From Kofleriaceae bacterium (GTDB taxonomy: Bacteria; Myxococcota_A; Polyangia; Haliangiales; Haliangiaceae), in assembly GCA_024762925.1 (NCBI GenBank), contig JANTGM010000023.1, positions 1 through 63,042 of the forward strand: a stretch of DNA of 63,042 nt, given 5' to 3'. Below the pieces are notes generated by a model. The model had not been told where the DNA came from, did not search any database, and worked only from the letters and a program-made list of their open reading frames with translations. Below, piece after piece: positions 1-63,042 of the stretch. Made by a program: the position numbers and the translations under genes. How positions within the stretch are numbered: the stretch's first letter is position 1; every line of letters begins with the position of its first letter.

Positions 1-84
1 GGGCAAGGAAGGATCTGAGCAACGATGAGCCGAAGGCGTTCAAAGGGCGAAGAACCGAGCCAGGGCGTTCTATGCCTCTGGATC
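1..84. repeat. Terminal inverted repeat, left copy
   Basis: Bases 1-84 are the exact reverse complement of 62956-63039. Weaker similarity continues about 10 bases further in, into the stop codon of the adjacent gene: both edges read ACTAGTG in the gene's direction. The unit contains a direct repeat of about 15 bases, GAGCCGAAGGCGTTC and GAGCCAGGGCGTTC, roughly 30 bases apart. No coding potential is evident. It is most likely one copy of a dispersed intergenic repeat at which the contig breaks. A true terminal repeat of a linear element is the alternative. Confidence 0.9.
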
Positions 85-89
85 CCACA

Positions 90-1055
90 CTAGTTGGCTT
101 CTTTGGCGCTCAGCGCCTCTTCGGCCATCTCATCGAAAGTCATTCGTCCCGCACGCGCGAGCTCATCGTCGTCGTAGAGCCGCATGATGAACTCGCCGGG
201 CGCCCCAACAGCACGACTGAGGACTGGACCTGCGATCTTGCGAATGAGCGGTCGGTTGTAGGCGTCTTGCATGCCGAGCAGGAAGCGGGCAAAGGGTCTC
301 CGCTTGACACCGGGCTTGCGAGAGACAAGATGAATTCGTTTGAAGGCCTCGCGCATGCGCACACCGTCGGGGTCCACCACAGTCATTGGCTCTTGAAAGA
401 CGTCGCGAAAGAACGGCTTGGCGAAGTAGAGCATCTTGAGAACGCTGGCCAGCGTGCGCCTTTGCTCGGCTAGCGATTTTCGAGGCTGCGCGTCAAGCCA
501 ATGCTGATACTCGTCAGACGCGTAGTACTCTGCCATGTGATAGTCGATCGCGATGTGTCGTGACTCGTCGCGGTTGATGAGGTGCATGGCAGCATGGCTC
601 ATGGCGTCATCAACATGATCGTTGATAGAACGAAGGAGCGCCACGTCTAGGATTAGTTCCCCTGCAAGGATATAGGCGTTCGCCACCTCGGAGGAGAAGT
701 TGCGAAGGGCCGCCAAGAAGTGTGGCTGAAACTTCACCAGGCTCTCGTTGAGTGTGTAGTCACGGTACCCATGCACGTTGTAGTGCGCTGCCAAGCGCTC
801 GGCCGCAACTGCATGCCGCTCCTCATCAATCACAAAGCTGTCAAAGATCTTTTGCAACACAGGATCGGTGGCTCGCCGGCGCTGCTCTTCAAAGAGTGCC
901 TTGGCAAGGCGCTCAATTCCGGCCATATCGGTAAAGTACTGAACCACCGCAATCTCGTCATCACGGCTCATTCCCTTTGGCGTGACCGACCAGTCGAGAT
1001 CGTCGACATTCCACTGGCCACGTTCGCACTTCTCCAACATGCGTTCCAGGTTCAT
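90..1055 (-). CDS. Ferritin-like diiron-carboxylate protein
   Basis: A 321-residue soluble protein with no signal peptide. Two helix motifs of the E-x-x-H type, DEERHAV near residue 77 and NRDESRHIA near residue 165, plus further acidic residues in long helices, suggest a four-helix bundle binding two irons, as in ferritin-like oxygenases and oxidoreductases. The substrate cannot be told from the sequence. The gene starts at ATG and its TAG stop lies at the edge of the terminal inverted repeat. A VTT-family membrane gene lies 48 bp upstream on the same strand, so the two may be cotranscribed. The fold is likely; the function is unassigned. Confidence 0.8.
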   Translation of the reverse strand: MNLERMLEKCERGQWNVDDLDWSVTPKGMSRDDEIAVVQYFTDMAGIERLAKALFEEQRRRATDPVLQKIFDSFVIDEERHAVAAERLAAHYNVHGYRDYTLNESLVKFQPHFLAALRNFSSEVANAYILAGELILDVALLRSINDHVDDAMSHAAMHLINRDESRHIAIDYHMAEYYASDEYQHWLDAQPRKSLAEQRRTLASVLKMLYFAKPFFRDVFQEPMTVVDPDGVRMREAFKRIHLVSRKPGVKRRPFARFLLGMQDAYNRPLIRKIAGPVLSRAVGAPGEFIMRLYDDDELARAGRMTFDEMAEEALSAKEAN

Positions 1056-1102
1056 GATGCAACTATGGTCGCACAGTTAACCGGGGCGATGCACAGGCTT
1101 TG

Positions 1103-1660
1103 CTACCCAAGAAAGAAATGCACGCCGCTCGCCATCACAATGATGGGCGCCCACATGGCGAGTAGCGCTGCTGCGAGATAGTCGCGAAATCGCACGCCAC
1201 TTAGGGCGAGTGCCACGTTTAGTGCTGGACTCATCTGCATGAAGATGCGCAGCAAGGCCATGGTTCGAATTGGTTTGTTTTGCAGTCTGGCCAACACACC
1301 TTTGACGCGTGGACTCTTTAGATTGGCAAGTGGGTCGCCACCAATCATACGAGCCACGCCAAAGCTCACCGAAATCGCAACCAGCCCACCTCCGAAACTC
1401 ACCAACATCCCGAACCAATAACCGTAGATAAGAACGGCGCCGCCGACAAAGACAATGCCCGGCACTTGAATAAAGAGGCCCGCACAAAACATTGCGACAA
1501 AGAGAAGGAAGCCCCACGCACCTGCGCCGAGAACCGTAGTTCGAAGATCGTCGGCGTTGAGCTTGTCGGCAAGGCCGGTGCGGAGACCAATCCACCATGC
1601 CAGTGCAAAGAACAGAAGCAGTCCGCCAAAGCGGAGCCATTTGATCCGGGAGGGGTTCAC
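1103..1660 (-). CDS. VTT/DedA-like (SNARE-associated) membrane protein
   Basis: A 185-residue polytopic membrane protein with about five hydrophobic segments. The pattern F..Q.PG..F..GG..LIYGYWFG...S..GG..A...SF..AR in the middle, followed by R..P.LN.ALALSGV.FRDY near the C-terminus, is typical of the TVP38/TMEM64/DedA (VTT) family. Members are thought to move or scramble lipids or keep envelope homeostasis in the inner membrane. The length is somewhat short for the family, but the core reentrant-loop motif is complete. It lies upstream of the diiron protein on the same strand with a 48-bp gap. Confidence 0.85.
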   Translation of the reverse strand: MNPSRIKWLRFGGLLLFFALAWWIGLRTGLADKLNADDLRTTVLGAGAWGFLLFVAMFCAGLFIQVPGIVFVGGAVLIYGYWFGMLVSFGGGLVAISVSFGVARMIGGDPLANLKSPRVKGVLARLQNKPIRTMALLRIFMQMSPALNVALALSGVRFRDYLAAALLAMWAPIIVMASGVHFFLG

Positions 1661-1906
1661 GAAGGAGCTTTAGGGTATCGAGTTTGCTTGGGAGTTGCCA
1701 CGAGAGATCGCGGGCCAAGCCCAGTCGTTGTCTGCGAGCCAGCTATCTGGAAACAGAACTATTCGTAGACTCGGCCGTTTTGGCGAGTGTCAAAACCGGG
1801 TAGGAAAAGAACGCAAGGAGTCACAATTTGCCCACCGCCACATCTCAACACCCCGAATCTAAAGACGCCCAGAGCTAGGTATGGTGTTTGCTCTGATCGG
1901 GCGACG

Positions 1907-2518
1907 GTGCTCACGTTCCTCTGCAGGTCTCTCGCTCTTGCCACGCTGGTGGGCTTGGTCACGCCAGAAAATGCACTTGCCGACAATGGCAAACGCCAGG
2001 CGGATTTGGGCCTGAGCGACTTGCTGCTGCCAGAGCGCGACCGGCAAGAGGATTGGAAGCTGAGTACATCAGCAGGTGGCCTTCTAAACACGTCGTCAAA
2101 CCGCAGCAGCGCCTTTGCCAATCTTTCGGGCGAGTGGAAACTGACTTCGCCGGTTTGCGATCAGCTCGTGGTTGGCGGCGTCAGCTCTACAAAGAATCCA
2201 ACACAGCAACGTCCACAGAAACCTGGGCATCCTTTTGCTGGAGCAGCGGCAATGTTCCTCGGCGTTCGGGGTCGCCATCGTCTGGCCTGGAATCGACTGC
2301 CTTCGCTCTTCGCGCCATACTCCATTCGCCGTGATCGTGTCATCCGCGAGGATTGGACGGCCGGCGTCTCGCTAGCCGCATCGCATGTTGTCTATGACTG
2401 GCTGGTGTCGGGCACCGCGGAGTGTGCCCGCTCGCATTACAACGAGCTCGGTGGGGATTCCTCGGCTGCACCTCGTTGGGGTCGCCCAGCTGAGTCACAG
2501 CTGGCAGAGGCGTTTTAG
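1907..2518 (+). CDS. Possible secreted protein, doubtful or decaying
   Basis: The open frame runs from a GTG at 1787, but a better start is the GTG at 1907. That start gives a signal-peptide-like segment, LTFLCRSLALATLVGLV, ending in ALA just before DNGK. The following stretch rich in Ser, Asn and Thr (STSAGGLLNTSSNRSSAF) could be the beginning of an envelope protein. From about 2270 the composition changes, becoming rich in Arg and Trp without clear strand or helix pattern, and two other frames are also open there. A frameshifted remnant is therefore possible. No family is recognised and no good ribosome-binding site is seen. Confidence 0.4.
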   Translation: MLTFLCRSLALATLVGLVTPENALADNGKRQADLGLSDLLLPERDRQEDWKLSTSAGGLLNTSSNRSSAFANLSGEWKLTSPVCDQLVVGGVSSTKNPTQQRPQKPGHPFAGAAAMFLGVRGRHRLAWNRLPSLFAPYSIRRDRVIREDWTAGVSLAASHVVYDWLVSGTAECARSHYNELGGDSSAAPRWGRPAESQLAEAF

Positions 2519-2770
2519 GACCTCATTATCGAGCCCTGAACCCCGTAGGTCTAGACGACCGATCTGCTGTCGAGATTAATGGTTCTCGTGGGATACGCTG
2601 AGAACCGTGCCACTGGAGACCACGACTGCCAGTTAATGCCAGTTTCATGCGGCTGCCTGACCGATTCTTTGCGACAAAGGTAGGTGCCGCGCATCTAGGT
2701 GGTACCTATGGTGCGTCAACTTTCAGAATCGGCCATCGCTTACCCCACCAACCAACCTAAGTGACCTCTT
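2519..2770. other. Intergenic region before the DUF4215/FG-GAP gene
   Basis: About 250 bp with no open frame worth calling, no obvious hairpin terminator and no -24/-12 element. It must hold the promoter of the large lipoprotein gene that follows, but I cannot identify it. Confidence 0.4.
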
Positions 2771-5662
2771 ATGCGCCCATCTAGCCTCCTCATAGTACTT
2801 CTACCGCTCGCCATTGCCTGCGCCCCCGCGCACCGCGAACAGAACCGCGATGGCGGGATTGGGCCCGATTCGGGGCGCCCGGCTATCTGCGGAGATCTCT
2901 TCGTCAACGCAGATATCAACGAAGAGTGCGATGACGGCAATACCGACTCAGGTGATGGCTGCGATGAGAACTGCAAGGTCGAGATTCCCGACGACTGTGG
3001 TGACAACGTCTTCGATCCAGACATTGGCGAAGAGTGCGATGACGGCGGCAACGAAGCGGGTGATGGTTGTGGTCCAGGCTGCTGGATCGAAGGTTGTGGC
3101 AACAACTACCTCGACCCAGGAGAGGCTTGCGAAGACAACAACAACATTGATGGTGACGGCTGCTCGGCCGATTGCAAGAGCAACGAGACCTGTGGCAACG
3201 GCATCAAGGATCCTGGCGAAGGCTGTGATGATGGCGATGGCGATGACACCGATGGGTGCCCCGCGTCATGTGAACCTGCCGAGTGCGGCGACGGCTTTGT
3301 TCAGTCGGGCGTCGAGAGTTGCGACGACGGAAACGATATCGCGAACGACGGTTGCACTGAGTGCATTCTAGACAGCTGTGGTGACAACAACATTGATGAT
3401 GGCGAAGAGTGCGACCTTGGCGCTGGCAATGGTCTAAACGGAACTACCTGTTTCAAGAATTGTATTAGTACTGATATTGAAGCCGACAAGGTTGACACGA
3501 TCCAACTCGACCCAAATGGAGATATTGGCGTCACCCCGCAGAACCTTGAGGCTGGCGACTTCAATGGAGATGGGCGGCCCGACCTCCTCATCACCGATGG
3601 AGTCAGCTCCTACACGGGCCTTGCCTATGGATTGGGTGATGGCCGAGTCTGGCCTGGCATCAACCACTTTCGCGATAGTGGAAGCATTCGCGCCGTCGAA
3701 CTCGTGGATGTAAATGGCGATGCCCTGCTCGATGTTGTGGCAGCAACAAGTGCCGACAGTGTGATGGTGATGCTGGGCAACGGAGTGGGCTTCGACTCGC
3801 CAACCTCAGACACGACGGTCATCGACATTGGCGGCGACAACCCTCTCGAGCTTGTGGTCGCAGAGCTCACCGGTGACGCCTTCCTCGATGTTGCTACTGC
3901 CAACAACACATCAAACGATGTCGTCATCTTGGCAGGTGATGGCACCGGTCGATTTAGTGCCACGACGCGCTTGGCAACGCCTGTCGGTGATGCAGGTCAG
4001 CGTCCTAATAGCATAGCTGTTGGCGATGTTGATGATGATGGAAACATCGACATTGTCACCACTAACAATGCCACCGATGACGTTTCCCTCTTTCGAGGAT
4101 TGGGCAATGGCCAGTACGGTGGTGCCGAAATCTTCACCACCAGAGTAGGCGCAGGTGGTGACAATCCCGTTGATATCGTCATTACCGATGTAACGAACGA
4201 CGGCGTGCAGGATGTAATTGTGGCTTGCTCGACCTCCGACGACGTGGTCGTCTTGGCGGCATCAGGTGGCAACCTCGCTGCTCCACAGCGCTTCTCTACA
4301 CTGCTTGGCGATGGCGGCGACAATCCAACTCGCCTGGCAGTCTTCGATGTAACGCAGGATGGCGTCAAGGATCTGATTACCGCCAACAGCACTTCTCATG
4401 ACATTAGTATTCTTCCAGGCCTTGGTGCGGGTGTGGCATTCGGGTCTCCGGTAATACTCAGCAACCTGGCCCCTGGTGACATCGCTACCTCACCACGCGA
4501 GCTGCACGTTGGCGACTTCAACAATGACTCCATCGCCGACATTGCTGTGGCCAACGGATCGACAGCCGACGTGTCCATCTTTATGGGAAGCGGTGATGGC
4601 GAGTTCGAGGAGATGAAAGCGTACTCATCGCGAAACAACTTCCTCGATGGCGGATCTCCCATCATTCTCAAGATTGGCGACATCAATGGCGACGGTACAG
4701 AAGACCTCGTCATGGCAACGTCCTCGAGTGTGTCCGCAATGGCTGGGCTTGGCGATGGACTCTTTACACCATTGCAAGTGGACGCACTCGCGAGTGTCCC
4801 CGGTTCCGCAGTTGGAGATCTTGATGGCGACGGCCTGCTCGATTTCGTCTCAATCATCAACACACAAATGCAGTCGCAGATTCAGATCTACAATGGTTCG
4901 TTCACCAGCCTTGCGAGTTTTGCCACTTCTGGGACCGGTCAGCACGTAGCGCTTGGTGAGTTCACTGGTGACTCTCTCTTAGATGCTGCTTTCTTCACAA
5001 CCAGTCAGGTCGTTTACTCCGAGGGTACGGCCTCCGGCCAGTTCGACTCACAGCTAACCTCAAGCTCGCTCCCAAGCCCTGTGAAGCAAAGCGTGCTTGC
5101 CGATGTTACCGGAGATGGCGCGCTTGACTCGGTGATGTCAGGTTTTGGGCAGGACGCCGTGTTGATAGGCTCGGGAACAGGCACTGGATCGTTCTCTGCG
5201 CCAGCCCTCGTGACAAGCAGTGCAGGTTCCTCAGGCCGCACCCCTGTCAGCGTCGCAACCGCCGACCTCAATGGAGATCAAAAGCTCGACATCGTTACCG
5301 CCAACCGCGCCACCAACGACTTGTCCGTCTTGCTCGGTGAAGGCAGCGGAGCATTCGAAGACCCACTCATCGTTCCAACCGTCTTTGGAGCGGATGCAGC
5401 AAACGTCGAAGACGTGGCCATTGGTGACTTTAACGGCGATGGCATTCCAGACTTGAGTGCTGTCAATCCTGCGCGCGATTCAGTGAGCATCATGCTCGGC
5501 TTTGGGGATGGGCTCTTTGCTGCCCCGCAAACGTACCCCGTCGCCGGACAACCATTCAGCCTCACCGTGGCCGACTTCGATGGTGATGGCATCGATGATC
5601 TTGCAGTTGCCAGCATCGACGTAGGCACCGTGACCACCTTTACCTCGTTCACACATCCATAA
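2771..5662 (+). CDS. Lipoprotein with six DUF4215 Cys-rich repeats and an FG-GAP/VCBS repeat domain
   Basis: A 963-residue exported lipoprotein. The first 17 residues are a lipoprotein signal ending in LAIAC. Residues about 37-225 hold six Cys-rich repeats of the form CGD..(..)GEECDDGN...GDGC...C, the DUF4215 or Myxococcus Cys-rich repeat. Residues about 240-960 hold many repeats with calcium-loop signatures such as GDFNGDGRPDLL and GDINGDGTEDLV, the FG-GAP/VCBS type that folds as a beta-propeller. This architecture is common on myxobacterial surface proteins and fits adhesion or matrix binding, but no ligand is known. A TPR/barrel protein gene follows 10 bp downstream, so an operon is likely. 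The start is ATG. Confidence 0.9.
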   Translation: MRPSSLLIVLLPLAIACAPAHREQNRDGGIGPDSGRPAICGDLFVNADINEECDDGNTDSGDGCDENCKVEIPDDCGDNVFDPDIGEECDDGGNEAGDGCGPGCWIEGCGNNYLDPGEACEDNNNIDGDGCSADCKSNETCGNGIKDPGEGCDDGDGDDTDGCPASCEPAECGDGFVQSGVESCDDGNDIANDGCTECILDSCGDNNIDDGEECDLGAGNGLNGTTCFKNCISTDIEADKVDTIQLDPNGDIGVTPQNLEAGDFNGDGRPDLLITDGVSSYTGLAYGLGDGRVWPGINHFRDSGSIRAVELVDVNGDALLDVVAATSADSVMVMLGNGVGFDSPTSDTTVIDIGGDNPLELVVAELTGDAFLDVATANNTSNDVVILAGDGTGRFSATTRLATPVGDAGQRPNSIAVGDVDDDGNIDIVTTNNATDDVSLFRGLGNGQYGGAEIFTTRVGAGGDNPVDIVITDVTNDGVQDVIVACSTSDDVVVLAASGGNLAAPQRFSTLLGDGGDNPTRLAVFDVTQDGVKDLITANSTSHDISILPGLGAGVAFGSPVILSNLAPGDIATSPRELHVGDFNNDSIADIAVANGSTADVSIFMGSGDGEFEEMKAYSSRNNFLDGGSPIILKIGDINGDGTEDLVMATSSSVSAMAGLGDGLFTPLQVDALASVPGSAVGDLDGDGLLDFVSIINTQMQSQIQIYNGSFTSLASFATSGTGQHVALGEFTGDSLLDAAFFTTSQVVYSEGTASGQFDSQLTSSSLPSPVKQSVLADVTGDGALDSVMSGFGQDAVLIGSGTGTGSFSAPALVTSSAGSSGRTPVSVATADLNGDQKLDIVTANRATNDLSVLLGEGSGAFEDPLIVPTVFGADAANVEDVAIGDFNGDGIPDLSAVNPARDSVSIMLGFGDGLFAAPQTYPVAGQPFSLTVADFDGDGIDDLAVASIDVGTVTTFTSFTHP

Positions 5663-5672
5663 GGCCAGGCTC

Positions 5673-6680
5673 ATGCTTCGCAACACACTATTCTCTCTCG
5701 TGGTCCTTGGCCTGCTGTCAGCGGCACCTGCTGTTGTACACGCCGACAAAGAAGCGTCGGCTGTTCACTACAAGGAAGCTAAGAAAAAGTACAATCTTGG
5801 TGATTTTGAAGAGGCCATCGTTCTCTTCAAGAAAGCTTATGATGAGCATGAAGCACCAGCCTATCTCTACAACATTGCGCAGGCCTATCGGCAGATCAAC
5901 AACTGCAAGAAGGCGCTCTTCTTCTACGAACGATTCTTAGCCGAGAAGCCTGGCTCTTCGCAGGAGGAAACCATCAAGGGCTATGTTGCTGCGCTCAATA
6001 AAGAGTGCCCCGATGATGGCTCGAACGTTGGCGCGCTGAACGAAATCGATGATCCTGTGGCGAAGCCGACAACCAAGCCGGCGACCCAGCCCGCGGTAAC
6101 GCCTGAAGCCAAGCCCGAGACTCAGCCGACGATCACAAAACCATTGACCTCCGAGCCCCGCGGTCCGATTGTTCGACTAGGCGCCGATGGTGGTTTTGCG
6201 ATGGTGAGCATGGGCGACGTAGTAACTCCGGTCACACCCGAGCTGGCCCTTGCGGCGACCTACCTGCACGCGCTCGGTGATATCGAGCTGCGAGCCGGTG
6301 CTCGCGTGGCGCTCGCAACGATGGCGTACGAGGCGATGGAGGGCGACTCGACAATGCTGATGACTCGCTACCAAGCAACTCTGGGCGCTGGCTACCCGAT
6401 TGGGCCAAAGCTCCGCGTGGGTGGCGACATCGCCCTGGGCCTCCTCGGGCTATCGGCTCTTGACCCCGGCAATCCCTTCACCGCGGGAGCCGCCGAATCC
6501 AAAGCGGTTAGCAGCTTCGCCTTTGGCGTGAATGCCGAGGTTGAGTATGCTCTGGCAGAATCTCTGGGCGTCTCCGGAGGCTTGAGCTATGGTTCCTCAG
6601 GTGTCGGCGACGAGTTTGCCTCCGACATCACATCCATCGGAACCCTGAGCCTACTTGGAGGAGCCCGCTATCGCTGGTGA
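5673..6680 (+). CDS. Secreted TPR protein with a C-terminal beta-barrel-like domain
   Basis: A 335-residue protein with a Sec signal peptide cleaved after VVHA. Residues about 30-115 form a TPR-type helical repeat (YNLGDFEEAIVLFKKAYDEH, then YNIAQAYRQINNCKKALFFY). A Pro/Thr/Lys-rich linker of about 40 residues follows. The C-terminal half alternates polar and hydrophobic residues with many Gly (LGADGGFAMVSMG, GLSYGSSGVG) and ends in the aromatic RYRW, which fits an outer-membrane barrel. It starts 10 bp after the FG-GAP lipoprotein and overlaps the following kinase gene by 26 bp, so the three are probably cotranscribed. The exact role is unknown. Confidence 0.85.
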   Translation: MLRNTLFSLVVLGLLSAAPAVVHADKEASAVHYKEAKKKYNLGDFEEAIVLFKKAYDEHEAPAYLYNIAQAYRQINNCKKALFFYERFLAEKPGSSQEETIKGYVAALNKECPDDGSNVGALNEIDDPVAKPTTKPATQPAVTPEAKPETQPTITKPLTSEPRGPIVRLGADGGFAMVSMGDVVTPVTPELALAATYLHALGDIELRAGARVALATMAYEAMEGDSTMLMTRYQATLGAGYPIGPKLRVGGDIALGLLGLSALDPGNPFTAGAAESKAVSSFAFGVNAEVEYALAESLGVSGGLSYGSSGVGDEFASDITSIGTLSLLGGARYRW

Positions 6681-8289
6681 GCCAAAGAACCTGCTAGACA
6701 GCAATCTGGACAAGACCACAACGAGTCCAGCCGAGGCGCGCACACGCATTTCCCAGCCTCCGCCTCCAGCACGTCCTGCAAGCCAAGTTGGCTCGCAACC
6801 TGGCGGTGTGTTGCCAGTTGGTTCACAGCCCGGAGACTCGCGTGCCGGTAGCGTCTCGGGCGAGGGCTCGCACATCAGTGTCGAGGTCGGTGACCTCATC
6901 GACAACAAGTACCGCGTTGAAGAACTCATCGGCCAGGGCGGCATGGGGCAAGTGCTCGGTGCAACACATCTAGAGCTTCACCAAAAGGTCGCGCTCAAAT
7001 TCATGAGCCCGGCGATCATGGAAATTCCCGGGGCCGTCGCTCGCTTCACTCGCGAAGCACGAGCGGCGGCAAAACTTCGCAGCAAGCACGTTTGTCGCGT
7101 GCTCGACATCGGCGAGACCCCCGAGGGCGCGAAGTACATCGTTATCGAGTACCTCGAAGGCTCCGACCTCTCCGAGCTTCTCATGATCAAAGAGAAGCTT
7201 CCTTCGCGAGAGGCAATCGACTACATCGTGCAAGCGTGCGACGCCCTGGGCGAGGCGCACGAGTTTGACATCGTGCACCGCGACATCAAACCGGCGAACC
7301 TTTTTCTCGATAGCAGCCGAGAGGGCGAGGGTCTGCTCAAGGTGCTCGACTTCGGCATCTCCAAGAACCTTGGCAACGACCCAGACATGATCGTAACCGC
7401 GACCAACGCGCTCATGGGTTCGCCGCTCTACATGTCACCAGAACAGCTGCTCACGCCAAAGAAGGTGGATACCCGTGCCGATATCTGGTCATTGGGAATT
7501 GTCTTACACGAGCTGTTGGTGGGGAAACCGCCGTTTCAAGGGGAAACGCTTCCCGAAGTTATCGCGCTTATCGTCAACCAAAGTAGAAAGCCCGCGGACG
7601 CGATTTCAGAAGACATACCAGCAGAGCTGCGAACCATCATTGCCAAGTGTCTCGAGCGAGATCCGGTTCGCCGCTATCGAACAGCCGAGCAACTCGCCGA
7701 CGCGCTTCGCGCGGTTGCCCCCGAGAGTGCTAGCGTTGGTCGCAAGGGGCATGCCCTGGAAACCGCTGCGATCACAGCGGCCAAGCCTTCACTGCCATGG
7801 AAGCGAATCTCGGTCGCTGGAGCTGCAGTCGCCCTGGCTGCTGTTCTCTTCTTTGTGATGAGCGGCGGCGACTCGAAGCCCAAAGCGCCAAAGGCGCCTG
7901 CTGCAAATTCAATTGTGCCTGCGAAGAGCGATGTGCCTTTGACACGTGATGTTGTTGTGCCGTCAACCAAGCCTGCTGTTGCACCTGACGCGCAGGCTGC
8001 TGAAAACTCAGAAGTTGTCTTAGGCGAGGGCGTCACCAAAGAAGGCAGAGAGCCCACCTCGACGGCCCCGCAAGTTGCGGCTGAGTCTCCAAACAAGCGT
8101 GAGTCGAGGTCGAAGTCGAAGCCAAAGAGCAGCAAATCCAAGGGCAAAGCATCTCAAGCCAAGTCCCAAGGTGCCAAGCGCTCCAAGCCCAAGGGAAATG
8201 GGGCAAAGGAAGGCCTCATGGATCCCTCCGACGAAGGCAAAGGCAGCCGCGCCCCTGGAGATGATGACGTGATGGATCCCGAGCTGTAG
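6655..8289 (+). CDS. Membrane-anchored Ser/Thr protein kinase
   Basis: A 544-residue Hanks-type kinase. A Pro/Gly-rich N-terminus (1-80) precedes the kinase domain (about 86-350), which has the Gly loop LIGQGGMGQV, catalytic Lys115 (VALKF), HRDIKPAN (HRD at 208-210), DFG at 232-234 and MSPE in the activation segment. All catalytic residues are present. One membrane helix lies near 385-403, followed by a periplasmic tail very rich in Lys and Ser. The reading frame overlaps the upstream TPR gene by 26 bp and no ATG occurs before the kinase domain. The start is therefore the TTG at 6655 or a GTG near 6808. It is likely coupled to the two envelope proteins upstream. Confidence 0.93.
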   Translation: MEEPAIAGEPKNLLDSNLDKTTTSPAEARTRISQPPPPARPASQVGSQPGGVLPVGSQPGDSRAGSVSGEGSHISVEVGDLIDNKYRVEELIGQGGMGQVLGATHLELHQKVALKFMSPAIMEIPGAVARFTREARAAAKLRSKHVCRVLDIGETPEGAKYIVIEYLEGSDLSELLMIKEKLPSREAIDYIVQACDALGEAHEFDIVHRDIKPANLFLDSSREGEGLLKVLDFGISKNLGNDPDMIVTATNALMGSPLYMSPEQLLTPKKVDTRADIWSLGIVLHELLVGKPPFQGETLPEVIALIVNQSRKPADAISEDIPAELRTIIAKCLERDPVRRYRTAEQLADALRAVAPESASVGRKGHALETAAITAAKPSLPWKRISVAGAAVALAAVLFFVMSGGDSKPKAPKAPAANSIVPAKSDVPLTRDVVVPSTKPAVAPDAQAAENSEVVLGEGVTKEGREPTSTAPQVAAESPNKRESRSKSKPKSSKSKGKASQAKSQGAKRSKPKGNGAKEGLMDPSDEGKGSRAPGDDDVMDPEL

Positions 8290-8526
8290 GCGTTTTTGAA
8301 ACCGAGGTATCGTTCTACGGGGATCTGACGTTGAAGCTTTTTACCGACCACGATGATTTGGTGACGGTTCTTGGAAACCGTGGCATTGAACGCGCTGCTA
8401 CCAACGAGGATTAAGCAAGAGCGGATTCTATCTGCAGGCGGCGAGGGCAGATGGACTTTGTAAGGGAACAACGCAGCGGCGAGCGCTTCGTGTCTAAGAA
8501 TAACACGGAGTTGCTGCAGCGAACGG

Positions 8527-9762
8527 CTACGGAGCGTCCTTGGTATCTTCGGTGGAGCGCTGAGCGACCATGGCCCCCGTCCACCATTCGTAGTCGCGTC
8601 CAAGGTCGTCGTCGTCCGGAAAGAAGACCAAGTACGTCATCGCATCGTAGGCAAGAAAACTTGGTCGTCCTCCTATGTCGTAGCCAATCTGATGCACGGT
8701 TCGCCACGTACCTGTGTTGAAGTACGCTGCTGGGACTCCAGCAAAATTTCCCAAGGGAACCATGGAGGCAAAGTGGGAGTGGCCGTTGACCACGAAGCGC
8801 AGCCCTTTGCGCCGAGCGAGCTCTTTGGCTCCGTGCCTTGCCATGTGTCCGTCGAAGTTGTGTTGGATAATCTTGTAAACTCGCGTCAGTCTCTGGTCGT
8901 GGGCTCCTGCCATGATGCGCTTTGTGCTGAGCTCCAAGAGCAGTCGCAATCGCTTGCCGGTATCAAACCCAAACCGCCGCTTGTCTTTCATCCAATCCTT
9001 CACAAACGGCTTTGAGAAGAAATCCTCAACGAGGCCGGCCCAGGTGTCGCCAATGGGCCTTAGCAAGCTTCGGTCAATTGCGCCTTGCCTTCGAACCCAT
9101 GCAGGCACAGCGTAAATCGGACGTACGTCATCGATGTCATCGAGTTCTGGGTAGTCCTCGATGTCAACAACTTTGCGTACTTCGCGCGGGAAGCGAACAA
9201 TAAGTTCCGATCCAATGGCATCACCGATCGTAGCGCGCCCATCGAGGCTCTGATTGATGCTGTCGCTAACGTGACCGTGATAAGCCAAGACGCCGTGGTC
9301 GCGAAACTCCAACTCTTGCGGGAACTCGATGTCCCGGTCTTCGCCTGTCATTGCTAGCCAAATCTTGCGCCGAGCTTTGGGCGCGAGCTGCAAAAGCCGG
9401 TCGTGATTGCCAAGGATGTAGCGGATTTCTAGTTCGCCTCGTCGAACGTGTTTGCGAATGCGATCGAAGAAGTGCTTTTCGCGAAGAAGTATCGCGTCGG
9501 TGATGCGCTCAATACATTCGATGAGCTCAGAACTTGTCTCATGATAGGGGCGAGTCGCACCGTCAAACCACTGCGGTGATCGCACGATGTCGAACAAATC
9601 GCCAGTAAAGCAGAGAATGGCCGCTCGCTTGCCTCGAGCCGCCTGAATCCGGGTCCAGAAGCGCTCAAAGGTGTCGCTCTTCGCAATCGCGGTCCCATGA
9701 AGCGCATCGGTTAGATGAATGTCGCTGACGAGAATCAGCATTTGACGATCCGAGACGCTCAT
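8527..9762 (-). CDS. Calcineurin-like metallophosphoesterase
   Basis: A 411-residue soluble phosphoesterase with the five metal-binding blocks in order: VSDIHL (residue about 12), FTGDLFD (about 52), ILGNHDR (about 115), AYHGHVSD (about 158) and VNGHSHFA (about 330). Two metals are expected. The substrate is unknown. The insert between the fourth and fifth blocks is long and helical. The start ATG is preceded by GGTGGAGC, a good ribosome-binding site. A 48-codon TIGR02996-type gene ends 19 bp upstream on the same strand, which suggests a two-gene unit. The gene converges with the kinase at 6655-8289. Confidence 0.9.
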   Translation of the reverse strand: MSVSDRQMLILVSDIHLTDALHGTAIAKSDTFERFWTRIQAARGKRAAILCFTGDLFDIVRSPQWFDGATRPYHETSSELIECIERITDAILLREKHFFDRIRKHVRRGELEIRYILGNHDRLLQLAPKARRKIWLAMTGEDRDIEFPQELEFRDHGVLAYHGHVSDSINQSLDGRATIGDAIGSELIVRFPREVRKVVDIEDYPELDDIDDVRPIYAVPAWVRRQGAIDRSLLRPIGDTWAGLVEDFFSKPFVKDWMKDKRRFGFDTGKRLRLLLELSTKRIMAGAHDQRLTRVYKIIQHNFDGHMARHGAKELARRKGLRFVVNGHSHFASMVPLGNFAGVPAAYFNTGTWRTVHQIGYDIGGRPSFLAYDAMTYLVFFPDDDDLGRDYEWWTGAMVAQRSTEDTKDAP

Positions 9763-9781
9763 TGCTCCACCGTACTATCGC

Positions 9782-9928
9782 TCATTCGATGGGGCCACGT
9801 GTTCTTGTGTTGGCGATAAACTCGCCACGAGGATCTCCCGACTCTCTGAGCCAGTCGGAATACACGAGACGAGAATCAACATCCGAGGGATCTGCGCAGA
9901 TCGCATCGAGAAGTTCTGAGCCGTTCAT
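9782..9928 (-). CDS. TIGR02996-type mini-protein (48 residues)
   Basis: Translating the minus strand from the ATG at 9928 gives a 48-residue protein. It contains SELLDAICADP, then SRLVYSDWLRESGDPRGEF, and stops shortly after. This matches the pattern of the TIGR02996 repeat-companion domain (LL.AI..DP.DD..RLVYADWL.E.GDPRGEFI), which normally sits at the N-terminus of longer repeat proteins in Myxococcota and Planctomycetes. Here the protein ends after the domain, so it is either a free-standing domain or a gene cut short. It lies 19 bp upstream of the metallophosphoesterase, same strand. The function of the domain is unknown. Confidence 0.75.
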   Translation of the reverse strand: MNGSELLDAICADPSDVDSRLVYSDWLRESGDPRGEFIANTRTRGPIE

Positions 9929-10012
9929 GACGCCCTGAGTGTAGGACGAAATTGGACTTCTGCCTTGAGGTGACGCATTCCTCTATTGGAACTCGTTCAT
10001 GGCATCATATCA

Positions 10013-10026
10013 CGACATCCATGTCG
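10013..10026. promoter_or_regulatory. Inverted repeat, possible activator site
   Basis: The half-sites CGACAT and ATGTCG are separated by CC. The centre lies about 97 bp upstream of the start site predicted from the sigma-54-like element at 10091, a usual position for an enhancer-binding-protein site. Six-base arms are short enough to occur by chance. Confidence 0.35.
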
Positions 10027-10090
10027 CGATTCGTGGCAGCTGTGCGAGGGGCGAGCCACCATCGAACCAGATCGCGCGCACATGACACCT

Positions 10091-10106
10091 TGGCACATAG
10101 GTTGCT
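10091..10106 (+). promoter_or_regulatory. Sigma-54 (-24/-12) promoter
   Basis: TGGCAC, five bases, TTGCT: an exact match to the sigma-54 consensus with the correct ten bases between GG and GC. Transcription would start about 12 bases after the C of the -12 element, near 10117, two bases before the ATG of the VWA lipoprotein. The transcript would be nearly leaderless. Confidence 0.7.
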
Positions 10107-10118
10107 CATTGCTGCATC

Positions 10119-11351
10119 ATGAGTATTCGTATCGCAACTTCTCTCTCTCTTCTGTGCCTCGCCATCACAGCCGCTTGCGGCGGTGGAGACTTTGGGGACG
10201 GTGAGCCCAGCGGTGAGGGCCTCGGAGGGGATACAGAGGGGACCGAGCTTCCCAATCAGCTTACTGCTGGCGAATGGGATGACAACGAGTATTTCGAGTT
10301 TTTCTTAGACAGCATCAACGGGATGTTCTCCGAGGATAAAGAGGTCGCGAGTGTCGACCTCAGAGGACGTGTCATTGTTACAGCGTCCAACGAGATTGGT
10401 GCCCCCCTCTCGAATGCAACGATCGAAGTCTTCGATGATCGAAACACCTATCTCACGGCTCCAACAGGGTCGGATGGTCGCGTGCTCTATTTGCCCAACC
10501 TCGATGGAGCGCCAGAAGCCAGTGCAAGCTTGCAGGTGCGTATCAGTCCCCAAGATGCAGAGCCGGTTGTGCAAGTGGCACCCTCGGGCTCGGAGTGGCA
10601 ACTCACGGTTACCGGTGCCCCGGCCCAGCTGCCAACAAACTTAGATCTCGCATTCGTTATTGATGCAACGGGTAGCATGTCCGACGAGTTGGAGTATGTG
10701 AAGGCAGAGGTTGCTTCGATCTCGGCGGGCATTCAAGGTCGTGCGAGCGATGTGTTGATTCGCTATGGCCTTGTCGTCTATCGAGATGAAGGGGATGAGT
10801 ACACGGTTCGTTCCTTTGACTTCACAAGCGACCTCACCGAGTTTCGCAGCAACCTCAATGCGCAGAGAGCGGGTGGCGGTGGCGACTATCCCGAAGCGAT
10901 GGACAAGGCCCTAGAGACGATGAATCAGCTGGAGTGGATGCCTGCTAGCAGCAATGCTGTGCGAATGGCGTTCCTTATTGCAGATGCTCCGTCACACGAT
11001 GAAACTGCACAGGACTTTCTTGAGGAGGCAAACCTCGCGCGCACTTCAGGAATCAAGATCTATCCGGTGGCAGCAAGTGGCGTCGGACAACGTGCTGAGT
11101 ACCTCATGCGTGTTGCGGCTGGTCTTTCGCTGGCACGCTACATCTTTCTCACGGATGACTCGGGAGTTGGTGACTCTCATGAAGAGCCACACATTCCTTG
11201 CTATCAGGTAGAGCTGCTCAACGGGCTCATGGTTCGGACGGCCCTCTCTGAACTTGGCGGAGCCTACATCGGGGTCGAGCAAGACAGCATTGTTCGAACG
11301 GTGGGTGAGTACGACAGCGCTGGTCGCTGTATCGTTGAGGCGCAACAGTAG
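10119..11351 (+). CDS. VWA-domain lipoprotein
   Basis: A 410-residue lipoprotein. The signal peptide ends in ITAAC and is followed by a Gly/Glu-rich linker. Residues about 70-125 look like a small beta-sandwich of the CnaB/transthyretin type (GRVIVTASNEIGAPLSNATIEVF). Residues about 178-400 form a von Willebrand factor A domain with the metal site DATGSMS (Thr in place of the first Ser of D-x-S-x-S), a conserved GGGGDYPEAMDKAL and the strand AFLIADAPSH. VWA domains bind proteins through Mg2+. A partner is not evident. The gene stands alone behind a consensus sigma-54 element and starts at ATG without a visible Shine-Dalgarno sequence. Confidence 0.92.
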   Translation: MSIRIATSLSLLCLAITAACGGGDFGDGEPSGEGLGGDTEGTELPNQLTAGEWDDNEYFEFFLDSINGMFSEDKEVASVDLRGRVIVTASNEIGAPLSNATIEVFDDRNTYLTAPTGSDGRVLYLPNLDGAPEASASLQVRISPQDAEPVVQVAPSGSEWQLTVTGAPAQLPTNLDLAFVIDATGSMSDELEYVKAEVASISAGIQGRASDVLIRYGLVVYRDEGDEYTVRSFDFTSDLTEFRSNLNAQRAGGGGDYPEAMDKALETMNQLEWMPASSNAVRMAFLIADAPSHDETAQDFLEEANLARTSGIKIYPVAASGVGQRAEYLMRVAAGLSLARYIFLTDDSGVGDSHEEPHIPCYQVELLNGLMVRTALSELGGAYIGVEQDSIVRTVGEYDSAGRCIVEAQQ

Positions 11352-11636
11352 TGGAGCCTTGGCGATAGCAGCTTACAGCGAAAGGCGCGCTCAGGTCGCC
11401 ATCGAGGCAGAATGTTCCCCTGCAAGCGTGCCATTCTTCCAATGTAGGAGCTCAGCAGCTACGCGCGCACGCGAGATAGGGCTTTTTCTGAGTGCTCCGA
11501 GGTATTCGCAGTTGGAGTTTCTGCCGGCCCGTTCATGGTGGCGTTCTTAGTCGAAGGTGGCCCGACGCTGGATGCATGCTTCGCTTTCCGAGCACCAGCG
11601 TGTATTGTCCCGAAACCAACTCTCGCGACCAACGCC

Positions 11637-12332
11637 ATGTCCATCTACTCCGATGCAGAGATTCCCGAATCAACAGCGCGCTATCGCGATCAGTTTCGAA
11701 CGGAGAACATTGGACCGAACTATCGCGGTTGGCTTCACTTCGCTTTCACAACAGCTGGTGCAATAGCCGCGTTGGTTTTCGCATCAAGTCAGGTGCGCGA
11801 TGTGAGGGGCTTTGAATGGCTCGTCATTCCGATAAGTTTTCTTATCGCCAACCTTGGCGAGTACCTTGGTCATCGTCACCCCATGCACCACAAGATGTGT
11901 GGAATGGGTCTTCTCTTTCGGCGCCACACCCACGAGCATCATCGCTTCTTCACAGATCGTGCGACCGCCTTTGAGTCACCTCGCGATTTTAAAATCACGC
12001 TATTCCCGCCGATCATGCTGATCTTCTTTCTGGGGTTCTTAGCGGCTCCCATTGCGGGCTTGCTCTACCTGGTTAGCACCGCCAATGCAGCCTGGCTCTT
12101 CGCAACGGTTGTCATTGCCTATTTTCTAACGTACGAGTGGCTCCATTTCTCGTACCATGTTGCCCCCGATTCATGGTGGGGACGGTTGCCGCTTATGGGA
12201 ACACTTCGCAAGCACCATACCTTGCACCACGACCCAAAGCACATGGCGACCTGCAATTTCAATATCACCTTTCCCATTGGTGATTGGCTATTTGGAACCG
12301 TGTACAAGCCGAAGAAGTCTCGGGCAGGCTAG
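11637..12332 (+). CDS. Fatty acid hydroxylase/sterol desaturase family membrane protein
   Basis: A 231-residue integral membrane protein with the histidine boxes of the fatty-acid-hydroxylase superfamily: HRHPMHH, HTHEHH, FSYH and HHTLHH. These hold the diiron centre on the cytoplasmic side. Four hydrophobic segments flank them, and the C-terminus GDWLFGTVY.PK also fits the family. The substrate may be a fatty acid, sterol or carotenoid. The frame is open back to an ATG at 11535, but the 34 extra residues do not resemble the family, so the ATG at 11637 is preferred. No clear ribosome-binding site precedes either. Confidence 0.88.
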   Translation: MSIYSDAEIPESTARYRDQFRTENIGPNYRGWLHFAFTTAGAIAALVFASSQVRDVRGFEWLVIPISFLIANLGEYLGHRHPMHHKMCGMGLLFRRHTHEHHRFFTDRATAFESPRDFKITLFPPIMLIFFLGFLAAPIAGLLYLVSTANAAWLFATVVIAYFLTYEWLHFSYHVAPDSWWGRLPLMGTLRKHHTLHHDPKHMATCNFNITFPIGDWLFGTVYKPKKSRAG

Positions 12333-12390
12333 CTATGCGCTTGCTGCGATTCTCTAGGGGCTAAGAAAAGCTCGGAGTCTTTGTGAGGCA

Positions 12391-12966
12391 TCATTGCGCC
12401 TGGTCTGTGGCAGACATTGTTTGCGTCTCACAGCTGTGCAGCTCTTGGATGCAGTGCAATTCGCATCGGGGTTGATTCGAATCACAGCTGGTGCGGCAAT
12501 CACCAAACGCCGCTTCACAGGCCGATTGCCCGGTTACGCGAAGCGGTTCAAATGCCCGGCCGTCGAGGCTACAGGCGAGCTCGCAGGAATCCACGCTCCA
12601 ACTTCGCCGACAGGACTCATTGCACCTCTCATGAGTTGCTGGGTCGCGTGGGTGGTTGTATTTGTAGCAACGGTCAAAACACGCATTTGCGGCCTCTGGG
12701 TAGCAGTGGCGTTTGCGACAGTGAATCTCTTCGTCGATGTGCGGCGCTTTGGGATGTACAGGCACAGCATTGGGAGCAATCGTTCCCGTATCCCCCTTTG
12801 GCTCCGTGCTCGTCTCGGGCGACAGCAGTCTAGATGTCTCGGCTGAGTTGGATGGGGATGTGTCAGCAAGTTGGGAGCGGCAGCCCATCGCCAAACCGAG
12901 CACAAGGCAACCGAGCACAAGGCAACCGGTACCTCGGCGCAGAGCTCGCTGAGTTGTCCCCAACAT
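12391..12966 (-). CDS. Cys-rich lipoprotein
   Basis: A 191-residue protein. From the ATG at 12966 it has a lipoprotein signal ending in LAMGC. A TTG start at 13011 would add 15 residues. The mature part has about 70 Ser/Thr/Pro-rich residues and then a domain with many Cys in CxxxC spacing (CFDRCYKY, CNESC, CELAC, CRTSC, CELHC), presumably disulphide-bonded helices. No family is recognised. The signal peptide contains a duplicated CLVLG caused by a 15-base tandem repeat at 12894-12923. It converges with the hydroxylase-like gene. The Cys-rich lipoprotein gene at 13059 lies upstream on the same strand. Confidence 0.75.
   Translation of the reverse strand: MLGTTQRALRRGTGCLVLGCLVLGLAMGCRSQLADTSPSNSAETSRLLSPETSTEPKGDTGTIAPNAVPVHPKAPHIDEEIHCRKRHCYPEAANACFDRCYKYNHPRDPATHERCNESCRRSWSVDSCELACSLDGRAFEPLRVTGQSACEAAFGDCRTSCDSNQPRCELHCIQELHSCETQTMSATDQAQ
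12894..12923. repeat. 15-bp tandem duplication inside a signal peptide
   Basis: Two perfect copies of AACCGAGCACAAGGC. On the minus strand they lengthen the hydrophobic core of the lipoprotein signal by five residues (CLVLG twice). Confidence 0.85.
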
Positions 12967-13058
12967 GGGGCAAAGGGACCAGCTTGGCTTGTGCTCGGTT
13001 GCACTTGGCAATGGAACGAGTGAGCACGCTCAATCTCTTTGAGTCATAGGCTCGCGGG

Positions 13059-13439
13059 TTAGAACAGAGAGTCGTCGCAGCCAGCGCAAAGACACTCATC
13101 ACCTTCGCACGTTTGCTCGCAGACACTTGCAGTCAGGCATTGTGTGTTACAGCCGCCACCACTGCAGTCAATGCTGCAGCTTGAGTTGGGCCCACAGTCG
13201 ATGTTGCAGTTACCACCCGAACAGGAAATATCGCAGGTTGCATTGTCTGGACAGTCAAAGTCGCAGTTTCCTTGGGGGCAGGAAAACTCGCAGTTGCCTC
13301 CTTCCTCACATTGACAGGAAGAACCTGAGCAAACTTCATCGCCACAGGCACCTGCACCAAAGCTCAGGACGAAGGCAAAGGCGAGAAGAACGAGAGGCTT
13401 GGCGGCGGTGGAAAGAACGCGTCGTAGTTGAGTTGTCAT
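13059..13439 (-). CDS. Small Cys-rich repeat lipoprotein
   Basis: A 126-residue lipoprotein with signal peptide ending in GAGAC. The mature protein is almost entirely Cys-rich repeats of about 12 residues (CEFSCPQGNCDFDCPDN, then CDISCSGGNCNIDC), with 30 or so Cys. Each repeat looks like half of a beta-helical or disulphide-ladder unit. No enzymatic motif is seen, so an envelope structural or metal/redox role is possible. The start ATG has AGGAG about 7 bases upstream. A sigma-54-like element lies at 13485-13499 on the same strand, giving a leader of about 34 bases. Confidence 0.8.
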   Translation of the reverse strand: MTTQLRRVLSTAAKPLVLLAFAFVLSFGAGACGDEVCSGSSCQCEEGGNCEFSCPQGNCDFDCPDNATCDISCSGGNCNIDCGPNSSCSIDCSGGGCNTQCLTASVCEQTCEGDECLCAGCDDSLF

Positions 13440-13483
13440 AATATGCTCCTAGGCAATGGGTTCGTTGTGATGCCTCTTCGTAG

Positions 13484-13499
13484 AGCAGCCCCCGTGCCA
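13484..13499 (-). promoter_or_regulatory. Sigma-54-like promoter of the small Cys-rich lipoprotein
   Basis: On the minus strand it reads TGGCAC, five G, CTGCT. Spacing is correct, with one mismatch (C for T) in the -12 box. The predicted start is near 13473, 34 bases before the ATG at 13439, leaving room for the AGGAG ribosome-binding site. Confidence 0.55.
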
Positions 13500-13571
13500 C
13501 ATGAAATTCTAGTAGGTTAGCGGCAAACAAGCGTGCATATGCGCCAACCGGGGTTTACGCGCCGAAGTGAG

Positions 13572-13589
13572 TGCAGGCTGGAGCCTGCA
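13572..13589. promoter_or_regulatory. Inverted repeat next to the tandem array
   Basis: Perfect 8-base arms TGCAGGCT and AGCCTGCA around GG. The centre lies about 107 bp upstream of the predicted start of the sigma-54-like promoter at 13485, so it could be an activator site. It could equally be a transcript hairpin beyond the sigma-54 activator gene, as it has no T-run. Confidence 0.4.
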
Positions 13590-13595
13590 GCCCAC

Positions 13596-13781
13596 TCGCA
13601 GCGGGCGTTCTCGCAGCGGGCGTTCTCGCAGCGGCCGTTCTCGCAGCGGCCGTTCTCGCAGCGGCCGTTCTCGCAGCGGCCGTTCTCGCAGCGGCCGTTC
13701 TCGCAGCGGGCGTTCTCACAGCGGGCGTTCTCGCAGCGGCCGTTCTCGCAGCGGGCGTTCTCACAGCGGGCGTTCTCGCAG
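13596..13781. repeat. 15-bp tandem repeat array, 12 full copies
   Basis: Twelve head-to-tail copies of TCGCAGCGGGCGTTC plus a six-base partial copy. Variation is confined mainly to base 10 (G or C) and base 3 (G or A). Because the period is a multiple of three, several frames on both strands are open and encode five-residue repeats such as SGRSR or GVLAA. None has a credible start or a recognisable fold. It lies between the small Cys-rich lipoprotein gene and the sigma-54 activator gene and is treated as non-coding. Confidence 0.9.
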
Positions 13782-13842
13782 CCCTCTCACGGTCACCTCG
13801 TCCGGCACCCCTCTTCCCATCATGTTAGCCACTACAGTCTCC

Positions 13843-15180
13843 TTAATGCGACTCGGTGTCGAGCTTGATGTTCTTAAGAAGTTTTCGTAGATGATTTCGA
13901 TCCATGCTCACTGCGCGAGCCGCCCGACTCATGTTGCCATCGTATCGATCGAGCAGCTCCGGAACGTAGCGCGCTTCCCACGATCGTATGATCGCCTCTT
14001 TTGCCTCGCGAAATGGGACGGTAAAGTCCAGAACGTGGTTTGGCGATGCTATGTTAGTGAGCTCGTCGTCAAGTTCGCCAAGAACCAGTGAGCGCTGGAC
14101 AAATGTGCGAAGTTCGCGAACGTTGCCCGGCAAGTTTTGGCGCATGCATCGAGTGATGAGCTCGGCTGGCGCAGCCGCTTCCGGGTCGTCACTAAGCTCT
14201 CGATAAAAGTGCTCCACGAGCATCGGGATGTCCGAACGACGGGTTCGCAACGGTGGCATTTCCAAGCCAATCACGTCGAGTCTGTAGTAGAGGTCAGCGC
14301 GGAATGTTCCCCGGTTCACTTCCTCTCGGAGGTCACGGTTCGTTGCTGCGATTACGCGAGTGTCGACGTCAATCGTCTCGGTTCCGCCAACCCTGCGAAT
14401 TTTTCGATTCTCCAAAGCGCGCAAGAGCTTTGGCTGCATGTCGATCCCAAGTTCACCAACTTCATCGAGAAAGATCGTTCCGCCTTGGGCCCGCTCGAAG
14501 GTTCCGATGCGCTGTGAGACCGCGCCGGTAAACGCACCCCTCTCATGTCCAAACAACTCGCTCTCAATTAGAGAATCAGGAATCGCTCCACAGTCAACAA
14601 CTACGAAGGGGGCGTCTCTGCGGTTTCCCTGCTGATGGATTGCCTTGGCCATGGCACCTTTGCCAGTGCCTGTCTCGCCGGTAATAAGGACGTTTGCGGT
14701 CGTTGGCGCAACGCGCTCTACAAGGGCAAAGATGTGTCGCATAACGGCGCTGCTGCCCAAGACTTCGCCAAACGCCGCATCCGCGCTTAGCGCTTCAACG
14801 CGGGTCTCGTCTTGGCTAACTCCAAAACGCAAACTGGTTTCCCCAACAGAGATGACCGCAGCATCTTCTAGGTAGGCAACCTTGATGCGATTGCCCCCAA
14901 GCCGGGTGCCATTGGTGCTTCCCAGGTCTCGTATGAGAAAGCCCTCGTCCGTCGCCTCGACTACGCAGTGGTGTCTCGATACGGCGGCGTCGGTCAAGAT
15001 GAGGTCATTGGCTGGAGCGGTGCCAATCGATAGACTGCGACCACTTGCTGCAGTCACAACGCCCTTGTCGCGGCCCGCAAAGACTTCAACGCTGCAGGCA
15101 GCAAATACCCGCTCTTTGTCTTTCGACGTTAGTGCCTTGGTGGACCAATGGGCTTGGCGAGTTCGATTGGAGTTGGCCAC
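13843..15180 (-). CDS. FHA-domain sigma-54-dependent transcription activator
   Basis: A 445-residue enhancer-binding protein. The N-terminal FHA domain (about 28-122) has the phosphothreonine-binding residues RSLSIG, SRHH and GSTNGT. The AAA+ domain (about 138-370) has Walker A GETGTGKG (168-175), intact GAFTGA (215-220) that contacts sigma-54, Walker B IFLDE (236-240) and the arginine-finger region. The C-terminal helix-turn-helix (about 405-442) is of the Fis type (NMSRAARAVSMDRNHLRKLL). There is no receiver domain, so the input is probably a Thr-phosphorylated partner of one of the Ser/Thr kinases. The targets are unknown. The sigma-54-like promoters in this window are candidates. Confidence 0.95.
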   Translation of the reverse strand: MANSNRTRQAHWSTKALTSKDKERVFAACSVEVFAGRDKGVVTAASGRSLSIGTAPANDLILTDAAVSRHHCVVEATDEGFLIRDLGSTNGTRLGGNRIKVAYLEDAAVISVGETSLRFGVSQDETRVEALSADAAFGEVLGSSAVMRHIFALVERVAPTTANVLITGETGTGKGAMAKAIHQQGNRRDAPFVVVDCGAIPDSLIESELFGHERGAFTGAVSQRIGTFERAQGGTIFLDEVGELGIDMQPKLLRALENRKIRRVGGTETIDVDTRVIAATNRDLREEVNRGTFRADLYYRLDVIGLEMPPLRTRRSDIPMLVEHFYRELSDDPEAAAPAELITRCMRQNLPGNVRELRTFVQRSLVLGELDDELTNIASPNHVLDFTVPFREAKEAIIRSWEARYVPELLDRYDGNMSRAARAVSMDRNHLRKLLKNIKLDTESH

Positions 15181-15266
15181 GGGCTAAGAGTACCGGCTGA
15201 TGTATGCGCGAGATAGAGCAGAGGGCGACGCCAGACATAGGCGCCCACCCAAGTTGCTCGCCTGGC

Positions 15267-16172
15267 TTAGAAGCCGTCGTCGTCTCCTGGGACCTCAGGC
15301 AGATCCTCGAGATCGGGAAGATCATCGTCGCCATAGTCGCCGGTGTCCCAGTCGGGCAGCCCGTCTTCCCCACAAGGGATGGAGACAGTGGCTTCGTCTG
15401 TAGAGACCTCGCCGTTTTCGAAGTCCACGCTCGTTGTACTGCCGTCCGCGTCCACGACCTCAATGTCGAGCCCGTCATTGCACATCGAGAAGTCGCAAAG
15501 GTTTACACCATCGAGATTGACGCTCGTGCTTCCCTCCGCGTCTACGACCTCAATCGATTGTGTAAGCTCGGGACACTCGCCATCGAGCGACTCCCAACTG
15601 CCCTCAAGGGTTGCGAGGATGTCCTCAAAGCCCGGCACGGTGATGCTCACGCTGCCGGAAATTACCGCCGAGGCATCTACTCCGATGTCGATGCCCCATT
15701 CGCCCGCAAGCTCTGCTCCGTCGATTGATAGACCGTCACAATCGAAATCGAGTTCGACCTCGTCGTCGGTTGCAGTGATGTCGATGTCCAGATTGCCGCT
15801 GAAGATACTTAGTCCAACATCAGAAGCACATGCATCAAACGAAAATGCAACGTGTACATCACCGTCTGCATTCGTGGTTACGTCAACATCGGCACAGCTC
15901 TCATCGGTCAGAGAGTCCAGGAAGTCGTTTACACCGGCGTCAATTTCTCCTTCCAAGTCGAAGACGAAGTTTTGCCGTTGACCGATTTGACCAGCCGAAA
16001 CGGTGGCGTTGCTCAGTGCAAGCAAGCGACTTGCAGCATCCGCGCTTTGCACACTTTGCTGTCGATTGTTGGGAGTCGGTTTGTCATTGGGCTGCCCCTC
16101 TGATGCACAACCCATGGTGCCGAGACCAAGAGTGAGGGAAAGGGTTAGAGCTTTGCTTAAGATAGTCTTCAT
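15267..16172 (-). CDS. Acidic lipoprotein of unknown function
   Basis: A 301-residue lipoprotein with signal peptide ending in GTMGC and a Gln/Asn/Pro-rich linker. The mature domain is beta-rich and strongly acidic, with repeated V-D-x-D-G-S strands (IEVVDAEGSTSV, IEVVDADGSTTS) and four to six Cys that may pair. The last 35 residues are mostly Asp, Glu, Gly and Pro. No catalytic motif or named family is recognised. It starts at ATG with GAGAAC upstream. It lies upstream of the FHA activator gene on the same strand with an 86-bp gap. Confidence 0.8.
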   Translation of the reverse strand: MKTILSKALTLSLTLGLGTMGCASEGQPNDKPTPNNRQQSVQSADAASRLLALSNATVSAGQIGQRQNFVFDLEGEIDAGVNDFLDSLTDESCADVDVTTNADGDVHVAFSFDACASDVGLSIFSGNLDIDITATDDEVELDFDCDGLSIDGAELAGEWGIDIGVDASAVISGSVSITVPGFEDILATLEGSWESLDGECPELTQSIEVVDAEGSTSVNLDGVNLCDFSMCNDGLDIEVVDADGSTTSVDFENGEVSTDEATVSIPCGEDGLPDWDTGDYGDDDLPDLEDLPEVPGDDDGF

Positions 16173-16374
16173 AATCGTTCTCCTGTTTTGGGGGCTTGAT
16201 TGCCAGAGTGGCGCCTCCTTGAACTACAAGGCCCATGCCGAACGACAACTCCAGCGAAATCCACGGTCTAGCCGACGCGGGCCCTGTGAAAGACTGGGCA
16301 CAAGCGGAACAAGTGCAGGCCAGAGCCAGCACAAGTTCATCACTTCGTTTGTGGCGACGAGTTGTGTTTTCGCG

Positions 16375-17583
16375 CTACCTGGACCGTTTTGGAGAGAGCA
16401 AAGGTCCCCCGACGATTCGCCCCGACTTCAAGTAGATCGCGCCGCTGGCAACATCGACCGTCGTGCCATTGGGACACTCGGCCAAGAGATCCGGGCGCAG
16501 CGTATCGACGGCTTGGTTCACTTGTTCGACAAGCGGGTCGCCCTCCGACGCAATGGGAGAAACGCAGTAGGCTCCCCGGCTGTTGATGCTCACGGTTTCA
16601 AGACCAAGCGGAAGCAGCATGGCAATCGCGCCTTGCAACGCCCTGTGCGCTCGCTCAACCGAGCTTGCAGCCGAGCCAAGCGGCGCCAATGAAAAGGCGA
16701 CTCGGATTGCTTGGTGGTGTTCTCGCGGCTCGGCCGCACTTTGCTCGGGACAAACAGCGCTTCGAAGTCCACGCAGAAACGTCGCAGGACTCTTGGGTCT
16801 TCGGCCCGGCGCAATGCTCATGGCCTCGGTCACGATGCGGTCGAGCGCCGACGACACCGGAACTCGGGCCGATGGAAGCGGTCGCGCCGCCCGACGGTGC
16901 AAGCTGTTCATGACAGTTGCAGACGGTGCAGTGAATGGGAGCTGCCCTGTCAGCATCTGGTATGTGAGCACACCAAGTGCGTAGACATCAGTGCGTCCAT
17001 CGATCGTGCCGCCTGAGAGTTGTTCTGGAGACATCGCGCAGGGAGAGCCCACAATTTGACGACTCATGGTCAGGGTCATACCAGGCGTGTCAGTAATCTT
17101 CGCAACTCCAAAATCCATCAGAATTACTCGATTGTCATCGGCCAGAAAGACGTTTGATGCCTTGATGTCTCGATGCACAATGCCACGGGAGTGCGCCGCC
17201 TCAAGAGCGCCACAGACTGACTCCATGAGCCTTAGACACGACTCGGGTGAGAGCCGCCCCTGAAGACGAATGTGACGGTATAGGTCTCGGCCATGAAGCA
17301 GCTCCATCGCAAAGTACGGGCTGCCTCCAGGCAGTGTGCCTACATCATCAATGGGCAGCACGCTCTCGTGGTTGAGGGTTCGAATGACTTCAATTTCGCG
17401 AGCGAAGCGATCTGCGGCATTTGCATGTCCAAGCAACTCTGGGTGTAGCACCTTGAGAGCGAGGTCTTTTGAACCATCGCGAGTTGCCCGGTAGACACAA
17501 CCGAAACCGCCCCGTCCGAGTAACTCGTAGATCGTGTAGCCGCCAACTTCACTACCTGGAGCAATCGTCTCGTTTGGCTTCAC
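16375..17583 (-). CDS. Ser/Thr protein kinase with a degenerate cyclase-like C-terminus
   Basis: A 402-residue kinase. The catalytic domain (about 15-275) is complete: LLGRGGFGCV, Lys44 (LALKVL), HRDIKASN (HRD 137-139), DFG 157-159 and MSPEQ. There is no membrane helix, so it is cytosolic. The last 115 residues (AIRVAFSLAPL..., then TTVDVASGAIYL...GRIVGGPLL) follow the strand order of a shortened class III cyclase domain but lack the metal-binding Asp residues. This is a weak resemblance and probably a regulatory remnant. The start lies three bases after the stop of the upstream lipoprotein gene, so the two are cotranscribed. Confidence 0.92.
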   Translation of the reverse strand: MKPNETIAPGSEVGGYTIYELLGRGGFGCVYRATRDGSKDLALKVLHPELLGHANAADRFAREIEVIRTLNHESVLPIDDVGTLPGGSPYFAMELLHGRDLYRHIRLQGRLSPESCLRLMESVCGALEAAHSRGIVHRDIKASNVFLADDNRVILMDFGVAKITDTPGMTLTMSRQIVGSPCAMSPEQLSGGTIDGRTDVYALGVLTYQMLTGQLPFTAPSATVMNSLHRRAARPLPSARVPVSSALDRIVTEAMSIAPGRRPKSPATFLRGLRSAVCPEQSAAEPREHHQAIRVAFSLAPLGSAASSVERAHRALQGAIAMLLPLGLETVSINSRGAYCVSPIASEGDPLVEQVNQAVDTLRPDLLAECPNGTTVDVASGAIYLKSGRIVGGPLLSPKRSR

Positions 17584-17586
17584 TCG

Positions 17587-18408
17587 TTAGAAATCCAAGA
17601 AGATCGTGATCACTTCGTCGATCCGCGGCACGTTGCCATTGAGCTCGCCGGTCATGTCGACTTCGATTGCGCAGTCCTCGTAGTAGCCCTTGTCGTCAGA
17701 GCGGCAGATGTTGGCATCGAAACCGACTTCTCCAATAACGAGATTGGGATCGCGGCATATCCCAGGGAATTCGAGACCGCAGTTGGATGCTCCGCAAAGG
17801 CGACCACTGAGAAATGCTTCCGCCGAAATATCTTGGTGGTCCTGAAGGCCGGTGCCTCCGCAGGCGACGAGAATGCGCTCGTCTTCTGGCAAGAAGAGGT
17901 TGCCGTAGAATGCCGCTTCCTCGTAGTTGAATTTGTCGGCAAGGGCATCGTTCCAAGTGAGGCTTGGGTGCGCGCCTCGCGGAGAAATTGCAACGGGGTT
18001 GTCGAATGCGTTTGCGTGCGCGAGCAGGCATGCGGAAACCCAGCGTTGGCATGGTCCGTCGCACTCAGTGTTGGCCCAGCTCGTGGCCAAAGCGAGATTG
18101 CCTCGCGCACGAAAACCAGAGCTTTCGACAACAAGCTCTTGCTCTTCTCCGAGTGCACAAACCGAGAGATAGGTAAGAAGCTCAAGGCCGCCCGGCGCGC
18201 CTAGCATCATGGCAAAAGCGTCCTCATCCAAGAGGATTTCCGAACCATCACCATTCGCCGAACCAAGAGGGGCTGTGACTAGTGCATCGACTGCATCGAA
18301 GTTCAGAAGCAGGCCGTTGTTGGAGAGCTTGCCCTCGATGGGACCTGTGCTGGAACAGGCAATGAGTCCGCCAACAAGCAGCGGTAGGGCATACATCATA
18401 GATCTCAT
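17587..18408 (-). CDS. Lipoprotein encoded upstream of a kinase
   Basis: A 273-residue lipoprotein from the ATG at 18408, with signal MRSMMYALPLLVGGLIAC. A TTG at 18447 would add 13 residues of poor signal quality. The mature part has about ten Cys, the segment ECDGPCQRWVSACLLAHANAFDNPVAISPRG and a later NYEEAAFYGNLF. No known domain is recognised by eye. The kinase gene starts three bases after the stop, so the pair may form an envelope component and its regulator. An 82-bp divergent spacer separates the open frame from the large kinase/ATPase gene. Confidence 0.8.
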   Translation of the reverse strand: MRSMMYALPLLVGGLIACSSTGPIEGKLSNNGLLLNFDAVDALVTAPLGSANGDGSEILLDEDAFAMMLGAPGGLELLTYLSVCALGEEQELVVESSGFRARGNLALATSWANTECDGPCQRWVSACLLAHANAFDNPVAISPRGAHPSLTWNDALADKFNYEEAAFYGNLFLPEDERILVACGGTGLQDHQDISAEAFLSGRLCGASNCGLEFPGICRDPNLVIGEVGFDANICRSDDKGYYEDCAIEVDMTGELNGNVPRIDEVITIFLDF

Positions 18409-18529
18409 TCCACATGAGGATAGCAATTTGCGTGACACCTGATCCAACGTCTGATCGCGAGAGCGAGACGGTCTTTCTGGCCTTACAGCGCCACATCGAG
18501 TCCTGGTCTCCAGGTGTTACGATGACGCA

Positions 18530-21500
18530 GTGCCCCGGTGTAGCATCTGTCACAGGCGTCTAGCAGCCGGTGCGCGATGTCCCAGTGACGGAGTCGCCGT
18601 TTCATCGACTGGTTGGTCTGAATTTGTTGGGGACGCTCCTCCCGGCTATCCAGACGCTCAGGTCTTGGGCGTTGGCGGCTTTGCGACCACCTGGAACGTC
18701 CCCTGGCAAGATGGCTTTGCGGCCCTGAAGTGGAGCCGAAGAACGTCACCAGCCGTTCATAAGATTTTTTCTCATGAAGCTGAGATGCTGGAGTTGGCTG
18801 GTGAGGCGCTGGCGCCAAAGCTCTTGGAACGCGGCATCCTAGAAGGGCGACCATACCTGTTGCTCGAATCGTTGCAGTCCAATCGTGGCACGTTGGGTGC
18901 CTTTCTCGATGGCCTCAATGAACCCCTTTCCGACGCTGTGTTTCGTGATCTCGCCAGGTTGCTTGTGGGTCACCTTGGGCGTCTACACAGCCACAACGTC
19001 CTGCACCAAGATCTAAAACCAGAAAATCTCTTTCTTCTCCCCAATGCAGTTCGCTTCCTCGATTTTGGCTTGTCCCGACGAGCGGATGCTATCGAGATGC
19101 ACAGCCAAGCGATAACCCCCGAATACGCTGCCCCCGAGAGACTACGTGGAGACGTTGGCGACTGCGCATCAGACATCTACTCACTTGGCGTCGTGCTTTA
19201 TGAAGTGGCAACGCTGCGGCTGCCGTTTGTCAGCGAGAGCATGTCGGTCGAGTTTGAGCACATGCACTCCAAGCCGCCGACCCCAAGTCAGTTCGCGCCC
19301 ATCTCGGGGGAGATGGATTCTCTTCTCGTCGATTGCTTGGCCAAGAACCCCGAGCAGCGTCCGAGCATAGAACAACTCTTAGAGCGTCTTGACGAACAGC
19401 CGGCAGCCGCTGTCTCGTCTGTCTCGCGGGAGACGCAGGTATACCGTGAAGCGCGCGTGGTCTACCTGCTTGTGGCCTCGGGACTCACACTGGCAATCAC
19501 TAAGGTGGATGTGCTGGCAACCGCGCATGATGCCATCGTCGTGTACTACCAAGGAGGCGAATTGCTGTTGGCGTGGTATGCCGACACCAACAGGAATGCA
19601 ATCCAAGAGGGTGAGTCCTTAGGAACAATTCTGGAGCGAGTTGGTGCCAAAGACGTGTGCCTTCACCTCGACGATGTGCAGATGTTGCGGCGGGCTGGGC
19701 AGCATGATGTGCTCTATGGCGCTGCCATCGACAATGTAGCGGCTTGGCGCGTGGGAGTCTCCGGTGCTGGCATAGCGCGTTCCAAGCCCCTCTCGTCCCG
19801 TCGAGTTGTGGAGCTTGGCGACACGCAACTCATAGGACGCGCCCAGGAGCTGCAAGCGGCCCTCGATGCCATCGAGCGCGTGATGCAGCAGCGAAGACCC
19901 GAGATCGTGACCCTGGTTGGGCCAGCGGGAACTGGCAAGTCTCGACTCTTGCGCGAGCTTGCCGAAGCGAGTGCCGAGCGGTTTCCCGAAGCTACGTTGC
20001 TCAAACTACAACTTGATACGGGCCTTCTTCGCGAGCTCGATCATGGTGAGATGCTGCTAGACCGAGCGAGCTTTGGGCCACTCATTGTGCTCGTCGACGA
20101 TCTGCTCGAGCACAGCAATGAAGAACTCGATTCCCTTGAGTACGCATGCCTGGATGCTTCCGATCGGCCAATCGTGCTCGTTGGGTGTGCGCCACAAGAC
20201 GTCCAGGTGCAACGGCCAAGCTGGGGACGTCGGGCAGCACGGCATACCGAAGTTACCCTATCGTTGCTCACGGCGAGCGACAGCTGCTCACTTCTAGAAG
20301 CTCTGCTGGCTCCCGCCGAGTACATTCCCCAAGAGGCGCTCGACTTGCTTGTTGGCATTGCCGATGGATTGCCCCAAGGCATTTACGATCTTGCGATCAG
20401 CTTGCATCGGGATGGCTACCTCATCACTGATACATTGGGGCGCGTGCGTTTGGATGCCGCTCGTCTAGTGGCTTCGCCAGATCACTCCATGGGTGGCTGG
20501 CTCGCCGAGGCGTGCATCGAAGGAGTTCCCGAGTCGATGGCACAGCTAATTGGGGCTTGTGCCCTTCTGCCCAGGGCCTTTTCGGCTTCTGAAGTTCTCG
20601 CATTGGTCGATGACTTGCCCAATTCTCAGAGTTTTCCTGATGTGCCAATGGGCCTGCTCTTTTGGTGGAACCAGAGCGTCCTCACTTGCGATGATGATCT
20701 CTTCGCGTTTGACTCGCCGGTCCTGAAAGCTGCGCTTGCCTCGCGTGTTCCAACGGAGACGGCCCAACGATGGCACCGTGCTGCACTTCGATATTGGGAA
20801 CGTGAGTGCAAGCGCGAGGGTGAGCACGCCATGCAACGGATCGCCATTCACGCCAGACTCTGTGGCGAAGCACGGCGAGCAGGATTGGCCTATGTGGCGC
20901 TTGGGTTGGATGCCCAGCGTTGTCACAGGCCGGTGGATGCTGAGCGCTTCTACCGAGAAGCTCTTCATCAACTCCCCGAGGACGAAGATGCGCTGCGACT
21001 TGAGGCTCTCAAGGGCTGCGGCTGGGCCGGCTATCGCATCGACAAAGCCATGGAGGCAGTGGGAGCCCTGGACGAAGCCGCCGCGTTGGCTCGGCGCTTG
21101 GAGGACAATCGAGAAGTCGCGCTCTGCCTGCTCGAGTCGGCAACCGCACTCGATTGGGCTCAGAGATTTTCTGAATCCCGCGATCGAGTCAATGATGCAG
21201 AAACTTTCGGCGAGCACGCGCACGATGCGATCGTCGATCTTCGGTTGAATCTCGGGCGGGGTCGTAGCGCATGGCGAAGTGGAGAGCACAGCATCGCCAT
21301 TCCCCTACTCGTGGACGCGGCGGAAACTGCGGCCGCCCTTGGCGACTCAGATACCCGGGTGGTGGCGCTGATGCTCTTGGGGCCAGCGCTGGTGGTCGAT
21401 GGTCGCGTGGCGGCCGCTGAAGCCTGCTTTCAGGACCTGATCGACCTGTGCCATAGCGCCAATGACAAACTCCACCTTTGCGCGACCTATGGCAACCGCA

Positions 21501-22099
21501 TGTTCCTCAGGTCGGCGATGCAGGATACGGAAGGCGCTCGGGATGACTTGCGAGAAGCGGTGCGCCTCGCCAGGCAAGTTGGCCATCCTGGTCCAGAGCG
21601 TGTGGCAACCTACAACCTGGCTGAAGACTTGTACTGGAGCGGCGAAGATGACAAGGAGGCGCTTGAACTCGCCCGACGCTCACAAGACTTGGCGACGCGA
21701 TTTCTTAGCGAGGCAGTTGTGGAAGATGGGTTGCTCGTGGGGCGAATCCTCGTGGCACTGGGCAGGGTCAAAGAGGCCAAGAGGCAACTTGATGCGTGCG
21801 CTGCTACGCTGCCAATGGCGGATTGGTCGGAGGGTTCGTTCTGCTTTGGCACCATGTTGTCTCTTTGCGCTGTGCCTTTTGAACCTCGTCGATGGCAGCA
21901 GCTCATTAATGCTGCTCGAGCGTGCATGGGTGCAGATGATCTGATGGAGCTTCGCTACTGGCGCGCCCGCCACGCTCTTGAGGACAAACGGGAGAAGGAC
22001 GCCCGTGCTTGGATCGACGAGTGCTTACGCGATGTCGTGCACTGCGAAATCTGGCGGGATCGATTGCAGCATCTTTCGGAGCTCTGCGAAGTATTCTGA
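18530..22099 (+). CDS. PknK-like multidomain kinase: zinc motif, kinase, cyclase-like domain, ATPase, TPR
   Basis: An 1189-residue cytosolic regulator. The N-terminus has a CxxC...C motif (CSICHRR...RCP) that may bind zinc. The kinase domain (about 43-290) has LGVGGFATTW, Lys67, HQDLKPEN (159-166; the usual HRD Arg is Gln) and DFG 178-180. Residues about 305-412 match the strand pattern of a class III cyclase domain without its catalytic residues. A STAND/AAA ATPase follows, with Walker A GPAGTGKS (464-471) and Walker B LIVLVDD. From about 770 to the end, TPR-like helical repeats predominate. The layout resembles PknK and MalT-type signal integrators. The start is GTG; the gene is divergent from the kinase-lipoprotein pair. 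Confidence 0.92.
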   Translation: MPRCSICHRRLAAGARCPSDGVAVSSTGWSEFVGDAPPGYPDAQVLGVGGFATTWNVPWQDGFAALKWSRRTSPAVHKIFSHEAEMLELAGEALAPKLLERGILEGRPYLLLESLQSNRGTLGAFLDGLNEPLSDAVFRDLARLLVGHLGRLHSHNVLHQDLKPENLFLLPNAVRFLDFGLSRRADAIEMHSQAITPEYAAPERLRGDVGDCASDIYSLGVVLYEVATLRLPFVSESMSVEFEHMHSKPPTPSQFAPISGEMDSLLVDCLAKNPEQRPSIEQLLERLDEQPAAAVSSVSRETQVYREARVVYLLVASGLTLAITKVDVLATAHDAIVVYYQGGELLLAWYADTNRNAIQEGESLGTILERVGAKDVCLHLDDVQMLRRAGQHDVLYGAAIDNVAAWRVGVSGAGIARSKPLSSRRVVELGDTQLIGRAQELQAALDAIERVMQQRRPEIVTLVGPAGTGKSRLLRELAEASAERFPEATLLKLQLDTGLLRELDHGEMLLDRASFGPLIVLVDDLLEHSNEELDSLEYACLDASDRPIVLVGCAPQDVQVQRPSWGRRAARHTEVTLSLLTASDSCSLLEALLAPAEYIPQEALDLLVGIADGLPQGIYDLAISLHRDGYLITDTLGRVRLDAARLVASPDHSMGGWLAEACIEGVPESMAQLIGACALLPRAFSASEVLALVDDLPNSQSFPDVPMGLLFWWNQSVLTCDDDLFAFDSPVLKAALASRVPTETAQRWHRAALRYWERECKREGEHAMQRIAIHARLCGEARRAGLAYVALGLDAQRCHRPVDAERFYREALHQLPEDEDALRLEALKGCGWAGYRIDKAMEAVGALDEAAALARRLEDNREVALCLLESATALDWAQRFSESRDRVNDAETFGEHAHDAIVDLRLNLGRGRSAWRSGEHSIAIPLLVDAAETAAALGDSDTRVVALMLLGPALVVDGRVAAAEACFQDLIDLCHSANDKLHLCATYGNRMFLRSAMQDTEGARDDLREAVRLARQVGHPGPERVATYNLAEDLYWSGEDDKEALELARRSQDLATRFLSEAVVEDGLLVGRILVALGRVKEAKRQLDACAATLPMADWSEGSFCFGTMLSLCAVPFEPRRWQQLINAARACMGADDLMELRYWRARHALEDKREKDARAWIDECLRDVVHCEIWRDRLQHLSELCEVF

Positions 22100-22133
22100 G
22101 ACAAGTCTTGGGCTTTCAGCGATGTTAGGGATG

Positions 22134-23042
22134 CTAGAGATTGTGCATAGAGACCGCTTGTCCAGTGAGCTCTTCGCTCAGCGACCAGAGTTTGGCCGCC
22201 TGCGATGGATCTTTGGCCGCTCTCGCGCAGCCGACACGCACAGGATATCCGCGAGTTCCCGACATGCCCTTTGGACCGAAGTAGTCTCCACCACGGACCT
22301 CCGGATCGGTTGCCGCCCGCAGCGTGGGTAGCGCACCTTGCGCGGGTTTCATGGCCATGACGGCATTGAAGAGTCCTGCGCCGGGGATATTTCGCTGCAA
22401 GTCCGTCGAGGTCCAACCGGGATGTGCCGCGGTGGAGATGGTTCGTGCACCTGCCGCTTTAAGTCTGCGGTCGAGTTCAAAGGTAAAGAGCAGGTTGGCC
22501 CGCTTGCTTTGGCCGTACGAGGCGATTCGCCAGTAGGAGCGGCGCTCGAAGTTGAGGTCGTCCAGATGCACCCGGCCTTTGTAGTGGGCGAGGCTTGAGA
22601 CGGTCACGACCCGAGCGGCTGGCGCATTGTTTAGCAATGGCAGCAGTTGGGCCGTTAAGCTGAAGTGTCCAAGGTGGTTGACGCCAATCTGCATCTCGAA
22701 GCCGTCTGAAGTTGTTGTGCGTTTCGGGGGCATCATGATGCCAGCGTTGTTGATGAGGAGGTCTAAGAGAACTTCTGATTCTCTTGTGCGCTCTGCGAAG
22801 GCTTGGATTGAGGCAAGGCTCGAAAGGTCTAGCAAACTAACCAGAACATTTGCGCTGGGTGCACTGCGAAGAATTCTGTCCCTCGCCGCGTCGGCACGCT
22901 CTTGACTTCGACACGCCAGAATAACACGCGCGCCACGCTCGGCTAGAACTTGGGCTGTGACAAACCCGATGCCAGAGTTGGCACCAGTCACGATTGCGAG
23001 CTTGCCGCTCTGGTCTGGAACTCGCTCGCGTGTCCACTTCAT
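22134..23042 (-). CDS. Short-chain dehydrogenase/reductase
   Basis: A 302-residue SDR oxidoreductase. The Rossmann cofactor motif TGANSGIG is near residue 18, NNAGIM near 96, the catalytic Ser in VTVSSLAH and Tyr/Lys in YGQSKRA. The R after the second strand (LACRSQERA) suggests NADP(H). Best overall resemblance is to the retinol-dehydrogenase/WW-domain oxidoreductase branch, but the substrate is unknown. The frame is open back to 23213, yet the SDR start is the ATG at 23042, which overlaps the phosphoesterase stop as ATGA. The two are therefore translationally coupled. Confidence 0.93.
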   Translation of the reverse strand: MKWTRERVPDQSGKLAIVTGANSGIGFVTAQVLAERGARVILACRSQERADAARDRILRSAPSANVLVSLLDLSSLASIQAFAERTRESEVLLDLLINNAGIMMPPKRTTTSDGFEMQIGVNHLGHFSLTAQLLPLLNNAPAARVVTVSSLAHYKGRVHLDDLNFERRSYWRIASYGQSKRANLLFTFELDRRLKAAGARTISTAAHPGWTSTDLQRNIPGAGLFNAVMAMKPAQGALPTLRAATDPEVRGGDYFGPKGMSGTRGYPVRVGCARAAKDPSQAAKLWSLSEELTGQAVSMHNL

Positions 23043-23926
23043 GCCGCAACGGTACCAGCGGAGAGCGTCACGCGGGTGATCTCCGACTTGGCAAAGATGC
23101 GCACGGGTGGGCCCCAATAGCCAGTTCCGCGACTGATGTAGAGCTGGGTGCGCTCGTGGCGCGAGTGGCCTGCAAGTAGCCCACCTTGACTCGCTTTTGC
23201 CACGTAGTGCCATGGCCAGATTTGCCCGCCATGGGTGTGTCCTGAGAGCTGCAAACCGACGTTGTGTTTCTTAGCCTCGTGAACGTGGCGAGGTTGATGG
23301 GCAAGTAGCACCAGCTCTTTGCTCGGGTCGCGACCCGCAAGAGCAGCCTTCAGGTCGGGCCCATGGCCGGAAAAGAGATAGGCGCGATAGTCATCGATGC
23401 CGGCGAGGTCGAAGTAGTTTGAGTCATTGCCGATGCGCACTCGCTCATTGCGAAGAACTCTTATTCCAAGCTCTGTGAGATACGCAATCCAAGAATCAAC
23501 GCCCGAGTAGTATTCGTGGTTTCCGGTTACAAAGAAGACGCCATGGCGCGCTCGGAGATTTGCTAGAGGAGCTGCTGCCGCACGCAGTTTTTCCACCGGC
23601 CCATCGACCAGGTCACCAGTAATAACAATGACGTCAGGATTTGCGGCGTTGGCAGCTGTAACCACGGCATGCACAAAGTCGGCGCCTATGGTGTTTCCAA
23701 TGTGCACGTCCGTGAGTTGCACCATCGACAATCCGTCCATGCACCTTGGCAATCGGCTGAGGGTGATATCCACTTCGCGAAGCCTCGGCATAACCATGGC
23801 TTGGCTAACCTGGGACAGCATCGAGCGAGCCTTCGTGCGCCGCGCTGCATGGAGTTGGGCCCAGGTTCGAAGACGTGTGGAGGTCACCATGTCTTCCAGG
23901 GTACCTGGCGAGAGGGCACTCGCCAT
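23039..23926 (-). CDS. YkuE/YaeI-like metallophosphoesterase lacking the usual membrane domain
   Basis: A 295-residue phosphoesterase with all metal-binding motifs: LTDVHIG, ITGDLVDG, VTGNHEYY, LLAHQP and SGHTHGGQIWP. It belongs to the branch that acts on lipid or nucleotide-lipid substrates at the membrane (YkuE, YaeI, LpxG). Family members usually carry several N-terminal membrane helices; here only about 60 charged residues precede the catalytic domain. A terminator-like hairpin lies just upstream (23961-23983), so the gene is either a soluble form or has lost its 5' end. It is coupled to the downstream SDR gene by an ATGA overlap. Confidence 0.88.
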   Translation of the reverse strand: MASALSPGTLEDMVTSTRLRTWAQLHAARRTKARSMLSQVSQAMVMPRLREVDITLSRLPRCMDGLSMVQLTDVHIGNTIGADFVHAVVTAANAANPDVIVITGDLVDGPVEKLRAAAAPLANLRARHGVFFVTGNHEYYSGVDSWIAYLTELGIRVLRNERVRIGNDSNYFDLAGIDDYRAYLFSGHGPDLKAALAGRDPSKELVLLAHQPRHVHEAKKHNVGLQLSGHTHGGQIWPWHYVAKASQGGLLAGHSRHERTQLYISRGTGYWGPPVRIFAKSEITRVTLSAGTVAA

Positions 23927-23954
23927 CGAAAAATCACCTGGGTCTGGAGGCCAA

Positions 23955-23983
23955 CAAAAACGCGCACACTGGGCCCGTGCGCG
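23955..23983 (-). terminator. Rho-independent terminator
   Basis: On the minus strand the stem CGCGCAC/GTGCGCG with a nine-base loop is followed directly by TTTTTG. It lies downstream of the large lipoprotein gene (stop at 24011) and about 30 bases before the phosphoesterase start. A second stem, AGACACG/CGTGTCT at 23991-24008, sits between it and the stop codon. Confidence 0.7.
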
Positions 23984-24010
23984 CGCTCTGAGACACGACT
24001 ACGTGTCTTA

Positions 24011-25867
24011 CTACTCCCTGCTTGCGGCCTCTTCGACAGCTTTCATCTCAGCTGCCTGCTTCTCGAACATCTCGGCAGCTTCCATCGACCTCTGCTGGTA
24101 TTTCATGAAAGCGGGAATGGCGACTGCGGCCAGCATGCCCGTTACGCCGGTGATCATCATTGAACTTGCACCGGTGCCTCCACGTGCAGCCATTGAGCTC
24201 GGCCACTTCTCGCGAATTGTCGAAAACTCCGCAGTTGCAGCTCCACTGGTGAGCGTCTTAGTGACTGCTGCTTGATACGCCTGGTAGGCCTCAGGTGCGT
24301 CGCCAGCATAGGTGGCAACGTGTAGAACGCCGTGAATGCCATCATCGCGAACGCCACCAGCCATGCCGATCTCATAGACGTGGGCAAGCATCCAAACCCC
24401 CATCTTAATTCCCTCGACAAAATCTGGTGGCACAGAGGCAGGCATCTGGCTCCACGGAAGCGGAGTGGACGCAATTCCGATTCCCTCGGCCCACGTAGAA
24501 AAGTTCCAAGACTCGTTCATGAGTTCGGTTCCCATGGCACTAACCGATTTGCCGCTGATTGGGGCTTCGGTTCCAAATGTGAACTCAAGGCGGTCGGCTT
24601 TCACTTCCGCGACTATCGCAACCGGCTCCGTGAACATATTTGCAAGGGTCTTGTCGGGAAGCGGAAGCTTCGCAACATCGATCATCGCTGAGCACTTGCC
24701 ATCGGCAGGAGTAACGTCAATTCCAGGAACGCCCATGGCAGGAGCCATGCCACAGCCCATGTTCATCAGGGTCCTGAACGGAGCTGGGTCCTTAATTCCC
24801 ATCGCCATTCGTCCCCAAAGGCCCTCGCTCTGTGGCGTGTATCCGACGAACTCACCAGTGAAGTTGCCCATCACATCCTTCTTCAAGTCGAGCCCAGCAA
24901 GCTTTTCATCCTCGTTGGGCATCTCTGCGATCATGGCGTCCATTGGCAAGCGAAAGCCAAAGAGGCTTGAAGGCTTTGCATCGGCAAGAGCCTTCGCCAA
25001 GGTGTTTGGAACGGCAGCGGCCGCAGCCACTTTGTCCATCGGCTTGACTTGAAACCAACCACGAGCAGTCATCGATCCATTGCCAAGTCGAATGGATCCA
25101 ACTGCAAGTTGTGGGTCGCTCATCTGGCCATCGAAGTCAGTTGTAAAGTCGTCGTCGACGTTCTTCATTCCCGGAATGTCCATGACGAACTCTGCATGGC
25201 CTCGGTACTCGGATGGCAGTTCGGCAACGCGCTTGGCAAGCGAGCCATGTACCTTGCCACCAAACTCCTTGAGAAGAGCCACGGATGTCGCACAAAGGTA
25301 ACGGCCGCTTTTTGGAGCGCAAACGAGATCGTCTTCGATCTGATCGACTTCCATGCCATCAACGGTTTCAAGAGTTCCCTTTGTGACCTTGCGAAACGCC
25401 TCGCGGTCGGTGACAGGAAGCACAAGGTAGCCCTGCTCCTTTGCCACCATGAAGACCGCAGCTGCGCCACTCAGGTTGATGCCAGCGCTTTTAATCGATG
25501 CTGGATCGAGTACATCGACGAGTTCGTTCTTCGACTCCTCGCGCATCTCCGCTACAAGTTTCGCGCCCAAGGGTCGCGCTTCTGCTGTGGCGATGATGTT
25601 GCTGACCATCGAGTGCAGCTTGCTCGCAGCTCCAGGTGCCGCAACAATGCCCATCACGGTGTTGGCAGGTGCAAGCGCCCACAGCTCATTGGTCTTTGCG
25701 ACCTCGGGTGCTGGTGCGTCACCTCGGGGAGGGGCAGGATTGGCAAGCTCTTTGGCCTTGTCACCGACAGCGGCAACGGGGTCCTTTTCGCTCTTCTTTT
25801 TGCCTTTGTCGCAGGCACCGACAGCGAGCAGCGCAGCTAGTGTAGGGACGAGAAATCGGAGTTTCAT
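24011..25867 (-). CDS. Large lipoprotein with a pilin-like C-terminal helix
   Basis: A 618-residue protein from the ATG at 25867 (signal MKLRFLVPTLAALLAVGAC). An upstream frame to 25903 adds residues unlike a signal. A Lys/Pro/Ala-rich linker leads into a long globular part of unknown family. It has repeated units built on strands such as AAAVFMVAKEQGYLVLPV and RLEFTFGTEAPI, which looks like a duplicated alpha/beta domain. Near the C-terminus the segment GMLAAVAIPAFMKYQQRS closely resembles the N-terminal helix of type IV pilins (GILAAIAIPAF.KY..R), but no prepilin-peptidase site precedes it. The function is unknown. Confidence 0.85.
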   Translation of the reverse strand: MKLRFLVPTLAALLAVGACDKGKKKSEKDPVAAVGDKAKELANPAPPRGDAPAPEVAKTNELWALAPANTVMGIVAAPGAASKLHSMVSNIIATAEARPLGAKLVAEMREESKNELVDVLDPASIKSAGINLSGAAAVFMVAKEQGYLVLPVTDREAFRKVTKGTLETVDGMEVDQIEDDLVCAPKSGRYLCATSVALLKEFGGKVHGSLAKRVAELPSEYRGHAEFVMDIPGMKNVDDDFTTDFDGQMSDPQLAVGSIRLGNGSMTARGWFQVKPMDKVAAAAAVPNTLAKALADAKPSSLFGFRLPMDAMIAEMPNEDEKLAGLDLKKDVMGNFTGEFVGYTPQSEGLWGRMAMGIKDPAPFRTLMNMGCGMAPAMGVPGIDVTPADGKCSAMIDVAKLPLPDKTLANMFTEPVAIVAEVKADRLEFTFGTEAPISGKSVSAMGTELMNESWNFSTWAEGIGIASTPLPWSQMPASVPPDFVEGIKMGVWMLAHVYEIGMAGGVRDDGIHGVLHVATYAGDAPEAYQAYQAAVTKTLTSGAATAEFSTIREKWPSSMAARGGTGASSMMITGVTGMLAAVAIPAFMKYQQRSMEAAEMFEKQAAEMKAVEEAASRE

Positions 25868-25907
25868 GCCGGCGAGGGTCTCGCTGATCTGCTCACTACA
25901 CAACCGC

Positions 25908-25929
25908 AGAGGGCAAGATTTCGCCCTCT
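25908..25929 (-). terminator. Hairpin after the small basic protein gene
   Basis: Perfect 7-base arms AGAGGGC/GCCCTCT with an eight-base loop, 14 bases downstream of the stop of the gene at 25943-26248. There is no T-run, so it is a weak or Rho-assisted terminator, or a processing hairpin. Confidence 0.4.
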
Positions 25930-25942
25930 CAGTTCTTGGTTC

Positions 25943-26248
25943 TCAGAGCATTTCCGCTGACTTCACAAATTCACTGATGAACTCGGAGCGCAGTCGAATG
26001 AGGCTCTTGTGATTGAGGCTTTGCAGGCCAAAGATGGCAGTGCCATCTGGGCGAATGCGTGACGCGTCAATCTCGTCGCCTGTGAAGTCGAAGTTCTTTG
26101 CCTTCTTTGCTTTGGGCTCGACCGTCTTCTTCTTTGAGGCTTTCTTGGCTCGCTTGGGTTGGTTGTTCCCTTGTGCGTGAGCAAGAGGAGCGAAGGTAAG
26201 ACCCGCTCCAAGAAGGGCGATTGCGAAGAGACTCTTTGTAAGCTTCAT
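25943..26248 (-). CDS. Small secreted basic protein
   Basis: A 101-residue protein with a Sec signal peptide cleaved after LAHA. The next 35 residues are rich in Lys and Ala (PKRAKKASKKKTVEPKAKKAK). The C-terminal part (FDFTGDEIDASRIRPDGTAIFG, then SLIRLRSEFISEFVKSAE) looks like a short conserved domain, but I do not recognise it. A membrane or nucleic-acid contact through the Lys-rich stretch is possible. It starts 40 bp after the ECF sigma gene on the same strand and probably belongs to its transcript. Confidence 0.75.
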   Translation of the reverse strand: MKLTKSLFAIALLGAGLTFAPLAHAQGNNQPKRAKKASKKKTVEPKAKKAKNFDFTGDEIDASRIRPDGTAIFGLQSLNHKSLIRLRSEFISEFVKSAEML

Positions 26249-26287
26249 AGTAGAGAGAGACCAAAAGGGCGACTCTGTGACAGCTTT

Positions 26288-27454
26288 TTATTGCCAGAGT
26301 TCTCGCTCAACAGCGCGCATGTCGATATCTGGCTTCAAGAGCGGCTTGGTCTCTTCGGGCTTCAGAACAGCAGGTCCGTGTTTTTTTATGCGTCCATTCT
26401 TCTTGGTACGATCCACGTTGCGCAGGTTTTTGGTATCAGAATAACTCGCATGTTCGCCATCAGACTTTCTGCTTGCTGGCGCGCGTGTTCCATTTGTTAG
26501 AGACGTCTTGTTCTTGTCGCCAACGTTACCCTGGCCGATGCTCACAAGCCCGGAGACTGGCGCGTGCTTGTCGGCAATCACTTCTGAGGTAGTTGCTTGT
26601 ACGGCAGTTGAATTGCTGCTCCGCCGTTGAGCGGCTGGCGTCGACATGTTCTGGCTTGGAGACCCGATCGAATCGCCTTCTCCGCCAATCAGCATCACAA
26701 ACGCCGCAATACAAGCAACCATCGCTGCACCCCCCAGAGCCCCTAAGCCAAGAAAGATCTTTGGGCTGGCTGCTGTAAGAGTTGGCGCTGCTGGTGCACT
26801 TGCCCAGGCTTCGCGTCGCTTGATCACCAACATCACACCTGCTGCTGCACTCGCACGAGCTGCAAGTTTGCGACCTCCAGATGCCACGGTTGAGACTTCG
26901 GTTGCAAGTCGCTTTCGCGCCCGGTGTACTCGCTGCCTCGCAGACGCTTCGGTGATCCCGAGTGCCTCGGCGACGACGGCATGCGACTCTCCCAGGCTGT
27001 AGTAGAGAATGAGTGGCTCTCGGTATTTTTCTGGGAGGCTATGTAGGGCGCGCTGTGTATGCTGCCAATCCTGTTGCCACTCGGCCTCGTCCAAGGGCGA
27101 TGGCGCCGCGCTTGCAAGTTGGTTCAGGGTGTCCATGCCAGCCTGCGCTCGAGGGGCATGACGACGTTGGTGGCGGCGCCAGTAGCGGACCGTATTGCGC
27201 ACAATACCCGCCAGCCATGGTCGAAATGCGGATGGATCGGACAGGTTGGAAAGCCGCGTCCATGCGGTGACCAACGCCTCTTGGACGAGGTCCTCGACTA
27301 TCGAGACATCGCCTGTTGCACTAAATGCCACCGCTCGGGCAAGCCCCTGAGAGCGCTCAACCAGTTCGCCAAATGCCTGCAGTTGCCCGCTTTTTGCCGC
27401 CTCAACAAGTTCGGCATCGGACATCGCTTGGGGGATTTGCTCGTTTGCGCTCAT
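26288..27454 (-). CDS. ECF sigma factor with a C-terminal membrane anchor
   Basis: A 388-residue protein from the ATG at 27454, with GTGGAG just upstream. Residues about 10-165 are an ECF sigma factor: region 2 (FGELVERSQGLARAVAF...VEDLVQEALVTAWTRL.....FRPWLAGIVRNTVR) and region 4 (LPEKYREPLILYYSLGESHAVVAEALGITEASARQRVHRAR). After a linker, one membrane helix lies around residues 228-250 (FLGLGALGGAAMVACIAAFVML), followed by about 135 polar, basic periplasmic residues. No separate anti-sigma gene is adjacent, so the C-terminal half may act as a built-in one. It is divergent from the TerD-like gene. Confidence 0.93.
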   Translation of the reverse strand: MSANEQIPQAMSDAELVEAAKSGQLQAFGELVERSQGLARAVAFSATGDVSIVEDLVQEALVTAWTRLSNLSDPSAFRPWLAGIVRNTVRYWRRHQRRHAPRAQAGMDTLNQLASAAPSPLDEAEWQQDWQHTQRALHSLPEKYREPLILYYSLGESHAVVAEALGITEASARQRVHRARKRLATEVSTVASGGRKLAARASAAAGVMLVIKRREAWASAPAAPTLTAASPKIFLGLGALGGAAMVACIAAFVMLIGGEGDSIGSPSQNMSTPAAQRRSSNSTAVQATTSEVIADKHAPVSGLVSIGQGNVGDKNKTSLTNGTRAPASRKSDGEHASYSDTKNLRNVDRTKKNGRIKKHGPAVLKPEETKPLLKPDIDMRAVERELWQ

Positions 27455-27563
27455 GGCTCCACTACCTAGAGACCGGCTGGGCCTCTTTGTGACGCATGAA
27501 ATTTGAGAAAGTTGCAAAGGAGATCGATATCGGTCTGATTGATTTATCCATAAGTATAAATAT

Positions 27564-27579
27564 CTATCTTTCTAGATAG
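27564..27579. promoter_or_regulatory. Inverted repeat in the divergent spacer
   Basis: Arms CTATCT and AGATAG around TTCT. The centre is about 86 bp upstream of the start site predicted from the -24/-12 element at 27632, which suits an activator site. The arms are short and A+T-rich, so chance is not excluded. Confidence 0.35.
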
Positions 27580-27631
27580 AATCCTAGAGTCTCACTCCTC
27601 TGTCTCCCTCTATTTCCAACAGTTTACGATA

Positions 27632-27646
27632 TGGCACGGACCATGC
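27632..27646 (+). promoter_or_regulatory. Sigma-54-like promoter of the TerD-like gene
   Basis: TGGCAC, five bases, ATGC: correct GG-to-GC spacing with one mismatch (A for T) in the -12 box. The predicted start is near 27658, five bases before the ATG at 27663 and 14 before the next in-frame ATG (27672). Confidence 0.5.
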
Positions 27647-27662
27647 CTAGGACCTTCTCACA

Positions 27663-29834
27663 ATGACACGTATGAAGGACATAGCAATTCGTCGACTCCA
27701 TCTCCTTGCTCTCGAACGAGGAACGGGATGCGATGGGAAGCAGGCGCTCATTCTGCACTCCGAACTCGCCAAGCTCGGCATGCGCGTCACAAACCCCGAG
27801 CTCCTCGCGTCCGCATCAAGCTCTCTGTCTGGCTATCCAGAAGCCATGGCTGCTCTCGCCCAGTTGCGAGGCGGTGACGTGAGCTACGTGCCCCTCTTTT
27901 TGGGCTTTCCCGACACGGTTCCAGATGACGATGCGTACTTCGCCAAGCGAATCATTGGCTACCTTGGCAGTGTCTACGAACTTTTCGAAGAAGGCCAGAA
28001 GCTCGAGAACGGTATGATTATTCCTCCGTGGCTGTTCTCTCTTGAAGACTTCGGTGCCGATCCAGTTACGCAGTTTCAGAATACTTCTCAGTGGAAAGAA
28101 GCAAGAGCAAAGCTCGAAGCGCGCGAGAGCGATAGCCATACCGAGTGGATGAACTTGGAAGTGGTGTTCTCCGATAAGCTCGAGTCGCGCCTTCTCACTT
28201 GGCTTCAGAGCTGCCTCTATGCAAAGTCGTCCATCAAAGAAGTGCTTCACGAGGATCTCAAGGAGCTACTCGCCTTCTTTGGCACTGCTGCGATCGATAT
28301 GGAGCAGATTTCGATCAAAGAGAACAAGGCCCTGGTCTTGCGACTTCTCTGGCAACTCGCGCGTTACGAAGATCTTGCGTCGGGCGTAAACACGTCCACC
28401 GATGTGCTGCGCATGTTTGCCGCCATCACGGGAAGCGACATCAGCCTGTCTTCCGGTGTGAGCTTTCCCAAGCTCAGTCGCAAGCAGCGACGCATTGTGC
28501 TCTCTCTGTTGGAGTCGTGTTCGAGCTTGCAGGAAGACTTGCAGCGATATCGAGGCTTGTGGCTGGCTCTGGGCCGAGGCCTGCATCCTGGTGAATACAA
28601 GAGCGCCTATCCCAAGACGTTCGCTGCGTTTTCCAAGTTGCGGTCCGATTCTATTCGAACGTTCGAAGCAGAGACCGAAGCGTTGCTACAGCAAGACGAG
28701 CCGAGCGCTGTGCTCGACCATCTTGGCAGTCGACCCGGTGCTTTCGCCCGCAAGGCGCATGAACTCCTTCGTCGCTTTCCAAAGCAGAACGACGCGATCC
28801 TCGATGCGCTTGCCAACGTCGCAGGTCAGCTGCCAGTGAAGAATCTGCTGGTATTGAAGGCCTACTTTTTAACGATCGACGCCGCTGAGTTTCGCACGGT
28901 GATCAACAAGAAGGGGGGCATTAAGGTCTTGCCCAACAACGCCAAGGACGCGCTCTCGAGCGAGTCGCTGGCGGCAATCGATCGACTACTCGAAGATGCA
29001 CTGCTCGCGATCCTTGGCACACGCGATTCTTGGCAGGGCAAAGGTGTTTGGATTGATCCCGCGCTGTCGGCATATACGGTACCTCTTGCCCAGCGTGCCG
29101 CTTCGGATGGAGTGATGACGGTTGGCCGTGGGTCTCGAATTCCGGTCGAGTTTGACAAGGTTCTCCGGCTCTTTGTCTATTGGAAACAGGCAATGCAAGT
29201 GACGGATCTCGACTTGTCGGTGATTCAGTACAACTCGGACTTTGAATACGCTGGCCACGTTAGCTTCACCAACCTCAGCGACGCGGGTATCGTGCACTCG
29301 GGCGATCTTCAGTCTGCCCCTCATGGTGCTGCGGAGTTCGTTGATATCTCGCTCGAGAAGATCGCCGACTCGGTTCGCTACCTTGCCGTTCAAGTGTATC
29401 GATTCACCGGTGACGCGTTTGCGGACATGGATTGTCATGCGGGGTGGATGATGCGTTCAGACGTGAATGCCAAGTATGAGTCGTTCGATATAAAGAGTGT
29501 CGTCAACAAGTTTGACCTTCACGGTCGGTCTGGCTACTGCTTGCCGCTCATTGTTGATCTACGCGCCAAGGAAGTCATCATGACAGATCTCTACATTGGT
29601 TCTCGGATGGCGGGAAACCTTGTCGAAGGTGTGCGCGGCGAGGTGGCGACCATGTCTCGGGAGATTTCGCAGTTTACAGATACCCGACCAACGCTCAAGA
29701 CTCTCGCCGAATATCACGCACGTGCACGTGGTGCCCATCTAACCTCGGCGGATGAGGCCGACATCTGCTTTGGTATCGAAGACTGCACCTACAATGCCAC
29801 CGAAGTCGAAACGATCTTGGCAGAGCTCTTGTAG
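27663..29834 (+). CDS. Large helical protein with a TerD-like domain
   Basis: A 723-residue cytosolic protein with no signal or membrane helix. Residues 1-470 are mainly helical and contain GGDVSYVPLFLGFPDTVPDDDAYF and ...FGADPVTQFQN. Residues about 485-650 resemble the TerD fold of tellurite/stress-response proteins: GSRIPV, DLDLSVIQYN, FTNLSDAGIVHSGD, FVDISLEKI and LAVQVYRFTG match strands and calcium-site positions of TerD. Such proteins are linked to phage, metal and envelope stress. The gene stands alone, divergent from a membrane-anchored ECF sigma factor and behind a sigma-54-like element. An in-frame ATG at 27672 is an alternative start. Confidence 0.8.
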   Translation: MTRMKDIAIRRLHLLALERGTGCDGKQALILHSELAKLGMRVTNPELLASASSSLSGYPEAMAALAQLRGGDVSYVPLFLGFPDTVPDDDAYFAKRIIGYLGSVYELFEEGQKLENGMIIPPWLFSLEDFGADPVTQFQNTSQWKEARAKLEARESDSHTEWMNLEVVFSDKLESRLLTWLQSCLYAKSSIKEVLHEDLKELLAFFGTAAIDMEQISIKENKALVLRLLWQLARYEDLASGVNTSTDVLRMFAAITGSDISLSSGVSFPKLSRKQRRIVLSLLESCSSLQEDLQRYRGLWLALGRGLHPGEYKSAYPKTFAAFSKLRSDSIRTFEAETEALLQQDEPSAVLDHLGSRPGAFARKAHELLRRFPKQNDAILDALANVAGQLPVKNLLVLKAYFLTIDAAEFRTVINKKGGIKVLPNNAKDALSSESLAAIDRLLEDALLAILGTRDSWQGKGVWIDPALSAYTVPLAQRAASDGVMTVGRGSRIPVEFDKVLRLFVYWKQAMQVTDLDLSVIQYNSDFEYAGHVSFTNLSDAGIVHSGDLQSAPHGAAEFVDISLEKIADSVRYLAVQVYRFTGDAFADMDCHAGWMMRSDVNAKYESFDIKSVVNKFDLHGRSGYCLPLIVDLRAKEVIMTDLYIGSRMAGNLVEGVRGEVATMSREISQFTDTRPTLKTLAEYHARARGAHLTSADEADICFGIEDCTYNATEVETILAELL

Positions 29835-29850
29835 TACACTACCTCTCGAG

Positions 29851-30039
29851 AGGCCTGGGCAGTGCTTCCTTCTACCGCGCAAGCGGATCCAACTTCAGCG
29901 TTGCCAATTTCCTCTCTTTTTTTTGGGCCTTCGGAAGGCTTGGGAGCTGCTTCCTTCTCACTTGGATTCAGTAGCTCCGATCTCCTTCCAATATCGTCTC
30001 CGCAAAGCCTTCGGAAGGCTTGGGAGCTGCTTCCTTCTC
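29851..30039. repeat. Three direct repeats of about 80-bp period
   Basis: A 33-base sequence starting GCCTTCGGAAGGCTTGGG recurs perfectly at 29927-29959 and 30007-30039. A diverged third copy of its last 23 bases lies at 29851-29873. Each complete copy contains the near-palindrome AGCCTTCGGAAGGCT, able to form a short hairpin. The array fills the spacer between the convergent TerD-like and cyclase genes. It may act in bidirectional termination, though no T-run follows the stem. Confidence 0.8.
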
Positions 30040-30104
30040 CTCTTAACCAAAAGAATCATCAGCAGCTTCAATTTCCTTCCTGCTCTGCGCTGGCGATGTC
30101 TTCC

Positions 30105-31775
30105 CTAATCGATGGTGTCGCCATCATCAGGAGCGGTCGGCACCGAAAACGACCCCGTCGTTTCGTCCCAGTGTGGTGTGTTCATCGTGGCTGTGCCGCG
30201 ACGACGTCCCTGCACTTCAAAGATATTCTGTGGATCTCGCTTGCCCTTCACCTTGACCGGTGGCAGTGGATTGGCTGCAATGGACTCTTGCACCGCCCGA
30301 TAGGTGTTCTCGCTTAGGAGGATTTGCCCTTTTTCGGCGACGCCACACAATCGAGCAGCTAAATTCACATGGTCGCCAATCGCTGTGTACTCCATGGACT
30401 TCGAGGAACCCATGTAACCCGCGATTACGGGCCCATTGTTGATGCCGATTCCAATGTGCACAGGATCCTGTTGAAGCTCATCAAGCTTTCGATTCAGCGT
30501 GTCGAGCCCTTCAAGCATGTCAAGCGCACAGAGCACGGCGTTTAGCTCGTCTTCTTCGTAGGAGATCGGAGCACCAAAGAGCGCCATGATGCCGTCACCC
30601 ATGAACTTGTCGAGGGTTCCATGGTGTCTGTGGATCGCGTCGACCATCAGCTCGAAGTAGTCATTCAAGATCGAGACAATGTGTGATGGTTTGTGTGACT
30701 CGGTCCACTGTGTGAAGCCGCGAATGTCAGAGAAGAGTACGGTGGTTTCTCGGAGCTCGCCGCCCCGCTGCAACTGCACCTTTCCGGAGACAATCTGTTC
30801 AACGAGCTCAGGTGGCAAGAGCCGCTCAAAGTCGCGTTTTGCGAGGGCAGATTGCTCAATTTTCTTAGCTTTGTAGGAGTTGTCAATCGCGCGCCCTGCC
30901 TGCGCTGCAAGGCCTGTGAGGATCTGCAGGTCTTTGTTCGAGAAAACGCCTCGCGCAAAGAGCGAATCGAGGTGAACGATTCCAAAGAGCTGCGATCGGT
31001 AGATCATGGGCACGCACATCGTCGATCGCATTCCTGAAGCGACAACCGAGTGAGCGCCCGAAAAACGTTCGTCGAGCGTCGCGTCGCTAGTGAGCACTGC
31101 CGCTCCGCTCCCAAACACCTCGTTGATTACGGTGTTGGAGAGAACAATCTCATCGTCATCCGGCCTGCGCTTCTTGGTCGCGCGAACTTCGAGCTTGTGA
31201 GTTGCCGGGTCCATGAGAAGGATGACACCTCGATCTGCCGGCAGAAGCTTGAAGACCTCATCCAGAATTCTTCCGAGAAGAACATCGATGTCAGCTTCAA
31301 GGCCAATCGCTTGGTTGAGCTCACTCGCAATTCGGAGTTTTTCGTAGTCTTGTTTCAGCTGTTCCACGTCGGGAATGTGATCAACCGGAAGGAATGTCTC
31401 ATGTCCCCTGCCATCGACACGCGAGTGAATGAGCGGTTCGGCGGACTCTGCCGCGAATGACACCTGCGAGGCAGCAACTCCCGCATTCAGTGCCTCGGTT
31501 GAGAAGGTGAGAACCGTGGTGCCAAACTGCACCTTGTCGCCATCTTGAAGCATCGTGGTCTGGATGCGAAGGCCGTTGACGAACGTGCCGTTTGAACTTC
31601 CCAGATCTCGAAGCTTCCAGGCTCCCTCGTCCCACAACAGGTAGGCGTGGCGCCCAGACGATCGTGGATCATACAACGTGACCGTGCTGCTCGGCTGCCG
31701 ACCAATGGTGTTCTGATCGCCAAGAGGGATTTCCTCCAACCCGCCGTCCGCCCTGTTCCTGATGAATTTCGCCAT
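30105..31775 (-). CDS. FHA-GAF-class III nucleotidyl cyclase
   Basis: A 556-residue soluble signalling enzyme from the ATG at 31775 (an upstream start at 31811 is less likely). An FHA domain (about 1-95) has NTIGRQ, SGRHA and GSSNGTFVNG. A GAF domain (about 150-300) contains LLPADRGVILLMD and TMCVPM. The cyclase domain (about 330-510) has the metal-binding Asp in LFSDIRGFT, GDGIMALFG, and AIGDHVNLAARLC with the transition-state Asn and Arg. It would make cAMP or cGMP under control of a small ligand (GAF) and a phosphothreonine partner (FHA). It stands alone between convergent and divergent neighbours. Confidence 0.94.
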   Translation of the reverse strand: MAKFIRNRADGGLEEIPLGDQNTIGRQPSSTVTLYDPRSSGRHAYLLWDEGAWKLRDLGSSNGTFVNGLRIQTTMLQDGDKVQFGTTVLTFSTEALNAGVAASQVSFAAESAEPLIHSRVDGRGHETFLPVDHIPDVEQLKQDYEKLRIASELNQAIGLEADIDVLLGRILDEVFKLLPADRGVILLMDPATHKLEVRATKKRRPDDDEIVLSNTVINEVFGSGAAVLTSDATLDERFSGAHSVVASGMRSTMCVPMIYRSQLFGIVHLDSLFARGVFSNKDLQILTGLAAQAGRAIDNSYKAKKIEQSALAKRDFERLLPPELVEQIVSGKVQLQRGGELRETTVLFSDIRGFTQWTESHKPSHIVSILNDYFELMVDAIHRHHGTLDKFMGDGIMALFGAPISYEEDELNAVLCALDMLEGLDTLNRKLDELQQDPVHIGIGINNGPVIAGYMGSSKSMEYTAIGDHVNLAARLCGVAEKGQILLSENTYRAVQESIAANPLPPVKVKGKRDPQNIFEVQGRRRGTATMNTPHWDETTGSFSVPTAPDDGDTID

Positions 31776-31977
31776 CGTTTCATCCCAGATGCCTCGCTGG
31801 CACCATGGCATGCAATTCTACGCTGAATTGGTTCCGCTCTGCAGCCTGGCACCGTGCTATCTGTGAGCTCTGTCGAAGCTCATCACATACCTAGCGCTCC
31901 TTGCGGGGGAAAAACTGCCTGCAAAGCTGCCAAGCCCCTTTGCAACCGAGCCCCATCCGATTGCTAAGCGCGCCGCA

Positions 31978-33543
31978 ATGCTGTTGCAAGAGGAGTTGCG
32001 GCGAGGTGATCACTCCGCACTCGGTCATAACTTTGATGAGCCGGGGGGAGGCAAGATGCTCGGCGTCTTGGTGGTACGAGATCCTCTTACCAAGCTCGGC
32101 TTCATTCGGGCAGGGTCGGGGATGCTCGGTGGGTCTTGGCGCCCTCCACGGTTTGTCCCACCTCGATTCGATGATGCCGAGAGGGATCGGTTCTGGCCAG
32201 GGGGTCAAGAGGAGCTGGCTGCCATCGAACGCGACATTGTGGCACTTGAGAACGGGGCTGAGGCGAGAGGCATCGCCGCACGATTGATTGCCCTCGAGCG
32301 CGTTCAGCAGGAGCGTGAGTCCGAGCTCCGTGCAAAGCACAAGGCCGCCAAGATGGATCGGGCATCGCGCCGCAGCTCCGAAACTCTCAGCCAAGAAGAA
32401 CTCTTAGAGCTTAGTCGCGCGAGTCAATCTGATAGACGTGCAGGCAAGGAGCTTCGAGCCCTCCACAAAAGCGAGCGCGAGACACTGGGGGCGGAGAAAC
32501 GAGACTTGGGATCGCGTGTGCGTGCGCTCAAGAAGAGACGAACAAGCACCTCGAATGCACTGCTTGCAAAGATTCAAAACGGCTACCGCATCCACAACGC
32601 CCTCGGGGAAGCGTGTGAGCTTGCGTCCCTTTATGAAGGTGATGCGCCTGGGGGCAGCGCCGATTGTGCTGGCCCAAAGCTTCTGGGCTATGCCTACGAA
32701 AACGATCTCACCCCAATCGCCTTTGCCGAGTTTTGGTGGGGGGCCTCGCCGGTTGGTGGAGGTCGCCACAGTGGACAGTTCTACCCTGCATGCCGTGGTA
32801 AATGTGGTCCTCTTTTGCCGTATATGCTCAGGGGTCTTGCCCACGATGAAGCTCCTCTCTTTGCGAGCAACACCTCGGAAAAATACCTTCCCCCAACAAT
32901 CTTTGAAGACGAACACATCTTTGCGGTTCGCAAACCCGAGGGCTTGTTGTCGGTGCCGGGACGCACCCCCGACCTTCGCGACTCAGCGCTCACACGACTT
33001 CGCGATGCCCACGAGGGGCAAGGCAAGCCTATGCAAATTCACCGTCTCGATAGGGATACCTCTGGTGTGATGCTCTTTGCCAAGAGTCGCGAGGCGCACC
33101 GCGAAATGCAGGCACTCTTTGCCGAGCGTAAAATCGAGAAGGTCTATGTCGCCTGGCTCGATGGTCGGGTGAAAGAGAATCGGGGAACCATCGACCTAGC
33201 TCTGCGTGTGGATTTGAATGACCGTCCACGCCAGATTGTTGACGCCGTACATGGCAAGGCCGCCATCACTGACTACAAAGTACTTGAGAGGCATGGTGCG
33301 CAAACAAAGGTCGCATTCTTTCCACGAACCGGCAGAAGCCACCAGCTGCGGGTGCATGCGGCCCATCCCGAGGGGCTTGGCGCACCGATTCTCGGCGACC
33401 GACTCTACGGCAGACCGGCTCACAGACTGTTCTTGCACGCCGAGTCTCTCGCGTTTGATCACCCGATCGGCGGCTACCGCGTGCAGATTGCCTGTCCCGT
33501 GGCAGTGGGCTTTGACGACAGTGCACTGCGCCTAAGATCCTGA
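31978..33543 (+). CDS. RluA-family pseudouridine synthase, long form
   Basis: A 521-residue protein. The C-terminal RluA domain (about 305-515) has MQIHRLDRDTSG with the catalytic Asp, FAERKIEKVYVAW and TGRSHQLRVHA. The N-terminal half belongs to the long form of the family: GKMLGVLVV, a charged coiled coil (about 85-200), then YENDLTPIAFAEFWWG and FYPACRGKCGPLLPYMLRGL. It modifies uridines in rRNA or tRNA. Family-like sequence (LPAKLPSPFATEPHPIA) is encoded in frame upstream of the ATG at 31978, back to about 31870. The real start is probably there, perhaps the CTG at 31870. Confidence 0.9.
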   Translation: MLLQEELRRGDHSALGHNFDEPGGGKMLGVLVVRDPLTKLGFIRAGSGMLGGSWRPPRFVPPRFDDAERDRFWPGGQEELAAIERDIVALENGAEARGIAARLIALERVQQERESELRAKHKAAKMDRASRRSSETLSQEELLELSRASQSDRRAGKELRALHKSERETLGAEKRDLGSRVRALKKRRTSTSNALLAKIQNGYRIHNALGEACELASLYEGDAPGGSADCAGPKLLGYAYENDLTPIAFAEFWWGASPVGGGRHSGQFYPACRGKCGPLLPYMLRGLAHDEAPLFASNTSEKYLPPTIFEDEHIFAVRKPEGLLSVPGRTPDLRDSALTRLRDAHEGQGKPMQIHRLDRDTSGVMLFAKSREAHREMQALFAERKIEKVYVAWLDGRVKENRGTIDLALRVDLNDRPRQIVDAVHGKAAITDYKVLERHGAQTKVAFFPRTGRSHQLRVHAAHPEGLGAPILGDRLYGRPAHRLFLHAESLAFDHPIGGYRVQIACPVAVGFDDSALRLRS

Positions 33544-33634
33544 ATTTACAATACTAACAGCCAATGGCCACAACTTGACAGGGCATCGCACTTGGGAAAC
33601 GCTTCGCACGTTCTATGCACAAGGGTGAGACCGC

Positions 33635-34594
33635 ATGATTCGGGCCGAAAACGTCTGCAAGTACTACGGCGATAAGCGCGCGCTTGGGCCGGTGTCCTTT
33701 GAAATCGCTGACGGCGAGACCGTGGGCTTTTTGGGACTAAATGGTGCAGGCAAGACGACCGCATTGCGAATCTTCGCGTGTGACCTTCGGCCCTCGCAAG
33801 GCAGCGTCATCGTGGGAGACATCGATGCCGTAAAGAATCCACACGAGGTTCGCAAGCGCATCGGTTACCTTCCCGAGCACCCACCGCTCTATCAAGACAT
33901 GGTAGTAGAAGAATTCTTAGCGTATGCCGGCAAGCTCCGGCAGATGAGCAAAAGCCAAATTGCCAAACGCATGCCTGCGGTATTGGAGGCAACAGATCTT
34001 AGAGAAGTTCGCAGGGAGGTTATCTCGACACTGTCCCACGGCTATCGTCAGCGCGTTGGAGTTGGGCAGGCCATCATGCACGAGCCCATGCTGCTCATTC
34101 TCGATGAGCCAACTCGCGGCTTAGACCCGGTGCAGATCGTTGAAATGCGCAATATGATCCAGAACCTCAAAGACAATCACACGGTCTTGGTCTCCAGCCA
34201 CATACTCACCGAAATCAGCGAGACGTGCGACAGACTCTTGGTTCTCGGGCATGGCGAAGTGTTGGCAAGTGGCAGCGAGGCCGATCTTGCGAGCAAGATG
34301 GCAGGCACCTCCAGGACGATGGTCGCGGTAAAGGCGGCCAGCGAAAGCACGAACGAAGACGTTGCAAAGGCACTCCGAAACATTGATTCAGTGAGCGACG
34401 TATCGATCGGCGGCAGTGAAGAGGGCGCAACGCTCTTTGAAGTTACAAGTCGCGCGGAAGTTCGCGCAGAAATATGTCGCATCATGGTTGGCGAAGGACA
34501 CGACGTCCTGCAGCTCGCGCGGAATCATCGCGAACTCGAGAACATCTTCCTTAAACTCGTGAAGACGGAAGGGAGCTCCGATGCGGGCAATTAG
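33635..34594 (+). CDS. ABC transporter ATP-binding protein, GldA-like
   Basis: A 319-residue ATPase subunit with Walker A GLNGAGKTT (about 35), Q-loop region YLPEHPPLYQDM, signature LSHGYRQR (about 132), Walker B LLILDEPTRGLDP and the switch His in SSHILTE. The C-terminal 90 residues form the extra domain found in GldA-type subunits. With the next three genes (permease, GldG-like, DUF4340) it forms the four-gene arrangement of gliding-associated or ABC-2 envelope exporters. The next gene overlaps by 14 bp. The substrate is unknown. The start is ATG. Confidence 0.93.
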   Translation: MIRAENVCKYYGDKRALGPVSFEIADGETVGFLGLNGAGKTTALRIFACDLRPSQGSVIVGDIDAVKNPHEVRKRIGYLPEHPPLYQDMVVEEFLAYAGKLRQMSKSQIAKRMPAVLEATDLREVRREVISTLSHGYRQRVGVGQAIMHEPMLLILDEPTRGLDPVQIVEMRNMIQNLKDNHTVLVSSHILTEISETCDRLLVLGHGEVLASGSEADLASKMAGTSRTMVAVKAASESTNEDVAKALRNIDSVSDVSIGGSEEGATLFEVTSRAEVRAEICRIMVGEGHDVLQLARNHRELENIFLKLVKTEGSSDAGN

Positions 34595-35309
34595 CATCAT
34601 CTACAGAAAGGAACTAGGGTCCTACCTTCGTTCGCCTGTTGGCTACTTAATCGCGGCGGCGATGTTGCTTGTCTGTGGGTTGCTCTTTCAGAGTCAAGCC
34701 CTTGGGAAAGAGGCAAAGCTCAGCGCCGACGTGCTTAGTGAGTTCTTTCGCTTTTGCAGTGGATGCACGATCGGCGCAGCGATCGCTCTGAGTATTCGAC
34801 TCATCGCAGAAGAGCGCCAGACCCACACCATTGTGCTGCTCAACACCTCCCCAGTTCGCGATGCAGAGATCGTTGTGGGAAAATTCTTAGCCGCGCTCAC
34901 GTTCTTGGCGTTCATTGTGTCGGCGTCGTTCTACATGCCCATGCTCATCAAGGTGAACGGCAAGATCACCATGTCTCAGGTGCTCGTAGGCTACCTTGGT
35001 CTTATCTTGCTAGGCGCTTCGGTGCTCTCCATCGGACTCTTTGCTTCGGCGCTCGCCAAGCAATATCTCGTTGCTGCATCGCTCGCTCTGGTACTTATCG
35101 TCGTGATGCTCCAACTCTATCCTCTTGGAATAAAACTCGATGAACCGCTGCGTAGCGTCTTGCAGGATCTCGATCTCTGGCACAAACATTTTGGCCTGGG
35201 CTTCATGAAAGGAATCCTCAATCTCCGAGACGTTGTCTATTACGTTGCTGTCTCATACTTTTTCTTACTTCTGACAACCAAGACGCTGGAGGCAAAACGA
35301 TGGCGATGA
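34581..35309 (+). CDS. ABC-2 type permease, GldF-like
   Basis: A 242-residue inner-membrane protein with six hydrophobic segments and the N-terminal signature IYRKELGSYLRSPVGYLI followed by HTIVLLNTSPVRDAEIVVGKFLAAL. This is typical of ABC-2 permeases of the GldF/NosY group. It overlaps the upstream ATPase gene by 14 bp and the downstream GldG-like gene by 10 bp (or 4 bp if the second ATG is used), so all are translated from one transcript. Confidence 0.92.
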   Translation: MRAISIIYRKELGSYLRSPVGYLIAAAMLLVCGLLFQSQALGKEAKLSADVLSEFFRFCSGCTIGAAIALSIRLIAEERQTHTIVLLNTSPVRDAEIVVGKFLAALTFLAFIVSASFYMPMLIKVNGKITMSQVLVGYLGLILLGASVLSIGLFASALAKQYLVAASLALVLIVVMLQLYPLGIKLDEPLRSVLQDLDLWHKHFGLGFMKGILNLRDVVYYVAVSYFFLLLTTKTLEAKRWR

Positions 35310-37204
35310 GAGTTTCCTCTCCGTGGTGGCTCGCGGCACTTACGCTTGGAGGCCTCATCGCGCTCTTCATGGGAGAGCGAGCGTTTGCGCACACAGACAT
35401 CGCTGGAGCACTTTCTTGGCTTGGGTGTCTTGTAGTTGTTGCTTCCTCAGTGACCCGAGTGTGGGTCGTTGCAAAGACCAAAGGCAGCCAACGGCGAATC
35501 GAGAGCATCGCGATCTTGTGCCATGCGGGCTTGCTCGTGGCACTGTTTGGCTATTGGCTCACCACCTCAACGGGCATGTCACTTCTGGGCATCGAAGGAG
35601 CCAGCAGCGTCGAGCGATGGCAGATGGTCATGCGGGTGTTATGGCTCATTGTTCTTCTTTGCTCACTTGTGCCGTTGCTGCTCATCGAAGTGTCGCTCGG
35701 CCTCATCCGGCGTAGCTCGTTCCGAAAAGAAGCTAGCGGGCCCGACGCATCTGTTGAGGTTTTTCACGTTCGCGAGATGGCAAGCTCAGGGCTCTCCATA
35801 GCGCTCGCAGCGGCCTTCTTAATGGTTACCTGCAACATTGCGGACGAGCGCAACATTCGCAAAGACGTTAGCTACTTTAAGACATCGAGCCCGGGAGAGG
35901 CCACGGCGAACATGGTCTCGTCGCTCGCAGAGCCACTCGAGGTCTTGCTCTTCTTTCCCGAGAACAACCAAGTTGCACCTGAGGTGGAGGAGTACGTCAG
36001 AGCCCTGGCCGATAAGACTGGCAACCTCATCTTCTCCTTGCACGATCGACTCATCGATGGGGCCCTGGCCAAGAAGCATAGGGTAAGCCGAGAGGGAACG
36101 GTTGTTCTTCTGAACGGCAAGAAGTCTGAGTCCTTTACCATCAACCCCGATTTGAACGTGGCGCGGAAGCGGTCCTTGCGAGAACTCGACAAGGGCTTTC
36201 AAAAGGCGCTCATGGCCGTACTTCGCGACACAAAGACCGCCTATTTTCTTGTTGGACATGGCGAGCTAAACGATCCGGAATCGGTTGGTGCGCTTGGCAT
36301 CAAGAGTTCTCTGAAGAAGTCGACACTCATCAAGAGCGCTCTTACTCAGCTCAACTACAAGGTCAAGGACTACGATGGCTACGGCAAGACCGTGCCCGAT
36401 GATTGCAGTGTGCTCTTTGTACTTGCTCCGCGCATCGCACTGCTCGACGAAGAACTCGCGGCGATTGATGCCTACTTGGCCAAGGGTGGCGCCGCGATAA
36501 TTGCGATGGACCCAGAATCGAAAATGCAGTTAGGACCTTTAGAGAAACGTCTCGGGGTCACTTTCGATCCAACGCCCCTCGCAGACGATAAAGAGTTCAT
36601 GGTGCGCACCAACTCCGTCACAGATCATTCGCTGGTGATAACGAACCAGTTCCTCTCGCATGCGTCCATCGCAACACTCAGTCGCGGCGCTACAGGATCT
36701 GCCATGCTATTTGTCAACTCGGGCTCCTTTGAACTCGTGCCGTTTGCAGAAGGCCCGACCAAGAACTTCGGAGTTATTCGCACGATGGCAACAGCGTTTC
36801 GCGATCACCAGACCGGAAGCACCCCACGAAACTTTCGCTTTGATGCCGAGACAGAGAAGCGCGATCGGTACAACGTTGTCGTGGCAGTCGATGGCAACCC
36901 GGCCAGCGCCGATGAGGGCATGCGGGTTGTGCTGCTTGCAGATGCAGACGTGCTCAGCGACGTTATTGTTGGACGGGTCGCAGTTGTTCAGAACATGCTG
37001 GTTGACATCATCAAGTGGACTGGGGGGGAGGAGTCGTTCGCTGGCGAGACGGTGAGTGAAAAAGACAAGCGCATCGAGCACACCAAGAGCCAAGACGCCA
37101 AGTGGTTTTACGGGACGATGGTGGGAGCTCCGCTTCTTATGCTTGGGTTTGGGCTGCTCTTCACGTCGCGAAGGCGACGAACGTCGGAGAGGAGCAAGTC
37201 ATGA
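35300..37204 (+). CDS. GldG-like auxiliary protein of an ABC exporter
   Basis: A 634-residue membrane protein. Four hydrophobic segments occur in the first 185 residues (one ends LSIALAAAFLMVTCNI). A large extracytoplasmic region (about 200-590) has the PF09822-type features YFLVGHGE, LFVLAPRIALLDEELAAIDAYLAKGGAAIIAMDP and VVLLADADVLSD. A final membrane helix lies near 610 (FYGTMVGAPLLMLGFGLLF). GldG proteins are partners of GldA/GldF. The second ATG at 35306 would give an ATGA overlap. The stop overlaps the next gene as ATGA. Confidence 0.9.
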   Translation: MAMRVSSPWWLAALTLGGLIALFMGERAFAHTDIAGALSWLGCLVVVASSVTRVWVVAKTKGSQRRIESIAILCHAGLLVALFGYWLTTSTGMSLLGIEGASSVERWQMVMRVLWLIVLLCSLVPLLLIEVSLGLIRRSSFRKEASGPDASVEVFHVREMASSGLSIALAAAFLMVTCNIADERNIRKDVSYFKTSSPGEATANMVSSLAEPLEVLLFFPENNQVAPEVEEYVRALADKTGNLIFSLHDRLIDGALAKKHRVSREGTVVLLNGKKSESFTINPDLNVARKRSLRELDKGFQKALMAVLRDTKTAYFLVGHGELNDPESVGALGIKSSLKKSTLIKSALTQLNYKVKDYDGYGKTVPDDCSVLFVLAPRIALLDEELAAIDAYLAKGGAAIIAMDPESKMQLGPLEKRLGVTFDPTPLADDKEFMVRTNSVTDHSLVITNQFLSHASIATLSRGATGSAMLFVNSGSFELVPFAEGPTKNFGVIRTMATAFRDHQTGSTPRNFRFDAETEKRDRYNVVVAVDGNPASADEGMRVVLLADADVLSDVIVGRVAVVQNMLVDIIKWTGGEESFAGETVSEKDKRIEHTKSQDAKWFYGTMVGAPLLMLGFGLLFTSRRRRTSERSKS

Positions 37205-38490
37205 AACTGGGACCTGTGGTGCACGGAGGCTTGCTGGTGGTGGCTTTGGTCTTCGCATATCAAACCAGCACTCGCAAGAAGGACTCACTTCCCAAGCGCG
37301 GCACACACGCGGTGTGGAAACTAGGAGCGCTGTCTGCGGTTGTTCTTGAGAGCGAGAAGAAGCGCGTTCGAATCGAGAAGCGCGAAGACGAAAACGGCAC
37401 GTACTATTGGGGAGAAGTCACTAGGACTCGCAAGCCCCCCCCCACTCCAAAAGGTGTCGGGCCTGATATGGACGATGCAGGGCCAACTAGCAATGAGCCC
37501 AAAGAAGAGACTACGGTGACGTCTCGCGAGTTTCCGGTGGGCCGCGCAGGCGAGGAGCTGATGCTTCAGTACCAAACGCTTATGGCTTTGCGAGCTCTCG
37601 GCCCAATCGCCTCTGATGACCTTGAACGCTACAACCTGCACGAAAAGACACTCAATCTCACAGCGATCGAAGGTGGGAAAGGAGAGCACTCCCTGCTTCT
37701 TGCGGGTGAGAAAATCTACGGTGGCACGGACCGCTATGCGTATGAAGTTAACGGAGGGAACGGATACGTGATCTCGGGAAAACTCGTACAGCCTCTTGAG
37801 AGTGCTGAGAGCAGTCTGGGTATCCGAAAGGTGCACTCCTATGCCGATAGCAAGGTCACATCGATCGCAATCACGACCACCGCTGGCGACAAGGTGTTGG
37901 TAAAACGTTGGGTGCAAGATGAGGACGGCAAGCATGTTGTTTGGGAGTACGAAGAGACTCCTGGGACATCAGAAGCGTCACTTGCGAGCTTCATCGAGCG
38001 CGTTGCGAAGCTCAAGCCGACTCGCTATGAGCCAACTCTCGAGCCTTCTTCGTTGGTTCATATTTCGACGATGCGCTATCGCGATGCAAGTGGGACATCA
38101 CTTGGCTACTTGGAACTTTACCGACAGCCGGTATCAGCTCAAGAGTTACCGAAGAGGCCTGGGGCACGTCAGCAGACGCAGTACTTCATCAAGACCGAGA
38201 GAACGCGAGTCCTTGGCAAGGTTGGGCGTCTCGACGCAGATCGCGTCGATCAGGACTTGGTAGAACTCTTTGGAATCGCGCCACCTCCACCGTCGCCAGA
38301 GCCCGAGCCGGTGGAGCCTGCAAACGTGCCAGCATCTCCGTCCCCCGCTCCTTCAGGCGCTTCCGCCGTCGCTCCTTCAGGCGCTGCTCCTCCTTCCGCC
38401 GTCGTTCCTTCAGGCGTCGCTCCTTCAGGCGTCGCTCCTTCAGGCGCCGCTCCTCCTTCCGCGGTCGCTCCTTCCGCCGAAGAACGCTAG
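37201..38490 (+). CDS. DUF4340-type protein with a Pro/Ala/Ser repeat tail
   Basis: A 429-residue protein. An N-terminal hydrophobic anchor (VVHGGLLVVALVFAYQTS) precedes a periplasmic beta-rich domain of the DUF4340 type, which usually accompanies GldG-like genes. The last 60 residues are low complexity, built from PSGVA/PSGAA/PSAVA units encoded by 15-base tandem repeats (38344-38482). This tail may span peptidoglycan or vary in length between strains. The start ATG at 37201 overlaps the GldG stop by four bases. The frame is open 33 codons further upstream, but that part lies inside the GldG gene. Confidence 0.88.
   Translation: MKLGPVVHGGLLVVALVFAYQTSTRKKDSLPKRGTHAVWKLGALSAVVLESEKKRVRIEKREDENGTYYWGEVTRTRKPPPTPKGVGPDMDDAGPTSNEPKEETTVTSREFPVGRAGEELMLQYQTLMALRALGPIASDDLERYNLHEKTLNLTAIEGGKGEHSLLLAGEKIYGGTDRYAYEVNGGNGYVISGKLVQPLESAESSLGIRKVHSYADSKVTSIAITTTAGDKVLVKRWVQDEDGKHVVWEYEETPGTSEASLASFIERVAKLKPTRYEPTLEPSSLVHISTMRYRDASGTSLGYLELYRQPVSAQELPKRPGARQQTQYFIKTERTRVLGKVGRLDADRVDQDLVELFGIAPPPPSPEPEPVEPANVPASPSPAPSGASAVAPSGAAPPSAVVPSGVAPSGVAPSGAAPPSAVAPSAEER
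38344..38482 (+). repeat. Imperfect 15-bp tandem repeats in the DUF4340 tail
   Basis: About nine imperfect copies of GCTCCTTCAGGCGTC and close variants, in frame, coding for PSG-V/A-A units. The copy number may vary by slippage without changing the frame. Confidence 0.8.
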
Positions 38491-38640
38491 GGGGAGAGCG
38501 ATGAACCGAGGCAAGGTTGGGGCGCTCAAACGAGCTAGCGTGTCGGGCTTCGTGGTGGAACGAGTGACACATGTTCCTTTGGCGAGAGGGTGCAGCAGTT
38601 TGAGCGCAAAGGACTTTGCCAGACAAATGTGGGCTACCAC

Positions 38641-38970
38641 CTAGAATCGGCTCATGCCGCCTTCGCCAAGAACCACTCGATACGGCTGATCCTTGATGTC
38701 CACCGTTTTGGACAAGACGATACACTTCCCCGTGGGGCTACGTTCGACGTATCCTAGAATCGGCGCTGGAAGTGTTGCACCAAAGGCTACCCTTGGGGGC
38801 GCATCAGAATTTGTCTTTGATGCGGACTTGGGATCAACGTTACTTACCTCAAGTTCAGAGTTGTTCGTAACGCGAATTTGTGCGGAGGATACTCTCGATA
38901 TCGTTGAAACGAGCGACGAATGCTCACGTCTGAAGAGTCTTCCGACCCATCGGAACCTGAGGACCATCAT
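38641..38970 (-). CDS. Possible small protein downstream of a PEGA/TPR gene
   Basis: A 109-residue frame starting at an ATG (38970) or at a TTG 18 bases upstream, 15 to 33 bp after the stop of the PEGA/TPR gene. Third codon positions are mostly G or C, like the neighbouring genes, which supports coding. The C-terminal half (PAPILGYVERSPTGKCIVLSKTVDIKDQPYRVV) reads like an ordinary soluble domain. There is no signal peptide and no family is recognised. An opposite-strand frame at 38693-39205 covers the same bases but looks like a shadow. Confidence 0.5.
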   Translation of the reverse strand: MMVLRFRWVGRLFRREHSSLVSTISRVSSAQIRVTNNSELEVSNVDPKSASKTNSDAPPRVAFGATLPAPILGYVERSPTGKCIVLSKTVDIKDQPYRVVLGEGGMSRF

Positions 38971-39003
38971 TCCCCCTGTGGCGTCCAAGCAAAGAGTGGA
39001 GGA

Positions 39004-40695
39004 CTACATCCGTATCGAAAAACCCAGATTGGGTACGAAGTTGCCTTGTGCGTCGGTCGTGCCTCCAAACACAGGTGTGAGTGAATGTGCTGTTTCTGAG
39101 CGTGTGGGTTCGCTCTTGGTGGCGTCGCCAGATTCGTCCATGTCACGGGTAAGAAACGTTGCTCCCACTAGACCACTCACCAAGCCGAGAATAGAAAAAT
39201 GCTGAATGCGTTCGCTGCCGCTCTTGAAGGCCTGCGCAAGCAGAGCGCCACCCAGCACACCGCCTACGCCGCCAAGATCGATAATGGCCATGCGCTCAAG
39301 ACTAACCTTGTTGGTTGCAAGAATACCCGCGCCAGCAACGAGGCCAAAGTTGAGTCCCGAGAAGAGAATGGGGTCGCGAATTCGCAAATCCGAGTCGAAG
39401 ACCGCGTACAGCAATGCACCAGAGCTTAGGCCAATGAGCGCCGATGAGCCCAAGACCGCAGCGTCACCGGTGCTCAGCGTTAGGCGCTTGTGCGCGATGG
39501 CCGAGCCCGCCAATCCGAACAGACCACCACTGAGGGTGGCTGCGGTGATGGCTTTGCGCTCTTGATCGCTGCAGTTCGTTTGTTGGGCAGACCCGGAGGA
39601 CTCCACATCACAGGCAAAGAAGGAGCCAAGCAACGCTCCTTCCACTGCACCGATGACCGAGGACTCGATCATGAACCAAGCATCGCCTCGAGTGGTCGAT
39701 TCGGGAATTCCGTAGTACGCACTTCCCGCTCCAACCGCCGCAGCTGCAAGTGAGCTGGCAGCAGTCTCCGCAGAGTCCTGTCCAAAGATCGAAGACATCG
39801 CGACACCACCTGTGACGCCAAGACCCAAGGTGGAGGCGATGAGCAAGAGCCGCCGCCCCGACACGGGTGGAGCCTTGAGCTCGACGCTGATCTCGCTCGC
39901 ATCTCCTGCTTTGATGGTTGCAAACTCGGTCTTCGGTTCTCGGCCAGGTGCCTCCAAGACGACTTCGTAGCGACCCACGGGTAGGGTATCTTGGTAGGCG
40001 CCAACACCAACGAGTCGGTCGTTCAGAAAAATTCTGGAGTTGCTTGGTGTCGCAGTTACTTGCAGTGTGCCGGTCTGCGCTTCAAGCCTTAAGTAGTAGG
40101 AGTAGGGCTGGCCTGGCTTGGTTGTGATCTCGCGAGTGATGTCCTCAAACCCTGGCATGCGAACTTGCATGGTGTACTTGCCCTGAACAACCTCTAACGG
40201 GGCGTCTTGATTGGCTTTCCCTCGGGCACGCAAACCAGCTGGATCGCTGAGTGTGACTGTGGCACCAGCGGGTACTGTGGCAACTCGAATCTGCGCTGGC
40301 AGTTGCCGCAAGACTTCGGCTCTCAGTGAAGCCTTGTGGGTCGTAGGCGCTGCTGGGTCTGATTCGGCAATGTATCGCTCGAAGTAGATGACAGAGAGTT
40401 CAAACTTGAGCAGCCGTTCGTAGCTTTGGGCAATGTTGTAGAAGGCTGCCGGGTGAGGCTTTGCGCAGTAGCTGTCCACAAATGCGTCGATGGCTCCATC
40501 ATAGTCGCCTTCCTCGTACAGCACGAGTCCGCGATCGTAGAGCTGGCTGGCGATCTTCGTCGCTTTTGCCGCCGTGTCTGCCGTTTCCGTGCACCGGTCG
40601 ACGCGAAGTGCTTGTTCTTCTGTGTCGTCTCCGCGGGCAATTGAGGTCGCGCCCAAGAGAACACAGGCAAAGCAGAAAACGAGGAACCTGCGCAC
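39004..40695 (-). CDS. Secreted TPR and PEGA-domain protein with hydrophobic C-terminal half
   Basis: A 563-residue protein with a signal peptide cleaved after IARG. A TPR-type region follows (about 48-110; YEEGDYDGAIDAFVDSYCAKPHPAAFYNIAQSYERL). Two PEGA-like domains (about 130-210 and 212-275) contain VPAGATVTL..., then LQVTATPSNSRIFLNDRLVG and TLPVGRYEVVLEAPG. The C-terminal 280 residues consist of Gly/Ala/Ser-rich hydrophobic segments in pairs, like a membrane-embedded repeat domain. The gene starts three bases after the stop of a PEGA-carrying kinase gene, so they are cotranscribed. Confidence 0.88.
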   Translation of the reverse strand: MRRFLVFCFACVLLGATSIARGDDTEEQALRVDRCTETADTAAKATKIASQLYDRGLVLYEEGDYDGAIDAFVDSYCAKPHPAAFYNIAQSYERLLKFELSVIYFERYIAESDPAAPTTHKASLRAEVLRQLPAQIRVATVPAGATVTLSDPAGLRARGKANQDAPLEVVQGKYTMQVRMPGFEDITREITTKPGQPYSYYLRLEAQTGTLQVTATPSNSRIFLNDRLVGVGAYQDTLPVGRYEVVLEAPGREPKTEFATIKAGDASEISVELKAPPVSGRRLLLIASTLGLGVTGGVAMSSIFGQDSAETAASSLAAAAVGAGSAYYGIPESTTRGDAWFMIESSVIGAVEGALLGSFFACDVESSGSAQQTNCSDQERKAITAATLSGGLFGLAGSAIAHKRLTLSTGDAAVLGSSALIGLSSGALLYAVFDSDLRIRDPILFSGLNFGLVAGAGILATNKVSLERMAIIDLGGVGGVLGGALLAQAFKSGSERIQHFSILGLVSGLVGATFLTRDMDESGDATKSEPTRSETAHSLTPVFGGTTDAQGNFVPNLGFSIRM

Positions 40696-40698
40696 GAG

Positions 40699-42357
40699 CT
40701 ACTGGCCTTGGAAAGGATTGCCTATGGTATCGCGTCCACCAATAGGGGTTGTGTCGTTGGTGGTGGAACTAGAAGAATTCTTATGTGGCTTCTTTGGGTT
40801 GCGTCGATGATTGCGCCGTGTGTCTTTGGGAGTGGCCAGCGGAATGAGTTTTCCTGGCATGGTCTTGCCATCATCGAGCTCTGGGGTTACCACGAGAGTG
40901 CCTGGCTCATATCCTTCGTGCACCAAGCGCAACTTGATTTGATCACCCGTGATTGGTGGACTAAAGGGGCAGGGTGTGGCGGCGCAGACCTCAAGAGCCC
41001 CATGGTAGACCTTGGCTCCTGGCGGGTCGGAAGTGAGCGTTATGTGGGCTTGTAGAAAGGCCGGCTTTGCATCTGCAGCTGCAACTCTTGGAGCCGCGTC
41101 GTGGACAGGCGTTGCGACCACCGCGCTGGGAGCTAGCTCGGTTTTCTTGGCCGTCTCGTCGCCCATCAACATGGTCACAGCGAGCGTCGAGCCACCAGTA
41201 ACGAGAATCACGCCACCAAGCCATGCAGCATAGCTGCGCTTAGAACGGCTTCGCTGATTGCGCCGCCATCGCGCTGCGGTAATTCGCGAACTGGTGGACT
41301 TGGGATCAATGAGGTCCAGTTGGGCAAGGTCGGAGGCAAACTCCTCCATGCTTTGATAGCGCTCATCCCGACTCTTGGCCATGGCCTTGCAAATCACCGA
41401 TTCAAGATTGTGATCGAGGTCTGAGACATATTCTGATGCGGGTTTCGGCTCATCAGAGATTACCTGCGTGAGAATGTTGAGGTAGTTCTTGCCGCGAAAT
41501 GGAACTTCGCCCGTGATCGTCTCGTAGAGGATCACGCCAAGCGCATAGATGTCGATGCGATGGTCTAAGTCGTCATCGCCCTGCGCCTGCTCAGGCGACA
41601 TGTAGAGCGGGGTTCCAAGCACCATGCCTGTTTGCGTGAGCCGTACGTCCTCATCGTCGGGTTCGAGCGACTTGGAGATGCCAAAGTCGAGCACCTTTAC
41701 GAAGTCTTCGCCATCCCGCGTTACAACGAAGATGTTCTCTGGCTTGATGTCTCGGTGGACGATGCCCTTGTTATGCGCGGCGGCCAATGCGCTCGCGATT
41801 TGTCGAGCGATGTGGATGGCACGTTGGCTATCAAGACGCCCTTGCTTTGCGATAAGAGACCCAAGGGATTCGCCTTCGAGGTACTCCATGACAACAAACG
41901 TTCGGCCCGTGATGGTTGTGCCGAAATCTGTGATGTCGATGATATTCTCGTGACCAATGGAGGACGCGAGTCGTGCCTCTTGCTTCAGCCTTGCAACGCT
42001 TTGGTCTTTCTCAGCGTGTTTGTCGAGCAGCACTTTGAGCGCAACGCGCTTGCCAATCACGGTGTGCTTCGCCTCGTACACCGCGCCCATGCCCCCTTGG
42101 CCAAGCTTGGCAGTTACTTCATAGCGGTCGTTGAGCGTCACTCCCAACAGCTCGTCGTTCTCCGGTTCGTTGTCCTTCTTGTTGGGTGGGCGTGCTCGAA
42201 CAGTGCTCTTGTCGTCACCACCGCTTCCAGCGAGCAGTGTGTCGGCCCCGGAGTCCGCTAGATCTTGGTCTGCGTCACCTGCGGGGCGCGCGCCAGAGTC
42301 GATGGTGGCCGCCATGGCATGGGCGACCGCATCGTCTTTCGTGTCTGCGGTGGACAT
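40699..42357 (-). CDS. Membrane Ser/Thr protein kinase with a periplasmic PEGA domain
   Basis: A 552-residue kinase from the ATG at 42357; the frame stays open to 42534. The kinase domain (about 78-345) is complete: LGQGGMGAV, VALKVLL, HRDIKPEN, DFG, and TPLYMSPEQA. A basic stretch (RWRRNQRSRSKRS) precedes a single membrane helix near 380-400. The outer part has a PEGA domain (ITLTSDPPGAKVYHGALEV.....PFSPPITGDQIKLRLVHEGYEP) and a basic Asn/Ser/Thr-rich tail. PEGA probably senses or binds an envelope component. The PEGA/TPR protein gene follows after three bases. Confidence 0.93.
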   Translation of the reverse strand: MSTADTKDDAVAHAMAATIDSGARPAGDADQDLADSGADTLLAGSGGDDKSTVRARPPNKKDNEPENDELLGVTLNDRYEVTAKLGQGGMGAVYEAKHTVIGKRVALKVLLDKHAEKDQSVARLKQEARLASSIGHENIIDITDFGTTITGRTFVVMEYLEGESLGSLIAKQGRLDSQRAIHIARQIASALAAAHNKGIVHRDIKPENIFVVTRDGEDFVKVLDFGISKSLEPDDEDVRLTQTGMVLGTPLYMSPEQAQGDDDLDHRIDIYALGVILYETITGEVPFRGKNYLNILTQVISDEPKPASEYVSDLDHNLESVICKAMAKSRDERYQSMEEFASDLAQLDLIDPKSTSSRITAARWRRNQRSRSKRSYAAWLGGVILVTGGSTLAVTMLMGDETAKKTELAPSAVVATPVHDAAPRVAAADAKPAFLQAHITLTSDPPGAKVYHGALEVCAATPCPFSPPITGDQIKLRLVHEGYEPGTLVVTPELDDGKTMPGKLIPLATPKDTRRNHRRNPKKPHKNSSSSTTNDTTPIGGRDTIGNPFQGQ

Positions 42358-42495
42358 TCGCGTACCATCCTCGATCCTAGGCTTGCTAGAGACCCTTGTC
42401 AATCGGTGGAAGATCGACATCAGCCTGAAATCAAAAGGTTTCTTCCCGTTCCGATGAGATACCCACGAGGCTGCTGGGAAGGCTACTCTTGCTTC

Positions 42496-44079
42496 ATGAG
42501 CGAGAGCAAAGCCCAAGCCAACAAGCCGCTCCATACACTCACAGCATCGGAGATTAGCACCGGGCTCGCTGAGGGCTCACTGCGCTCGGTTGATGTAGTC
42601 GAAGCGTTGATCGCGCGCCGCCGATCGAGTGATGGCGCTCTTGGCTCGTTTGTCTCGGTTTGCGATGACGCTCTGAAGGACGCGGAAGCGGCTGACAAAG
42701 CTCGCAAAGAGGGAACCCATCGCAGTCCACTTCACGGCGTGCCGATTACCATCAAAGAGAGTGTCGATTTGTTGGGGCACGACTCAACGCTCGGCATCGC
42801 TGCGCGGCAGAACAAACCCGCATTGCATGATGCAGTGTTGGTGGCAGAACTGCGACGGCTCGGCGCGGTGTTTCTCGGCAAGACGAACGTGCCACAAGCA
42901 CTGCTGGCGCAAGAAACCGAAAACCATCTATACGGCGTCACAAACAACCCTTGGGAGCTTTCTCGGACCCCTGGCGGGTCATCTGGTGGTGAGGCGGCCG
43001 CAGTTGCAGCTGGGTTAAGCCCTCTTGGCATCGGCACTGACATTGGTGGCTCCATTCGAATCCCCGCACACTTTTGCGGCATCGTCGGCTTCAAGCCAAC
43101 CCTCGATACTTGGTCCAACAGGGGCTCCAACACGGCGATCAAGGGGCAGGAGTTGGTGCGCGCGCAAATTGGCACACTCAGTCGCAGCGTGGAAGACGTG
43201 CAGCTTTTATGGCGCAATGTCGATGTATCTCAAATGGCGGCGGGAGATCCCTTGGTGCCTCCAGCATCCGCAACTGTGGCCCCTCTCCTTCGCGGCATGA
43301 CGATCGGCGTTGTCGATGATGACGACTTTCTTCCACCCGTCGCGAGCATTCGGCGCGCGGTTCGTGAAGCGCGAACTGCCCTTGAGGAAGCTGGTGCCAA
43401 GGTTGTGAGTCATTGGCCGGTGGCATCGCGAGATATTCTCGCAACTTGGCTTGCTGGCATTTCATCGGACCGAGGTCGCACCCTGCTTGACTCGCTTGGA
43501 AGCGATGCCATTAGTCAACAACTCAAGGCGTCAACGACTCTCATAAAACTTCCGAGTGCCTTACGTCGACACCTTGGTGGTCTGCTCGGGGTTTTGGGGG
43601 AGAAGCGCTTGGCGATGCTCATGGATGTCTTGGGCGAGAAGACGGTCACGGATTTCTGGAGGTTAGTGCAACGTCGAACAGATTTGCGCCTGGCCGAATT
43701 TGATGGCTGGCAACGAGCTGGCCTCGATGCTCTCATTTGCCCACCTCACGTGGTGCCAGCTATCGGGCACCGGCAAAGCGGAGATTTCACTCTCTCACTT
43801 GGTCCGATGTTTCGCTGGACACTGCTCAACTTCCCGGCTGGCGTTGTTCCTATCACGCGAGTGCGCGCTGATGAGACCAGCGGTTACGATGGCGGCGAAG
43901 ATCGGATTGCCAAGAAGGTGCGTTCGATTTTGGAAGGAAGCGCCGGCCTGCCAATTGGTGTGCAGGTTGTCGCCAAACCGTTTCAAGAGCAGGCGTTGCT
44001 AACGGTTATGTCTGCCATTGAAAGTCGAGTCAAAAGCAACAAAGGCTACCCAGTGACGCCGATTGACGTCTCCAGGTAG
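42496..44079 (+). CDS. Amidase-signature hydrolase
   Basis: A 527-residue amidase. The Ser-cisSer-Lys triad is visible: Lys in PITIKESVDL, cis-Ser in PGGSSGGEAAAVAAG and the nucleophile Ser in GTDIGGSIRIPA. GIVGFKPT also fits the family. Overall it is closer to fatty-acid-amide-hydrolase-like amidases than to GatA (FVSVCDDALKDAEAADK at the start). No signal peptide is seen and no gatB or gatC is nearby, so it probably acts on a small-molecule amide. The ATG at 42496 matches the family start. It is divergent from the kinase gene. Confidence 0.92.
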   Translation: MSESKAQANKPLHTLTASEISTGLAEGSLRSVDVVEALIARRRSSDGALGSFVSVCDDALKDAEAADKARKEGTHRSPLHGVPITIKESVDLLGHDSTLGIAARQNKPALHDAVLVAELRRLGAVFLGKTNVPQALLAQETENHLYGVTNNPWELSRTPGGSSGGEAAAVAAGLSPLGIGTDIGGSIRIPAHFCGIVGFKPTLDTWSNRGSNTAIKGQELVRAQIGTLSRSVEDVQLLWRNVDVSQMAAGDPLVPPASATVAPLLRGMTIGVVDDDDFLPPVASIRRAVREARTALEEAGAKVVSHWPVASRDILATWLAGISSDRGRTLLDSLGSDAISQQLKASTTLIKLPSALRRHLGGLLGVLGEKRLAMLMDVLGEKTVTDFWRLVQRRTDLRLAEFDGWQRAGLDALICPPHVVPAIGHRQSGDFTLSLGPMFRWTLLNFPAGVVPITRVRADETSGYDGGEDRIAKKVRSILEGSAGLPIGVQVVAKPFQEQALLTVMSAIESRVKSNKGYPVTPIDVSR

Positions 44080-44102
44080 CCTTCCTTCGCACGTGAGCAG
44101 AT

Positions 44103-44116
44103 CACATGGACATGTG
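44103..44116. terminator. Small hairpin between convergent amidase and metK genes
   Basis: CACATG, GA, CATGTG: a perfect 6-base stem directly after the metK stop and 24 bp after the amidase stop. Its position fits a convergent terminator, but the stem is weak and has no T-run. Confidence 0.3.
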
Positions 44117-44117
44117 C

Positions 44118-45275
44118 TTAGCGACCCAGTGCACTGTTGAGTTCTTCAACTCGTGGGGTTGATTCCCAGCTAAAGCCGCTGCGTCCAAAGTGCCCGTAGG
44201 CGGCCGTTGGCCGGTAGATAGCGTTGCGAAGCTCAAGCTCCTGAATGAGCATTCCGGGACGTGCGTCGAAAATCTTAGCAACGACCTTGCTGATCTTCTC
44301 ATCGTCGAGAACGCCCGTGCCGAAGGTGTCAACGAGCATAGAGACTGGCTTGGCTACACCGATGGCATAGGCAAGCTGCACTTCACATCGAGTTGCAAGA
44401 CCTGCGGCGACAACATGCTTAGCAATGTAGCGCGCGTAGTAGGTTGCCGACCTGTCGACCTTGGATGGGTCTTTTCCTGAGAAGGCGCCACCGCCGTGAC
44501 GAGCCATGCCGCCATATGTGTCGACAATGATCTTGCGGCCCGTGAGCCCAGCATCGCCCATCGGCCCACCCACAACGAACTTACCTGTGGGGTTAACGTG
44601 GTACTTGGTTTTCTTGGTGATGAACTTCTTTGGAATGATTGGGTCGATGACGTATTCACGCATCGCCTCGACAAGGTCCTTCTTCTTAACCTTGGGACCG
44701 TGCTGCGTAGAGAGCACGATGGCGTCAATTCCTACCGGCTTGTTGTCTTCATAGCGAACCGAGACTTGCGTCTTGCCATCTGGACGCAGCCAGTCAATTC
44801 CACCGGTCTTTTTCTTACGCACCTTCGCCAACCGCTCGGCCATCTTGTGCGCGAGCATGATCGGAAGCGGCATGAGCTCTTTGGTCTCGTTTGAAGCATA
44901 CCCAAACATGAGCCCTTGGTCGCCGGCTCCCTGCTTTGCGAGGTCGCCGCGGTCTACACCTTGTGCGATGTCGGGAGACTGGTGCTCAAGTGCGACTTGC
45001 ACACCACAGGAGGCATAGTCAAAGCCTACCTCACTACTGTCGTAGCCAATCTCCTTGACTGTCTTTCGAACAATTGTAGGAAGGTCGACCACGGCGTTTG
45101 CCGAGACTTCGCCAGCGAGCATGATGAAGCCTGTCTTGGCAACGGTCTCACAGGCAACGCGGCAATTTGGGTCTTGCGCGATGTAGGCATCGAGCACCGC
45201 ATCGGATACTTGATCGCAGAGTTTGTCAGGGTGTCCCTCGGTGACAGATTCAGAAGAAAATAGGTAGCTCGACAT
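44118..45275 (-). CDS. metK: S-adenosylmethionine synthetase
   Basis: A 385-residue enzyme that makes S-adenosylmethionine from methionine and ATP. All family signatures are present: [23 protein letters not shown] at the N-terminus, [32 protein letters not shown] and [17 protein letters not shown]. Length and ends are typical, and the start ATG is clear. It stands alone; the divergent lipoprotein gene begins 61 bp away. I see no SAM-riboswitch-like leader in that short spacer. Confidence 0.98.
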
Positions 45276-45336
45276 GGGCGGGATTCTAGAGGACAGGTCA
45301 TGATCCGTCTACTCCACACGTGGTACACCTTTGGCA

Positions 45337-45975
45337 ATGATGCGATCGGTAGTAGCCAAGTGCCTCCGCCTCGGCGTGCCCTTTGGGCTTCTGGTAGCTC
45401 TTCAGCTGTCATCGGCTTGTGGTGGCAACACCAAACCACCAAAGCGTGGCGTGATTGAATCAGATGTCGAGAACTGGGGATTTCGGCGATACCAATCTGT
45501 GTTGGATGTCGAAGTCTGGGTCTCGAAGAATCGAGCGGTCGCCCACACTGCTTCCTACGCTCGGAAGACTTCTGAGAAGAAGGGGCGAATCGATGACAAG
45601 GACGTCATCAACGCATTTGTGACTAGGTACAAAGAAAAGCGTGGCGTGCGGCGTGCCCTTGTGGTTTTTGCGCGGCGCCTCGCACAGCAGTCGGGCTACA
45701 AAGTCGAAGAGAAAAAGATCTCCGGCGTACGTCTCTTCGAAGTCAAGGGTCCCAATGAGCGATGGGTGTTTTGGGCCGCAAAGAAACATGTCATCAAGCT
45801 CGGAGGCCGTGGGGTCAAGAGCATTCCAACCGATCTCATTGACGCCTATGCAGAGCGGTACCCTTCTCGAATCAAATCAGGAAGCCTTGAGGGGCCACTG
45901 CCAGAAGGGCCAGTCGAGCCCAACGTTGAGACCGAGGAGTTTGATCCCGAGAATCCAAGGCCGGAGTGGAAATGA
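45337..45975 (+). CDS. Lipoprotein of unknown function upstream of hisD
   Basis: A 212-residue protein with a lipoprotein signal ending in LSSAC, counted from the ATG at 45337 (a TTG six bases upstream and an ATG at 45340 are also possible). The mature protein is basic. It contains VWVSKNRAVAHTASYARK, RALVVFARRLAQQSGYKVEEKKI and RWVFWAAKKHVIKLGG, suggesting one alpha/beta domain, and ends in a Pro/Glu-rich tail. No family is recognised. Its TGA stop overlaps the hisD ATG by four bases, so the genes are cotranscribed, although a link to histidine synthesis is not expected. Confidence 0.78.
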   Translation: MMRSVVAKCLRLGVPFGLLVALQLSSACGGNTKPPKRGVIESDVENWGFRRYQSVLDVEVWVSKNRAVAHTASYARKTSEKKGRIDDKDVINAFVTRYKEKRGVRRALVVFARRLAQQSGYKVEEKKISGVRLFEVKGPNERWVFWAAKKHVIKLGGRGVKSIPTDLIDAYAERYPSRIKSGSLEGPLPEGPVEPNVETEEFDPENPRPEWK

Positions 45976-47264
45976 CCTCCCTGCGCCGGCTGCAACCTTG
46001 TGATCAGGGCTTTGCAGAGGCGTGGGAGCTCGTGTGTGATCGTGGGTTAGGCAGCGATCCAGATACCGAAGCGGTGGTGCGCGACATCATCAGCGATGTT
46101 CGAAGTCGCGGAGATATCGCAGTTGCCGAGTACACAGAGCGCTTTGATGGGCGAGTGCCTGGACCCACAGGCTTCGAAGTCTCGAAGTCGCAACTTGAAG
46201 AGGCCTGGACCCGCTGTTCGCCCGAGATTCGCAGTGCGCTGACCATTTCTGCCGATCGGATTCGCGCGTTCCACGAAGTCCAGGGTGCGAGCAGTTATGA
46301 CACCGAGCAAGGGCGGCTGCGCCTTCGGGTCTCAGCGCTTGAAAAGGTAGGACTCTACGTCCCTGGTGGCACGGCGCTGTACCCATCCTCGGTTCTCATG
46401 ACCGCCATCCCAGCTCAGGTCGCTGGCGTCGATGAGATTGTCATGGTCACTCCCGGGGCATCCGATCAAACACTTGCCGCTGCGTACATTTCCGGTGTGC
46501 ACAGAGTTTTCGAAATTGGCGGTGCCCAAGCAGTAGCGGCTCTGGCCTACGGAACCGAGACGATTCCGCAGGTTCACAAGATCGTCGGTCCCGGCAATAC
46601 GTGGGTTGCGGCAGCAAAGCGTCTGGTCTTTGGCCAGGTAGACATCGACTCGGTGGCAGGCCCTTCCGAAGTGCTCATTGTTGCAGATTCGAGTGCCAAT
46701 CCCAGGCATGTTGCAGCCGACCTTTTGGCACAGGCCGAGCACGACATTGAAGCGCGCTGTATCCTTCTTAGCGACTCCGGGTTTCTCTTAGATTCTGTCG
46801 ACAATGAGCTTCATCGGCAGATTTCGGAGCTTCCGAGGAAACACATCGCAGGAGAATCGCTTCGAAATCACGGCGTGGCTGTCTTGGTCAACACGATCGA
46901 CGCGGCGATGCAGTTGTCAAACGAGTATGCTCCCGAGCACCTTGAGCTTGCCTTAGAAAATGCCGAAGCGCGTGTCTCGCAAGTGCGTCATGCTGGTGCG
47001 ATCTTCGTCGGTCACTACACACCGGAGGCTGCCGGCGACTACTCTGCTGGGCCCAATCATGTTCTTCCCACGGCTGCTGCTGCGCGATATGCATCTCCGC
47101 TCGGCGTGTATGATTTTCTCAAGTACACCTCGGTCTTGGCGCTGCGGCGACAGGACTTGGCCGAACTTCGAGAGCCCATTTGCGCTTTGGCAGAAGTGGA
47201 AGGTTTGCATGCTCATGGGCGGAGCGTTTCGATTCGTTTTGACACGGCGGACGACGACGGATGA
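45972..47264 (+). CDS. hisD: Histidinol dehydrogenase
   Basis: A 430-residue enzyme for the last two steps of histidine synthesis (histidinol to histidine, NAD+ dependent, zinc). Signatures are [76 protein letters not shown] and [28 protein letters not shown]. The ATG at 45972 overlaps the upstream stop; a GTG six bases earlier is possible. The stop overlaps hisC as ATGA. Confidence 0.98.
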
Positions 47265-48388
47265 GCGAATCGATTCTAGGGCTCTTGCGGCCAGGCATTC
47301 GCGACCTGCACGCCTACAGCGTGCCTGCAATTTCCCGTATCGAAGTCAAGCTAGATGCAAATGAATCTCCCTATGCTCTGCCAGCAGAAGCGCAAGAGGA
47401 ATTGGGGCGCGAGCTCGCGGCACTTCCTGTCAATCGATATCCTGATCCACGGGCGAAGGACCTTCGAGCGCTGCTTGCTAAAGAGTACGAAGTTGCCCCA
47501 GAATCGCTCTTATTTGGCAATGGCTCCGATGAAATCATACAAATTCTGATTTCCTGTTTGGCGAGACCACGCCCTGGTTCTGTGCGGGCAAGCATTCTCT
47601 TTCCCACCCCAACCTTCTCGGTGTTCCAGCTCTTTGCGACGACGCTTGGCGTCGAGAGCGTTGGGGTTCCCACGGCAGACGACTTCACGCTGGACATGCC
47701 CACAATGCGCAGTGCCCTTGAAACGCATCGCCCCAACCTCGCTTTCTTTGCGAGGCCAAACAATCCAACTGGAACCCTTTGGAGTGCTGCCGATGTGCTT
47801 TCGCTGGCGAACGAGTTTCCCGACACGCTCTTTGTCTCCGACGAAGCCTATGGTGAGTATGCAACAGGGTCTTTGGTTGGCTCGCTAGCCGACCATCCGA
47901 ATCTTCTTGTCATGAAGACACTCTCGAAGATTGGGCTTGCAGGCTTGCGTGTTGGCTTTGCCATTGGTGGCATGAGCCTAATCGCCGAGCTCGACAAGGC
48001 GCGCGCCCCGTACAATGTTTCGAGCATTAACCAGAAGGCTGCGCACTGGGTCATGTCGAACCACAGAGAACTTCTTAGAAAACAGTGCGCCGAGATCGTG
48101 AGCGAGCGGTCAAATATGGATACTGCTCTCAACAAGGTCGCTAAACTGCGAGTTTTCCCAAGTGAAGCCAATCTCATTCTATTTCGCGTTGGCGAGGCTG
48201 GTGCTGGTGGGGGCCCAAAACTCTGGCAGGAGCTCTGCAATCGAGGAGTCTTGGTACGTACCTTTGGAAGCAGTGGGCCCTTGGCGGATTGTTTACGAGT
48301 AACGCTTGGAACCACCGCCGAGAATCTGCGCTTCCTGCACGAATTGCGGGCAGCGTTGGCGGACTTAGAGCCAGATTCAGGAGCATAG
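47261..48388 (+). CDS. hisC: Histidinol-phosphate aminotransferase
   Basis: A 375-residue PLP enzyme of histidine synthesis. KLDANESPYALP at the N-terminus, GNGSDEIIQIL, the conserved RPNNPTGTLW, DEAYGEYA and the PLP-binding Lys in KTLSKIGLAGLRVGF are all present, and the C-terminal LRVTLGTTAEN fits. It overlaps hisD by four bases. The next usual gene, hisB, is absent; an IS481-type transposase remnant follows 15 bp downstream. Confidence 0.97.
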   Translation: MSESILGLLRPGIRDLHAYSVPAISRIEVKLDANESPYALPAEAQEELGRELAALPVNRYPDPRAKDLRALLAKEYEVAPESLLFGNGSDEIIQILISCLARPRPGSVRASILFPTPTFSVFQLFATTLGVESVGVPTADDFTLDMPTMRSALETHRPNLAFFARPNNPTGTLWSAADVLSLANEFPDTLFVSDEAYGEYATGSLVGSLADHPNLLVMKTLSKIGLAGLRVGFAIGGMSLIAELDKARAPYNVSSINQKAAHWVMSNHRELLRKQCAEIVSERSNMDTALNKVAKLRVFPSEANLILFRVGEAGAGGGPKLWQELCNRGVLVRTFGSSGPLADCLRVTLGTTAENLRFLHELRAALADLEPDSGA

Positions 48389-48403
48389 GACGGAGAAAGC
48401 CAA

Positions 48404-48608
48404 ATGAACCTCCATAGTAGTGTACGGACTGGCCCGCGAGTCGAACCCTTCTCGTACGTCGAGTGCGCGCGCAGGTTGGTCCGTCGAGGAAAGGGTGGGT
48501 CCGTCGAGGAAGCCGCAAAAGCAGCTGGCATCAGCGAGCGCTGTGCATACCTGGTTAGCTCGGGCCCTCATACTCGGCCAGTGGGATGGGCGCAGTGATG
48601 TCCTATGA
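48404..48608 (+). pseudogene. IS481-type transposase N-terminal remnant, frameshifted
   Basis: The frame starting at 48404 begins MNLH and then has RLVRRGKGGSVEEAAKAAGISERCAY, which matches the N-terminal helix-turn-helix of IS481-family transposases (MNLH..ARLTP..R..LV.RV..GG.....AA.AAGVSERTAYKWLAR). After CAY the expected WLAR continues in the next frame (WLARALILGQW, stop near 48608), showing a frameshift. Only about 65 of the usual 300 or so residues remain. A duplicated GGTCCGTCGAGGAA lies inside. A functional small HTH protein is the alternative; a good GGAG precedes the ATG. Confidence 0.55.
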
Positions 48609-48977
48609 CGAAACCGCCGTGTCGGTGGTCTCAGCGGCCTGCAAGATATCCCGAAGGGCGCCTCGGTCGAAGGGTTTGTAGAGAACGCGAACAGAGCTCT
48701 GCCCTAAGAATGTTTCCGATTCGTGGCTGAAAGCGCCCCCAGTGATGAAGATGAATTGGTCAGCCAGTTCGGGACTTCTCTGACACGCCATGCTGTAGAG
48801 CTCGCGGCCGTTGAGTTCGGGCATCATGAGATCACAGAAGATCAGATCAAAGCGTCCGCTGCAAACGGTCTCCAACGCTTCGGAGGCAGAAGGTAGGATC
48901 TGCACTGTGTGCGGACGGAGCAGCCGGGCAAGAGTCTTGGCCACAAGTGGCTCGTCATCGATGATAAGGATGTCCAT
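48603..48977 (-). CDS. Stand-alone response regulator receiver protein
   Basis: A 124-residue single receiver domain with the acidic pair DDE (residues 7-9), phospho-acceptor Asp in LIFCDLMMPELNG (about 52), Thr in FITGG and Lys in LYKPF (about 103). There is no output domain, so it acts as a phosphate relay or by binding a partner, like CheY or myxobacterial single-domain regulators. No histidine kinase is nearby. The ATG at 48977 is preferred over a TTG one codon upstream. Confidence 0.92.
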   Translation of the reverse strand: MDILIIDDEPLVAKTLARLLRPHTVQILPSASEALETVCSGRFDLIFCDLMMPELNGRELYSMACQRSPELADQFIFITGGAFSHESETFLGQSSVRVLYKPFDRGALRDILQAAETTDTAVSS

Positions 48978-49057
48978 CAATTCCAGTAATATTGCAGGAT
49001 TTCAGAAAAAGGGGCCGAAGAATTGACATTCTATGCCAAGTTTTGGTTATCACTCGT

Positions 49058-49075
49058 CTTGGTGGATCCACCAAG
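49058..49075. promoter_or_regulatory. Perfect 18-bp palindrome
   Basis: CTTGGTGGATCCACCAAG, with no spacer, in the spacer between the divergent receiver gene and the Cys-rich lipoprotein gene. A TTGACA at 49023 on the plus strand could be a -35 box, with a weak -10 near 49046, which would put the palindrome at the start site, as for a repressor operator. Confidence 0.5.
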
Positions 49076-49219
49076 GATGGCATTCGTCACATAGGCTTGT
49101 TGGCTCCACGCTATGGCATCAACACCCTAGTTGCCGCCAGATCGACTAGCCGGGATCTCTCAAGAGCTTAAAACTACAAAGTTTTTGAAGTGGCCCCAAC
49201 TTTGCGTAAGAATCCTCGC

Positions 49220-50428
49220 ATGCGCTACTTTGCATTGATTGCAATTCTCCTTGCTGGTTGTTCTTCCAAGATTGGCAACAGCCAGGACAACACGACTGAT
49301 GCTCGGCCAATCGACTTCCGAGAACCACCGGAACCTAAGGAAGGCAGTGGTACGAGCCCTGGCTGCGAAGGAGTAACAGCGCGTGGCGAGTGCCAACAGG
49401 GCAGCGCCGTGTATTGCGATTTGGACCGGGGCCGTTTGCGTCGTGTCGATTGCGAAGCACTCGGACAAAACTGCATCCTTGACATCGGTCGGGGCGCAGT
49501 CTGCAAGAGTCTTGAGGAGCAAGACACGGGCGAAGGGAGTGGCACAGCGTCTCAGTGTAGCGACACGGGAATCAGCGAGAATGGCTTCTGCACAACGGCA
49601 GGTGAGGCTGTCTACTGTGACACGACAGGAAGTGAACCTGTCACTCGAACTTGGGACTGTGGTGCAGCAGGAAAGACTTGTGCGGTTGGCGATTGTGCTG
49701 AAGGTGCTTTCTGTTGTGGCGAAGGAGAGACAAATCCTGACGGCGATACATGCGCAGCCTCCGGGTTGGACTTCAATGGCGTTTGCGATGGTGACACCGC
49801 AAAGTGGTGTTCCGAATCCAGTGGATCGCACGAGAAAAACTGCAGCGAACTTGGACAGCGTTGCGAAGTCGATACATGCGCAACCGGTGCTTTCTGTTGT
49901 GGCGATGTTGAGACTGGTGGAAACATGACTCCTGAAGAAGAGTGTGCAGCCATTGGTTTCGCTGGCATCTGCAGCGATGACTTGACCGTTCGGTACTGCT
50001 TTGCCGATGAAATCCAAGAAGCAACCTGCTCGGGAACTCGCACCTGCCAAGTGGATGCTTGCATCAATGGAGCTGGTTGCTGTGAGCCCGCCGAAGAACC
50101 CGTCACAGAGTGCGCGACCATCGGCTTTGATGGCGTTTGCGAGAACGATACGACTCTCAAGTACTGTCTCGATGAGGAAGACGGAGTCGAAACCGAAACC
50201 TGTGAAGAAGGAACAACCTGCGAGGTTGACGAAGACGGCTATGCTGAGTGCGTTGAGGTTGTTGACCCATGCGCAAACTTGGGCGCCGAGGGAACCTGTG
50301 TTGACGCGAATACACTGCACTACTGCATCGGTGATGAACTCAAAGTCGTTGACTGCTCTGCACAAAGCCAGACGTGCAAAGATGGCGCAGACAGCTGCCT
50401 AACGGGACTTGCAAATTGCTGCGACTAG
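49220..50428 (+). CDS. Cys-rich repeat lipoprotein paired with a metalloprotease
   Basis: A 402-residue lipoprotein from the ATG at 49220 (signal ends LLAGC; an upstream frame to 49190 adds ten non-signal residues). The mature protein has about six repeats of 50 residues on the pattern G.C...T..YC......T..C...G.TC.....A.CC, each with six or so Cys. There is no catalytic motif. Such repeats probably form disulphide-rich modules on the outer surface. The downstream metzincin-type lipoprotein gene overlaps its 3' end, so the two are made together and may be substrate, inhibitor or partner. Confidence 0.85.
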   Translation: MRYFALIAILLAGCSSKIGNSQDNTTDARPIDFREPPEPKEGSGTSPGCEGVTARGECQQGSAVYCDLDRGRLRRVDCEALGQNCILDIGRGAVCKSLEEQDTGEGSGTASQCSDTGISENGFCTTAGEAVYCDTTGSEPVTRTWDCGAAGKTCAVGDCAEGAFCCGEGETNPDGDTCAASGLDFNGVCDGDTAKWCSESSGSHEKNCSELGQRCEVDTCATGAFCCGDVETGGNMTPEEECAAIGFAGICSDDLTVRYCFADEIQEATCSGTRTCQVDACINGAGCCEPAEEPVTECATIGFDGVCENDTTLKYCLDEEDGVETETCEEGTTCEVDEDGYAECVEVVDPCANLGAEGTCVDANTLHYCIGDELKVVDCSAQSQTCKDGADSCLTGLANCCD

Positions 50429-51741
50429 CTCTCACTGGTGCCCTTGCTCTTTCCACGCTTGCAGGCGTTGCAAGTTGTGGAAGCGATGCGCCTACCACCG
50501 AGCTGCTTCGTGATGACCTATCGGTCACAACGTATTCAAGCCGCATCGAGGGTGGTCTCTCTGAACGCATCACCTTCGACATCCCATATGGTGTCGAGTC
50601 GTTTCTCATCGAGGTTCGTGGCGACAAAGGCCTCTACTACCTAACGGAACTCATTGCACCCAATGGTCGAGATGTGATCGAAGGAGCAAAGTACACAACC
50701 CGTGGTGCTCGCGAAGTTCCGGGTCTTGTCGACTGGCTGTACCCAAACTCCCCTGATCTGTTCGCAGAAGAAGGCCAGTACACGCTCACAGTCCGAGGCA
50801 TCAACGCGTTCACTGGCAACAACCTTTCCGAGGACATCAAGGTCCTCATCTACACACCAGAGGAGAAACCTGCCGATACTTGTGGGATTCGAATTGATTT
50901 CCTTGTGGATGATGCCGCACTTGGAGCTGAGACGTTTGCCGCTGCAGTTGAGCGCATCTACGAGAAAGTGGACCTAAATTTCCGCCAAATCGGAATCAAG
51001 GTTGAAAACTATCAGACCTATCGCGTGAACATGCAGTCATCCGACATCAACCTAGGTGACGGCTCAGCAGTTTCCATCGTTGACGATGTGCTCGACAAGA
51101 CCTTGCCTATTGGTGCGGCACGGGACAATGCAGTCCACGTCATGCTCGTGCGCCGCATTGGTGGTTCAGACAATCCAACCTTCGATCCCGCAGGATACTC
51201 GATGGGCCTGCCTGGTCCCTACGCGCCTGATCGCGACACATCGGCTGTGATGGTCTCCACTGAGCTCTATTCTGATGGTTCAGGATCCCTTGATGCCGAT
51301 GGTTTGGCCTCAAGTCTGACGCACGAGATCGGTCATTTCCTTGGCCTCTATCACACCAGCGAGCGCAACGGCAGCGACCATGATCCGATTTCTGATACGC
51401 CTGAGTGTGAGAGCGAGTTCACCTGCACAGATGAATTTCGCCGCAACATCATGACCTCGTCCTTTTGGCTGCAAGGTGGCCCACCCTCGTTTCGCAATCG
51501 CTTCACCGAGGCGCAGGGCAAGGTCATGCGGGGACACCCACTGTGCAAGCCCATGTCTGTCAACGTTGTGGCACCACCCATCGAGGAGTGTACCTTGGAG
51601 TGCACAGCGCCCAATACCTGCGCTGTGATCAATGCTCGCATGAGCTGTGAACTTGCTTGTGACCCAGGAGCAACCGCTCCCTGCGAGACTGGTGAGTGCC
51701 TCTCTGATGACCTAGGCACATACGTCTGCACCCCAACCTAG
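50374..51741 (+). CDS. Metzincin-type zinc metalloprotease lipoprotein
   Basis: A 455-residue protein with lipoprotein signal ending in GVASC. A beta-sandwich of about 110 residues (ERITFDIPYGVESFLIEVRGD...YTLTVRGIN) resembles a pre-peptidase C-terminal-type domain. The catalytic part has SSLTHEIGHFLGLYHTSE, the H-E-x-x-H-x-x-G-x-x-H zinc site, with the Met-turn probably in RRNIMTSS. A Cys-rich C-terminal segment of 70 residues follows. The frame starts at a GTG inside the upstream gene; a TTG at 50416 gives a more compact signal peptide and a 13-bp overlap, and may be the true start. Confidence 0.9.
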   Translation: MQRWRRQLPNGTCKLLRLALTGALALSTLAGVASCGSDAPTTELLRDDLSVTTYSSRIEGGLSERITFDIPYGVESFLIEVRGDKGLYYLTELIAPNGRDVIEGAKYTTRGAREVPGLVDWLYPNSPDLFAEEGQYTLTVRGINAFTGNNLSEDIKVLIYTPEEKPADTCGIRIDFLVDDAALGAETFAAAVERIYEKVDLNFRQIGIKVENYQTYRVNMQSSDINLGDGSAVSIVDDVLDKTLPIGAARDNAVHVMLVRRIGGSDNPTFDPAGYSMGLPGPYAPDRDTSAVMVSTELYSDGSGSLDADGLASSLTHEIGHFLGLYHTSERNGSDHDPISDTPECESEFTCTDEFRRNIMTSSFWLQGGPPSFRNRFTEAQGKVMRGHPLCKPMSVNVVAPPIEECTLECTAPNTCAVINARMSCELACDPGATAPCETGECLSDDLGTYVCTPT

Positions 51742-51762
51742 GCGTAGGTACTATTCTTAGCT

Positions 51763-52191
51763 ATGGCTGACGTGCCGCTGTACGCAGGGTTCCTCGGGAT
51801 ATGGACGCTCATTCCCGAATCCTGCGACTACGAGCAGGGCGAACCACCCAAAGAGGCAACCTATCGCATCGCTGAAGATGGGCCACGGCTGGTGTTCTCC
51901 ATGCATTGGGTCGACAGCAAGGGCGAGACACACCAACATGAGTTTTCGGGACTACCCAATGGCGAGCCCATGCCATTTAACGGTGGAGAGCTCGCTGATG
52001 CGTTGGTGGTTCACGCTGTCTCTGCGCGTGAGCTTACATCCTCGGCCCTGAGCCGTGGGGAGGAACTGATGGTGGCACAACGTCAGCTTGATGAGACGGG
52101 CAGTGCGATGCGCATTACGCAAATTGTCCGTTTCCCCGGTGGAAGCAGTGAGTCTAACGTCGGCGTATACCGCAAAAGCGCTGCTACCTGA
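51763..52191 (+). CDS. Small lipocalin-like protein of unknown function
   Basis: A 142-residue soluble protein without a signal peptide. It opens with GFLGIWTLIPESCDYEQGEPP and alternates strands (ATYRIAEDGPRLVFSMHWVDSKGETHQHEFSGLPNGEPMPFNGG), then ...MRITQIVRFPGG. The G-x-W motif near the N-terminus and all-beta pattern suggest a small barrel of the lipocalin type, but that is inference. The ATG at 51763 lies 21 bp after the metalloprotease stop, possibly the same transcript. Confidence 0.75.
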   Translation: MADVPLYAGFLGIWTLIPESCDYEQGEPPKEATYRIAEDGPRLVFSMHWVDSKGETHQHEFSGLPNGEPMPFNGGELADALVVHAVSARELTSSALSRGEELMVAQRQLDETGSAMRITQIVRFPGGSSESNVGVYRKSAAT

Positions 52192-52303
52192 GTCAAGCTA
52201 GCTCAAAGAAACAGGGGCTCTATCCGGCGGCAGAAAGCAGAAGCTGCAGAGTCGTGTGGCTTCTCGGCAAGAGGCAGCTCGTTGGCTGCACCTCTGCGCT
52301 GTA

Positions 52304-53179
52304 TTACGGAGCTACAACTGCGGTCGTCGTAGAGTCGGCGAAGGCTTTGATGGTTACCGTTCTAAGAAGAGTTCCATCAGGGGCGGTTGCGTCAACTTGG
52401 TAGCTTCCCGGAGGTACATTGAAGATGTAGGCAAGCCCAGGAGCCTGTGTGGCTGGAAAGTCTGTCATCCCTGGGATGCCGTTGGCGCCCGAATAGCGCA
52501 GCGTACCAACGTCTGGTGTGATGCTAATGATTGCACCTTCCATGGCGCTTTGTTCGCAATCAACAGCGGCAACGATGAGCGAGGCATTGCCCGACTCTTG
52601 TGTGATGCCTGTGAGGATGGGCAGCAAGCCAAAGATCGTGGTGCTCACCATCACGATGGGCGTACCTGAGAGATTTTCGCTAATCGCGGAAGGCGGGAAC
52701 ACATAGGTGTCGACAAAGCCATTTGAGGTCGACTTGAGATACGCGTCGATTGGAGTTGTGCTGTTGGTTGGGTCGGTGATGGTGTACGGCCCGGTGAAGT
52801 CGCCCTCGGCGATAAGCACGTCATTGGCAGCTTGGTGTGTCGAAACATGTGCTGACTGGGTCATCGTAACGATGCCGTTTGTGGAACCTTCTTGTACCGT
52901 TCCCGAGATGACGATGGGTGGGTTGGCTACCGTTGTTGGAAGTGGATCGCCAGCGCATGCAAGGGCCGATGGTCGCGCATCGGGAAGGTTTAGAATCGCA
53001 GCATCAGGCGTTGCAGCGGCATCAGGATTGTTCTGGCCTGCTGCATCGGGGGTCGGTGTGTTGTCTGCTGCATCGGGGGTCGGTGTGTTGTTGGCAGTAT
53101 CATCATCATCACCACCACCACCACAGGCGGCAACCAGAGAGAGAAACAAGAAAGACCCAAGACCAAACCGGTTCAACAT
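52304..53179 (-). CDS. Lipoprotein with Asp/Pro/Thr repeats
   Basis: A 291-residue lipoprotein from the ATG at 53179 (signal MLNRFGLGSFLFLSLVAAC; a start at 53206 adds nine residues). A run of Gly and Asp and the duplicated NTPTPDAADNTPTPDAA form a linker. The rest is beta-rich: VISGTVQEGSTNGIVTMT, then near the C-terminus AYIFNVPPGSYQVDATAPDGTLLRTVTIKAFADS, which looks like a carboxypeptidase-regulatory/CnaB-type fold. The function is unknown. It lies just upstream of the GspE-N protein gene on the same strand only in map order; the latter is transcribed first. Confidence 0.8.
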   Translation of the reverse strand: MLNRFGLGSFLFLSLVAACGGGGDDDDTANNTPTPDAADNTPTPDAAGQNNPDAAATPDAAILNLPDARPSALACAGDPLPTTVANPPIVISGTVQEGSTNGIVTMTQSAHVSTHQAANDVLIAEGDFTGPYTITDPTNSTTPIDAYLKSTSNGFVDTYVFPPSAISENLSGTPIVMVSTTIFGLLPILTGITQESGNASLIVAAVDCEQSAMEGAIISITPDVGTLRYSGANGIPGMTDFPATQAPGLAYIFNVPPGSYQVDATAPDGTLLRTVTIKAFADSTTTAVVAP

Positions 53180-53253
53180 AGTGCGGCTTATAGCAGCACT
53201 CGTCACAGGCCCAAAGAGTTTCGGGAATTGGCCTTTGGCCGGTCGCTAGTGGC

Positions 53254-54630
53254 CTATGATTGCTTTGGGTTGTCCCCGGCGCCTTCGCTAGCAACGCCAA
53301 ACCCTGGGTTCATTGTGGCTGCGCGATGCTCCTTTTTGGACTTCGAAATTAAGCGAACATAAGCGCTACTTGCCTCACGCATGAGACGGTTTAGGTCGTT
53401 CATCTGCTCGTCGGTCACATTGCTGCCATCGCTCTTGTGTCCGTAGAGCAAGTTCACAACGCGCTTACCGATGCTGCACACAACCACGACGGAGAAGTCG
53501 GGAACCCCCGAGCGCAAGATGCGAAACCAGTGCGAGTGAAGCGTGCTGGGAAATGCCCGGCCGCGAAACTGTCGATCATCGCTCTCGAGTGCGAAGTGCA
53601 GCATTGACGGCAAATCCAAGGGCATTAGCAAGGTCTCAATGCGGTCGGCATCGATGCCTGGACCAAAGCCTTTCCAGCCAAATGCAATGTCATCGCGAAC
53701 CAACAGCAAGGTTGCTAAGTCGAAAATTCCTGCAGCATAAGCGAGCATCGCGTCAGCAATGTCACCACGGCGATTCGTTTCAGAGATAATCGCAAGTGCT
53801 TCGTCGCATGAAATTGGGGTTGGTGCCGCTTCTTGGTCCGAGGTGTCGCCCGTGATGGGATCTTTGGGCTTCTCCGTGTGCTCGGCCTTGCCAGCAAGTT
53901 CTTCATCGTCTGCCTCTAGCTCTTCAACGAGGTCTGCAGCGTCAAGTTCAAGAGCTTCATGTTCTTCGGTGTCCACAGGATCCACATGCTGCGGAATGGC
54001 GTTCGGGTTAAACGCTGCAGATGGAATGGGTGGAGGGGGCTCAGAATTTCTCTTAGCTCGAATCGGCGGGGCAGGAGTTGGCGCCGTCATGGGCTCGGCA
54101 ACTTGCGGTGGCAAACCGGGAAGTGGCGGCGCAGGCAAGGAGTGGTCTTGCGCATCTGTCGAGGTATTGCCGCGCATGTCGGGGAGGCTGGCAAAGCGCA
54201 CAGGCTGGGGAATTCCGTAGAAGCGCTCCAGGTAGTAGTGAATGCGAATCTCGGGGGCTACGCGGGGAATCACGCGATATCCCGTGGCGCTACTAATCTC
54301 GTCGAGCACCTGCATGTCGTGCGGATCATCAACCGCAACAATCAGGGTCTGCTCCTGGATAACAATTGGAATGCACCGAAAGCGCGCTGCTTGCTCGGGG
54401 CTTAAAAGGCGCACAGCTGAGCGCTTGCAACGTTCGAACGTGGCGCCGGTCGCGATGGGAATGCCGAGTTCAAGCCCCAAGTAGACCGTTAGCGTCTCGG
54501 CAGAGATCAGACTCTCAGCCACCAGAAGCGAACCAATGCGGCCGCCCTCTTGTGCCTGCTGTGCGATGACCCGATCGAGGGCTTCTTCGTCCAGGCGACC
54601 ATCGCGCACCAACATCTCGCCGAGTTTCAT
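53254..54630 (-). CDS. GspE N-terminal (MshEN) domain protein without ATPase
   Basis: A 458-residue soluble protein from the ATG at 54630. Residues 1-150 match the type II secretion/pilus ATPase N-terminal domain: MKLGEMLVRDGRLDEEALDRVIAQQ, then GRIGSLLVAESLISAETLTVYLGLELGIP and LSPEQAARFRCIPIVIQEQTLIVAVDDPHDMQVLDEI. A Pro/Ala- and Asp/Glu-rich linker (about 170-290) leads to a C-terminal domain with SCDEALAIISETNRRGDIADAMLAYA and the segments DLATLLLVRDDIAFGWKGFG and RAFPSTLHSHWFRIL. There is no Walker motif, so it cannot be the motor. It may bind a cyclic dinucleotide or nucleotide. Confidence 0.88.
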   Translation of the reverse strand: MKLGEMLVRDGRLDEEALDRVIAQQAQEGGRIGSLLVAESLISAETLTVYLGLELGIPIATGATFERCKRSAVRLLSPEQAARFRCIPIVIQEQTLIVAVDDPHDMQVLDEISSATGYRVIPRVAPEIRIHYYLERFYGIPQPVRFASLPDMRGNTSTDAQDHSLPAPPLPGLPPQVAEPMTAPTPAPPIRAKRNSEPPPPIPSAAFNPNAIPQHVDPVDTEEHEALELDAADLVEELEADDEELAGKAEHTEKPKDPITGDTSDQEAAPTPISCDEALAIISETNRRGDIADAMLAYAAGIFDLATLLLVRDDIAFGWKGFGPGIDADRIETLLMPLDLPSMLHFALESDDRQFRGRAFPSTLHSHWFRILRSGVPDFSVVVVCSIGKRVVNLLYGHKSDGSNVTDEQMNDLNRLMREASSAYVRLISKSKKEHRAATMNPGFGVASEGAGDNPKQS

Positions 54631-54727
54631 AGTAGACGCAGAATACCACCATCGCGAGGCACAGCGCCTTTTAGGCCGAACTGTGCCAAAACTGCACTTC
54701 TCCAATGAGGTGTGCTAAGTCGAACGC

Positions 54728-56170
54728 ATGGTGGGATCTCAGCCCCGGCTCGCCCTTGGCGCTCTCTTGGCAGCCGCGTGCGCCGAGTCAGCTCCGGCAA
54801 CAGACCCAGCCCAAGATGCATCTGCGCTGGTTGCCACCCAAGAGCCTAGCGTTCTAACGAGCCCACAGGCAGAGCCTGCGCCCAAACCCAAGAAAGCCAA
54901 AGTTGTGCCGAGTTTTGGCCCCAATACTCGCGGATTGCGTCTCAATCGCTCCATTGTGGTTCGCGCCACTCCCAGCCTAGACGGCGAGAAACTCGGCACA
55001 GTTGCCGCTCACACCGTGGTGGGTTGGCAGCAAGCGGTCAAGAGCGAGGGGTGCGAGCAGCGTTGGATCGAGATCGAGCCCAGAGGATGGGTTTGCGAGG
55101 TCTACCTAGACCCCGTCGAAAGCGCGCCTGGAGGTGTTGAGCTGCCGAAGCTTCGTGCTGGCGAGCGAGTGCCAGGTACCTACGGCAAGGTCGTCGCTGA
55201 GGACGCGATGTTGGCAACGATTGAGGATGGTGTTGTTGTCTCGGAGACTCCGATCGTTGGTTCCTCCACAGTACGAAGACGTGGCACGACCATTGTCGAC
55301 GAGGTGGAATATTGGAAAGTCGACGGCGGCAAGTACGTCGCTAGCGAGTCATTGCGGCCCCACGAGCCATCCTCATTCCAAGGACAGCGCTTGCAAGACG
55401 GAGTGCGTTCCGACAGCCCCATGGCGTTTGCCATCTCAAGCAAGCGGCCGGGCGACTGGGTTGTTGTGCGCGATGCACCGGGAGGCAAGCGTGTTCGAAG
55501 GTTGGCGCCCCGCACCTTGGTCTCGCTCGCGGAAGAACAGAAAAACTCTGATGAAAGCACCGGGTATTTTCTCCTTGGTGAAGATCCCTCCGTCAAAGAG
55601 TATGTTGCCGCATCCGATCTGCGTCACGTGCACATCGTCGAGCCACCTCCGCTAACAAGGCCAGCCGAGCGTTGGTTTGATGTAGATCTCGACGCACAGA
55701 TACTTGTCGCTTACGAGGGCGTTGTTCCGGTGTATGCGACCCTCATCTCGTCAGGCACGCGCAAGAACCCCACCGAAACCGGAATTTTTCGGATCTGGAT
55801 CAAGTTCTCAGAAACCAGCATGAGTGGCCGTATGGGGGAAAGTGACGCATACTCGGTGGCCACGGTGCCATGGACACAGTTCTACGAGAACGACTTTGCC
55901 TTGCACACCTCGTATTGGCACGATCACTTTGGCCGAAAGCGTAGCCATGGTTGCGTGAACCTGAGCCCTCGCGACTCGAGATTTCTCTATTTCTGGTCTG
56001 AACCTCAAGTTCCCATTGGTTGGAGCATGGCCAACGCAAGCACCGATCGTCCCGGATCGATGGTGCGCGTACACTCAAAGCAAGACCCAAATCCCGAGTT
56101 CAAGGGTGCGGCACTAAAGGTACAACGCGCCCGAGCAGCCGCCGTTTCTAGCGTCAACGTGCCCAAGTAG
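54728..56170 (+). CDS. L,D-transpeptidase (YkuD) lipoprotein with SH3-like domain
   Basis: A 480-residue lipoprotein (signal ends LAAAC). After a Pro/Ala/Lys linker, an SH3-like domain (about 70-130; VVRATPSLDGEKLGTVAAHTVVGW) may bind peptidoglycan. A second similar region lies near 235-285 (VVRDAPGGKRVRRLAP). The YkuD catalytic domain (about 315-450) has HTSYWHD and SHGCVNLS with the nucleophile Cys, and the substrate strand TGIFRIWIKF. It crosslinks peptidoglycan or attaches proteins to it in the periplasm. The start is ATG; it is divergent from the GspE-N gene. Confidence 0.94.
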   Translation: MVGSQPRLALGALLAAACAESAPATDPAQDASALVATQEPSVLTSPQAEPAPKPKKAKVVPSFGPNTRGLRLNRSIVVRATPSLDGEKLGTVAAHTVVGWQQAVKSEGCEQRWIEIEPRGWVCEVYLDPVESAPGGVELPKLRAGERVPGTYGKVVAEDAMLATIEDGVVVSETPIVGSSTVRRRGTTIVDEVEYWKVDGGKYVASESLRPHEPSSFQGQRLQDGVRSDSPMAFAISSKRPGDWVVVRDAPGGKRVRRLAPRTLVSLAEEQKNSDESTGYFLLGEDPSVKEYVAASDLRHVHIVEPPPLTRPAERWFDVDLDAQILVAYEGVVPVYATLISSGTRKNPTETGIFRIWIKFSETSMSGRMGESDAYSVATVPWTQFYENDFALHTSYWHDHFGRKRSHGCVNLSPRDSRFLYFWSEPQVPIGWSMANASTDRPGSMVRVHSKQDPNPEFKGAALKVQRARAAAVSSVNVPK

Positions 56171-56221
56171 CGTCTTGGCGATCCGAGAAGCCGCGGTTCG
56201 CAGCGTCTTGTCAGCTATCCG

Positions 56222-57007
56222 CTAACGTTTGATTGCGCGCGTGGCTATGAACGTCGACATGTGCTTGCTGAGCACGTCGCCACTTGATGGCGCAAAGACA
56301 TCCTCATAAAAACCCGTAAGCGCAAAGCCGGCTGCGATCTGTCCGCCGATCAGCGCATCGAGGGTGTGACTAAAGCACAGCGGTTCGCCCTTCGCAGTAA
56401 CCTTGCTTCGCTCTTCGTCACCAATGCTTGTCACGTCGGAGTAGGGCAGGCGATGACGCACCTCGAGTTCACCCCGGTCGTACTTGTCGGCATCAAAGAG
56501 GAAGACGGCGGGTTGAAGGAAGCCCGAGAGAATGCTGCCACCAGAGCCAAGCACTCGGTAGCTCTCTTGCCAGACGGGTTCGACATTGGGCACAAAGCAA
56601 TTGCTGCAAGGATGCACGATAAGGTCGAAGCTCCCGTCCTCCAATCCGCTCAAGTCACGCATATCTCCCTCCACGAGCGCGATTTCCAAGCCATCTCTCT
56701 CGGCCACAAGCCGATCTTGTTCGAGTTGTTTGGGCGAATTGTCGACAAGCGTCACGTGAGCGCCAGCGGCGGCCAAGATAGGGGCTTGTTGCCCGCCACC
56801 TGATGCAAGGCATAGCACCTTCACCCCAGCTAGCGATCTTGGGAACCATTCTTTGGGCACAGGCTTCACCGGTGTGAGAACGATGGCCCACTCGCCCCGT
56901 CGCGCCGCCTCAACCTCGCTGGATGACACTGGCACTGTCCACTCATTGCCGGTATCGACCTGATGATCCCAAGCGTTGCGATTGTAGTTCCGAACATCAA
57001 ACGGCAT
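56222..57007 (-). CDS. Class I SAM-dependent methyltransferase
   Basis: A 261-residue soluble methyltransferase. The SAM site is [35 protein letters not shown] (residues about 65-100), followed by [32 protein letters not shown]. The N-terminal segment [21 protein letters not shown] is typical of a small group of uncharacterised bacterial methyltransferases. The substrate is unknown. It starts at ATG and is divergent from the Cys-cluster protein gene. Confidence 0.92.
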
Positions 57008-57156
57008 GCCGCCACCCTACGACAACTTCTCGCGGCCCAACAGAGCAGAAAGCGTAGTCGAGCGCTTGGTCCTGCGCACGCCTTTGCTAGTCTCCTCGCG
57101 AACTGCGGGCTTCGCTTTTCGCGCGCTCCATCATCATTTCCTAGAGAACGACAAAC

Positions 57157-57789
57157 GTGTCCGAGTATCTGTCCATAAGCCACGCGCGCTTCAAAAAAGT
57201 TCAGCGCGCCATCTTCACCTCTCATCTCTTTCCAAACTGCATGGCCCATGAGTGTCTTCTTCGAAACGAGGGCGACCGAACCAAGCTCGATGCCTGCTGC
57301 CAATACGGTGCCGACGTCGATGTTGGCGAGCGCGATGGCATTCTTGCGCACGCAACTCAGATTAGAGAAATTCTTAGTCCTGAGGTGCGGGACTTGCCGT
57401 GGTTTAAGGCCGAAGAGACTGAAGACGTGGACTTTCCTTCGGGGAAATTCGTGCGGACGGAGACACACAACGATGGCTGCATTTTTCTGAGCCACGACAA
57501 GCGCGGCTGTGCCGTGCACCGAGCCTCAGTCGAAGGTGACTGGGATTTCGACGGCATCAAGCCAAACATCTGTCGACTCTTCCCAATGTCTTACGACGAC
57601 GAGGCGATTGTCATGTCAGATGACTATGCCGACTACTCGTGCGCCTTTGAGCCCGATACGCCCACCGTCTATCAAGTGGGTCGCCCCGATTTGCTTGCGA
57701 TCTTCGGGCAGGAACTTGTGGACGAGCTAGACAAAATTGAAGCAGCGATATCGGCAGAGGCGCCAAAGACGCTAGACGTGCTTTCTTAG
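57157..57789 (+). CDS. Cys-cluster protein, DUF3109/YkgJ-like
   Basis: A 210-residue soluble protein. Conserved Cys are arranged as CMAHECLL, DACCQYG, DGCIFLSHDKRGCAVH, KPNICRLFPM and later DYSCAF. The segment around C.VH......G..IKP..CRLFP is the hallmark of the DUF3109/YkgJ-type cluster proteins, which probably bind iron-sulphur or zinc. The function is unknown. The start is the GTG at 57157. Confidence 0.85.
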   Translation: MSEYLSISHARFKKVQRAIFTSHLFPNCMAHECLLRNEGDRTKLDACCQYGADVDVGERDGILAHATQIREILSPEVRDLPWFKAEETEDVDFPSGKFVRTETHNDGCIFLSHDKRGCAVHRASVEGDWDFDGIKPNICRLFPMSYDDEAIVMSDDYADYSCAFEPDTPTVYQVGRPDLLAIFGQELVDELDKIEAAISAEAPKTLDVLS

Positions 57790-57841
57790 CCTTTCAAACG
57801 AGAGCTATCGTGAGCGCCACCTAGCGCTTCATGAGAGACAG

Positions 57842-58411
57842 CTATCCGTACGAGAGACGAGCTGTGTCGTCTGCGAACGTCGTCAATACGTCTCGAAGTG
57901 CTGTGACCAGCTCGGGATGTGTAAGCACGCCCTCCTCGCTATCAAAGTTCTTAGAAAAACTCGGAATCGAGAGGCTTCCGCGCAGCTCACCACCTGCACG
58001 TGGCGCTGCGGCAACTGCGGTTGCAAGTACGGTTGAACCACCACGTCCACCAGGGGAGGTCGCTAGCATGACCACTGGCTTGCCTTGAAACACCTTTGCG
58101 TCGATCCGCGATGTCCAGTCAAAGACATTCTTGTAGGCCGCCGTGTAAGAGCCGTTGTGTTCTGCAAACGACACAAGCAAGCCATCAGACTTGCGAATCT
58201 CTTCGAGGAAGTTCTGTGCTGCAACGGGAACACCGCCCTCAGTTTCCCGGTCGATGCTGTAGATGGGCATCTCGTAGTCGTTCAGATCCAAGATCTGAAC
58301 TGTTGTCTCGTTGAGAAGCCCCTCTTCTTCAATGAGCTGAGCCGCATACGTGACGAGTTGTTTGTTGATGGAGTGTTTGCTGTTACTTGCAGCGAATGCC
58401 AATAGGTTCAT
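57842..58411 (-). CDS. NADPH-dependent FMN reductase
   Basis: A 189-residue flavodoxin-like reductase from the ATG at 58411. The phosphate-binding loop AASNSKHSIN is at the N-terminus, followed by DLNDYEMPIYSID and the flavin contacts FAEHNGSYTAAYKNVFDW and TSPGGRGG. It reduces FMN or quinone-like compounds with NAD(P)H. It is divergent from a LysR-type regulator gene with a 154-bp spacer, the usual layout for a regulator and its target. Confidence 0.93.
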   Translation of the reverse strand: MNLLAFAASNSKHSINKQLVTYAAQLIEEEGLLNETTVQILDLNDYEMPIYSIDRETEGGVPVAAQNFLEEIRKSDGLLVSFAEHNGSYTAAYKNVFDWTSRIDAKVFQGKPVVMLATSPGGRGGSTVLATAVAAAPRAGGELRGSLSIPSFSKNFDSEEGVLTHPELVTALRDVLTTFADDTARLSYG

Positions 58412-58565
58412 CTCTTCTCTCCGTGAATCTGCCACTCGTACTGGTGCGGTATTGCTTGGGTTTGGCTCATCGGCGTCAAATACCTAGGCACTCTGTCATG
58501 CTGCAAAAAAGGTGCATAGTCGTCAAATATGTCACTAGATGCGCGTTCATGCGACATTGTGGTCG
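58412..58565. promoter_or_regulatory. Divergent LysR/FMN-reductase promoter region
   Basis: It contains the direct repeat CGTCAAATA at 58474-58482 and 58521-58529, 47 bases apart, each followed by CTAG within ten bases. These are candidate LysR-protein contact sites. No -10/-35 pair stands out. Confidence 0.4.
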
Positions 58566-59426
58566 ATGGACAACTGGGATGAAATTCGCTCGGCAGCTGA
58601 GGTCGCGCGACAGGGAACTGTTAGCGCAGCCGCAAGCGTGCTGGGTGTTCACCGAGCCACAATCAATCGCCACATAGACTCGCTCGAGCAGGTCTTTGGC
58701 TCCGCGCTATTTCAACGTCACGCCCGAGGCTACTCACCCACCGAGCTTGGAATCGAATTGCTGCGCGTTGCCGATGCTACTGAAGAGCAATTGAGCCAGC
58801 TGATTCGCCGAGCCCATTCCTATGCAAGCGGACTGAGCGGTGAGCTGACAATCACATCGATCACAGGTATCGCAAACATCCTTCTGCCGGCAATCAATGA
58901 GTTTTGTGCGGAACACCCACAGGTCAAGATCCGTTACATCTGTGGCGATAGGCTCTTGAAGCTGGAATACGGGGAAGCGCACATCGCGTTTCGGGTTGGA
59001 ACCAAGCCCAAAGATCCCGACAATATCGTAAGGCTCTTCACGACTCTCCCTGTCGGGCTCTATGCGACTTCTTCCTATGTAGAGAAGTATGGCGCTCCTA
59101 AGGATTCTTCTGAGTTCCACAAGCACTCCTTCGTTGGGTCGAATTCGGACTCTCCGCGGGCTCCATTCTTGGCTTGGTTAAGCGCAAATGTGCCCAACGA
59201 CCAGATTCGCTTTCGCAGCAATGATGTCGAAGTTCTGGAGCAGTTCGTGCTTGATGGCAACGGAATTGGCTTTCTAACCGGAGAGCGTTCCCAGAATCGC
59301 TCAGATCTTGTTGAGATATGCACCGCGGACCAAAGCTGGACGGTGCCAGTCTGGATCGTCACGCATGTTGATTTGCACAGGAGTGCGAAGGTGCAGAGTT
59401 TCTGCAAGCACCTAAAACCCGGATAG
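58566..59426 (+). CDS. LysR-family transcription regulator
   Basis: A 286-residue regulator from the ATG at 58566; the frame extends to 58539. The N-terminal winged helix is typical (EIRSAAEVARQGTVSAAASVLGVHRATINRHIDSLEQVFGSALFQRHARGYSPTELG), followed by a linker helix and a two-lobed effector domain (LTITSITGIANILLPAINEFCAEHPQVKIRY, GNGIGFLTGE). The effector is unknown. It most likely controls the divergent FMN reductase gene and itself. Confidence 0.94.
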   Translation: MDNWDEIRSAAEVARQGTVSAAASVLGVHRATINRHIDSLEQVFGSALFQRHARGYSPTELGIELLRVADATEEQLSQLIRRAHSYASGLSGELTITSITGIANILLPAINEFCAEHPQVKIRYICGDRLLKLEYGEAHIAFRVGTKPKDPDNIVRLFTTLPVGLYATSSYVEKYGAPKDSSEFHKHSFVGSNSDSPRAPFLAWLSANVPNDQIRFRSNDVEVLEQFVLDGNGIGFLTGERSQNRSDLVEICTADQSWTVPVWIVTHVDLHRSAKVQSFCKHLKPG

Positions 59427-59461
59427 CACGGCAGTCGGCCGAACAAATAGCGATGGCTCCG

Positions 59462-60007
59462 TTAAGGCAGCGGCATGCGCTTGAGCTTGGACGTGAGTGG
59501 CACCACGATCACCCGGTGTGTAGAAAGGCGCAGCTCGATGCGCTGGCCGACAAGGATTGGCGCAGATGTGAGCCACCAGGTGTGACTAATGGACTTCTTC
59601 AAGCCCGCAATCTCGGCCGCTGTCATCAGCTCTCCAAATGTCCATTTCTTGATCACAGCGCCCTTCGCGTTGATCGTCCACAGTGCCGTGGTTTTCGCGT
59701 CGATGTCTGAACGCGACTGCGTGATAAACGTTAGCCATCGTCGGTGGGGGCCAACTACCACCGCATAGTGCGCATGGTCTGCAGGGAGAAACGCAAGTGG
59801 TACATCCACCATCTTCGCTCCGGGCTTTGGCCGAAAGCTCATGCCCCAACCCCCTTGCGTATCGAAGTTCAGATAGACGCCAATGGTGTCATCCTGAGCT
59901 CCAAAGAGCTCGGCTGTGTGCTCACTAACCTCATCATCAGCCTGCGCTTGCGGGGCAAGGAGGAGTGATGCAAAACACAGTGCGATCGCAAGGCAAGAAG
60001 CTCTCAT
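59462..60007 (-). CDS. Secreted protein of unknown function
   Basis: A 181-residue protein with a Sec signal peptide cleaved after AQA. The mature domain is beta-rich (TIGVYLNFDTQGGWGMSFRP, AHYAVVVGPHRRWLTFITQS, TALWTINAKGAVIKKWTFGEL) with no Cys and no catalytic motif. It could be a small periplasmic beta-barrel or sandwich. The gene converges with the LysR gene. The start ATG is followed by a second possible signal core, and no operon partner is evident. Confidence 0.75.
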   Translation of the reverse strand: MRASCLAIALCFASLLLAPQAQADDEVSEHTAELFGAQDDTIGVYLNFDTQGGWGMSFRPKPGAKMVDVPLAFLPADHAHYAVVVGPHRRWLTFITQSRSDIDAKTTALWTINAKGAVIKKWTFGELMTAAEIAGLKKSISHTWWLTSAPILVGQRIELRLSTHRVIVVPLTSKLKRMPLP

Positions 60008-60357
60008 GCCATGAGGAACGCGCGATTGGGAGGATGGGTCTACATGCGGGAGATTCTGGTCAGAGTTTTTGACAAGCTCTCAAAGCGTTGCTGTCAAGCG
60101 TCAAACTGAGCGTCAAACTCACTGCTAGGCTCGGCAACGACGGGGAGATCGCGGTCGGAGCAGGGGCAAAGAGCCGGAACGATGCCCCAAGAACGCCAAA
60201 CGGGCCCAACCCTGCCGGGATCACGGGTTGGCGCCATTTCGCAGCAAGGTCTGCCATTTTACAGCATGTCGCTGGAACAAGTGTTCTGCGCTCACACAAG
60301 ATTGCCTCCTAGGACCGGGAATTGGCACCGCCACACGTCACCGATATACTGCTGTGA
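60008..60357. other. Intergenic region upstream of a kinase gene
   Basis: Between a divergent secreted-protein gene and the kinase gene. It contains a two-copy 12-base repeat AGCGTCAAACTG at 60097-60119 (the second copy one base short). Frames of 70-80 codons on both strands have neither good starts nor coding-like composition. No terminator, RNA or -24/-12 element was found. Confidence 0.4.
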
Positions 60358-62082
60358 GTGTCCGCAATCGGCGGTAAATACGAGCTTGGAGAGCGCTTGG
60401 GTGGGGGTGGAATGGCGGACGTCTTTCGCGCTACGACTTGTGGGGCTGAGGGATTCTCGCGCCCGGTGGCTATCAAGCGAATCAAGCGAAGCATTTCCAC
60501 TGACAAGGGATTTGCCGACCTCTTTGTCACCGAAGCCCGCCTCGCCGCCAAGCTGCACCATCCAAACGTCGTGCAGACTCTCGATTTTGATCGAGACGAG
60601 CGAGGCTGCTTCTTCCTCGTCATGGAACTCATTGATGGTGTCGATCTTCGTGATCTCGCCAACAGCGGACGCGTTCCCGTCAGTGCGTGTTGCTTCATTG
60701 CCTCAGAAATTTTACGAGGTCTCGACTACGCACATGAGCTCGTCGACGATGGTCATCCAATCACCATCATTCACCGCGATGTTTCACCACACAATGTGAT
60801 GCTCGGGTGGCAAGGCTCGGTAAAGATCGTGGACTTTGGAATTGCCAAAGCGATTGAAGGCAGCTTGGTTTCTCGCTCAGGATCGCTAAAGGGCAAAGTG
60901 GCATACATGAGCCCCGAGCAGGTGCACGGCCACAGCCTAGATGGCCGCTCTGATCTCTTTGCTCTCGGTGTGGTTCTTCATGAATTGCTCACGGGACAGC
61001 GCCTCTTTGTTGGCAAGACAGAAGCGGAGACGCTCTCTAAGGTGCTCACGCAGCCGATCGCCAGCCCAAGGTCAATGAACGACTTGGTGCCCGCTGATCT
61101 CGATGCGATCGTGATGCGCTTGCTTGAGCGCGACCGAGCCGACCGCTTTACACGTGCACGCGAGGCGATGGAAGAGATTCTCGATTCGTCGGTTTCCATT
61201 ACAAAGGGCCGGCGCGACCTCGAGACGATCCTCGGAGAACGCTTTCCTGACAAGGTGCCCACACGTACTTCGCGACTCTCGCATTCGCCTTCACCTGCGA
61301 GTAGCGGAAGCTTTGGCTCACTACCGAGCGCCGATGCCAAAGAGGAGATTGAGTCGGCAGCAACGGTAGCCGCGGATCTGCAAGACCTCGCACTCAAAGA
61401 GACAGTTCCCAATGGTCCACGTTCCAAGCCCGTGCCCAAGCGAACGTTCACAGCGGAGCCAGCACTAAAGCTCGGTACCGCAAAGACCGCAGAGTTGGGC
61501 ATTGCTCAGGAGGTCATTCAGCCGGGCGATGATGAGCCTCTTGTGCCTGCGAAAGGCTCGCGCGTCCCGTTCATCGTTGCCGCGCTGGGAGTTGCGGTGG
61601 CGGCTGCTGTCGGTGGCGTGATTCTTCTTGGCGAAAACGACAAAGATGCAACACCAAAGGGCGTTGAGCTTGTTGAGGTCAAGGTTGCAGGCAGCGATGA
61701 GCTGGCACCAAAGGATTCCATCGCAGAACAAGACGTCACTCCAGCGAATGACCTGACACAGAAAGCTGTAGCGCAGAAAGCAACATCCAATGTCACCGCG
61801 CAAATTGACGCAGCGCTACATGATCCGGCGGATGCAGGAGCCAGGTCGGGTAAACCCATTTCCTCACAGGAAAGCAGCCGAAGCGCAGAGGTCACCTTCC
61901 TCGTTAGACCTTGGGCAACCGTGATCGTGGATGGCAAGAGCTATGGCCAAACGCCGCAAACGATTCGTCTGCCGCGTGGGGCCCATCGTGTCGTTCTTGA
62001 GAACTCCGGCCTAGGTCGGCGTGAGAGTTTCTCTCTTTCGCTCAAGGCCGGCCAGAAGAAGACCGTCAACAAGAACTGGTAG
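60358..62082 (+). CDS. Membrane Ser/Thr protein kinase with C-terminal PEGA domain, myxobacterial type
   Basis: A 574-residue kinase starting at GTG. The kinase domain (about 8-275) has LGGGGMADVF, Lys40 (PVAIKRI), HRDVSPHNVML, DFG and MSPEQV; the HRDVSPHN loop is typical of a large group of myxobacterial kinases. An acidic/Ser-rich cytoplasmic linker follows, then one membrane helix near 400-420 (VPFIVAALGVAVAAAVGGVILL). The outer part ends in a PEGA domain (VTFLVRPWATVIVDGKSYGQTP, then LPRGAHRVVLENSG). The signal is unknown. The Bor-like pair downstream has its own promoter-like element. Confidence 0.94.
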   Translation: MSAIGGKYELGERLGGGGMADVFRATTCGAEGFSRPVAIKRIKRSISTDKGFADLFVTEARLAAKLHHPNVVQTLDFDRDERGCFFLVMELIDGVDLRDLANSGRVPVSACCFIASEILRGLDYAHELVDDGHPITIIHRDVSPHNVMLGWQGSVKIVDFGIAKAIEGSLVSRSGSLKGKVAYMSPEQVHGHSLDGRSDLFALGVVLHELLTGQRLFVGKTEAETLSKVLTQPIASPRSMNDLVPADLDAIVMRLLERDRADRFTRAREAMEEILDSSVSITKGRRDLETILGERFPDKVPTRTSRLSHSPSPASSGSFGSLPSADAKEEIESAATVAADLQDLALKETVPNGPRSKPVPKRTFTAEPALKLGTAKTAELGIAQEVIQPGDDEPLVPAKGSRVPFIVAALGVAVAAAVGGVILLGENDKDATPKGVELVEVKVAGSDELAPKDSIAEQDVTPANDLTQKAVAQKATSNVTAQIDAALHDPADAGARSGKPISSQESSRSAEVTFLVRPWATVIVDGKSYGQTPQTIRLPRGAHRVVLENSGLGRRESFSLSLKAGQKKTVNKNW

Positions 62083-62136
62083 TAGGTCGCGCTACTGTGG
62101 TGCAAACGTAACGATTTCCAGGAACGAACGAGAAGA

Positions 62137-62158
62137 CATGTGAATCACTTGTCACATG
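62137..62158. promoter_or_regulatory. Inverted repeat between kinase and Bor-like genes
   Basis: Perfect 7-base arms CATGTGA and TCACATG with an eight-base spacer. It is centred about 63 bp upstream of the start predicted from the sigma-54-like element at 62185. It could be an activator site, or a terminator of the kinase gene, as TTTTT follows eight bases later. Confidence 0.4.
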
Positions 62159-62184
62159 CCGTGCGTTTTTCCCGGTCTTGCCAC

Positions 62185-62200
62185 TGGCACAGAAGATGCT
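62185..62200 (+). promoter_or_regulatory. Sigma-54-like promoter of the Bor-like pair
   Basis: TGGCAC, five bases, ATGCT: correct spacing with one mismatch (A for T) in the -12 box, the same variant as at 27632. The predicted start is near 62211, three bases before the ATG at 62214. Confidence 0.5.
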
Positions 62201-62213
62201 GAAAGAGATGTCT

Positions 62214-62576
62214 ATGAAAGTAGCCCTCCTCAGCACAGCCCTCGCCTTGGCCGCGTGCAACTCGCACAAGGTCACTTACGATACTAGACTTCCTCGCGGT
62301 CAAGTTCATTCAGAGTGGACCGGTCATTATCTCTACGGAAACATCGGTCACACGGACATCAACGTTCGCAGGATTTGCCCACAAGGCGTCGCGAAGATCG
62401 AGACCTACCTGTCTATCGGAAACGGTTTCGTTGGCGCACTCACCTTTGGCATCTACACGCCGCGCACTGTGCGGATTACGTGTGCCTCTGGCAACACTGC
62501 CATCGCGGCTCTCAACCGAGAAGGAAACGTCCAATACACAATACCGGTTCGCTCAAAGCAGGAGGTGGCACGATGA
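62214..62576 (+). CDS. Bor-like lipoprotein, first of a tandem pair
   Basis: A 120-residue lipoprotein from the ATG at 62214 (signal MKVALLSTALALAAC; the frame reaches back to 62178). The mature part has HSEWTGHYLYGNIGHTDINVRRICPQGVAKIETYLSIGNGFVGALTFGIYTPRTVRITCA, which fits the Bor/Iss family of small surface lipoproteins known from phage lambda and plasmids and linked to serum resistance. In this setting it is probably a housekeeping envelope protein. The stop overlaps the next ATG by four bases. Confidence 0.8.
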   Translation: MKVALLSTALALAACNSHKVTYDTRLPRGQVHSEWTGHYLYGNIGHTDINVRRICPQGVAKIETYLSIGNGFVGALTFGIYTPRTVRITCASGNTAIAALNREGNVQYTIPVRSKQEVAR

Positions 62577-62950
62577 AGTATCTAGCAGTAGTGGCAGTTC
62601 TCGTTAGTGGATGTGCAACGCACTCGATGACGTTTCACAATGGGCCTAGAAACCGAACCGTGACACAGGTGCACGAAAAACCCATGCATCTTTCACTCTT
62701 CAATGGAATGGTAGAGCCAAACTCGGTTCGCTTGGATGAAGAGTGTGGGGCCGACGATTGGGTTCGCATCGACCAGGACGACTCCTACGTAAATCGCTTA
62801 GTCGCTAATCAGACCGACAACACGGTTACGCCAAAGTCGATCACGATTCACTGTGGTCCCTACGATGCACCAATGGCTGCGACCCCCGTTGCTACACCGA
62901 TGACCGCAGGTGCGCAGACTGGCGGCCCTCCCGGCTCGGCTGGCTACTAG
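62573..62950 (+). CDS. Second small lipoprotein, Bor-like
   Basis: A 125-residue lipoprotein with signal MKYLAVVAVLVSGC. The spacing of MTFHNG, EKPMHLSLFNGMVEPNSVRLDEECGADDWVRIDQDDSYVNRLV and SITIHC follows that of the upstream Bor-like protein, so the two look like diverged duplicates. A Pro/Ala/Thr-rich tail of 25 residues follows. AGGAGG lies just before the ATG, which overlaps the upstream stop as ATGA. The TAG stop is embedded in the edge of the terminal inverted repeat. Confidence 0.75.
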   Translation: MKYLAVVAVLVSGCATHSMTFHNGPRNRTVTQVHEKPMHLSLFNGMVEPNSVRLDEECGADDWVRIDQDDSYVNRLVANQTDNTVTPKSITIHCGPYDAPMAATPVATPMTAGAQTGGPPGSAGY

Positions 62951-62955
62951 TGCGC

Positions 62956-63039
62956 GATCCAGAGGCATAGAACGCCCTGGCTCGGTTCTTCGCCCTTTGA
63001 ACGCCTTCGGCTCATCGTTGCTCAGATCCTTCCTTGCCC
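62956..63039. repeat. Terminal inverted repeat, right copy
   Basis: Exact reverse complement of bases 1-84. It begins six bases after the stop codon of the last gene. Similarity to the left copy continues, with mismatches, through that stop codon. Confidence 0.9.
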
Positions 63040-63042
63040 CAG

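Follow-up and report, generated by a model that had tools for sequence, protein, structure and literature searches.

YPAL elements of Yersinia are found immediately downstream of stop codons. In Coxiella, most QMITE2 palindromes are intergenic or lie in 3′ UTRs (PMC5896051). Mobilisation by IS630-Spn1 has been proposed for the repeat unit of pneumococcus (RUP) (PMC2229807), and MITEPsy1 of Pseudomonas syringae is thought to be derived from ISPsy2, possibly an IS5-type element (PMC3189936). IS630 itself is reported to prefer the TA in 5′-CTAG-3′, as stated in the title of a 1991 paper by Tenzen and Ohtsubo that PMC2170065 cites. We describe here a repeat that we interpret, with a probability of about 0.78, as a chimeric, non-autonomous and palindromic MITE family inserted at CTAG by an IS630-like mover, with silent insertions at stop codons and with selection acting as a filter.

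Contig ends and the complete element

The window (the whole 63,042-nt stretch of DNA that was analysed) is contig C23 of a 6.79-Mb, 246-contig Polyangia-related draft genome of an uncultured relative of the myxobacteria. The relatives of a protein encoded in it come from Polyangia/Myxococcota metagenome genomes. The initial annotation had described a perfect 84-bp inverted repeat at the two ends, and direct comparison confirmed it: positions 1–84 are the reverse complement of 62956–63039 with 0 mismatches, and other alignments of the ends, at offsets of −10 to +10, gave at most 3 matching bases at the start. Extended inwards, the repeat covers 1–94 and 62946–63039 (94 bp, 98% identity), the TAG stops included, and both outer genes end at the repeat edge (Table 1). 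The right gene is likelier to start at an in-frame ATG near position 62573, with a lipoprotein-like signal (MKYLAVVAVLVSGC), and a Pfam search with the left gene gave no match. Rfam covariance models returned no match in the window, which contains partial element copies only. Minisatellites with 15–18 bp units are also found in the window, at 13565–13819 and 38360–38494.

Table 1. Features at the two ends of the window
Feature	Coordinates	Strand	Remarks
Element copy, inner part (right half of the window's subfamily)	1..89	+	Cut by contig end; true element extends past base 1; complete homologue at L049:1505-1671
CTAG, target tetranucleotide at element inner edge	90..93	.	Includes the TAG stop of the left gene (92-90, minus strand)
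Left flanking gene, 321 aa	90..1055	-	Stop at 92-90
Right flanking ORF, 211 aa	62315..62950	+	Stop TAG (62948-62950) at element edge
CTAG at inner edge of right-hand copy	62947..62950	.	Right gene stops at its TAG (62948-62950)
Second element copy, inner part, opposite orientation	62951..63042	-	Same end in its GCGCA variant; truncated at the contig end

The repeat is dispersed and multicopy, as had been suspected from the window. A 120-bp query matched its own genome at 42 places among the matches listed, most of them at contig tips, and at least 277 exact 15-base ends were counted, against 0 for a reversed-pattern control. A search for CTAGTGYGNGAT ends gave 292, against 14 for the control. 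This genome carries a few hundred copies. At 43 contig tips, the longest prefix in common with another fetched contig was at most 97 nt, and it was exactly 97 nt in 22 of them. Such a ceiling is what the word length of a graph assembler gives; the apparent length of the repeat (84 or 94 bp) is therefore an assembly limit and not a biological one, and the repeat is the end portion of a longer element, whose outer part shows in contigs that diverge early. The other tips and the 97-nt ceiling bear out the proposal that the assembly broke at a multicopy repeat at both limits of the window: the assembler failed to separate the copies, and one of them is cut off at either end. The element family explains in large part why this draft genome is so fragmented. 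A linear replicon with terminal inverted repeats, which had earlier been kept as the less likely option, or a folded-back read would also leave a contig with a perfect inverted repeat at its two ends. However, dozens of other contigs with unrelated flanks end in the same sequence, complete copies are located inside contigs such as C46, C18 and C12, and the 97-nt ceiling bears the mark of the assembly. We reject both explanations on the strength of the internal copies and the many contig tips, and leave them next to no probability.

We collected 47 complete copies, which were fetched by end sequence and region by region and are not a random draw. They fall into several subfamilies with C..G flanks, mostly measure 166–181 bp between the flanking tetranucleotides, start with TG and finish with CA (5′-TG...CA-3′), and are imperfect palindromes that carry no gene and are too short for a transposase. 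The complete copy of the window's type, L049 on contig C46, reads CTAG-TGTGCGGCTCAGAGG...CTTGCTGGGGCAAG...CTCTGGATCCCACA-CTAG. The 47 copies fold end to end about a central TTGCTGGGGCAAG hairpin, with a median z of −4.4; the outer arms were paired in 46 and the central hairpin was present in 29. At less than ~200 bp, without a gene, in many dispersed near-identical copies, and with terminal inverted repeats and a hairpin fold, the elements are structured as MITEs. Half-elements begin with TGGGGCAAG, and elements combine the left half of one subfamily with the right half of another, with the junction at the central hairpin; together these make the family a set of chimeras.

Half-elements of the form TGGGGCAAG...CA were observed at L111:1447–1555 and L141:1486–1594 and in L017 and L034, some with CTAG on both sides, alongside chimeras with the junction at the hairpin. 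A second repeat, ending GATCGGGACTCAGACGACCGAAGAGGTTGTGAGATACGCTCTAG and also with a CTAG edge, was seen in L053, L068, L136, L157, L164, L167 and L189; it may represent a separate family that shares the target. An integron attC array was set aside as an explanation for the repeat, as its copies mostly lie tens of kb apart. Among 55 relatives, exact ends were found in G002 and G017 only, one in each, and the end-pattern match in G002, which belongs to the same genus, is not a complete element. Searches of the species genome collection and of IMG/VR, which may not include the genome studied here, gave no exact match elsewhere.

Flanking tetranucleotides and stop codons

The elements are flanked by CTAG, in most copies at either end, and less often by CGAG, CCAG or CAAG. 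Read in element orientation, the flanks of the complete copies follow CNAG, with N being T most often and then G. Among 56 candidate flank pairs, 28 were CTAG/CTAG, and matched CTCG/CTCG and CGAG/CGAG pairs were also seen; matched flanks that are not palindromic argue for duplication of the target sequence. Most flanks contain TA within CTAG, and 4-bp matches such as CTCG/CTCG would fit a wider duplication. Unequal flanks, such as CTAG/CGAG, were found in about 30% of the 47 complete copies, a sample enriched for variants because these were fetched on purpose. Where a long gene abuts a copy with unequal flanks, the adjoining flank is usually CTAG.

A palindromic, tetranucleotide-tagged sequence with unequal flanks and half-elements would also be expected of REP-like palindromes moved on single-stranded DNA by a Y1 (RAYT/TnpA-REP) transposase that is guided by the tetranucleotide CTAG. 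Yet a search of the genome for Y1_Tnp (PF01797) found none, while control genomes gave matches; the matched non-palindromic flanks point to target duplication, and a DDE transposase remnant, described below, has the same ends as the family. In a genome without a Y1 transposase we regard this route as highly improbable and reject it.

Element edges meet genes almost exclusively in one reading frame. With rule-based ORF calls and a minimum of 150 codons, 188 CTAG edges had enough flank to be scored. At 79 of them an ORF reaches the edge in the frame that makes the edge TAG its stop, and the other two frames account for 0 and 4; for CTAG sites inside the window, the three frames gave 11, 18 and 10 of 182. 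Edges with six other tetranucleotides (43 in total) met almost no long ORF. The repeat is thus located at gene ends, as the initial annotation had it, and the frame pattern indicates that insertions seldom interrupt genes. Orthologs of 13 edge genes in the same-genus genomes G001 and G002, themselves without the element, mostly have their last residue at the identical position or only a few positions away, with a TAG stop in 11 of the 20 orthologs, so that the insertions sit on native stops and the genes have not been truncated. The end of the left flanking gene is native for the same reason, since its same-genus ortholog (L226) has equal C-terminal length and ends in TGA without an element. 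The suggestion that the repeat supplies gene ends holds in one small respect only: the stops are native, and in a model with TA duplication the element would contribute just the G of TAG. Tandem gene-end copies or short repeats directly 3′ of a stop were also observed in G002 (L214, L218, L226 and L228).

TAG is the commonest stop codon in this genome (26 of 44 window genes and 152 of 273 element-free genes), which is unusual for bacteria. Because TAG ends so many element-free genes, 37 of 119 non-coding CTAG sites away from elements are themselves stops. Among insertion sites with a CTAG edge the figure is 52 of 91 (odds ratio 2.95, p = 2e-4, in a comparison that was made after the pattern had been seen and with slightly different ORF thresholds on its two sides). 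CTAG targeting and selection, with TAG as the commonest stop, explain most of the placement, and a CTAG target combined with the loss of coding and promoter insertions can give the excess at stops. With the stop share above baseline, selection alone may be insufficient.

The same excess, and the strong conserved fold, could be taken to mean that the element actively prefers gene ends, or that it is kept there since its hairpin acts on the upstream mRNA by stabilising or processing it, as has been proposed for YPAL in Yersinia and NEMIS in Neisseria. Stop-codon placement would then have a function and would not be a by-product of CTAG targeting; portable 3′ ends would have been distributed across the genome by a transposase that happens to target the stop codon. 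However, the excess is modest, and the loss of promoter insertions would raise the stop share without any function. No intrinsic terminator (a stem followed by a T-run) was found in complete copy L049, the one copy scanned, and both element ends are found on the gene side (A in 26 cases, W in 25 and B in 13), which leaves no fixed orientation. We consider it unlikely that the elements are directed to stops, or selectively kept there, on account of a 3′ UTR hairpin that benefits the upstream gene. The role in transcript termination put forward earlier loses its footing with the terminator-free copy and with a CTAG target that coincides with TAG and explains the placement.

A candidate mover and a model of silent insertion

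A profile search of the genome for DDE_3, the IS630 catalytic domain, gave four fragments. On contig C40, an A-type end (63 of 65 bases matching) directly joins the C-terminal half of an IS630-family transposase, which matches PF13358 at E 4.9e-21 when its two frames are spliced together. Directly after the transposase stop comes TTCTATGCCTATGATCCAGACACGAG, a window-like end with a score of 25, which was reached by 0 of 20,000 random 60-mers. The C40 copy has the appearance of an IS630-type element that shares the ends of the family and has lost internal sequence. It is the one half-transposase copy that searches of the genome recovered, and they found no intact transposase between these ends. 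An IS630 relative in G042 showed no CTAG in the stretch examined. IS481 was rejected as the mover: its transposase, beside an A-type end at C8:38871, seems to carry different ends of its own and to be a later insertion. The gene in question (G000 C8:38876–40180; L246:277–1580) is a frameshifted IS481-type transposase gene inserted in an A-type element remnant.

In our preferred reading of a MITE family with an IS630-like mover, the elements would insert at CTAG, most likely via an IS630-family (Tc1/mariner) transposase that duplicates TA, and insertions inside genes would be lost through selection. An insertion on a gene ending in ...C TAG would be neutral, because the C-TA of the host and the first G of the element would regenerate TAG and leave the protein unchanged. 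As TAG is the commonest stop, many of the tolerated CTAG sites would be stop codons. This reading draws directly on the copy number, the complete structure, the CTAG flanks, the frame-specific contact with genes, the native gene ends and the 97-nt limit. An IS630 origin is suggested by the C40 remnant and the published CTAG preference; the step that regenerates TAG would follow if TA, and not CTAG, is duplicated, and selection would probably be the filter on insertion sites. Several points stand against it: no intact transposase was found between these ends; unequal flanks, at about 30% of a variant-enriched sample, are unlike a simple target duplication; CGAG/CGAG copies do not fit a strict TA target; and the share of stops at insertion sites lies above the baseline. 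A CTAG/TA target that overlaps the TAG stop and restores it, so that no such insertion alters the protein, would offer a transposon a route to hundreds of copies in a gene-dense genome. The family could also serve to test whether MITE hairpins located in 3′ UTRs alter the fate of mRNA.

Relation to described palindromic elements

The family resembles RUP in being a short palindromic MITE; RUP has ~100 copies, IS630-family-like ends and a TA target (PMC2229807). RUP differs in its length of 107 bp, its AT-rich host and its unrelated sequence, and the excerpt of PMC2229807 describes neither CTAG nor stop-codon placement for it. The CTAG target is shared with IS630 of Shigella (PMC2170065), and the C40 copy bears half of an IS630-type transposase. 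Unlike autonomous IS630, the elements here have no gene, and some are located at CGAG, CCAG or CAAG. Correia/NEMIS and ERIC/RU-1 are comparable as elements of 100–200 bp with terminal inverted repeats, TA ends and long stem-loop transcripts, but their sequences are unrelated and they are shorter, at 107/155 bp for NEMIS and 127 bp for ERIC; the excerpted text names no CTAG target for them (PMC2229807).

MITEPsy1 is likewise a MITE found at CTAG or YTAA, which it duplicates on insertion, but it is 100 bp long, has the ends GGAAGGTCTG... and is not a full palindrome (PMC3189936). YPAL/RU-2 (Yersinia, ~168 bp) and QMITE2 (150–190 bp) are palindromes of similar size (PMC5896051). In contrast to the CTAG/TA target here, they duplicate 3–26 bp and 7–11 bp, respectively, of variable sequence (PMC5896051; PMC2229807). 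The family, itself palindromic, is a further MITE beside RUP, NEMIS, ERIC, MITEPsy1 and QMITE2, and its distinctive trait is a target that coincides with the commonest stop codon of its host.
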